A stretch of DNA of 32,780 nucleotides from Tannerellaceae bacterium (GTDB lineage Bacteria; Bacteroidota; Bacteroidia; Bacteroidales; Tannerellaceae). A program made the position numbers and the translations under genes. The notes beneath the pieces are model-generated. The model searched no databases. It was not told where the DNA came from and worked only from the letters and a program-made list of their open reading frames with translations. Positions 1 to 32,780 of this stretch are shown here, one piece after another. Position 1 is the stretch's first letter, and each line of letters begins with the position of its first letter. Location of the stretch: assembly GCA_031259845.1 (NCBI GenBank), contig JAIRKZ010000077.1:1-32780 (forward strand), given 5' to 3'.

Positions 1-210
1 TTTGAAAAAAGAAGCCATTCGGAGCCAGTACGAAACCCCCAATTTGAAAAAAGGAACCATTCGGAGCCTGTACGAAACCCCCAATTTGAAAAAAGGAGCC
101 ATTCGGATCCTGTACGAAACCTCCAATTTGAAAAAAGGAGCCATCCGGAGCCTGTACGAAACCCCCAATTTGAAAAAAGGAGCCATTCGGAGCCAGTACG
201 AAACCTCCGC
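1..210. repeat. 42-bp tandem repeat array, five units
   Basis: Five head-to-tail units begin at 1, 43, 85, 127 and 169. Each is exactly 42 bp and differs from the others at only a few bases. There are no spacers, so this is not CRISPR. Since 42 is a multiple of three and the unit is poor in stops, five of the six frames stay open. On the plus strand a TTG-started frame (2-274) would give a 14-residue repeat containing AIRSLYETPN, but nothing else supports a protein. The array touches the window edge, so more units may precede it. A second 42-bp array (32146-32324) shares its skeleton when both are read on the minus strand. Confidence 0.95.
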
Positions 211-218
211 GCAAGGGA

Positions 219-280
219 TTGCAGCGGAAAGCCCGCACAACGACCGCCAGGGAGGAGGAAGACTTGCAGCGTAAAGCCCG
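219..280. repeat. Short direct repeat after the 42-bp array
   Basis: A 17-nt element, TTGCAGCG(G/T)AAAGCCCG, occurs at 219-235 and again at 264-280 with one mismatch. The pair lies between the end of the 42-bp array and the long hairpin at 285-328. It looks like a dispersed small repeat rather than coding sequence. No function can be assigned. Confidence 0.6.
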
Positions 281-284
281 TAGG

Positions 285-328
285 AACTGTCCAATAATTA
301 GACAATGGTGTCTAATTATTGGACAGTT
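285..328. terminator. Perfect 20-bp hairpin, probable terminator
   Basis: The arms 285-304 and 309-328 are perfectly complementary over 20 bp around a 4-nt loop (ATGG), and G284-C329 extends the stem. The sequence after it, CTTATTTCT, is only moderately T-rich. A symmetrical hairpin here could end transcription coming from the array side and insulate the permease promoter at 381. The stem is longer than most intrinsic terminators, so a remnant of a small inverted-repeat element is possible. Confidence 0.6.
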
Positions 329-380
329 CTTATTTCTCCCCGTGCAGTCTATTACATTATGAATAAATGACTTGGCTGTT

Positions 381-397
381 TTGGCACAATAATTGTA
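381..397 (+). promoter_or_regulatory. Sigma-54-type (-24/-12) promoter candidate
   Basis: TTGGCAC at 381-387, five bases, then TTGTA at 393-397 matches the sigma-54 consensus TGGCAC-N5-TTGCA except for GT in place of GC at -12. The GG (383-384) and GT (395-396) are separated by exactly 10 nt, as this polymerase needs. The permease ATG lies 33 nt downstream. No TAnnTTTG housekeeping element is visible in this gap. If real, an enhancer-binding regulator encoded elsewhere would control the permease. Confidence 0.55.
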
Positions 398-430
398 TTT
401 CTATCGGAAACATACAATAAACAACAAAAT

Positions 431-2779
431 ATGAAAACACTTCTGAGAAATTTTCTGAGTGCGCTTCGCCGCTTTAAAATGGCCGTTGTATTGAATATAG
501 CCGGCCTGTCGGTTGCCTTTGCCGCCTTTATGGTTATTTTCATGCAATTAAATTACGATTGGACTTTCGATAAATTCCATAAAGACGCCGATTGTATTTA
601 CCGGGCAGAAGTAACTTTCGACGGGGGAGCGCAGGCAATCCTGTCTCGTCCGTATGCCGAATTGTTCATCCACTCTTCCCCTCATATCAAAGCAGGTGCG
701 CTAACAAGCCCCGGGGGAGGATTTATGGTTGTTACCATTGATGAGAACGGGGTTCGGAACAGTTATAAAGAAAAAGCCTTAAAGGTATATCCCGAATATA
801 CCGATGTGTTCGAGTTCAGGATGTACGAAGGGCAATCCAATGCCATGCACGAACCCGGCACGGTATTAATCCCTTTAAGCATGGCGCATAAATGGTATGG
901 AAACCAGCCGGCCGTGGGGAAACAATTTAAAACGGCCGAGGGAGGTCATCCCACCGTGGGAGGCGTCTATTACGATTTCCCCGGCAATACGATTGTGAGT
1001 AACGCTATTTATTACCCTATGAGTAAGGAAGAAAATATCAATAGCTGGGGTAATGCCAATTATGAATTGTATATCCGCACCGATTCTCCCCAAAACAGCG
1101 AACATTTGGTGGAAAACTTCAAAAAGAATTTTGACACATCGCTCCTGGATAATAATAACGAATGGGTAGCCGACTGGAATCTCCGGTTAACGCCGCTGAC
1201 GGAAGTCCACTTCACCGCCGATACCGTTTATGATACTGCCCCCAAAGCCAGCAAACAAACCTTACTGGTATTGTTTGCCATCGCTTTTATCATCCTGATT
1301 ATCGCCGGCATTAATTTCACCAATTTCAGTACGGCGCTTACGCCCATGCGTATCAAAAGCATTAACACGCAAAAGATATTAGGCGCCGGCGAAGGCGCCC
1401 TCCGTTTCTCTTTATTAATGGAAGCCGTTGCTATCAGCTTTATATCGTTCATCCTTTCGCTGGGATTAGTCTATCTGTTCTCCATCAGCCCCCTCAGGGG
1501 ATTTACAGACGCAGATTTATCATTAGCCGCGCATCCTGTACTGGCAGGCGTTACGGCTATTCTTTCCATACTGACCGGATTCCTGGCCGGGATATATCCT
1601 TCTTATTATACTACCTCTTTTCCGCCGGCCCTGGTTTTAAAAGGCAGTTTCGGGCTTTCTCCCAAAGGGCGGCAACTGAGGAATCTGCTTATAAGTATCC
1701 AGTTCATAGCCACCTTTGCCCTGATTACAGGCGCTATCTTCATGTATTTACAGAATCATTATATGCAAAACACACCCTTAGGCTACGAAAAAGACGAACT
1801 GATTGTAACCGATATAAATCATACGATACAGGATAAAAAAGAAGCGCTGGCGAATCAACTGGTCTCTTTCCCCGGAATAGAAGACGTTACATTTGCCGAA
1901 CCGCTCCTTTCCAGCGCAGACCAGTATATGGGATGGGGACGCCGTTTCCGCGACGGGGATATTAACTTCCAATGCCTGCCGGTAGACGTTTCGTTCCTGA
2001 AGGTAATGGGCGTAGAGATTGAAGAGGGGCGTAACTTCAGGGAGGGAGACGATAAAACCAGGCATGGCGTTTACATCTTTAACCAAAAGGCGCGCAATGA
2101 TTATAAAATAGAATTGGGAGACCGCATAGACAGCGCCGAAATCGTAGGCTTTATGCCAAATGTAAAGTTTGCCTCTTTCCGTACGGAAGTAGCGCCCATG
2201 GCCTTCTTCGTATGGGGAACGCAGAACTGGGGCAATAAATCCAACTATGCGTATATAAAAGTAAAAGGGGGAACAAATATGCGGGCGGCCATGCAGCATA
2301 CCCGCGAAACGCTCCGTTCTTTCAACTCCGAATATCCTTTCAACACCCGCTTCTTCAACGAAGTAATGAATCAATTATACGACAAAGAACTCAAGGTGAG
2401 TTCGCTTATCACCTTATTCAGCTTAATCGCCGTGTTTATCTCTATCGCAGGAGTATTCGGACTGGTTGTTTTTGAAAGCGAATACCGGAAAAAAGAAATC
2501 GGGATAAGGAAAATATCAGGTTCGTCTACAAACGAAATTATAGTTATGTTCAACAAGATATACATGCGCATCGTATGTATATGCTTTGTCATAGCTGCGC
2601 CTGTTGCTTATTACGCCATCATTAAGTGGCTGGAAAATTTTGCTTATAAAACGCCTGTCTATTGGTGGGTGTTTGCTGTATCCTTTATTTTGATAGCCAT
2701 TGTAACGAGCCTTACCGTCACCTTTCAGAATTGGAAAGCGGCTAATGCCAACCCGGTGGAAAGCATCAAAATAGAATAA
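431..2779 (+). CDS. ABC transporter permease, FtsX/MacB type
   Basis: This 782-residue integral membrane protein is of the double FtsX/MacB class common in Bacteroidota. A first helix (about residues 17-39) is followed by a large extracytoplasmic MacB-type domain, three helices (about 275-300, 326-353, 366-390), a fifth helix (about 418-440), a second periplasmic domain, and three C-terminal helices (about 656-680, 710-730, 743-765). The eight-helix duplicated layout fits the family. Such permeases work with a separate ATPase in MacB-like mechanotransmission or lipoprotein and peptide export. No ATPase or membrane-fusion partner is encoded nearby, so this is an orphan permease here and its substrate is unknown. 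The ATG is preceded by an A-rich leader without Shine-Dalgarno. A sigma-54-like promoter lies at 381-397. It ends 9 bp from the convergent cupin gene. Confidence 0.9.
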   Translation: MKTLLRNFLSALRRFKMAVVLNIAGLSVAFAAFMVIFMQLNYDWTFDKFHKDADCIYRAEVTFDGGAQAILSRPYAELFIHSSPHIKAGALTSPGGGFMVVTIDENGVRNSYKEKALKVYPEYTDVFEFRMYEGQSNAMHEPGTVLIPLSMAHKWYGNQPAVGKQFKTAEGGHPTVGGVYYDFPGNTIVSNAIYYPMSKEENINSWGNANYELYIRTDSPQNSEHLVENFKKNFDTSLLDNNNEWVADWNLRLTPLTEVHFTADTVYDTAPKASKQTLLVLFAIAFIILIIAGINFTNFSTALTPMRIKSINTQKILGAGEGALRFSLLMEAVAISFISFILSLGLVYLFSISPLRGFTDADLSLAAHPVLAGVTAILSILTGFLAGIYPSYYTTSFPPALVLKGSFGLSPKGRQLRNLLISIQFIATFALITGAIFMYLQNHYMQNTPLGYEKDELIVTDINHTIQDKKEALANQLVSFPGIEDVTFAEPLLSSADQYMGWGRRFRDGDINFQCLPVDVSFLKVMGVEIEEGRNFREGDDKTRHGVYIFNQKARNDYKIELGDRIDSAEIVGFMPNVKFASFRTEVAPMAFFVWGTQNWGNKSNYAYIKVKGGTNMRAAMQHTRETLRSFNSEYPFNTRFFNEVMNQLYDKELKVSSLITLFSLIAVFISIAGVFGLVVFESEYRKKEIGIRKISGSSTNEIIVMFNKIYMRIVCICFVIAAPVAYYAIIKWLENFAYKTPVYWWVFAVSFILIAIVTSLTVTFQNWKAANANPVESIKIE

Positions 2780-2788
2780 TCATGTACG

Positions 2789-3265
2789 TTAAGAGCCGGC
2801 CAATGATTCGGAAAGTAACCGGATATATTCGTTTACTTCTTCCGTATCTTCCGGCTCCGGGCTCCATGGGGCAAAGTTTTCGGGTGATAAAGGAGCAAAC
2901 GGGCCGTGCTTTGCTTCGTATAACACCGTGCCTGGCTCTAACACAACTAACCCATGCCATACGCCGGCCTTAATATCGGCTCCATAAACGCCTGCTGCCG
3001 GGTTGAGTATCAGATATTCCGTAATGTTTCCTTCGTCATCAAAAGTAAACAGCGCCATGCTGCCGCGTAAAATCAAAAACGATTCGTCTTTATCCGGGTT
3101 CAAATGCCTGTGCGGACGTAAATAGGAGCCTGGTTCCATCGCATTAATCAGGCGGTTCAGGGGATCGTCTAACCGGTCGTGAAAATTATAATTCATACGC
3201 AGGCGGGGAGACTGCCTGGCTTTTTCCGTTATATCATTTAAAAGCTGTTCGTTAATTACTTTCAT
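2789..3265 (-). CDS. WbuC-family cupin-fold protein
   Basis: The 158-residue product resembles the WbuC family of small cupin-fold metalloproteins, often found near polysaccharide genes. The N-terminal part has the family hallmarks QSPRLRMNYNFHD and MEPGSYLRPHRHLNPDKDE. The closely spaced histidines of RPHRH and the following Glu are the likely metal-binding cupin motif, and the second motif lies near GVWHGLVVLEPG. The start at 3265 (MKVINEQLL) is preferred because it matches the family N-terminus. A longer frame from 3307 would run through a terminator hairpin. The biochemical reaction is not established for the family. It is convergent with the permease and lies downstream of the SPOR lipoprotein on the same strand, separated from it by a terminator. 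Confidence 0.85.
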   Translation of the reverse strand: MKVINEQLLNDITEKARQSPRLRMNYNFHDRLDDPLNRLINAMEPGSYLRPHRHLNPDKDESFLILRGSMALFTFDDEGNITEYLILNPAAGVYGADIKAGVWHGLVVLEPGTVLYEAKHGPFAPLSPENFAPWSPEPEDTEEVNEYIRLLSESLAGS

Positions 3266-3277
3266 AATATCTAAATC

Positions 3278-3314
3278 AAAAAAAGAAGGGGTTATCCGAT
3301 GAGACACACCCCTT
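3278..3314 (-). terminator. Rho-independent terminator of the SPOR lipoprotein gene
   Basis: Read on the minus strand, AAGGGGT (3314-3308) pairs with ACCCCTT (3292-3286) around a 15-nt loop, followed by C and then seven T (3284-3278). It lies about 35 bp beyond the SPOR gene stop and only 12 bp before the WbuC-like start codon, so it may also act as an attenuator for that gene. Confidence 0.8.
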
Positions 3315-3348
3315 ACAATATATAAGATACGCTTACAATTATGGCTTA

Positions 3349-3879
3349 TTAATAAAAACGTTCCAAAATCCAGGCATCCTGGAAGTTCGGATAATATTTT
3401 GACATGAATGCATCCCTGCTGTACAAAGCATCCCGTTTGTTGTCAAAACTGGAAACAATAACACGCAGCATACCTAATTCGTTCTGAGCAACCAAAGCAT
3501 TGTAACCGTCGCTTTGCATACGGTCTCTCAAAGAGTATGCGTTTGTATTGTTTCTGAAACTGCCAACTACCACGCTGAAACGCTTCAGATTGGCCGTATT
3601 CTCTCCCATGTAAGGGTTGATGCGTTCCTGACGTGTGGAAATGTTCAAATCATTTTCTCTTTCAATGTCTGTCCGCGGCTTAGATACAATTTCGAAATCG
3701 TCGGCGAATTCATCATCAACGTATTCGTCGTCGGCATCGTCAAATTCTTCAACAGGAGCTTCCGATTCGCGTTCTTTTGCTTGTTCATAGGCTGCTCTGT
3801 ATGCACTCTGTTTAGGTTTACATGAGGCAAATGCCAATAATGCAAATAATACGGCTCCTAATAACCAAATTTTGCTCAT
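3349..3879 (-). CDS. SPOR-domain lipoprotein
   Basis: This 176-residue protein has a lipoprotein signal peptide (hydrophobic residues 4-19, lipid-attachment Cys20 in LLAFASC). A strongly acidic, low-complexity linker follows (about 43-65, rich in Asp and Glu), then a C-terminal SPOR domain (about 97-175, starting at RFSVVVGSFRNNTNA). SPOR domains bind denuded peptidoglycan glycan strands, so the protein probably sits in the periplasm or outer membrane at septa or sites of wall turnover. It appears monocistronic, with a -7 element upstream at 3907-3914 and a terminator after the stop. It is divergent from the DPP5-like peptidase. The specific partner is unknown. Confidence 0.88.
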   Translation of the reverse strand: MSKIWLLGAVLFALLAFASCKPKQSAYRAAYEQAKERESEAPVEEFDDADDEYVDDEFADDFEIVSKPRTDIERENDLNISTRQERINPYMGENTANLKRFSVVVGSFRNNTNAYSLRDRMQSDGYNALVAQNELGMLRVIVSSFDNKRDALYSRDAFMSKYYPNFQDAWILERFY

Positions 3880-3906
3880 AATTTTCCAGTTCTTAAATTA
3901 TAAATG

Positions 3907-3914
3907 CAAAGATA
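3907..3914 (-). promoter_or_regulatory. Bacteroidota -7 element for the SPOR lipoprotein gene
   Basis: The minus strand reads TATCTTTG, an exact match to TAnnTTTG, 27 bp before the ATG at 3879. No clear -33 TTTG was found at the expected distance. Confidence 0.6.
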
Positions 3915-3965
3915 TAAATATTATTTACTATTTTCGCACGTAATACACAATATATTATAAAGTAA

Positions 3966-6050
3966 ATGAAAACATCTGTTTTTTTTATGAGTATTTTAAT
4001 ATCTGTTTCTATAACCTCCTGTACGAATGAAACAGAGGATACCACGCCTATTGTTAAACGCCCTGAAATTAAGGTATCGAATGGTCTGCTGACTCCCGAA
4101 ATCCTTTATAGTTTAGCGCGTATAAGTGACGCCCGCCTTTCACCGGACGGACAAAAAGTCCTCTATGGAGTATCTTTCTCCAGTATAGAAGAAAACAAAG
4201 GGAACCGTGAATTATTCACTGTCAATGTAGATGGAACAGGAAAAAAACAACTAACCGCCACAGCCAGGAGCGAACAAAACGCCGCCTGGTTACAAAATGG
4301 CCGTGAGATTGCCTTCCTGTCGGGCGAAAGCGGCAGTTCCCAGCTATGGATAATGAATATAGACGGAACGAACCGCCGCCGGATAAGTAACTACGGGAGC
4401 GGAATAAACAGTTTCATTTTTTCGCCGGATGAAAAAAATATTTTATTCATTTCTGACATTAACTGCGGAAAGCGTACGTCTGATATTTATCCCGATTTGC
4501 CGAAAGCTTCCGGGCGAATCGTAGACGATTTAATGTACAAGCATTGGGACGAATGGGTAGAAACAATCCCCCACCCTTTTGTGGCTCCTTTTGATGGTAA
4601 TAAAATGGGTGAAGCGATTGACGTCATGGAAGGCGAACCTTACGAATGCCCGATAAAACCGATGAATGGCATTGAAGACCTGGCATGGAGCCCCAACGGA
4701 AAAATGATAGCTTACGCCAGCCGCAAAAAAACAGGATTGGCCTATGCCGTATCCACCAACTCGGATATCTATTTATATAATGTAGAAACAAAGCAAACAA
4801 GTAACCTGACGGAGGGAATGATGGGATATGATACGCACCCGGCCTTTTCGCCGGATGGTAAATACATTGCCTGGATTAGCCAGGAACGTGATGGCTATGA
4901 GTCTGATAAACGCCGGCTATTTATCGCAGATATGCAAAGCGGCGAAAAAGAAGATATTACTTCCGCTTTCGATTATAATGTAGATGATATGCAATGGAAC
5001 CGGGATAGCAGGTCGTTCTATGCCATTGTATCCAAAGAAGGGCTTATGCATATCTGGCAAATCGGATTAGATAAAACGATGCGCCAAATTACTACCGGCC
5101 AATACGATTATGTGGCGTTAAGCATTGCGTCTGGTAATATGATAGCAATCAGGCAATCACAGGAATATGCGCCTGAAATCTTTGCTGTAAATACCGAATC
5201 GGGAGAAGCAAAAGAAATCAGCTTTGAGAATAAAGCCGTATTCGACCAATTAACAACCGCGAAATCCGAACCCCGCTGGATAAAAACAACAGACGGAAAG
5301 CAAATGTTAGTATGGGTTGTTTATCCTCCCAACTTCGACCCCGATAAAAAATATCCGGCCTTACTTTATTGCCAGGGAGGTCCGCAAAGCATGGTAAGCC
5401 AATTCTGGAGCTATCGATGGAATCTTCAGCTAATGGCTGCAAATGGTTATATCATCGTAGCGCCTAACCGCCGCGGGCTACCCGGATTCGGACAAGAATG
5501 GCTTGAGCAGATAAGCGGCGATTACGGAGGGCAAAATATGAAAGATTATTTCACTGCCATTGACGAAGTAGCGAAAGAACCTTATGTAGATGAAAACCGC
5601 TTAGGTGCAGTAGGCGCCAGTTATGGAGGATTTTCTATTTATTGGCTGGCCGGGCGCCACGGGAAACGCTTTAAAGCATTCATCGCCCACGCCGGTATTT
5701 TCAACCTGGAAGCACAGTATCTGGAAACAGAAGAAATGTGGTTTGCCAATTGGGATATGGGAGGCCCCTACTGGGATAAGAACAATCCTGTGGCACAAAG
5801 AACATTTGCCAACTCCCCTCACCGCTTTGTAGATAAATGGGATACGCCCATCCTGGTAACACACGGGGAATTAGACTACAGAATCCTTGCATCACAAGGT
5901 ATGTCTGCTTTCAATGCAGCCAAATTAAGAGGTATTCCTGCCGAAATGCTGATTTTCCCCGATGAAAACCATTGGATTACACAACCCCAAAACGGAATCC
6001 TGTTCCAGCGCGTTTTCTTTAATTGGTTAGATAAGTGGCTTAAATACTGA
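3966..6050 (+). CDS. S9 family dipeptidyl peptidase, DPP5-like lipoprotein
   Basis: The 694-residue serine exopeptidase has a lipoprotein-type signal peptide (Cys19 in SITSC). An N-terminal beta-propeller of PD40/WD40-like TolB repeats follows (about 45-400; repeated motifs such as LSPDGQKVLYG, FSPDEKNILFI and WSPNGKMIAYA). The C-terminal half is an alpha/beta-hydrolase prolyl-oligopeptidase domain (about 430-694). The catalytic triad is visible: Ser552 in GASYGG, Asp637 in HGELDYR and His669 in DENHW. Size and layout match Bacteroidota DPP5, a periplasmic enzyme that removes dipeptides from peptides for uptake. Other S9 subfamilies cannot be excluded without alignment. It has its own upstream region shared divergently with the SPOR gene. 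Its stop codon lies inside a hairpin shared with the convergent aldolase gene. Confidence 0.9.
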   Translation: MKTSVFFMSILISVSITSCTNETEDTTPIVKRPEIKVSNGLLTPEILYSLARISDARLSPDGQKVLYGVSFSSIEENKGNRELFTVNVDGTGKKQLTATARSEQNAAWLQNGREIAFLSGESGSSQLWIMNIDGTNRRRISNYGSGINSFIFSPDEKNILFISDINCGKRTSDIYPDLPKASGRIVDDLMYKHWDEWVETIPHPFVAPFDGNKMGEAIDVMEGEPYECPIKPMNGIEDLAWSPNGKMIAYASRKKTGLAYAVSTNSDIYLYNVETKQTSNLTEGMMGYDTHPAFSPDGKYIAWISQERDGYESDKRRLFIADMQSGEKEDITSAFDYNVDDMQWNRDSRSFYAIVSKEGLMHIWQIGLDKTMRQITTGQYDYVALSIASGNMIAIRQSQEYAPEIFAVNTESGEAKEISFENKAVFDQLTTAKSEPRWIKTTDGKQMLVWVVYPPNFDPDKKYPALLYCQGGPQSMVSQFWSYRWNLQLMAANGYIIVAPNRRGLPGFGQEWLEQISGDYGGQNMKDYFTAIDEVAKEPYVDENRLGAVGASYGGFSIYWLAGRHGKRFKAFIAHAGIFNLEAQYLETEEMWFANWDMGGPYWDKNNPVAQRTFANSPHRFVDKWDTPILVTHGELDYRILASQGMSAFNAAKLRGIPAEMLIFPDENHWITQPQNGILFQRVFFNWLDKWLKY

Positions 6051-6075
6051 AATTACGATAGCGTAATTTCAGTAT
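6044..6075. terminator. Bidirectional terminator hairpin spanning two stop codons
   Basis: Arms 6044-6057 and 6062-6075 form a perfect 14-bp stem around the loop ATAG. The plus-strand TGA (6048-6050) and the minus-strand TAA (6053-6055) both lie in the left arm, so the last codons of both convergent genes help build the stem. T-rich tails are weak on both sides. Confidence 0.7.
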
Positions 6076-7111
6076 CTAAATATACATCCTGGATAGCGTT
6101 TAGCAATGCTACGCCGTCGCTCATTGATTTCTGGAACGCTTTTCTTCCGCTTATCAATCCCATGCCGCCGGCTCTTTTATTTACTACGGCTGTAACGATG
6201 GCGTCTTTTAAATCGGAAGCTCCATGCGATTCGCCTCCCGAATTAATTAAACCGATTCGCCCCATATAACTATTGGCTACCTGGTAACGGCATAAGTCTA
6301 TGGGGTGTTCGGTTGTCAGCTCGGCATACATCCGTTTATCATATTTGCCGAAATTAACGGCAGGAAAGCCGCCATTATTAACGGGTAGCTTCTGTTTTAT
6401 AATATCGGCTTTAATGGTAACCCCTACATGATTGGCCTGCCCGGTTAAGTCTGCCGAAGCATGATAATCCATCTCATCTTTCTTGAAACTGTTATTCCGA
6501 AGGTAGCACCATAAGACAGTTGCCATGCCTAATTCATGAGCATATTCAAACGCTTCGGCTACCTCTGCCAACTGCCTCCGGCTTTCCTGCGAACCGAAAT
6601 AGATAGTAGCCCCCACTGCTACGGCGCCCATATTCCAGGCTTCCTTTATGGAGCCAAACATCGCCTGGTCGTACGTATTTGGATAGGTAAGCAATTCATT
6701 ATGGTTTACTTTCACCACAAACGGAATCTTATGGGCATATTTACGAGCCATAATCCCTAACACGCCAAAGGTAGAAGCTACAGCATTACACCCGCCTTCT
6801 ATTGCCAGTTTAATAATATTTTCCGGATCGAAATACAACGGATTAGGAGCAAAAGAAGCCCCTGCAGAATGTTCGATTCCCTGGTCTACCGGAAGAATAG
6901 ACAAATACCCCGTCCCCGCAAGCCTGCCATGATTGAACATAGCCTGCAAACTCCTTAATGTCTGTATATTCCTATCCGAATCAATCCATATATCATCTAT
7001 CCGGGCAGGAGAAGGCGCATGAATCAACGACTTATCAATCGTCTTACATTTGTGGTTCAAATAATACTCACTTTCATGCCCCAACAAATCAATAATCTCT
7101 GATATATCCAT
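6053..7111 (-). CDS. fbaB: Class I fructose-bisphosphate aldolase (FbaB/DhnA type)
   Basis: The 352-residue enzyme belongs to the archaeal-type class I aldolases, which cleave fructose 1,6-bisphosphate into dihydroxyacetone phosphate and glyceraldehyde 3-phosphate using a lysine Schiff base. The length is close to that of E. coli FbaB. Visible family motifs include [20 protein letters not shown] (residues 71-90), GATIYFGS (about 167-174) and GVTIKAD, whose Lys234 is the likely Schiff-base residue. The phosphate-binding region appears as INSGGES and GLISGRKAF near the C-terminus. It is a cytoplasmic glycolysis/gluconeogenesis enzyme. The gene stands alone, with a near-perfect promoter at 7200-7230 and a leader of about 80 nt. 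Confidence 0.95.
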
Positions 7112-7199
7112 AACGTAACTATTTTGTATCTACATGCTTCCCGTAAAAGTCAACGAATCGCTTTTTCCTGATAAGCCTCGCCAATATACTATTTTAATG

Positions 7200-7230
7200 C
7201 AAAAATAGCAATAGAATTTCGCTACACAAA
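7200..7230 (-). promoter_or_regulatory. Bacteroidota -33/-7 promoter of fbaB
   Basis: On the minus strand TTTG (7230-7227) is followed by a 19-nt spacer and TATTTTTG (7207-7200), matching the Bacteroidota primary sigma consensus in both elements and in spacing. Transcription would start near 7193, giving a leader of about 80 nt. Confidence 0.8.
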
Positions 7231-7399
7231 ATAATATTTTTTATATTTTGTATTTCATTGCGTGAACAACAATCAGCGCTATATAATATTGCACCGTATA
7301 AGTATAAAACCAGCGTTTCTGTCTTTTTTTAACGTAAACTCATCGTTTTAATGCTTTATATATGATTATTTACTGTTTTGCTTACCCTGTTTTTCGCCG

Positions 7400-7465
7400 T
7401 TCACCTCTGTGAGCGGGTTCTGTCACAGCCGTGAACGGCTCCAGTCACAGCCGTGAACGGTAAAA
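7400..7465. repeat. Three 22-bp tandem repeats with internal dyads
   Basis: Units begin at 7400, 7422 and 7444. The second and third share GTCACAGCCGTGAACGG exactly. The first matches the second at about 14 of 22 positions. Each unit carries half-sites of a dyad, GTTCAC versus GTGAAC, so the array can fold or bind a dimeric protein. It lies about 100 bp beyond the stop of the SpoIID-domain gene. The rest of the gap between fbaB and that gene (7112-7563) holds the fbaB promoter and AT-rich DNA; I see no gene in it. Confidence 0.75.
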
Positions 7466-7563
7466 ATGAATGGGAGGAATGTATGAAATTATCGTATATA
7501 AAAACAGAGAATTATGGTTACGTTCACGCACCGGATGCCGATGCCGACCACTCAATGATATTA

Positions 7564-8871
7564 CTAATATTTTCTTTCTATTTCAGTATGGGGGAAGTAA
7601 TGGGCAAGGATTTGTTTGTAATTATATCCCTGCGCTCCCATAACGGCGGCGCCTATCTGGCAAAGCCCTACGCCATGCCCCCAACCGGCTCCCGTAAAGA
7701 CAAAGCGTCCGGGAATTGTATCTGATACGTCTTCTTTGTCTACAACGAATGCTGAGCTATACAGGTGGCTTTCCGATAAGAACCGGCGAATTTCAAGCTC
7801 TTTTCCAATGGTGTAAGTTTTTTTGCTGCCAACGATTTTCAGTCTTTCGATACGTCCGGAGGTTCCCCGCTTTAAGGGAATCAGATCAATAATATAGCCA
7901 AAGTCTGTTCCTCCGCTTTTCCGTTTGATTAATCCGGCCAGTTCTTTCTGTGTATATACTACTTTCCAGCGGTAAAAATCGCTTGTTTCCCGGTCGTAAT
8001 TAGTGAGTACCTGACTGAGGATATGCTTGTCGCGGGTATTGCAAAAGGCTTCCGGCGAAGAGCGTATCCATGCGCCGGCTTCTGTTTCGAGGGTAAGGCC
8101 GGGCAGTTTTTGTTTCTTTCCGTCGCGTATGGCCGTAAGGTAAGGGTGAGGGAGAGGTTCCCATACGTTTTCAAACTGTTCGGTAATACCCCCGCAACAT
8201 TTATGAAAACGGGTATCGCAAATCGTTTCGCCGTCTGTCAGGATTTCACCCCGCGTTTGGTTGACAACTTCAGCAACCAGGGGGGTAGAAGCGCGGGTGA
8301 TACCCTGATAGCGTTGGCAATGATCGTCTGCACATACATCAAACATCGCATGGTCTTCCCTGTCGTACCATCTGACGAGTTCATCCTTTGTTTGGCGTAT
8401 GCTCTGCCGGACTGCCTCCTTATTATTTCTTTGGGTTAATTGAGCCAATAGCCAGCTGCGGGAAATAACAGCGTGCGCTTTCAGAAATTCGGCGGAAGCG
8501 GTTGCGCTCATTTCCGAAGAAATGACACTGGTAAGGTATTCTTCTATATCAACCTGGTTGATGATAACGATTGTATCGCCTTTGGCTACCAGGTTAAGCG
8601 CTCCATGAAACCGTTGGTCTTCCTTGCGTTGCCAATGAAAATCCACCCCGATAAGAACAGCTTCCAGGTTGAAACAAGCCTCTTTGGAAGCCGGCTCAAA
8701 AAAGAGTTCATTATACAGCTTGCCATTGAATACAATATTTCCGTTTACATTTACAACCCGCTGTTCGCCGGTGAGATAATCACCGGATTCAGTATGTACA
8801 TATTCTCCATTAAATACAAATGAAACGGACTTTTCCGACATAATGCCGACATTTATTACAGGTGTTTCCAT
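7564..8871 (-). CDS. SpoIID/LytB domain-containing protein
   Basis: The product is about 435 residues long and related to SpoIID/LytB, a family whose sporulation member is a peptidoglycan lytic transglycosylase. The domain is recognised from DIEEYLTSVISSEMSATASAEFLKAHAVISRSW and the later RFHKCCGGITEQFENVW (a conserved Cys-Cys-Gly region) and GWGHGVGLCQIGA near the end. No signal peptide is visible, which is odd for a wall enzyme. Non-spore-forming Bacteroidales often carry this gene, and its role there is not settled. The start at 8871 (METPVINVGI) is preferred from the usual N-terminus; an in-frame ATG at 8901 would add ten residues. It is the last gene of the glnS operon, 44 bp (or 14 bp) after the OPT gene. 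Confidence 0.85.
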   Translation of the reverse strand: METPVINVGIMSEKSVSFVFNGEYVHTESGDYLTGEQRVVNVNGNIVFNGKLYNELFFEPASKEACFNLEAVLIGVDFHWQRKEDQRFHGALNLVAKGDTIVIINQVDIEEYLTSVISSEMSATASAEFLKAHAVISRSWLLAQLTQRNNKEAVRQSIRQTKDELVRWYDREDHAMFDVCADDHCQRYQGITRASTPLVAEVVNQTRGEILTDGETICDTRFHKCCGGITEQFENVWEPLPHPYLTAIRDGKKQKLPGLTLETEAGAWIRSSPEAFCNTRDKHILSQVLTNYDRETSDFYRWKVVYTQKELAGLIKRKSGGTDFGYIIDLIPLKRGTSGRIERLKIVGSKKTYTIGKELEIRRFLSESHLYSSAFVVDKEDVSDTIPGRFVFTGAGWGHGVGLCQIGAAVMGAQGYNYKQILAHYFPHTEIERKY

Positions 8872-8915
8872 CGGTGTAAGAAGTTGGGTTACAGAGAACA
8901 TTCTATATAAATAAA

Positions 8916-10913
8916 TTAATCTTTTTTGGTTTTTAAAGATGCGATAGCCAGGTAAGCAATCAATCCTGTGTATATAATAAGGGCTAATACTTCAGATAAA
9001 CTATTATTCAACCACTCTTCATTGACGAGGTTTATCCCACCGAAACGTAAGGCGGCGCTCACTACCCCCATCAAAGCTCCGCCGGCAATAAATCCGGAAG
9101 CAAGCAGCGTTCCTTTTTCCATTCGGGCGGTATTTAATGCCTGGTCTTTGCTACGGCTCCCTACATACCAGTTAACAGCGCCTCCTATTAATAATGGCGT
9201 GTTTAATTCGAGCGGGATAAACATCCCTAAAGCGAAAGCCAGCGCCGGGATTTTGAAAAAGTTCAAAGCGATGGCCAATACGGCGCCGATGGCATAAAGT
9301 ATCCAGGGAGCTCCCGCTCCACTCATCAAAGGTTCAATAACCGCAGCCATTGCATTTGCTTGCGGGGCAGCTAATTGTCCGCTTGTAAACCCGTATGTTT
9401 TGTTTAAGATCAGGATAACGCCGCCTACGGTAGCGGCAGCTACCAATACTCCGAGGAATTTCCAGGTTTGCTGTTTGGCAGGAGTGCTTCCCAGCCAGTA
9501 GCCTATTTTTAAATCGGTAATAAATCCCCCTGCCATTGAAAGCGCCGTACACACAACTCCTCCTATTATCAAGGCAGACACCATGCCGGCAGCTCCTTTC
9601 AGCCCCACGGAGACAAGGATAATGGAAGCGAGAATAAGCGTCATTAATGTCATCCCTGAAACAGGATTGGTTCCTACAATGGCTATCGCATTGGCAGCAA
9701 CGGTAGTAAAGAGGAATGCGATTACGCCTACTACCAGTAGCCCTGCGAATGCTTGATACCAATTCTCAAGTACGCCAAAATAAAAGAATAGATAGGCAGC
9801 AATTAATGTGATAAAAATCCCGATAGCAATTACTTTCATCGATAAATCTTTCTGTGTCCGTACTTCTTCTTTGTCCGCCTGCCCGCTTTTACCTTTTAAC
9901 TCTTTTGACGCCAGCCCTACGGCGCTTTTAATGATACCCCACGATTTGATAATACCGATAACGCCTGCGGTTGCAATACCTCCGATACCGATATGCCGGG
10001 CGTATGCAGTAAAGATTTGTTCGGGAGTCATACTGCCTACAGTGGCAATTATGGCATCATTGCCAAGCGTTAATACATCCGTACCCCAAAATGCCGATAA
10101 CAGTGGAATAATAACCAGCCAAACCAGAAACGAGCCGGCACAGATAATCAATGAATATTTTAACCCGATAATATAACCTAACCCTAAGATGGCCGCTCCT
10201 GAATTAACCTTGAATACGATTTTAACCTTATCGGCCAATGTTTCCCCGATGCCTGCCATACGTGTGGTGAATATTTCATTCCACCAGCCGAAAGTGGCGA
10301 CGATAAAATCATATATCCCGCCAATCAATCCTGCAAATATCAACGGCCTGGCCTGGTGGCCGCCTTTCTCGCCCGAAACCAGCACCTGCGTAGTAGCGGT
10401 TGCTTCAGGGAAAGGATATTTGCCATGCATAGTAGAAACGAAATATTTACGGAAAGGTATAAGCAATAAGATACCGAGTATGCCTCCTAAGAGCGAACTC
10501 ATAAATACTTCGAAAAAACTAACGGTAATTTCCGGATATCTATCCTGGAGTATATAAATAGCAGGCAAAGTAAAAATAGCCCCGGCCACAATCACGCCGC
10601 TACTGGCTCCTATGGATTGGATAATAACGTTTTCGCCTAAGGCATTTTTTCGTTTAAAAGCGCCGGATAAGCCTACCGCAATGATAGCAATAGGGATAGC
10701 CGCCTCAAAAACCTGCCCTACTTTTAATCCCAGATAAGCAGCGGCAGCGCTGAAAATAACAACCATTACCAAACCCCAGCATACAGACCATGGAGTAACT
10801 TCGCGATATTGCCGGTAAGGTGGCATAACAGGCTTATACTCTTCTCCTTCTTTCAATTCACGATAAGCATTTTCAGGCAATCCGTCCGTCTTTTCTGCAT
10901 TTTCTTTTTTCAC
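8916..10913 (-). CDS. OPT family oligopeptide transporter
   Basis: The 665-residue polytopic membrane protein has many hydrophobic helices throughout and is typical of the bacterial oligopeptide transporter (OPT) family, which takes up peptides or metal chelates by proton symport. Family-like stretches include YLGLKVGQVFEAAIPIAIIA near the N-terminus, KYPFPEATATTQVLVSGE around residues 165-185, and GFITDLKIGYWLGSTPAKQQ further on. The start is GTG at 10913 (MKKENAEKTD), and no nearby in-frame ATG is better. It lies 21 bp after the DUF368 gene in the glnS operon. The substrate cannot be read from sequence. Peptide import would fit with the exported dipeptidyl peptidase nearby, but that is an inference. 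Confidence 0.9.
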   Translation of the reverse strand: MKKENAEKTDGLPENAYRELKEGEEYKPVMPPYRQYREVTPWSVCWGLVMVVIFSAAAAYLGLKVGQVFEAAIPIAIIAVGLSGAFKRKNALGENVIIQSIGASSGVIVAGAIFTLPAIYILQDRYPEITVSFFEVFMSSLLGGILGILLLIPFRKYFVSTMHGKYPFPEATATTQVLVSGEKGGHQARPLIFAGLIGGIYDFIVATFGWWNEIFTTRMAGIGETLADKVKIVFKVNSGAAILGLGYIIGLKYSLIICAGSFLVWLVIIPLLSAFWGTDVLTLGNDAIIATVGSMTPEQIFTAYARHIGIGGIATAGVIGIIKSWGIIKSAVGLASKELKGKSGQADKEEVRTQKDLSMKVIAIGIFITLIAAYLFFYFGVLENWYQAFAGLLVVGVIAFLFTTVAANAIAIVGTNPVSGMTLMTLILASIILVSVGLKGAAGMVSALIIGGVVCTALSMAGGFITDLKIGYWLGSTPAKQQTWKFLGVLVAAATVGGVILILNKTYGFTSGQLAAPQANAMAAVIEPLMSGAGAPWILYAIGAVLAIALNFFKIPALAFALGMFIPLELNTPLLIGGAVNWYVGSRSKDQALNTARMEKGTLLASGFIAGGALMGVVSAALRFGGINLVNEEWLNNSLSEVLALIIYTGLIAYLAIASLKTKKD

Positions 10914-10934
10914 GATACACTATGATTAGGTTTG

Positions 10935-11801
10935 TTATTTCCCGGAAAGTTTTTCCAGGTAATAAACGATAGCAAAGCCAAGAATCAGTAATCCTGCGCT
11001 TTCCCATACCAGGCTGTCGGGCAGGATATTATGGGTTATACCTTCGTCTTCTATTTTCCAGGGCCATACTTTGTTTAAAGAACCGAGCATAAAACCTGCC
11101 AATACCGCGATTGTTATGTCATGGAATCTGCGAAGAAGCCAGGATAATAAGCGTGAAAAGGAGGCTATACCGATTGCCGCCCCGCAAATAAATACGAAGA
11201 TTATAACGATATCCAGATTTGTAACGGCTTTCATAACGTAGTCATATTTTCCCAGCAAAACCAAAACGAAGCTGCCGGATATCCCCGGCAATATCATCGC
11301 ACAGATGGCAATGGCTCCGCAAAGGAAGATAAACCAAAGCCCCGCAGGCGTTTCAGCGGGGGTAGCTACAGTTATATAAAAGGCGACAATCGCCCCGATA
11401 ATGAAACCGAGTATCGTCTTCCAGTCCCATTTCTTAATCTCTTTGGCTACGAACAGGATAGATGCTAATACTAATCCGAAGAAGAAAGACCATACCAATA
11501 CCGGTTGGGTTTCTAATAAATGGGTGATTAATTTAGCTAAAGAAAAAATACTGATAGCAATACCGGAAAGCAATGTCAATAGAAAATTTCCATTTATCGC
11601 TTTCCAGAAAGCAACTATCTTCCCTGTGAAAAATAATTTTAGCGAATTACCATTAATGCTCTTAATGGAGTCGAGCAACTCTTCGTAAATACCTACGATA
11701 AGAGCAATAGTACCTCCGGAAACACCCGGCACAACATCAACCGCACCCATTCCAATACCTTTTAGTATGATAAGGGCGTAATCTTTCAGACTTCTGTTCA
11801 T
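10935..11801 (-). CDS. DUF368 protein, undecaprenyl-phosphate translocase (PopT) family
   Basis: The 288-residue membrane protein has the DUF368 signature at the N-terminus, GIGMGAVDVVPGVSGGTIALIVGIYEELL, and its inverted counterpart ILPGISGSFVLVLLGKYDYVM near residues 170-190. About eight to ten hydrophobic segments follow a pseudo-symmetrical pattern. Members of this family (PopT) have been shown to recycle the lipid carrier undecaprenyl phosphate across the inner membrane for peptidoglycan and surface glycan synthesis. It lies 7 bp after the TPR gene and 21 bp before the OPT gene in a tight operon. Assignment to the family is strong; transport by this particular protein is inferred. Confidence 0.88.
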   Translation of the reverse strand: MNRSLKDYALIILKGIGMGAVDVVPGVSGGTIALIVGIYEELLDSIKSINGNSLKLFFTGKIVAFWKAINGNFLLTLLSGIAISIFSLAKLITHLLETQPVLVWSFFFGLVLASILFVAKEIKKWDWKTILGFIIGAIVAFYITVATPAETPAGLWFIFLCGAIAICAMILPGISGSFVLVLLGKYDYVMKAVTNLDIVIIFVFICGAAIGIASFSRLLSWLLRRFHDITIAVLAGFMLGSLNKVWPWKIEDEGITHNILPDSLVWESAGLLILGFAIVYYLEKLSGK

Positions 11802-11808
11802 AAACTGA

Positions 11809-13251
11809 TTAGTTGTTGTTAGTTTTGTTATTCAAATATTCTCTTGACAGTTCGTCAATGGGTATATATTTTTCTTCCTGGAAAAGGGTTTCCTGCGTAT
11901 TTTCAGGTTTTCCGGGTTTGAAATATTCTGCAAGTTCTTTCTGTGAGATATTCCTGTAATGCTTGTTGAATTGATCTATATCCCCCAATGAGAAATAAGT
12001 CATGGCCATGTGGAAGTGCATGAGAGGCATTTTAGGATTCAGCTTCAGTATTTTCTTATAATATTTGAGCGCTTTCTTAAATTCGCCCCGCATAAAAAAA
12101 TATTGTCCTTTTTGCAATAGTTTGTCACAGTCGTCTGCGTTCTCATTGCCTATCAATTCTAATTGCTTAAAGATTTTATCTGTTATGGATAGCGCCATTT
12201 CTTCTTTGCCGTTTTCCAGATAGGTAAGCGCTAATAAAGACAGGATGCGGACATTGTCGGGGAAAAGGTCGGTAGCTTTCAGCAGTAATTGAGAGGCTTC
12301 CCGTTCCCGGTCGGTTTCAACGCAGCATCGTATACAATTAATGTAGGTATTGGCTTCTGCATTATTTTCCTGTTGGATAATATCTTTCAAAAGCCGGTAG
12401 GCGTGTTCAAAATCTTCCAGTTTAATATAACACTCGGCTATCAGTGATCTGACGTGACTGTTTTCTTCGGTTAGCGGAAGAAACTCATTGTATATTTCTA
12501 TGGCCTTGTTATAATTCTCGTTCATAAACAGGCAATAAGCTTTCGACATTAATAATTCCGTATCCGGTTTGTCGCAGGCGCAGGCAAAGTCGAAAGCGTC
12601 AATTGCTTTTTCATACTCATATTGTAAGGAGTATAATCGCCCTAATGTAAACCAGAATTCATACGAATAAGGATTTTGGTCGATAATCTTGTTGCATACA
12701 TTTATTGCTTCCTCTATATCGCCTTTTAATTCATACAGGTAGCATAATTCATTATTAAGTATGATATTGTCGGGGAATCCGAGTAATCCGTATTGGATAA
12801 GTGTTTCCGCCGCATCTATCATTTCCAGGTCATTTAAGAATGTAGCAAAAAATTCAAACAGTTCTTCTATATATGTACACGAAAGGTCGATGACTAACTC
12901 TTCTAAATAAAGGTAAGCTGTTTCGTAATCATTCAAATAAAAATAACATTCCAATCGTATGATATCCAATTCCTGATTATATTTCTCCTGTATGTTTTCC
13001 GCTAACGCTAATGCTTCTTTATAATGTTCGTTGATAATGAGTGAACGGCATTTTTTTATTCTTAGTTCATCCCGGGTGGGGTGAAGTTTCAAACCGATCT
13101 CTAAAACGCCGTCGTAATGAACCAGATCATTCTCATCTTCAAAACAATCTAATAAATACAGGATTTCATCGGCGTCGAAATAAGCGTCTTTGCCTTTTTC
13201 GAGCGCCGATAAATATCGTTCTAACAGTATTGAATAGTCATCGTCTTTCAT
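11809..13251 (-). CDS. Tetratricopeptide repeat protein
   Basis: The 480-residue, acidic, soluble protein is built almost entirely of helical TPR units. Recognisable repeats include NPYSYEFWFTLGRLYSLQYE with EKAIDAFDFACACD, AYCLFMNENYNKAIEIYNEF, and KGQYFFMRGEFKKALKYYKK followed by ILKLNPKMPLMHFHMAMTYF. No signal peptide or membrane segment is seen, so it is probably cytoplasmic and mediates protein contacts. It begins 16 bp after glnS and ends 7 bp before the DUF368 gene, so it is co-transcribed with both. A partner cannot be named. TPR boundaries were judged by eye. Confidence 0.88.
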   Translation of the reverse strand: MKDDDYSILLERYLSALEKGKDAYFDADEILYLLDCFEDENDLVHYDGVLEIGLKLHPTRDELRIKKCRSLIINEHYKEALALAENIQEKYNQELDIIRLECYFYLNDYETAYLYLEELVIDLSCTYIEELFEFFATFLNDLEMIDAAETLIQYGLLGFPDNIILNNELCYLYELKGDIEEAINVCNKIIDQNPYSYEFWFTLGRLYSLQYEYEKAIDAFDFACACDKPDTELLMSKAYCLFMNENYNKAIEIYNEFLPLTEENSHVRSLIAECYIKLEDFEHAYRLLKDIIQQENNAEANTYINCIRCCVETDREREASQLLLKATDLFPDNVRILSLLALTYLENGKEEMALSITDKIFKQLELIGNENADDCDKLLQKGQYFFMRGEFKKALKYYKKILKLNPKMPLMHFHMAMTYFSLGDIDQFNKHYRNISQKELAEYFKPGKPENTQETLFQEEKYIPIDELSREYLNNKTNNN

Positions 13252-13267
13252 ACCCCCTGTTCTTTCT

Positions 13268-14953
13268 TTAAAAAGATTGTTTTAAAGATACGGTACGGTT
13301 AAAAATAAGCTTTCCGTCTTTACTGTCCGGGTCCAAGTTGAAATAACCAATACGTTGGAACTGGAAGTTGTCGAAAGGTTTAGCCTTTTGAAGTTCGGCT
13401 TCAACACGGCAATGAGACAGTATGACGAGAGAGTCCGGATTCAGAAGTTCCCGGAAATCTTTCTCTTTTTCTTCCGAGGGATTCTCTACCGTAAAAAGCC
13501 TGTCGTATAATCGCGCTTCGGCCGGCAGGCTATGTTCGGCGGATACCCAGTGTAACGTACCTTTTACCTTACGTCCGCTATCCGGCATGCCGCTTTTAGT
13601 TGCAGGATCGTATTCGGCATATATTTCTTCTATTTCTCCGTTGTCGTTTTTCTTCGCGCCCGTACATTTAATAATATAGGCGCTTTTCAGGCGTACTTCT
13701 TTACCGGGCGATAAGCGGAAGAATTTTTTTGGTGCATCTTCCATGAAGTCGCCGCGCTCAATATACAATTCACGCGAAAAAGCAATAGGATGGGTGCCCG
13801 CTGCCGGGTCTTCCGGATTATTAACGGCTTCCATCATCTCTACTTGTCTTTCCGGATAGTTGGTAATAATTAGTTTCACGGGGTCTATAACCGCTGATAC
13901 ACGTTGAGCTTTTATATTCAAATCTTCCCGGACGGCATGCTCCAGCAGGGCGGTGTCGATAATGCCATCATATTTCGTGTAACCGATTTTGTCGATAAAG
14001 TTGCGAATGGATTGTGGAGTATATCCACGCCTGCGAAGTCCGCCAAGGGTAGGCATACGAGGGTCGTCCCAGCCATTCACTTTGCCTTCTTTTACCAATT
14101 GTAGAAGTTTTCGTTTACTCATTACCGTATAAGTAAGGTTTAACCGGTTGAACTCTGTCTGGCGCGGGCGGTAATTGTCCCCTTTTTGCAACAAATCGAT
14201 AAAGTAATCGTATAACGGACGGTGTACTTCAAATTCCAATGTGCATAATGAGTGGGTAACGCCTTCAAAATAATCGCTTTGTCCGTGGGCGAAATCGTAC
14301 ATGGGATACACTTTCCATGTTGTTCCCGTACGATGGTGCGGATGCTCTTTAATAATGCGGTACATAATCGGGTCGCGGAAGTGCATATTAGGCGACGCCA
14401 TATCTATTTTGGCGCGAAGGATCATACGCCCTTCTTCAAATTCGCCGGCTTGCATACGCCGGAACAGGGCGAGATTCTCTTCAGCAGGGCGGTTCCTGTA
14501 AGGGCTTTCTATCCCGGGCTGTGTAGGCGTGCCTTTTTGTTTGGCTATAACATCAGCGCTTTGTTCGTCTACATACGCTTTTCCTTCTTTAATAAGCTGA
14601 ATGGCAAAGTCAAATAATTGCTGGAAATAATCCGACGCGTAATATACCTTATTCCAGCTATATCCCAGCCATTTGATGTCTTCCATGATAGAATCTACAT
14701 ACTCAACATCCTCTTTTACCGGGTTTGTATCATCAAAACGGAGGTTGCAAACCCCGTTATAACGCTCGGCAATTCCGAAATCGAGGCAGATTGCTTTTGC
14801 ATGGCCGATATGCAGGTAGCCATTGGGTTCCGGAGGGAAACGGGTCTGTACCTTTCCATCATTTTTACCTTCAGCCAAGTCTTTCTCTACGATGGCTTCT
14901 ATGAAATTAAGGATTCTTTTTTCTTCTCCTTCGTTAGTCTTTATCTCATTCAT
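13268..14953 (-). CDS. glnS: Glutaminyl-tRNA synthetase
   Basis: The 561-residue class I aminoacyl-tRNA synthetase charges tRNA(Gln) with glutamine in the cytoplasm. The HIGH motif is at residues 48-51 in PEPNGYLHIGHAK and the KMSKS variant appears as VMSKRKL. The catalytic core contains RFDDTNPVKE, and the C-terminal half has the anticodon-binding beta-barrels (VRLKSAYIIKCTGAKKN, EIYAEYDPATKSG). Length is close to the E. coli enzyme (554). The start at 14953 (MNEIKTNEGE) is chosen over an in-frame ATG at 14980, because the -7 promoter element overlaps 14980 and transcription would begin after it. It heads the five-gene operon. Confidence 0.96.
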   Translation of the reverse strand: MNEIKTNEGEEKRILNFIEAIVEKDLAEGKNDGKVQTRFPPEPNGYLHIGHAKAICLDFGIAERYNGVCNLRFDDTNPVKEDVEYVDSIMEDIKWLGYSWNKVYYASDYFQQLFDFAIQLIKEGKAYVDEQSADVIAKQKGTPTQPGIESPYRNRPAEENLALFRRMQAGEFEEGRMILRAKIDMASPNMHFRDPIMYRIIKEHPHHRTGTTWKVYPMYDFAHGQSDYFEGVTHSLCTLEFEVHRPLYDYFIDLLQKGDNYRPRQTEFNRLNLTYTVMSKRKLLQLVKEGKVNGWDDPRMPTLGGLRRRGYTPQSIRNFIDKIGYTKYDGIIDTALLEHAVREDLNIKAQRVSAVIDPVKLIITNYPERQVEMMEAVNNPEDPAAGTHPIAFSRELYIERGDFMEDAPKKFFRLSPGKEVRLKSAYIIKCTGAKKNDNGEIEEIYAEYDPATKSGMPDSGRKVKGTLHWVSAEHSLPAEARLYDRLFTVENPSEEKEKDFRELLNPDSLVILSHCRVEAELQKAKPFDNFQFQRIGYFNLDPDSKDGKLIFNRTVSLKQSF

Positions 14954-14977
14954 TTTAACATACGTATCAATACCGCA

Positions 14978-14985
14978 CAAAGGTA
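14978..14985 (-). promoter_or_regulatory. -7 promoter element of the glnS operon
   Basis: The minus strand reads TACCTTTG, an exact TAnnTTTG. A TTTT tract 19 nt upstream could serve as a weak -33. The expected start near 14972 leaves a leader of about 20 nt before the ATG at 14953 and excludes the ATG at 14980. Confidence 0.7.
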
Positions 14986-15011
14986 AACATTTTATTATGA
15001 AAGAAAAAAGT

Positions 15012-15019
15012 TATATTTG
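15012..15019 (+). promoter_or_regulatory. -7 promoter element of crcB
   Basis: TATATTTG is an exact TAnnTTTG, placed 25 bp before the crcB ATG. It is divergent from the glnS -7 element 26 bp away, so the two promoters share their upstream DNA. The leader is too short for a fluoride riboswitch. Confidence 0.6.
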
Positions 15020-15044
15020 TGGAAATATATTTCGGGTTTTGTGT

Positions 15045-15419
15045 ATGATAAAACAATTAATACTGGTAGGGGTAGGAGGCGGAGCCGGAAGCATTTTTCG
15101 TTATTTGGCTTCTTTAGTAATCAACAGGTATTTTCATCCGGCCCATTTTCCTTTAGCTACTTTTGTTGTTAATATAACTGGTTGTTTACTTATCGGCCTG
15201 CTTATCGGCCTTTCGGTTAGGTATGAATTATTCGATAAGGAGTTAAAACTTTTGCTGGTAACGGGTTTTTGTGGAGGGTATACCACCTTTTCTGCTTTTT
15301 CTTCGGAAAATCTCCGGTTATTGGAAATGCAGAATTATTATATACTCTTTACCTATATTATAGGAAGTATCCTGATCGGCCTGTTAGCCGTTTGGTTGGG
15401 ATTCTTGTTGGCGAAGTAA
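15045..15419 (+). CDS. crcB: Fluoride channel CrcB/Fluc
   Basis: The 124-residue protein has four membrane helices and the Fluc/CrcB motifs GGGAGSIFRYL at the N-terminus, FPLATFVVNITGCLLIG (second helix, with the Asn of the pore region) and TGFCGGYTTFSAFSSE (third helix, with the Phe residues lining the pore). Such proteins form dual-topology dimers that let fluoride leave the cell. The start at 15045 matches the family N-terminus (MIKQLILVGVGGGAGS); the frame is open further upstream but that part overlaps the divergent glnS promoter. It appears monocistronic, followed by a sigma-factor remnant. Confidence 0.93.
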   Translation: MIKQLILVGVGGGAGSIFRYLASLVINRYFHPAHFPLATFVVNITGCLLIGLLIGLSVRYELFDKELKLLLVTGFCGGYTTFSAFSSENLRLLEMQNYYILFTYIIGSILIGLLAVWLGFLLAK

Positions 15420-15510
15420 TAGTTTGCCGGGATAAGCCGCTTGATGAGAGGAGGCAGTTGTAAATTGTAATCATATAGTTGTAAATCCCGCAATTGCAGA
15501 AGTATTAGGC

Positions 15511-15888
15511 AACCGGGATAAGTTTACCGACAATGTAAACTTCAAAGGTTGGGTATTAACCATCATGCGTAACATCTTTATCAACGACTATCATAAAGCC
15601 GTACACGCCCAGTCTGTCATAGACCAGGATGCAGATGTATATAATAGAGATATATTGAATGATTCCGGTTTTGATACGCCCGACGGTTCCATCCATATAC
15701 AGGAAATAACCGGTGCGATTGATCAATTGAGTGAAGACCTGCGAGTTCCTTTCTCCCTGTATGTAAGCGGTTATAAGTACAACGAGATAGCCGGCAAATT
15801 AGATATGCCCCTCGGAACAATAAAGAGCCGCATCTTCTTTGCCCGCCAGGAACTCTAAAAACAATTGAAGGATTTTCACCAGGACTAA
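15511..15888 (+). pseudogene. Broken ECF RNA polymerase sigma factor
   Basis: From NRDKFTDNVNFKGW (15511) to the end, the frame matches the second half of region 2 and all of region 4 of Bacteroidota ECF sigma factors. Region 4 shows LSEDLRVPFSLYVSGYKYNEIAGKL and PLGTIKSRIFFARQEL. The first 50 or so residues of the family (regions 2.1-2.2) are missing; in-frame stops lie at about 15433-15447 and the sequence before NRDKF is unlike the family. A TAA at 15856-15858 interrupts the C-terminus exactly where Gln (CAA) is expected, and the same frame then reads KQLKDFHQD to a second stop at 15886-15888. An ATG at 15565 could still express a 97-residue region-4 fragment, but promoter recognition as a normal sigma factor is unlikely. 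Confidence 0.82.
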
Positions 15889-15930
15889 TCACTTTTTTTA
15901 GATTATACTAATAAATTCGGGAATATATTG

Positions 15931-15961
15931 TTTGTTGGTTAGATATAAATACTTACCTTTG
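15931..15961 (+). promoter_or_regulatory. Bacteroidota -33/-7 promoter of the rpsF operon
   Basis: TTTG at 15931-15934, a 19-nt spacer, then TACCTTTG at 15954-15961 match both consensus elements and spacing. The expected start near 15968 gives a leader of about 34 nt before rpsF. Confidence 0.82.
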
Positions 15962-16001
15962 CGGCTCGAAAAAATATTAATTACTAATCAAACAGTGTTT
16001 T

Positions 16002-16355
16002 ATGAATAATTATGAAACCGTTTTCATTTTAACTCCCGTTTTGTCTGATGCACAGATGAAGGAAGCGGTAGAAAAATTCACAAACCTGCTGAAAGAAGAA
16101 GGCGCGGAAATTGTGAATGAAGAAAATTGGGGATTGAAGAAATTAGCTTATCCCATTCAGAAAAAAACAACCGGCTTCTATCAGTTGGTTGAATTTAAAG
16201 CTAATCCGGAAGTAATCGCTAAGCTGGAAGTACAATTCCGGCGCGATGAACGTATCATTCGTTTTCTGACTTTCCGTCAGGATAAATTCGCCGCAGAGTA
16301 TGCTGCTAAGAGAAGGAACTTAAAATCATCTAAAGAAACTGTAAAGGAGAATTAA
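16002..16355 (+). CDS. rpsF: 30S ribosomal protein S6
   Basis: The 117-residue protein has the S6 fold signature [26 protein letters not shown] and the conserved [25 protein letters not shown]. It pairs with S18 in the platform of the small ribosomal subunit. It is the first gene of the rpsF-rpsR-rplI operon, with the start codon downstream of a strong promoter and no Shine-Dalgarno sequence, as is normal in this phylum. The C-terminal tail is short and basic. In other bacteria S6:S18 can repress their own mRNA through a leader hairpin; the leader here is too short for me to see one. Confidence 0.97.
16343..16349 (+). promoter_or_regulatory. Shine-Dalgarno sequence of rpsR
   Basis: AAAGGAG lies 8 nt before the rpsR ATG at 16358. 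A clear Shine-Dalgarno is uncommon in this phylum. This one sits inside the end of rpsF. Confidence 0.6.
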
Positions 16356-16357
16356 TT

Positions 16358-16624
16358 ATGGCTACTCAATCGGAAATCAGATATTTGACCCCGCCGTCTG
16401 TAGACGTTAAAAAGAAAAAATATTGCCGTTTTAAAAAGAACGGTATCAAGTATATCGATTACAAAGACCCCGAATTTCTTAAGAAATTTCTGAACGAGCA
16501 GGGCAAGATTCTTCCCCGCCGTATTACAGGAACTTCGTTGAAATTCCAACATCGTGTAGCTCAGGCTGTAAAAAGAGCCCGTCATTTAGCCCTGCTTCCA
16601 TACGTAACCGATTTAATGAAATAA
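16358..16624 (+). CDS. rpsR: 30S ribosomal protein S18
   Basis: The 88-residue basic protein carries the S18 core [25 protein letters not shown], then [31 protein letters not shown]. It has a single Cys and lacks the four-Cys zinc site, so it is a zinc-free form. It binds S6 and 16S rRNA in the platform of the small subunit. It starts 2 bp after the rpsF stop, with its own Shine-Dalgarno sequence. Confidence 0.97.
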
Positions 16625-16634
16625 TAAAAAAAGT

Positions 16635-16641
16635 AGAGGAG
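16635..16641 (+). promoter_or_regulatory. Shine-Dalgarno sequence of rplI
   Basis: AGAGGAG lies 7 nt before the rplI ATG at 16649, in the 24-bp gap after rpsR. Confidence 0.6.
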
Positions 16642-16648
16642 ACAGAAT

Positions 16649-17092
16649 ATGCAAGTTATTTTGAAAGAAGATGTGGTAAACTTAGGCTACAAAGACGATG
16701 TCGTAACAGTAAGAGACGGTTACGGGCGTAACTTTCTAATCCCGCAAGGAAAAGCAGTAATCGCTTCCGATTCTGCAAAAAAAGTGTTGGCTGAAAATTT
16801 GAAACAACGTGCTCATAAGTTAGCAAAAATAAAAGAAAATGCTCAGGCATTAGCTGCCAAACTGGGAAATATTTCATTGACCATTGGTGCAAAAACCAGT
16901 TCAACAGGCACTATCTTTGGCTCGGTTACGAATATACAAGTGGCAGATGCTTTAGCCAAACAAGGGATTGAGGTAGAACGTAAATTGATTTATATTAAAG
17001 ACTCTGTTAAGGAAGTAGGTAATTATAAAGCGCTTATTAAACTTCATAAAGATGTATCGGTAGAAATACCTTTTGACGTTGTTTCCGAATAG
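16649..17092 (+). CDS. rplI: 50S ribosomal protein L9
   Basis: The 147-residue protein has the L9 N-terminal domain [36 protein letters not shown], which binds 23S rRNA. A helical connector (about 45-75) and the C-terminal domain (about 76-147, starting with [20 protein letters not shown]) follow. L9 projects from the large subunit and helps keep the reading frame. It is the last gene of the rpsF operon, followed by an intrinsic terminator. Confidence 0.97.
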
Positions 17093-17119
17093 AAAAGAGA
17101 GTCGTAAAATAATAACAGG

Positions 17120-17152
17120 AAGGGATAATTCAAAAAGAGTTATCCCTTTTTT
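17120..17152 (+). terminator. Rho-independent terminator after rplI
   Basis: Arms 17120-17131 and 17137-17148 form a 12-bp stem with one G-U pair around the loop AAAAA. A run of T continues to 17152. Confidence 0.88.
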
Positions 17153-17230
17153 ATTGGCCCATGCAGGTATATAGCTTATTATGACTAATATAAATTGTAT
17201 AAATCCTATGATTTAATCAGTAAAAAACCT

Positions 17231-17238
17231 TATATTTG
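17231..17238 (+). promoter_or_regulatory. -7 promoter element of the amidase gene
   Basis: TATATTTG is an exact TAnnTTTG. Transcription would start near 17245, which favours the GTG start at 17269. No clear -33 was seen. Confidence 0.6.
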
Positions 17239-17268
17239 TTCCAGTAATCGTATGAATAGTTGTTTGAT

Positions 17269-18378
17269 GTGAACAAACTTATTTTATTACATATATTTTT
17301 TTTCACTGTTTTGTTTTTATTTAGTCCGGTTATACAGGCAAAAGATAAAAAAATTACCGTGGTAATCGACGCCGGTCATGGAGGAAAAGATTCCGGCGCT
17401 AAAGGAGCCACCGTGGATGAAAAAGTTATCAATCTGGCTGTGGCGCTTAAATTAGGAAATTTAATAGCTGGCAATTATGATGATGTAAAAGTTATCTATA
17501 CCCGTAAGACGGATAAATTTATCGAATTAGATGAACGGGCTAATATAGCCAACAGAAATAAAGCAGACTTATTTATTTCCATCCATGCAAATGCGGTTAA
17601 GAAAGGAAGCCATGTGGCGGGTACGGAAACGTTTACGCTTGGCTTAGCCCGTACGGAAGAGAATTTAGATGTGGCAAAACGTGAAAACTCCGTTATTATG
17701 CTGGAAGATAATTATCTTCAAAAATATGAGAATTTTGATCCGAACTCTACCGAATCATACATTATTTTTGAATTTATGCAGAATAAGCATTTGGAGCAAA
17801 GTATTAGTTTTGCATCGGAAATCCAGAAAGCATTTACAACTGCCAAGAGAGTAGACCGAGGCGTTAAACAGGCCGGCCTGCTCGTACTTCGTAAGACAAG
17901 TATGCCCAGCGTATTGGTAGAACTCGGTTTTATGACGAATAAAGATGAAGAGAAATATATGAAATCGGCCGCTGGGCAGAATGCTTTGGCTACAGCGCTT
18001 TATAATGCTTTTGTTAAATATAAGAAAGAATATGACAAAAGAACGGCCGGGCAGAATAAAACCGTAGCGCCGGCGGCATCTTCCAAACAGGAAGAAAATA
18101 AAGAAACAGGAGAAAAAGAAACAAAAAGCACAGATGCGAAAAAAGACCCGGTAGTATATAAAATACAAATTCTCATTTCTTCAAAAAAATTATCCGCAAC
18201 AGATAAATGTTTTAAAGGCTATAAAAATATTTCCTATTATCAGGATGGGAAAATGTATAAATATACCTATTTTGAGTCTGCAAATAAAGAAGTTGCAGAT
18301 AAGAAACTGTTACAAGTAAAAAAAGACTTTAGCGGAGCATTTGTTGTTGCTTTCAAAAATGGAAAGAGAAATTTATAA
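17269..18378 (+). CDS. N-acetylmuramoyl-L-alanine amidase (Amidase_3) with C-terminal SPOR-like region
   Basis: The enzyme of about 369 residues cleaves the amide bond between N-acetylmuramic acid and L-alanine in peptidoglycan and acts in the periplasm, usually at cell separation. A signal peptide (about 1-25, ending VIQAKD) is followed by the Amidase_3 domain (about 28-245). Zinc ligands and catalytic residues are visible: His37 in DAGHGG, Glu51 in DEKVIN, His106 in SIHANA and Glu218 in VELGF. A Lys/Glu-rich linker (about 255-295) leads to a C-terminal SPOR-like segment beginning VVYKIQILISS. The start is taken as GTG 17269; a TTG at 17260 is in frame. A six-codon ATG frame at 17252 ends at a TGA overlapping the GTG. 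It lies 28 bp before the MCE gene. Confidence 0.92.
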   Translation: MNKLILLHIFFFTVLFLFSPVIQAKDKKITVVIDAGHGGKDSGAKGATVDEKVINLAVALKLGNLIAGNYDDVKVIYTRKTDKFIELDERANIANRNKADLFISIHANAVKKGSHVAGTETFTLGLARTEENLDVAKRENSVIMLEDNYLQKYENFDPNSTESYIIFEFMQNKHLEQSISFASEIQKAFTTAKRVDRGVKQAGLLVLRKTSMPSVLVELGFMTNKDEEKYMKSAAGQNALATALYNAFVKYKKEYDKRTAGQNKTVAPAASSKQEENKETGEKETKSTDAKKDPVVYKIQILISSKKLSATDKCFKGYKNISYYQDGKMYKYTYFESANKEVADKKLLQVKKDFSGAFVVAFKNGKRNL

Positions 18379-18406
18379 TAAAACCTCATAATTATAAATA
18401 AAGAAG

Positions 18407-19291
18407 ATGAAAAAGAAATTGACAAGAGAGGCAATAATTGGGATTGTGACAATTGTAAGTATAGGATTATTATATTTTGGCATTAATTATCTGAGAGGAG
18501 TGAACCTCTTTAAGCCGGTTAATCATTATTATGTAGAATTCAAGAAGGTAAAAGACCTGACAGTTTCAAGTCCCGTATATGTTGAAGGTTTTAAAGTAGG
18601 CCTGGTTAGAAGCATTTGGTATGACTATAAAACGACGGATAAAATAATCGTAGAAATAAGTTTGGAAGATGCAATGAAAATAAATCGAGGGAGTTATATC
18701 GTTCTTGAGAATAGTTTCCTTAGTGGGGCGTCATTGCATATACACCTTAATAAATATGTGGAAGAATTTGCAAAACCGGGCGATGCCCTGGAAGGGCGCT
18801 TAGGTGAAGACATGATGGTATCTGTGCAGGAAAAGATTCTTCCGGGCGTAGAAGCCGTGCTTCCCAAGATAGATTCGATATTGACAGGATTACAGAGTAT
18901 AGTAAACCATCCGGCGCTTGCACAGTCGTTAACACATATAGAACAAACCACGGGCAATCTGGAAGCGTCAACTAAGCAATTGAATCTGTTGTTGAATAAA
19001 GACGTCCCGCTAATCATTTCGGACTTGCAGAAGATAACGGCCAATTTTACGGAAGTAAGCGAAGGGTTAAAAGGTTTAGATATCAATACAACTATTGACA
19101 GTGTGAACCAAACGCTTGCAAATCTAAAACTTACTACGGATAAATTGAATTCAAAGGATAATAGTTTAGGTTTGCTTCTAAATGATAAATCTCTGTATCT
19201 CAATTTGAACAGTGCGTTAGATAACACTTCAAACCTGTTATTAGACCTGAAAGAGAACCCGAAACGTTATGTGCATTTTTCTTTATTCTAA
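18407..19291 (+). CDS. MlaD/MCE family lipid-transport protein
   Basis: The 294-residue protein has an uncleaved N-terminal anchor helix (about 9-30, EAIIGIVTIVSIGLLYFGIN) and one MCE domain (about 37-115, HYYVEFKKVKDLTVSSPVYVEGFKVGLVRSI). A long helical tail follows (about 140-285), rich in regularly spaced Leu, Asn and Thr. MCE proteins form hexameric rings on MlaE-type permeases and shuttle phospholipids between the inner and outer membranes. The permease and ATPase are not in this window. It is probably co-transcribed with the amidase. Confidence 0.9.
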   Translation: MKKKLTREAIIGIVTIVSIGLLYFGINYLRGVNLFKPVNHYYVEFKKVKDLTVSSPVYVEGFKVGLVRSIWYDYKTTDKIIVEISLEDAMKINRGSYIVLENSFLSGASLHIHLNKYVEEFAKPGDALEGRLGEDMMVSVQEKILPGVEAVLPKIDSILTGLQSIVNHPALAQSLTHIEQTTGNLEASTKQLNLLLNKDVPLIISDLQKITANFTEVSEGLKGLDINTTIDSVNQTLANLKLTTDKLNSKDNSLGLLLNDKSLYLNLNSALDNTSNLLLDLKENPKRYVHFSLF

Positions 19292-19414
19292 AAGCATCGC
19301 CCATTTATTAGATGTAAAAAACAACCGTTATTTAGAATTATTCCAAAATTAAAAATAAATATAGCAATGTTTTTATCCATCCCCAATACCTTTATTGTAA
19401 ATGAAATATGACGT

Positions 19415-19456
19415 TTGCCTGACATGTGTCCGAATTTCTGCAAAAATGTCAGGTAA
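19415..19456. promoter_or_regulatory. Inverted repeat upstream of dnaA
   Basis: TTGCCTGACAT (19415-19425) pairs with ATGTCAGGTAA (19446-19456), eleven pairs with one G-U, around a 20-nt interval. No T-tract follows, so it is not an obvious terminator; an operator or mRNA structure is possible. The rest of 19292-19652 is AT-rich, with long A and T tracts at 19574-19598 and a weak -7-like AATCTTTG at 19611-19618. I see no gene and no cluster of DnaA boxes there. Confidence 0.45.
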
Positions 19457-19652
19457 GCAAGGAAAGCTTTTCTGACAAGGGATTCAAAAGCTATTAGGAA
19501 TAAGCCTTTTCCATTTTTTAGGGATAATTATAAATTGCTGATAATAAGTCGAGTGTGATTTTTATTAAACTCCAAAAAAAAATAGTGTTTTTTTTTTTGA
19601 ATATATTTCCAATCTTTGTAGTGCATAAGAGTAAAAGTTATAGAAAAGAGTA

Positions 19653-21050
19653 ATGCAACGAGATTTTCATATATTATGGACACAATGTCTTAACGTTATT
19701 AAGGATATAGTACCCGAAGCGGTTTTTAATACATGGTTTGTGCCGATTGTTCCTTTGTCGTATGAGGATAACAAATTTACCATTCAGGTACCCAGTCAGT
19801 TTTTCTACGAATATCTGGAAGAAAAATATGTAAATGTCTTAAAAGTAACTATTCATCGCGTGATTGGTAAGGGTACAATTCTTAACTATCGCGTAGTGGT
19901 AGATAAAACAACCGGGGGAACGGTTGATTATCCTACTGAAAATACATCCGGCGCCGTTAAAAAGATTGTTCCCAAAGATGCCAATAAGGCGCCAAACCCT
20001 TTTGTACAAACTCCGCCCCAGGATTTTGATTCGCAGTTGAACTCTAAATATAATTTTGATAATTTTTTCGAAGGTTTGAGTAACCGCCTGGGAAGAGTTG
20101 CCGGAGAATCGGCTGCAAACAATCCGGGAAAAACAACTTTCAACCCTTTATTCCTGTATGGCCCTTCCGGCGTTGGAAAAACTCATTTATGCCATGCTAT
20201 AGGAACACGCATACGCGAGCTTCATCCGGGAAAAAGAGTTTTATATGTTTCTTCACACCTTTTCCGCGTACAATTTACGGATGCTACCCGTAAGAATACA
20301 TTGAATGACTTCCTTTATTTTTATCAGAACTTAGATGTCCTTATAATGGATGATATACAGGAAATCATCGGAATGGACAAAACGCAAAATACATTTTTCC
20401 ACATATTCAATCATCTTCACCAGTTAGGAAAACAATTAGTTTTAACGTCGGATAAAGCGCCTGTAGATTTGCAGGGAATGGAAGAACGGTTGGTGACACG
20501 TCTGAAATGGGGATTGACGGCAGAACTATCACGCCCTGATTGGAAATTGCGTGAAAAGATATTAAAGAACAAAGCCGACCATGACGGAATTGTTATCTCC
20601 GAAGAAGTGCTTAGCTATATAGCTAAAAATGTAACCGATAATATCAGGGATTTGGAAGGTATCCTTGTTTCTTTAATGGCTAATTCGGTTATTAATAACC
20701 GTGAAATTGATTTAGCTTTGGCAAAACGCGTCATTAGCCAAGCCATTCGTTTGGAAAAAAAACAGATAACGATTCCGATGATTCTGGAGATAGTCTGTAA
20801 GTATTTTAATCTGGAACAATCGCTTATCCAAACTTCTTCGAGGAAACGTGAGATCGTACAAGCGCGCCAGCTGGCGATGTATTTGTCGAGAAAATATACA
20901 GACTACTCCCTTACCTATATCGGAAAGGTCATAGGCAGGAAAGACCATGCAACTGTTTCGCACGGCGGTGATGCGATAAAAAACCTGATAGAAACCAGTA
21001 AATCGTTTCGGATAGCTGTAGAGGAAATAGAAGTTCAGATAAAAAATTAG
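19653..21050 (+). CDS. dnaA: Chromosomal replication initiator DnaA
   Basis: The 465-residue protein has all four DnaA domains: an N-terminal interaction domain (1-85, ILWTQCLNVIKDIVPEAVFNTWF), a short linker, the AAA+ ATPase (Walker A GPSGVGKT at 170-177, Walker B LIMDD at 230-234) and the C-terminal DNA-binding domain. The last carries the DnaA signature around YSLTYIGKVIGRKDHATVSHG. It binds DnaA boxes and opens oriC. It is flanked by a long upstream gap and a strong terminator, so it is probably transcribed alone. No oriC-like box cluster is visible next to it. Confidence 0.97.
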   Translation: MQRDFHILWTQCLNVIKDIVPEAVFNTWFVPIVPLSYEDNKFTIQVPSQFFYEYLEEKYVNVLKVTIHRVIGKGTILNYRVVVDKTTGGTVDYPTENTSGAVKKIVPKDANKAPNPFVQTPPQDFDSQLNSKYNFDNFFEGLSNRLGRVAGESAANNPGKTTFNPLFLYGPSGVGKTHLCHAIGTRIRELHPGKRVLYVSSHLFRVQFTDATRKNTLNDFLYFYQNLDVLIMDDIQEIIGMDKTQNTFFHIFNHLHQLGKQLVLTSDKAPVDLQGMEERLVTRLKWGLTAELSRPDWKLREKILKNKADHDGIVISEEVLSYIAKNVTDNIRDLEGILVSLMANSVINNREIDLALAKRVISQAIRLEKKQITIPMILEIVCKYFNLEQSLIQTSSRKREIVQARQLAMYLSRKYTDYSLTYIGKVIGRKDHATVSHGGDAIKNLIETSKSFRIAVEEIEVQIKN

Positions 21051-21070
21051 TCTTATCATTTGTTCAAAAG

Positions 21071-21107
21071 AAGGGATGTTCTAAACAAAGGACATCCCTT
21101 TTTGTTT
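21071..21107 (+). terminator. Rho-independent terminator after dnaA
   Basis: Arms 21071-21081 and 21090-21100 pair over 11 bp with one G-U around an 8-nt loop, followed by TTTGTTT. Confidence 0.85.
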
Positions 21108-21295
21108 GCTCATTACAGGGGTGAGTTTTCTTTTTGGAAAATTTTTCTCCGGAATTGAAAACATATTCTATTGATTAATAGTTGTTTGTTTTTTATTTTG
21201 GAAAATTTCTCAATAATATTAGTTTTTATTCTTGTTTAATTTGTTAGATAAGCAAACTATTATTAACATTGCAGAAAATTAATTGTCATATTATC

Positions 21296-23836
21296 GTGAA
21301 CAAAAAAACGTATACATTCAACGAAGCATTTAAGGCTTCCTTAGACTATTTTACCGGTGACGAATTAGCTGCAAAAGTGTGGGTTAATAAATATGCACTG
21401 AAGGATGCTTTCGGAAATATTTATGAACAATCCCCGGCAGACATGCATTACCGTTTAGCCAAAGAAATTGCCCGCATTGAGAAAAAATATCCTAATCCGC
21501 TGACAGAGGACGAACTTTTTAATCTGTTCAGCCATTTCCGTTACATCATTCCACAGGGAAGTCCGATGACGGGGATTGGCAATGACTTCCAGATTGCATC
21601 ATTATCGAATTGCTTTGTTATCGGCATGGATGGTAATGCCGATTCGTATGGGGCTATCATTCGGATTGATGAAGAACAGGTGCAGTTGATGAAACGCAGG
21701 GGAGGCGTAGGGCATGACTTATCCCATATTCGTCCAAAAGGTTCGCCGGTTAAAAATTCGGCGCTTACTTCAACGGGGCTTGTCCCTTTTATGGAACGTT
21801 ATTCCAATTCTACCCGCGAAGTAGCCCAGGATGGCCGGCGCGGCGCATTGATGCTTAGCGTATCTATCAAACATCCGGATTCGGAATCGTTCATTGATGC
21901 CAAGATGACGGAAGGCAAAGTTACAGGGGCTAATGTATCGGTAAAGATTGATGATGAATTTATGAATGCCGTAATAAACGGTACAACTTATAAACAGCAA
22001 TACCCGGTTGATTCGCAAAATCCAATCGTAACAAAATCTATCAAGGCGGCTGAATTATGGGATAAAATCATACATAACGCCTGGAAATCGGCAGAACCCG
22101 GCGTCCTCTTTTGGGATACGATACTAAGGGAATCTATTCCTGATTCGTATGCAGACCTGGGATTCCGCACCGTTTCTACCAATCCTTGCGGCGAAATTCC
22201 GCTCTGCCCCTATGATAGTTGTCGTTTACTGGCTATTAATTTATATTCGTATGTAGCCAATCCATTTACCGGGGAGGCTTATTTCGATTATGAATTATTC
22301 GAAAAGCATGTTGGTTTGGCGCAACGCATCATGGATGATATTATTGATCTGGAATCGGAAAAAATAGAGAAAATACTTGAAAAGATAGACGTCGACCCGG
22401 AATCGGAAGAAATAAAGCAAACCGAACGTTATCTGTGGGAGAAGATTCAGAAGAAAACATTGCAGGGACGTCGTACGGGTGTTGGGATTACTGCCGAAGG
22501 CGATATGCTGGCTGCCCTGAATTTACGTTATGGAACGGAAGAAGCTACCGATTGCGCCGAAAACATACAGACAGCATTAGCGTTAGCGGCCTACCATTCT
22601 TCCGTGCTGTTAGCCAAAGAACGCGGAGCCTTTGAAATCTATGATGCAAATAAAGAGAAAGATAATCCTTTTATAAACAGGTTACGCGAAGCAGACCCTC
22701 AATTATATAAGGATATGGTAACATACGGACGTAGAAATATTGCCTGTTTAACCATTGCCCCCACAGGGACAACCAGTTTGATGACACAGACCACTTCCGG
22801 TATTGAACCCGTCTTTTTACCGGTATATCGCCGACGACGTAAAGTGAACCCAAACGATGCGTCTATACGGGTTGATTTTATTGATGAAACGGGGGATGCC
22901 TGGGAAGAATATACGGTATTCCACCATAAATTTGTAACCTGGATGTTGGCAAACGGCTATTCGGCTTCCAAAAGATATACGCAAGAAGAAATAGACGCCC
23001 TGATAGAAAGTTCGCCTTATTACAAAGCAACATCAAACGATGTGGATTGGATGCAGAAAATAAAGATGCAGGGGCGTATACAAAAGTGGGTAGACCATTC
23101 CATTAGCGTAACGATCAACTTACCCAACGATGCCTCGGAAGAATTAGTGAACCGTTTGTATATCGAAGCCTGGAAAAGCGGCTGTAAAGGGTGTACGGTC
23201 TATCGTGACGGTTCCCGCGCCGGCGTTTTATTGTCGAACGACAGTAAAAAGAAAAAAAGCGACAGCGACTGCATGGAACCGCCCATTATTGTAGCCAAAC
23301 GCCCGCGCGAATTAGAAGCCGAAGTAGTGAAATTCCAGAATAATAAGGAAAAGTGGATTGCTTTTGTAGGTATACTGAACGGCCGCCCTTATGAAATATT
23401 TACCGGTTTGGCCGACGACGACGAAGGGATTATGCTCCCTAAAAATGTTTCCAAAGGGAAAATTATCAAAAGTTACGACGACAACGGAAATAAACATTAC
23501 GACTTCCAGTTCAAGAATAAGCGCAATTATAAAATGACGATCGAAGGATTAGACGGAAAGTTTAACCCCGAGTTTTGGAATTATGCAAAACTGATTTCCG
23601 GCGTTCTTCGTTACGCTATGCCGATTGATCAGGTAATTAAACTTGTACAAGGATTGGAACTCAGCGACGAGTCTATTAACACATGGAAGAATGGCGTAGA
23701 AAGGGCCTTAAAGAAATACCTCCCCAACGGAGTGGAAGCAAAGGGGGATAAATGCCCGAATTGTGGTTTGGAAACGCTTATCTACCAGGAAAGTTGCTTG
23801 ATTTGTACAAACTGTGGAGCATCGAAATGCGGTTGA
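21296..23836 (+). CDS. nrdJ: Adenosylcobalamin-dependent (class II) ribonucleotide reductase
   Basis: The product of about 846 residues reduces ribonucleotides to deoxyribonucleotides using vitamin B12 and so does not depend on oxygen. Active-site residues are visible: Cys106 (SLSNCFVIG) and Cys309 as the redox pair, and the NPCGE motif with Asn296, the radical-bearing Cys298 and Glu300. The substrate-binding loop APTGTTSLM follows. The C-terminus carries a Cys-rich zinc-ribbon tail, CPNCGLETLIYQ then CLICTNCGASKCG, which probably relays electrons to the active site. The start is taken as GTG 21296 (MNKKTYTFNEAF), matching the family; a TTG at 21269 is in frame. I see no cobalamin riboswitch upstream. 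The last 10 bp overlap malQ. Confidence 0.94.
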   Translation: MNKKTYTFNEAFKASLDYFTGDELAAKVWVNKYALKDAFGNIYEQSPADMHYRLAKEIARIEKKYPNPLTEDELFNLFSHFRYIIPQGSPMTGIGNDFQIASLSNCFVIGMDGNADSYGAIIRIDEEQVQLMKRRGGVGHDLSHIRPKGSPVKNSALTSTGLVPFMERYSNSTREVAQDGRRGALMLSVSIKHPDSESFIDAKMTEGKVTGANVSVKIDDEFMNAVINGTTYKQQYPVDSQNPIVTKSIKAAELWDKIIHNAWKSAEPGVLFWDTILRESIPDSYADLGFRTVSTNPCGEIPLCPYDSCRLLAINLYSYVANPFTGEAYFDYELFEKHVGLAQRIMDDIIDLESEKIEKILEKIDVDPESEEIKQTERYLWEKIQKKTLQGRRTGVGITAEGDMLAALNLRYGTEEATDCAENIQTALALAAYHSSVLLAKERGAFEIYDANKEKDNPFINRLREADPQLYKDMVTYGRRNIACLTIAPTGTTSLMTQTTSGIEPVFLPVYRRRRKVNPNDASIRVDFIDETGDAWEEYTVFHHKFVTWMLANGYSASKRYTQEEIDALIESSPYYKATSNDVDWMQKIKMQGRIQKWVDHSISVTINLPNDASEELVNRLYIEAWKSGCKGCTVYRDGSRAGVLLSNDSKKKKSDSDCMEPPIIVAKRPRELEAEVVKFQNNKEKWIAFVGILNGRPYEIFTGLADDDEGIMLPKNVSKGKIIKSYDDNGNKHYDFQFKNKRNYKMTIEGLDGKFNPEFWNYAKLISGVLRYAMPIDQVIKLVQGLELSDESINTWKNGVERALKKYLPNGVEAKGDKCPNCGLETLIYQESCLICTNCGASKCG

Positions 23837-26529
23837 CAAAGAGCATATCATTCCATATAAATTTCCATACGGTTTGGGGACAGAAAGTATACGTTTCCGG
23901 TTCAATACCGGAGCTTGGTTCCTGGGATGCGGTATCAGCCAGGGAGATGAATTATATCGGAGACGGCAACTGGCAGGTGCAGTTAGATATCCCATCGGAT
24001 ACCGGGCAAATAGAATACAGATACTTTGTAAGTGCAAACGGCCGGCTACTGTTTGAGGAATGGGACAGAAACCACAGCATCGTATTAGACAAGCCGTTTG
24101 AAGTTTACACCTTGTATGATTATTGGCAGGCGCGCCCTTCCAGCAGGGCTTTCTATTCTTCCGCCTTTACCAAAAGCCTGTTTGCCCATTCGTGCAATAC
24201 GGATGAAAGAGCAGTAAACTGCGGCAGGAAACTTGTTATAAAAATAACAGCGCCCCGCATAGAGAAAAACCGGGCTTTAGCCATAACCGGCAATCAGGAA
24301 TGTTTAGGCAACTGGAATCCTGGGAAAGCATTGATATTAAGCTGCGAGTCCTTCCCCGAATGGCATATCGGCCTGGATATTGACGAGATTCATTCTCCGC
24401 TGGAATATAAGCTTCTGGAAATCGATACAAATACGCACGCCCCTGCCTGCTGGGAGCCGGGAGACAACCGTGTGTGGCATAGCACAATCCCTCCGGGAGA
24501 AAAAGAAATCATTTGTGTTTCCGGTTTGTACCTTGGCGATGATGTATCCTTATGGAGAACTACGGGTACTGTAATACCCGTCTTCTCTTTACGTTCCGAA
24601 AACAGTTTTGGCGTTGGCGATTTGGGTGATTTACATCTCTTTGTAGATTGGATGGAGCAAACGAATCAACGTATTATACAGCTATTGCCGGTAAATGATA
24701 CAACGGCTACTCATACCTGGATGGACTCCTACCCTTACAACGCCGTTTCCGTATATGCCCTGCATCCCATGTATGTGAGTTTATCATGGATGGGGAACCT
24801 GGCAGACCCGGAAAAGGCTGCTTTCTTTAAAGAAAAGCAGCAGGAACTGAATCGTAAGAAATTTGTAGATTACGAAGCTGTTGTCAAACATAAAATGGAT
24901 TATTGCCGGCTGTTTTTTGAACAGGAAGGCAAACAATTACTCGAAACGCCCGGATACAAACAGTTTTTTGCCGAAAATTCCCATTGGTTGATACCTTATG
25001 CCGCCTACTCATACTTCAGGGATACCTGTCATACGGTGGATTTTTCAAAATGGGAAGGCAATAGCGTATATGATAAATCACGGATTAATAAATTGTGTGA
25101 CGAAAAGAACGGGGCCTGGCCTGAACTGTCGTTTACCTTTTTCATGCAATTTGTTTTACATACCCAATTCAAAACCGTTTCCGGTTATGCAAGGAAAAAA
25201 GGCATTGTACTGAAAGGAGACCTGCCTATCGGGGTAAACCGGAACAGCGTGGAAGTGTGGACTGAACCGCACTACTTCAACAGGAACGGACAAGCCGGCG
25301 CTCCGCCCGATGATTTCTCAACGACCGGGCAAAACTGGATGTTTCCTACCTATAATTGGGATGTAATGGAAAAAGACGGTTTTGATTGGTGGAAAAAACG
25401 GTTTGCAAAACTAAGCGATTATTTCGATTGTTTCCGTATCGACCATATTTTAGGTTTTTTCCGTATCTGGGAAATCCCTGTGGATTTCGTACAGGGATTG
25501 TGCGGCCATTTCAGTCCGGCATTACCTTTATCAAAAGAAGAAATAGAACAATACGGCCTTACGTTTAACGAAGCGCGTTTCACCACGGCCCATATCAATA
25601 AGCAATACCTTCCCGGATTATTTGGCGATTTAGCAGATGAAGCAGAAAATTCCTGTCTCGCACAGTCGTCTTCCAATCATTTTGTGTTAAAGCCTTTTTG
25701 TGATACGCAAAAGAAAATTGAAGAATTATTCGGCGGCAGAACAGATGAACGGTCGCTGCGTGTCAGGAACGGCTTACTGTCAATAGCCAATGAGGCGCTA
25801 TTCTTGCGAGACCCCTCGGATAAAGGCCGGTTTCATCCGAGGATATCAGCCAGCCAGTCGTATATCTATCACGAATTGGATACTTCCGCCCAATATGCTT
25901 TCGAGCATTTGTATAGAGACTTTTTCTACCGCAGGCATAATGATTTTTGGAAGATGCAGGCCTTTAAACGGCTTACCCCGTTAATAAACTCCACACAAAT
26001 GCTGGCGTGCGGCGAAGACCTGGGCATGATTCCGGAATCGGTGCCGGAAGTAATGGACAAATTACAGATACTTAGCCTGGAAATAGAACGAATGCCTAAA
26101 ACCCCGAACCGTGAATTTACCGATTTGCCCCATTTGCCTTATCTCTCGGTCTGTACTACGTCTACACATGATATGTCTCCGCTGAGGAACTGGTGGAAAG
26201 AAGACCGGGAGAAAATTCAGCGATATTATAATGATGTATTACACCTGCCGGGCAATGCGCCGGAAGAATGTACGCCGGACATAGCGCAACACATTCTGGA
26301 AAACCACCTCCACAGCCCGTCCATGCTCGCCATTTTCCCTATCCAGGACTGGTTTGCGACGGATGATTCCGTTAAACAGGAAGATTATGGGGCGGAGCGG
26401 ATTAATATACCGGCAAACCCAATCCATTACTGGCGTTACCGCATGCATATCACAATAGAAAAGCTGATGAAAGCCAACAGTCTGAATGAGAAGGTCGTTT
26501 CCATGATAGTAAATAGTGGGCGGAAATAA
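23827..26529 (+). CDS. malQ: 4-alpha-glucanotransferase, DPE2-like (CBM20-CBM20-GH77)
   Basis: The 900-residue enzyme transfers alpha-1,4-glucan segments between maltooligosaccharides or to glucan acceptors. Two N-terminal CBM20 starch-binding domains are visible (about 4-95 with VYVSGSIPELGSWD, and about 135-235 with LAITGNQECLGNWNPG). The GH77 barrel follows. Likely catalytic residues are Asp539 (FRIDHILGFFRIWEIP), Glu730 (CGEDLGMIPESVPEVM) and Asp782 (STHDMS). The 191-residue distance from the first to the second is much greater than in short amylomaltases, showing the insertion that marks plant DPE2-like enzymes. The ATG at 23827 overlaps the nrdJ stop by 10 bp, suggesting translational coupling. 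It is convergent with the bactofilin gene. Confidence 0.93.
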   Translation: MRLTKSISFHINFHTVWGQKVYVSGSIPELGSWDAVSAREMNYIGDGNWQVQLDIPSDTGQIEYRYFVSANGRLLFEEWDRNHSIVLDKPFEVYTLYDYWQARPSSRAFYSSAFTKSLFAHSCNTDERAVNCGRKLVIKITAPRIEKNRALAITGNQECLGNWNPGKALILSCESFPEWHIGLDIDEIHSPLEYKLLEIDTNTHAPACWEPGDNRVWHSTIPPGEKEIICVSGLYLGDDVSLWRTTGTVIPVFSLRSENSFGVGDLGDLHLFVDWMEQTNQRIIQLLPVNDTTATHTWMDSYPYNAVSVYALHPMYVSLSWMGNLADPEKAAFFKEKQQELNRKKFVDYEAVVKHKMDYCRLFFEQEGKQLLETPGYKQFFAENSHWLIPYAAYSYFRDTCHTVDFSKWEGNSVYDKSRINKLCDEKNGAWPELSFTFFMQFVLHTQFKTVSGYARKKGIVLKGDLPIGVNRNSVEVWTEPHYFNRNGQAGAPPDDFSTTGQNWMFPTYNWDVMEKDGFDWWKKRFAKLSDYFDCFRIDHILGFFRIWEIPVDFVQGLCGHFSPALPLSKEEIEQYGLTFNEARFTTAHINKQYLPGLFGDLADEAENSCLAQSSSNHFVLKPFCDTQKKIEELFGGRTDERSLRVRNGLLSIANEALFLRDPSDKGRFHPRISASQSYIYHELDTSAQYAFEHLYRDFFYRRHNDFWKMQAFKRLTPLINSTQMLACGEDLGMIPESVPEVMDKLQILSLEIERMPKTPNREFTDLPHLPYLSVCTTSTHDMSPLRNWWKEDREKIQRYYNDVLHLPGNAPEECTPDIAQHILENHLHSPSMLAIFPIQDWFATDDSVKQEDYGAERINIPANPIHYWRYRMHITIEKLMKANSLNEKVVSMIVNSGRK

Positions 26530-26535
26530 GGGTGT

Positions 26536-26904
26536 TTATTCGCTTTTACTTTCTGCCGGTAACATATTACATACCCCACTGAATTTTGCGTTCGGTTCAA
26601 TTTCCAATGTTTGTGCATAGATATCGCCGGTTACGATAGAAGATGCTTTTAATACCAATGCGCCGCTGGTACGGATGCTACCTACAACCGTTCCTAAAAT
26701 TTCGGCGTTTACAGACACAATATCTCCATCTATATGGCCTTTAGGGCCTATCACAATCTTGGCGGCACAGTTTATATTCCCTTCCACTCTGCCGTTTAAG
26801 CGGAAGTCGCCATCGGTAATAATATCTCCTTTCACGGTTGTACCAACGCCTAATATGTTATGTAATCCGGTAGATTGGATTTCTTCTTTAAATTTAATCT
26901 TCAT
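26536..26904 (-). CDS. Bactofilin (polymer-forming cytoskeletal protein)
   Basis: The 122-residue protein is a typical small bactofilin (DUF583). A short N-terminal tail is followed by a right-handed beta-helix built of short repeats with regularly spaced hydrophobic and Gly residues (GTTVKGDIITDGDFRLNGRVEGNI, GPKGHIDGDIVSVNAEILGTVVGSI). A short Ser/Lys-rich tail ends it. Bactofilins polymerise without nucleotides into membrane-associated filaments that position wall enzymes. It is transcribed alone from a promoter near 26940-26947, divergent from folB. Confidence 0.92.
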   Translation of the reverse strand: MKIKFKEEIQSTGLHNILGVGTTVKGDIITDGDFRLNGRVEGNINCAAKIVIGPKGHIDGDIVSVNAEILGTVVGSIRTSGALVLKASSIVTGDIYAQTLEIEPNAKFSGVCNMLPAESKSE

Positions 26905-26939
26905 ATAAATATAATTGTGTATATGTTTACGATAATTTG

Positions 26940-26947
26940 CAAATATA
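26940..26947 (-). promoter_or_regulatory. -7 promoter element of the bactofilin gene
   Basis: The minus strand reads TATATTTG, an exact TAnnTTTG, 35 bp before the ATG. No clear -33 was seen. Confidence 0.6.
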
Positions 26948-26953
26948 AAATTA

Positions 26954-26961
26954 TATTTTTG
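26954..26961 (+). promoter_or_regulatory. -7 promoter element of folB
   Basis: TATTTTTG matches TAnnTTTG, 46 bp before the folB ATG. It is separated by only 6 bp from the oppositely oriented bactofilin -7 element, so the two promoters overlap. Confidence 0.5.
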
Positions 26962-27007
26962 TACTATAAGGCTCTTTGCTTACTTTTACCTCTTAATTAT
27001 CCTAAAT

Positions 27008-27379
27008 ATGAATAGCAAGATAGAACTGAAGAACCTGAAATTTTATGCATATCATGGCGTATTACCCCAGGAAACACGTGTTGGCAATAATTATATAATA
27101 ACGGTAGCCCTTACAGTTCCGCTGGCTAAAGCAATGATAAGCGACGACTTAGGCGATACGGTTAACTATGCCGACGCCTATTCTGTAATCAAACGGGAGA
27201 TGGCGGTTCCCTCCAAACTATTGGAGCATGTTGCCGGAAGAATACTTTATTCCCTCAAACGCCGGTTTCCCCAACTGACGGGAATCAAACTGTCTGTCTC
27301 CAAATTAAATCCCCCCACAGGCGGCGATATCCATAGCGCCTCGGTTATCCTTGAAGAGACTTATCCATCCGCTGATTGA
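27008..27379 (+). CDS. folB: Dihydroneopterin aldolase
   Basis: The 123-residue enzyme converts 7,8-dihydroneopterin to 6-hydroxymethyl-7,8-dihydropterin and glycolaldehyde in folate synthesis. Family hallmarks are FYAYHGVLPQE near the N-terminus (with the conserved Glu22), DTVNYADAYSVI in the middle, LLEHVAGRI and the C-terminal VSKLNPPTGGD with the catalytic Lys. Length is normal. Its TGA ends at 27379, directly abutting the stop of the convergent GH92 gene, with no intergenic base. Confidence 0.95.
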   Translation: MNSKIELKNLKFYAYHGVLPQETRVGNNYIITVALTVPLAKAMISDDLGDTVNYADAYSVIKREMAVPSKLLEHVAGRILYSLKRRFPQLTGIKLSVSKLNPPTGGDIHSASVILEETYPSAD

Positions 27380-30300
27380 TTATTGAATCCCCCAGGAGGT
27401 ATTGGGCGAATCTCCCATTTCGAGGAGCAGCGTTCCGCCTTTGAGCAGTTCGCTTGCGGGGAATTTGAAACTGTTCAGGGCGCTGCCGTTCAGGATGGCG
27501 CTTTGGATGTATTTGTTCTTTCGCGAGGCATTGCGGGCTTCGATGGTGAAAGAGGCGCCCCTTCCGTAGTTGTATCTCAGGTTGATGACGGCTTTGGGGT
27601 AGAGGGGGCTGGCTATTTCGTATACAGGCTCTGCGCTGCATCCCCCGTCTGTCTGGAATAATCCCAAGGATGCCATAACCAGCCAGGCGCTCATCTGCCC
27701 CTGGTCTTCGTCGCCGAGGTAAGCGTTGGCCAGGCCAATGCCGTAATAGCGTTCGATGATGGAGCGGCTCCATTTCTGGGTGAGCCAGGGCTTTCCGGCG
27801 TGGTTGAACAGGAAGGCGAAGTGCATAGACTGCTGGTTTCCCTGCACTACGGGATAATCCCAGTACTGGTCGTTAGGGGCATTGTATCGCCAGGGTTCGC
27901 TGGCCTCGAAGCCCCATTCCAGCCGTTCTGCGAAGCGTTCCTTTCCGATATGTGCGGCCAGGGCGGGTATGTCTTGCGGAACGAAGAAGGTGAGTTGCCA
28001 GGCGTTTCCTTCTACGTATTGATGGTTGGCGCCGGAGTGGAAGGGGTTGAAGCCTTCCGTCCAGCGTCCGTTGCTGCCCCGCGTATGGGCGTATCCGTTA
28101 TCGGGGTTAATGGCGTTTTTCCACCACGAGGCCCGTTCGCTGAATACCCTGTAATCGGCTTCTTTCCCCAGGGCTTTGGCAAACTGGGCCACCGTCCAGT
28201 CGTCGAAGGCATACTCCAGCGTGTTGGAGAAGCGTCCTTTATCCGCCGGAACGTATTTGTGGGCGAGGTAAGCCGCCAGGTCGCGATTGCCGGCATACCC
28301 GCCGGCTACCTTTTGGCCTGGGGTGGTTTGCATCTTCCTTACGGCTTCGAAGGCTTTCCCGGCGTCGAAATCGCGTATACCCATTTGCCAGGCGCTTACG
28401 ATGAGCGGTATTTCATGCTCGGCCACCATTACGGGGATGTACTTCATGCCGGCGGGGCCTTTCGCCAGCCAGCCGTTTGCATCGTACATGGCGAGCTGCG
28501 ATTTCACCCAGCGGCTGCTCCATTCGGGCGTTACCAGGTTCCAGAACTGATTGAGGTTCCAGAAGGTGTTCCAGAAGGCGTCGCAGCCCAGCGCCAGGTC
28601 GGCGGGACTGCCCCGGCGCACTTTCCCGTCGGCCGAAACCCACTGGCCGTTCACGTCGCTCCACGTATTGCGGCACAGTGAGCGGTACATGTTGGTGTAG
28701 AAGCGCACTTTCTCAAAGCGGTTGTTCGTTGTGATTCGTACCCGTTCGAGCAGTTCGTTCCACACGAATTTATGGTAGCCGGCTATCCTCTCGAAATTCC
28801 AACCGAAGAAATTGCTGATTTCCTTCTCAAGGTTTTCCGATGCATTGGCGATGCTTACCGGCGAAATCCCTGTCCTTACCTGCACTACGGGCGTCTTTTT
28901 CTCGTTGAACGCGAGCCACAGGCCCGTATCCCAGCGGCCCATGTACTGTATGGGCTGGTCGGTCTCTATCACAAAGTGGAGGGTGTATTCCTGGCTGGCG
29001 TCGCGGCTCCATACGTGCCGGGACAGCTGGCGGCTGAAGCCTTCTATGCGGGTATCGCTTACCTGGCTTACGGCGAGTTCTTTCACCTGGTAATCATATT
29101 CGGCCGGGATGTGGAAATCTACGATGATACGGGCGCTGTCGCGGTCGGGGGGGAAGGTGTAGCGCTGGAAGCTGCACCGCGTGGTGGCTGTAAGTTCGGC
29201 CAGGATACCGTAGTCGGCGAGGGTTGCCTTATAGTAGCCGATGGGGGCTGCTTCGGTGGATTTATCAATCCGCGAGCGGTAGCCCGAGTCGGGGTCTGCT
29301 TCGTCTCCTATGGCTGTTTGCAGGGGGCCGTTCGTGGGCATCATGCCAAGCCCGGCCATCGTCCATTCGTGGATATGGCTGAAGCAGCCGATACTCTCGA
29401 AGGAGGGCTGGTAGCCGGCCTGCCAACCTTTATTCTGGTTGTCCGGGCTTAGCTTTACCATGCTGAACGGCATCCAGGGGCCGGGGGCAATCATCCAGCG
29501 CGAATGGGCCGTTCCGATACGGGTATCTACGTAATCGGCCAGGGTTTGCAGGGTTTGCGGCGAGCGCGTTACTTTTCCTTCCTGCATCACCTTTCCGTCT
29601 GCCAGGATGCGGTATCTGCTTATTGTTGCCGCCTGAACGGCCGGCATGGGAGCTTCCAGCTGGTAATAGCCGGTATCTATCCGTTCGGTCAGGATTGTTT
29701 TACCGTCTAATTCTACGGTCAGTTCGGGGTTCCCGTCCAGGTGTTCCAGCTCCACCAGCAAGGGCTGGTATTTTGTCCATTCTTCTTCTGTTTCGCAGGC
29801 GGCGGCTTCTACGTTCCGTATGAATACAGCTTCGGGCTTTACCAGCGTTGCGCCGCGCGGGCCTTCCAGCGTTACATAGTCGAACAATACCCACGATCCT
29901 TGCAGTACGGACAGCGTGATACGGTTTCCCCCCTGCTTCACTACGCCGGGGCGTACATGAATCGTCAGCCGCCGGCTATCCGTATCAGCCTGCGGCCTTA
30001 TAAGGAGCGAATCGCTAAGGCCTTCCGGCAGTTGAAACCTGTTGCTCTGTCCGTTTACCGTTACTTTCATCAGGGGAGGATTCTTCACCGCATTATCCAG
30101 CAGGCCGATGTGCAAGGCCCAGCCCTCCTCGCCCGGTTTATCCTTCAGGCCGAAGAGGATGTTAATCTCGTGCGTCCGCCAGCCGGCTGTGCCTGAGGTT
30201 CCGCCCCATTCGTCTGCGGGGCCGGGGAGCACGTAGGGGAATGATTCTTCCGCCCTGTCTTTCCCCACCAGGAAGTACCTGTCTTCAAAGCCAAAGTCGG

Positions 30301-30490
30301 CAGCCAGGAATTGACGGTATCCGTCGGGCGCCAGGGCAAATTCGCCAGCCGAGCGGTCGGCCGTTCCGATGCTCCATACCTGCTCCGTTTGGCCGGACGT
30401 TTGGCCGCGAAAACAACAGGAACTGCAAAGCATAGCAACTAAAACGGGTAAGACAGGCAGGCGTCTGCCTCGCGCAAGGATATTTTTCAT
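27380..30490 (-). CDS. GH92 family alpha-mannosidase, exported, with N-terminal accessory domain
   Basis: The 1036-residue exported glycosidase belongs to GH92, exo-alpha-mannosidases that trim mannans and N-glycans. A signal peptide with a lipoprotein-like end (MLCSSCC, about 20-26) is followed by an extra region. Within it, about 30-215 resembles the beta-sandwich carbohydrate-binding domain of rhamnogalacturonan lyases (RYFLVGKDRAEESFPYVLPGPADEW). GH92 itself starts near DYVDTRIGTAHSRWMIAPGP and includes GCFSHIHEWTMAGLGMMPTNGP, PNDQYWDYPVVQGNQQSMHF and the catalytic-region motif GDEDQGQMSAW (about residue 925). Most GH92 enzymes are nearer 750 residues. The start at 30490 fits the promoter 18-49 bp upstream; an in-frame TTG at 30538 would lie upstream of the transcript. 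Base composition is visibly more G+C-rich than in folB and malQ. No SusC/SusD pair is present. Confidence 0.9.
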   Translation of the reverse strand: MKNILARGRRLPVLPVLVAMLCSSCCFRGQTSGQTEQVWSIGTADRSAGEFALAPDGYRQFLAADFGFEDRYFLVGKDRAEESFPYVLPGPADEWGGTSGTAGWRTHEINILFGLKDKPGEEGWALHIGLLDNAVKNPPLMKVTVNGQSNRFQLPEGLSDSLLIRPQADTDSRRLTIHVRPGVVKQGGNRITLSVLQGSWVLFDYVTLEGPRGATLVKPEAVFIRNVEAAACETEEEWTKYQPLLVELEHLDGNPELTVELDGKTILTERIDTGYYQLEAPMPAVQAATISRYRILADGKVMQEGKVTRSPQTLQTLADYVDTRIGTAHSRWMIAPGPWMPFSMVKLSPDNQNKGWQAGYQPSFESIGCFSHIHEWTMAGLGMMPTNGPLQTAIGDEADPDSGYRSRIDKSTEAAPIGYYKATLADYGILAELTATTRCSFQRYTFPPDRDSARIIVDFHIPAEYDYQVKELAVSQVSDTRIEGFSRQLSRHVWSRDASQEYTLHFVIETDQPIQYMGRWDTGLWLAFNEKKTPVVQVRTGISPVSIANASENLEKEISNFFGWNFERIAGYHKFVWNELLERVRITTNNRFEKVRFYTNMYRSLCRNTWSDVNGQWVSADGKVRRGSPADLALGCDAFWNTFWNLNQFWNLVTPEWSSRWVKSQLAMYDANGWLAKGPAGMKYIPVMVAEHEIPLIVSAWQMGIRDFDAGKAFEAVRKMQTTPGQKVAGGYAGNRDLAAYLAHKYVPADKGRFSNTLEYAFDDWTVAQFAKALGKEADYRVFSERASWWKNAINPDNGYAHTRGSNGRWTEGFNPFHSGANHQYVEGNAWQLTFFVPQDIPALAAHIGKERFAERLEWGFEASEPWRYNAPNDQYWDYPVVQGNQQSMHFAFLFNHAGKPWLTQKWSRSIIERYYGIGLANAYLGDEDQGQMSAWLVMASLGLFQTDGGCSAEPVYEIASPLYPKAVINLRYNYGRGASFTIEARNASRKNKYIQSAILNGSALNSFKFPASELLKGGTLLLEMGDSPNTSWGIQ

Positions 30491-30507
30491 AAGGATTCTT
30501 TTTTCTT

Positions 30508-30539
30508 CAAAGGTAAAATAAAATCTGTTCCCCGGCAAT
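30508..30539 (-). promoter_or_regulatory. Bacteroidota -33/-7 promoter of the GH92 gene
   Basis: On the minus strand ATTG (30539-30536), a 20-nt spacer and TACCTTTG (30515-30508) give a full-consensus -7 and a near-consensus -33. Transcription would start near 30502, about 12 nt before the ATG, fixing the start codon at 30490. Confidence 0.7.
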
Positions 30540-30624
30540 CGTATAAAAAAAACCGTTACTGTATTTGATGAGGAAAGCGTATTGCCGGGCTGGAAATCGC
30601 AGACAATCTCGTTGCAGGAATAGT

Positions 30625-30903
30625 CTATGCCAGCTTCCTGTATCTGCTTCCGCTTACGGCTTCAGAGGGACAGGCGGCATCTCTCAGGTGTCTGTTCAGC
30701 AAAACCTCCTGTCTTTTCTTTTCGAACTTCTGGCAGCGTCTTTCCGGCACGGTTTTCCAACAACCTGTCACTAACTTTTTTGCCATCTCCCGGTGCAGTT
30801 CCTTAAAGTAAATCCTGTTGTCTGCCGGCTCCTCTCCTGCCGGATTTTCGCTGCATCCTGCCGTGAATAAGGCCGGCGAGAGGATTAGTCGAAGGAATAC
30901 ATA
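30625..30903 (-). pseudogene. Lipoprotein remnant without a start codon
   Basis: Read on the minus strand, the frame gives YVFLRLILSPALFTAGC and then SENPAGEEPADNRIYFKE, a convincing lipoprotein signal peptide with Cys encoded at 30853-30855 and a typical polar mature start. No ATG, GTG or TTG precedes it in a usable position, and its beginning overlaps the last codons of the DUF6261 gene. The frame continues with an unusually Arg/Lys/Cys-rich stretch to TAG at 30625-30627, where a frameshift seems likely. An internal ATG (30786) would give a 53-residue peptide of no recognised family. I read it as a truncated gene. The remaining DNA to the GH92 promoter shows nothing else. Confidence 0.45.
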
Positions 30904-32048
30904 TTGGGGAATACCATTCCGGAGAGGCGGGCCAGCACGGCGCCGTCTTTCTCTATCCGGGCTTCGGCGGGGCCTTCGCTGAGGAGGGGGGAGAGGAAGT
31001 AGCGGTTGGCCGAGGGCGGGGCCGCTTCGAGGGCTGCGGGCGTTTGATTGCCGTCGCCGTCTGCTTCCATCTTAAAGCCTGCTATGGGGAGGATGGCTTC
31101 TTCCGCAGCGCTTTTGAGTATGAGGGAGCCGCCTGTGGCTGCGGGGTAGAGGGCTGCGGCAAAGGCTGCGGCGTCGGTCGCCGTAACGTACATCACTTCC
31201 CCGCTTTCGGGCACCTCCTGCGAGGCTACGTGGAAGAGGGGGATGGAGGGAGTATCGCCGCCGCCGGCATCATCGTCGTCGCCGTCGCCGGGTTTGTTTT
31301 TCGAGCCGTCGGAGGATGCGCCGGTGATGCGGGCGTAGATATTACTGTAATTATGTATCACGAAGTTGATATGGTCTATGATAGCCCCGAAGGTTTCCAT
31401 GCCGGCCGTATTGCCGCTTACTTTGGCTACGGCGTAGAAGCCGTCCAACGCTTCGGTAAAGTCGGTAAAAGCCTTGTCGGTAAGGGGGCGTATGTACGCC
31501 ATATTGCCTTCGAGGATGGCTTCGCCCTGGCTATGCTCGCGTTCTTTGTAAAGCGCCTTGAAAGCATCATTGTACTGTTCCAGGGCGTCTGTTGCCGCCG
31601 TGAGGGCAAGGGTGGTAACGTACGGGGCGTAAGCGGGGCGGCGGAGGTCTTGAATCAGGTTCTTGATAAGGGCGCTGGCCTGGGTCATGGACGCAGAGGA
31701 AACAGCCTTGAAATTATTCATCACCAGGGAGAGCTTCACGGCAGCCTGGCGTACGGCAGGGTCTTTGCTGAAGGCGGCCGTCTCTACCGTTCCCCGGATC
31801 AGGCGGTACTGGTCGAGGCGGTCTTTGTTGGCCTCGTTAATGTCGCCCGTTTCGGCAGACTTCTGGCTGCGTTTGTAGATGTCGTCTTCCTTTTGGAATA
31901 CTGTGACGAATACCGTCCAGAGCTTGAGCAAATCGCCTAAGGAAGCGATGCGTTCCTGCACAAAGGAGATGATTTCATCGTAAAACTCATAATGGTCGCC
32001 ATTCCTTACCCGGTAGATGAGCTTGTGAAATTTGTTAACCGTCTTCAT
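30885..32048 (-). CDS. DUF6261 family protein
   Basis: The 387-residue protein resembles the DUF6261 family, found in Bacteroidales and of unknown function. Residues 1-242 are largely helical, beginning MKTVNKFHKLIYRVRNGDHYEFY and containing long amphipathic helices (for example 100-140 and 160-240). Residues 245-268 form a Gly/Asp/Lys linker with an acidic run (DGDDDDAGGGD). Residues 269-387 are an Ala/Gly-rich, probably beta-rich, C-terminal domain that I do not recognise. No signal peptide is seen. The start at 32048 is preferred because the family begins there; an extension to 32126 is in frame but Phe/Lys-rich and unlike it. The gene is G+C-rich, like GH92. A 42-bp repeat array begins about 100 bp upstream. 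Confidence 0.75.
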   Translation of the reverse strand: MKTVNKFHKLIYRVRNGDHYEFYDEIISFVQERIASLGDLLKLWTVFVTVFQKEDDIYKRSQKSAETGDINEANKDRLDQYRLIRGTVETAAFSKDPAVRQAAVKLSLVMNNFKAVSSASMTQASALIKNLIQDLRRPAYAPYVTTLALTAATDALEQYNDAFKALYKEREHSQGEAILEGNMAYIRPLTDKAFTDFTEALDGFYAVAKVSGNTAGMETFGAIIDHINFVIHNYSNIYARITGASSDGSKNKPGDGDDDDAGGGDTPSIPLFHVASQEVPESGEVMYVTATDAAAFAAALYPAATGGSLILKSAAEEAILPIAGFKMEADGDGNQTPAALEAAPPSANRYFLSPLLSEGPAEARIEKDGAVLARLSGMVFPNMYSFD

Positions 32049-32145
32049 AATAATGCTTTTTAAAAATTCTGTAATTTTAGTGATAAAAGTAACGCTTTTT
32101 TTTAAGAAAACACTTCTTTCGCACAAAAAAAATCATAATAATACT

Positions 32146-32324
32146 TTCCGACCAGGTCAGAAACCGCAAATCCGTCCCGGCGAGACGTTCCGACCAGGTC
32201 AGAAACCCCAAATCCGTCCCGGCGAGACGTTCCGACCAGGTCAGAAACCGCAAATCCGTCCCGGCGAGACATTCCGACCATGTCAGAAACCTCAAATCCG
32301 TCCCGGCGAGACATTCCGACCAGG
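32146..32324. repeat. 42-bp tandem repeat array, four units plus a partial
   Basis: Units begin at 32146, 32188, 32230 and 32272, each exactly 42 bp; a fifth breaks off after about 11 bases at 32324. Units differ by a few substitutions. Five of the six frames are open; the plus-strand frame would read FRPGQKPQIRPGET repeatedly and a minus-strand frame SRRDGFAVSDLVGT. Which, if any, is translated cannot be told. The array lies upstream of the DUF6261 gene, with an AT-rich, promoter-like interval (32049-32145) between. That interval has a minus-strand TACTTTTA resembling a -7 element. The sequence is related to the array at 1-210. Confidence 0.95.
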
Positions 32325-32354
32325 GACGAATGTCTGAAAGTTTCGCATGAAGGC

Positions 32355-32380
32355 ATTGAACAGCTCTTATACTGTTCAAT
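32355..32380. terminator. 9-bp hairpin beside the second array
   Basis: ATTGAACAG (32355-32363) pairs perfectly with CTGTTCAAT (32372-32380) around an 8-nt loop. No T-tract follows on either strand, so terminator function is uncertain. Confidence 0.35.
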
Positions 32381-32382
32381 AG

Positions 32383-32780
32383 TCTCACTGGCGCCCCGCC
32401 CACGTCTGTAGCCGGGCTTTTATAGACTTAATTTATCTCGACCCGCCGTTTTTCTCGAATCGTAATTATGAGGTAATCTGGGGCGATGAGGGAGAAATAC
32501 GCCGTTTTCAAGACCGCTGGGCGGGCGGAATGGAGCATTACATCGCGTGGCTCAAGGAGCGCGTTGCCGAAATGCACCGTATGGTGCGAGATTAATGCAC
32601 AACAATAAGAAGATAAATTGCAAAAAAGACAGTATTTTCTTTTATGTGAAGGCGGTTCATACAGACGAAGAAGGGCGGGAATATATTGGGCAAGATGCAG
32701 GAAAAGCTGTTGATGACGTTTGGAATATTCCTGTTTTAACGAGTTCAGATAAAGAGCGCATCGGCTACCCCCCCCCCCAG
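32383..32780 (+). pseudogene. Decayed site-specific DNA methyltransferase (DPPF type), cut by the window end
   Basis: The frame 32383-32595 encodes IDLIYLDPPFFSNRNYEVIW followed by GDEGEIRRFQDRWAGGMEHY, the DPPF catalytic motif region of a Type III Mod-like N6-adenine/N4-cytosine methyltransferase. It has no start codon (TAG at 32380-32382) and stops at TAA 32593-32595. A second frame, opened by an ATG overlapping that stop (TAATG, 32595), reads HNNKKINCKKDSIFFYVK and later VDDVWNIPVLTSSDKERIGY. These are further blocks of the same family, with intervening conserved blocks missing. The gene has therefore lost its N-terminus, suffered internal deletions and changed frame. After GYP the expected TQKP is replaced by an 11-C tract at the end of the window. 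Confidence 0.75.
32768..32778. repeat. 11-C homopolymer tract
   Basis: Eleven consecutive C lie within the methyltransferase remnant, where the family has the codons for Pro-Thr-Gln. The window ends two bases later. It could be a slippage-prone tract, or an artefact at a contig edge. Confidence 0.7.

Follow-up and report, generated by a model that had tools for sequence, protein, structure and literature searches.

DUF6261 genes and a second protein family of Bacteroidota adjoin tandem arrays whose period is nearly fixed and whose sequence drifts

We found that genes of the Pfam family DUF6261 (PF19775) adjoin tandem arrays with a period of about 42 bp, and that genes of a second protein family, here called f230, adjoin arrays with a period of 21 bp. 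Both pairings recur in distant Bacteroidota, where the period is kept and the unit sequence is not. Linkage to the genes, the locking of period to family and an excess of dyad symmetry are computed facts. From these we tentatively propose, at a little short of an even chance, that the array next to the DUF6261 gene of the stretch analysed here forms with that gene one of many units made of a gene and its private array. With the same reserve, we suggest that the arrays would serve as phased double-stranded DNA sites, with the protein encoded next to them as cognate partner.

The window, that is, the whole stretch of DNA analysed, is an entire contig of 32,780 nucleotides (G000:C62) from a genome of 3.66 Mb in 204 contigs. 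It holds the following features:

1..205, minus strand: array A (TRF: period 42, 4.9 copies, 93% matches), truncated at the contig start
30885..32048, minus strand: DUF6261 (PF19775) gene, 387 aa, Pfam E 1.2e-30 (open frame 30885-32126)
32049..32145, minus strand: spacer of 97 bp and expected core promoter region, from array B to the DUF6261 start codon
32146..32324, minus strand: array B (TRF: period 42, 4.3 copies, 95% matches)

TRF thus returned, for both arrays, the period of exactly 42 bp that a sequence-only reading of the window had claimed. The units stand head to tail, contiguous and without spacers, and a CRISPR-like array was rejected because unique spacers between the repeats are absent. 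The DUF6261 protein scored 106.9 bits, above the Pfam gathering score of 27, and array B, which ends 97 bp upstream of the ATG of its gene, is the private array of that gene, with no full-length copy found elsewhere in the window's genome. Array A has close copies (86-95% identical) on contigs C119, C50, C136 and C33 of the same genome, those on the first three every one at a contig start, and weaker matches on C42 and C98. Compared with 58 gene-linked units, it was closest to the array of the C33 DUF6261 gene (L035; 39/42), and judging by this likeness array A appears to be a dispersed copy of the array 5' of that gene. Elsewhere in the window, a nearly perfect inverted repeat (24 nt, 4-nt loop; TAGGAACTGTCCAATAATTAGACA / TGTCTAATTATTGGACAGTTCTTA; 281-332) lies between array A and a MacB/FtsX-type permease gene at 431 and is possibly a terminator or an element remnant (the terminator scan covered one stretch of the window). 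An 11-C run close to the contig end (32768-32778) looks like an assembly artefact.

Arrays A and B had been described as members of one repeat family on the strength of 23 matches in 42 positions. We reproduced this agreement, with its strand and skeleton, at the best circular register, but the accompanying chance expectation of 10-11 holds for one fixed register, whereas in shuffles the maximum over 84 registers and strands centres on 17-18. At least 23 matches were reached by 25 of 5,000 dinucleotide shuffles, 15 of 5,000 mononucleotide shuffles and 17 of 5,000 random 42-mers from the window (p 0.003-0.005 for the shuffles, at best register and strand). Units from other species match array A equally well or better: six of the 58 DUF6261-linked units reach at least 23, array B ranks sixth and two of the six come from other species (L087 with 26, L101 with 24). 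Given the level on which shuffles centre and the performance of these foreign units, the resemblance is slight and counts as weak evidence of kinship. The conserved skeleton failed as a mark of the family, since 600 random pairs of 42-class units had a mean best identity of 0.435 versus 0.420 when shuffled; by eye, the GGTTTC..GAA skeleton is common to only a few arrays of the window's genome. The features that the arrays do have in common are period, dyad symmetry and DUF6261 adjacency. The wider proposal of dispersed, fast-evolving arrays of near-fixed period, homogenised separately at each locus, was borne out in the window's genome and its relatives.

Because the arrays on C33 and C98 and array B lie just upstream of DUF6261 genes, we searched for this family. 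The window's genome contained 19 matches, 18 of them above the Pfam cut-off, compared with none in 14 control genomes, and 13 of the 19 adjoined an array with a period of 41-43 bp. Of the other six, L028 and L045 are truncated at a contig end, L044 is a short fragment, and L034, L038 and L043 have no array. Overall, 28 of the 60 genomes searched, among them the window's own, contained DUF6261, and one had as many as 44 matches. Loci were picked by score and from four chosen genomes rather than at random (three named relatives, retrieved by protein, are all Tannerellaceae MAGs), leaving 85 after duplicate removal, and 58 of these non-redundant loci had an adjacent array of 40-43 bp, with a period of 42 in 33, 41 in 19, 43 in 5 and 40 in 1. 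The array lay upstream in 48 of 67 loci of subfamily I, one of which also had an array downstream. In subfamily II, defined by an NEEW/NEEL/NQEW motif near the start (truncated copies default to subfamily I), it lay downstream of the stop codon in 10 of 12 loci and upstream in none. One ortholog group (EISRPSFRLVRDGEHYDYH type; L034, L061, L065, L066, L071, L110) had an array in none of six loci and could be an array-independent form. No array was present at 27 of the 85 loci, the relevant flank being cut by a contig end in 5 of these, and none of the four DUF6261 loci fetched from G007, a congeneric genome that is 99% complete, had one. Across a sample of the phylum, DUF6261 was found in 12 of 392 genomes, and 10 of 20 loci (L158-L177) carried a 41/42-bp array, all upstream; nine of these come from outside the taxonomic family to which the window belongs, four comprise no more than about 2.4 copies and two, both from one genome, are near-identical.

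In G010, a genome of the window's genus, period-21 arrays adjoin genes whose products, some 230 aa long, have no Pfam match; these proteins constitute f230:

G010 tiles L123, L128, L132 and L137, and loci L178-L253: f230 loci (upstream arrays)

An upstream array was present at 49 of 53 non-redundant f230 loci, a set that omits fragments under 150 aa, with a period of 21 in 48 cases and 22 in one; five of these arrays overlap the open frame where it extends in the 5' direction. Among the four loci with no array, three lie at a contig edge (L187, L194, L214), leaving L192 as a true exception. Twelve of 40 relatives contain the family, as do 2 of 296 genomes from the phylum. A broader profile had matches in 6 of 392 genomes, and among 17 loci outside the window's genome it revealed a 21-bp array upstream in 10, three of them already counted (the new ones representing 7 of 14 further loci), and downstream in two (L269, L271), with five lacking a 21-bp array. 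Four f230 proteins had no match in Pfam at E up to 0.1, and profile comparison indicated that DUF6261 and f230 are unrelated.

Each class of array was enriched at its own gene family when other genes served as the control, open frames overlapping an array being excluded from these. In a 400-kb sample of G010, the 40-43-bp class lay within 400 bp of 5 of 7 DUF6261 genes, 1 of 4 f230 genes and 21 of the 270 others (for DUF6261, Fisher 9e-5), and arrays of 20-22 bp lay within 400 bp of 4 of 4 f230 genes, 0 of 7 DUF6261 genes and 16 of 270 others (2e-5). The corresponding counts in 400 kb of the window's genome were 2 of 4 DUF6261 genes versus 7 of 243 others for the longer period (p 0.007), and 0 of 4 and 4 of 243 for the shorter. 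The arrays near other genes also imply that many arrays adjoin neither DUF6261 nor f230. Periods were clustered: among 107 arrays of 15-70 bp, in a sample biased towards DUF6261 loci, 20 fell at 21-23 and 78 at 40-43. A crude count over both 400-kb samples placed 7 of 41 arrays inside a long open frame, which the repeats themselves may have opened, and the others in intergenic positions or at the edge of a stretch.

Such arrays might be passive minisatellites, produced by slippage and gene conversion near promoters, their link to genes reflecting co-duplication or a permissive site. Their mostly intergenic position, span of about 2 to 39 copies, fast evolution and occasional occurrence near other genes are all consistent with this, as are tandem repeats known from Porphyromonas gingivalis, which belongs to the order Bacteroidales. 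The BrickBuilt and MITEPgRS/MITE464 elements of that species contain dispersed 23- and 41-nt tandem direct repeats, located inside MITEs with IS5-type ends and also found at assembly gaps, and as dispersed, short-period arrays with an assembly-gap position these are, from the part of the account consulted, the nearest described repeats to those reported here (PMC4596501). That part of the account names no gene-family partner, whereas here the home arrays belong to DUF6261 or f230. Slippage also leaves unexplained why the period should be locked to the family (21 in 48 of 49 f230 arrays, 40-43 in DUF6261), why particular genes are enriched and why dyads are in excess, and we consider a purely passive origin quite unlikely.

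Unit sequences are nearly unrelated between loci. Pairs of 21-class units had a mean best identity of 0.475 versus 0.464 when shuffled, close to the result for the 42-class, and even where the proteins of two DUF6261 paralogues were 60-84% identical (12 pairs), the arrays were alike at p 0.05 in only three: L035/L042 (proteins 84% identical, arrays 27/41, p 0.005), L032/L064 (p 0.045) and L033/L049 (p 0.04). The likeness was not kept in L078/L088, with proteins 78% identical. Dyad symmetry, by comparison with shuffled units, was in clear excess, with a mean best score of 6.66 of 9 versus 5.72 over 58 DUF6261 arrays (z 13.1) and 5.98 versus 5.11 over 47 of the 49 f230 arrays (z 8.9), and the 42-class has a second, weaker dyad at the half period of 21 bp (4.29 versus 3.74, z 4.3). 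Positions within 42-class dyads were also less variable (130/1,746) than those elsewhere (235/2,294). Taken singly, only 23 of 98 arrays have a dyad at p 0.05 or better, the near-dyad core of the array B unit, TTCTGACCTGGTCGGAA, scoring 7 of 9 (p 0.083 taken alone). Compensatory changes within dyads were not in excess (23 double changes versus 22.9 expected).

A TAnnTTTG box, which we take to be the Bacteroidota -7 element, was found between array and ATG at 31 of 47 upstream DUF6261 arrays, with 4.35 occurrences expected, and in 24 of the 31 it stood 40-51 nt before the ATG. For f230 the figures were 9 of 44 versus 2.5 expected, and the spacer of the window (32049..32145; L029) has no exact box. 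A box in this position places the array outside an mRNA started there, and the downstream arrays of subfamily II mean that control of a promoter cannot be the role common to all. Both observations, the first from a search confined to the interval between array and gene, also count against an RNA-based reading modelled on type III toxin-antitoxin systems, in which transcripts of the array would supply repeat RNAs that bind the adjacent gene's protein. In its favour, the layout recalls ToxIN: in the portion of the literature consulted, ToxIN repeats differ in sequence and length between clusters, much as here a short tandem array adjoins a protein gene, commonly at its 5' side, with repeats particular to a protein group (PMC8860590). 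The dyads could, moreover, fold as hairpins. Predicted RNA folding nevertheless revealed no significant strand preference (the sense strand folded more stably in 20 of 48 and in 3 of 10 cases), and imperfect dyad pairs comprised 12 G-T and 8 A-C, with no significant bias towards G-U. Membership of type III toxin-antitoxin systems, whose array lies between promoter and toxin gene, was rejected because here, in the interval searched, the promoter-like box mostly stands between array and gene and subfamily II arrays are downstream, and a ToxN/CptN/TenpN-type endoribonuclease because the window protein matched no toxin family in Pfam, five proteins matched no family in PADLOC and the core is predicted to be all-helical. 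Overall, we give a repeat-RNA mechanism only a small chance.

Some arrays distant from the two families resembled those beside them. When 17 dispersed 42-class arrays were compared with 58 home units using an ad hoc circular score, 10 had a clear best match to a home array of the same genome:

Window's genome, array A and the arrays on C119, C50 and C136 (L001-L004): home array L035
Window's genome, array on C42 (L006): home array L037
Window's genome, array on C160 (L025): home array L036
G010, arrays at L124 and L137: home array L077
G010, array at L128: home array L099
G010, array at L133: home array L092

The C160 array may itself be a home array, truncated at a contig end. Four other dispersed arrays best matched units of other species, and the remaining L119 and both L135 arrays had weak best scores (13-15 versus shuffled maxima of 9-12). 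Among dispersed arrays of the 21-class (21-23 bp), two of 10 matched a home unit and eight matched no G010 f230 home unit examined. Dispersed arrays with periods of 22-23 were observed near other genes (L120:17150-17581, L132:1899-2498, L143:13551-13635 and L153:8636-8771); the L120 array matches an f230 array of the same odd period, 22, and the L132 array matches none examined. In G010, a 21-bp array between hisF and hisIE (L127:3169-3351) is clearly a gain: the hisF stop and the hisIE motif lie 278 nt apart there, versus 22-78 nt in the 11 other genomes with both ends located, which lack the array (over the 18 loci of this junction, the hisF motif was missed in three and the hisI motif in three).

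Matches of dispersed arrays to home arrays, the gain at hisF-hisIE and the up to 44 family matches per genome would be expected if DUF6261 and f230 proteins copied or moved the arrays, with home arrays seeding the dispersed ones. REP/REPIN sequences and their RAYT genes offer a precedent, at least in the part of that work consulted, as multicopy palindromic intergenic repeats that flank a partner gene with which co-evolution has been proposed (PMC3116915), and here too repeats both adjoin the partner gene and lie dispersed in the same genome. They differ from ours in having an HUH transposase and inverted pairs, whereas our repeats form tandem arrays in which the period is kept and the sequence is free. 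Membership of the REP/RAYT systems was rejected because the Y1/HUH transposase domain is absent from the window DUF6261 protein and four f230 proteins in Pfam, and the lack of a match to any other catalytic family argues against mobilization more generally, as do the eight of 10 dispersed 21-23-bp arrays with no home among the G010 units examined. Exact-match searches revealed no sign of target-site duplication (direct flanking repeats of at least 9 bp at 1 of 146 arrays versus 0.95 expected) and no excess of terminal inverted repeats of at least 9 nt (2 of 19 dispersed arrays versus 1.62 expected); on these counts, a MITE with an internal minisatellite was also rejected. We regard movement of the arrays by their partner proteins as unlikely.

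In Pfam at E up to 0.001, the window DUF6261 protein matched PF19775 alone, and no transposase, Rep or toxin family. It is predicted to consist of an all-helical domain of about 240 aa, an acidic/Gly linker predicted to be disordered and a poorly modelled, beta-rich C-terminal part of about 110 aa. The AlphaFold2 model (four sequences) had a mean pLDDT of 68.4 and a pTM of 0.41, with 10-residue pLDDT means of 67-94 over residues 21 to 220 and 33-72 past the linker. Fold comparison returned generic helical bundles, which are uninformative, and matched no DNA-binding fold. In L028, L030, L032, L036 and L045, the C-terminal 110 or so residues are nearly identical and the helical part diverges more, which suggests gene conversion of the C-terminal part. 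A tblastn search with L117 (DUF6261) and L128 (f230) had no match in 72,556 plasmid records.

Iteron repeats are often placed near a rep gene, and an iteron replicon has a Rep initiator with winged-helix domains and is carried on a plasmid with an origin. They are direct repeats of mostly 17-22 bp, recognized by a sequence-specific protein whose cooperativity depends on helical phase, according to the part of the source consulted (PMC4980987). Our pairs differ from these in that the proteins scanned matched no Rep family in Pfam and the two compared with the plasmid collection matched nothing there, in occurring many times per genome, and in their unit length of 21 or 40-43 bp and richness in dyads. 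An iteron-like layout is nonetheless what we favour for array B and its counterparts. The spacing of 21 and 42 bp, the dyads and the lack of strand bias together lead us to infer that the arrays act as double-stranded DNA, in which 21 and 42 bp would correspond to two and four helical turns, with the dyads all facing the same side of the double helix. The neighbouring gene's product, singly or as an oligomer, would assemble on these dyads, and the result would be a self-recognizing pair of repeat and protein, acting locally and on dispersed copies. For the role of such a complex, regulation and DNA architecture seem to us likelier than transposition.

The arrays evolve far more rapidly than the proteins, which is difficult to reconcile with a simple, fixed code of recognition. 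A bolder version of the double-stranded DNA reading, which we find doubtful, is that the pairs represent a new self-recognizing class of repeat and protein in Bacteroidota, in which the family sets the geometry (a period of 21 bp in f230 and of about 42 bp in DUF6261, with dyads aligned along one side of the helix) and the letters are rewritten at each locus. Recognition or the writing of arrays would then proceed through DNA geometry, dyad structure or a nucleic-acid copy and not through a sequence code encoded in the protein. We found no description of this pairing of array and gene family in the literature searched, a search that was not exhaustive. The pairing is set apart from the known systems considered by the defining features that it fails, iteron replicons being a possible exception, and its novelty is provisional. 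Together, these results tie DUF6261, an uncharacterised Pfam family, and f230 to a non-coding partner, making the function of both testable, and they raise the question of how a family holds the repeat length of its partner DNA near constant across a phylum while the sequence drifts.
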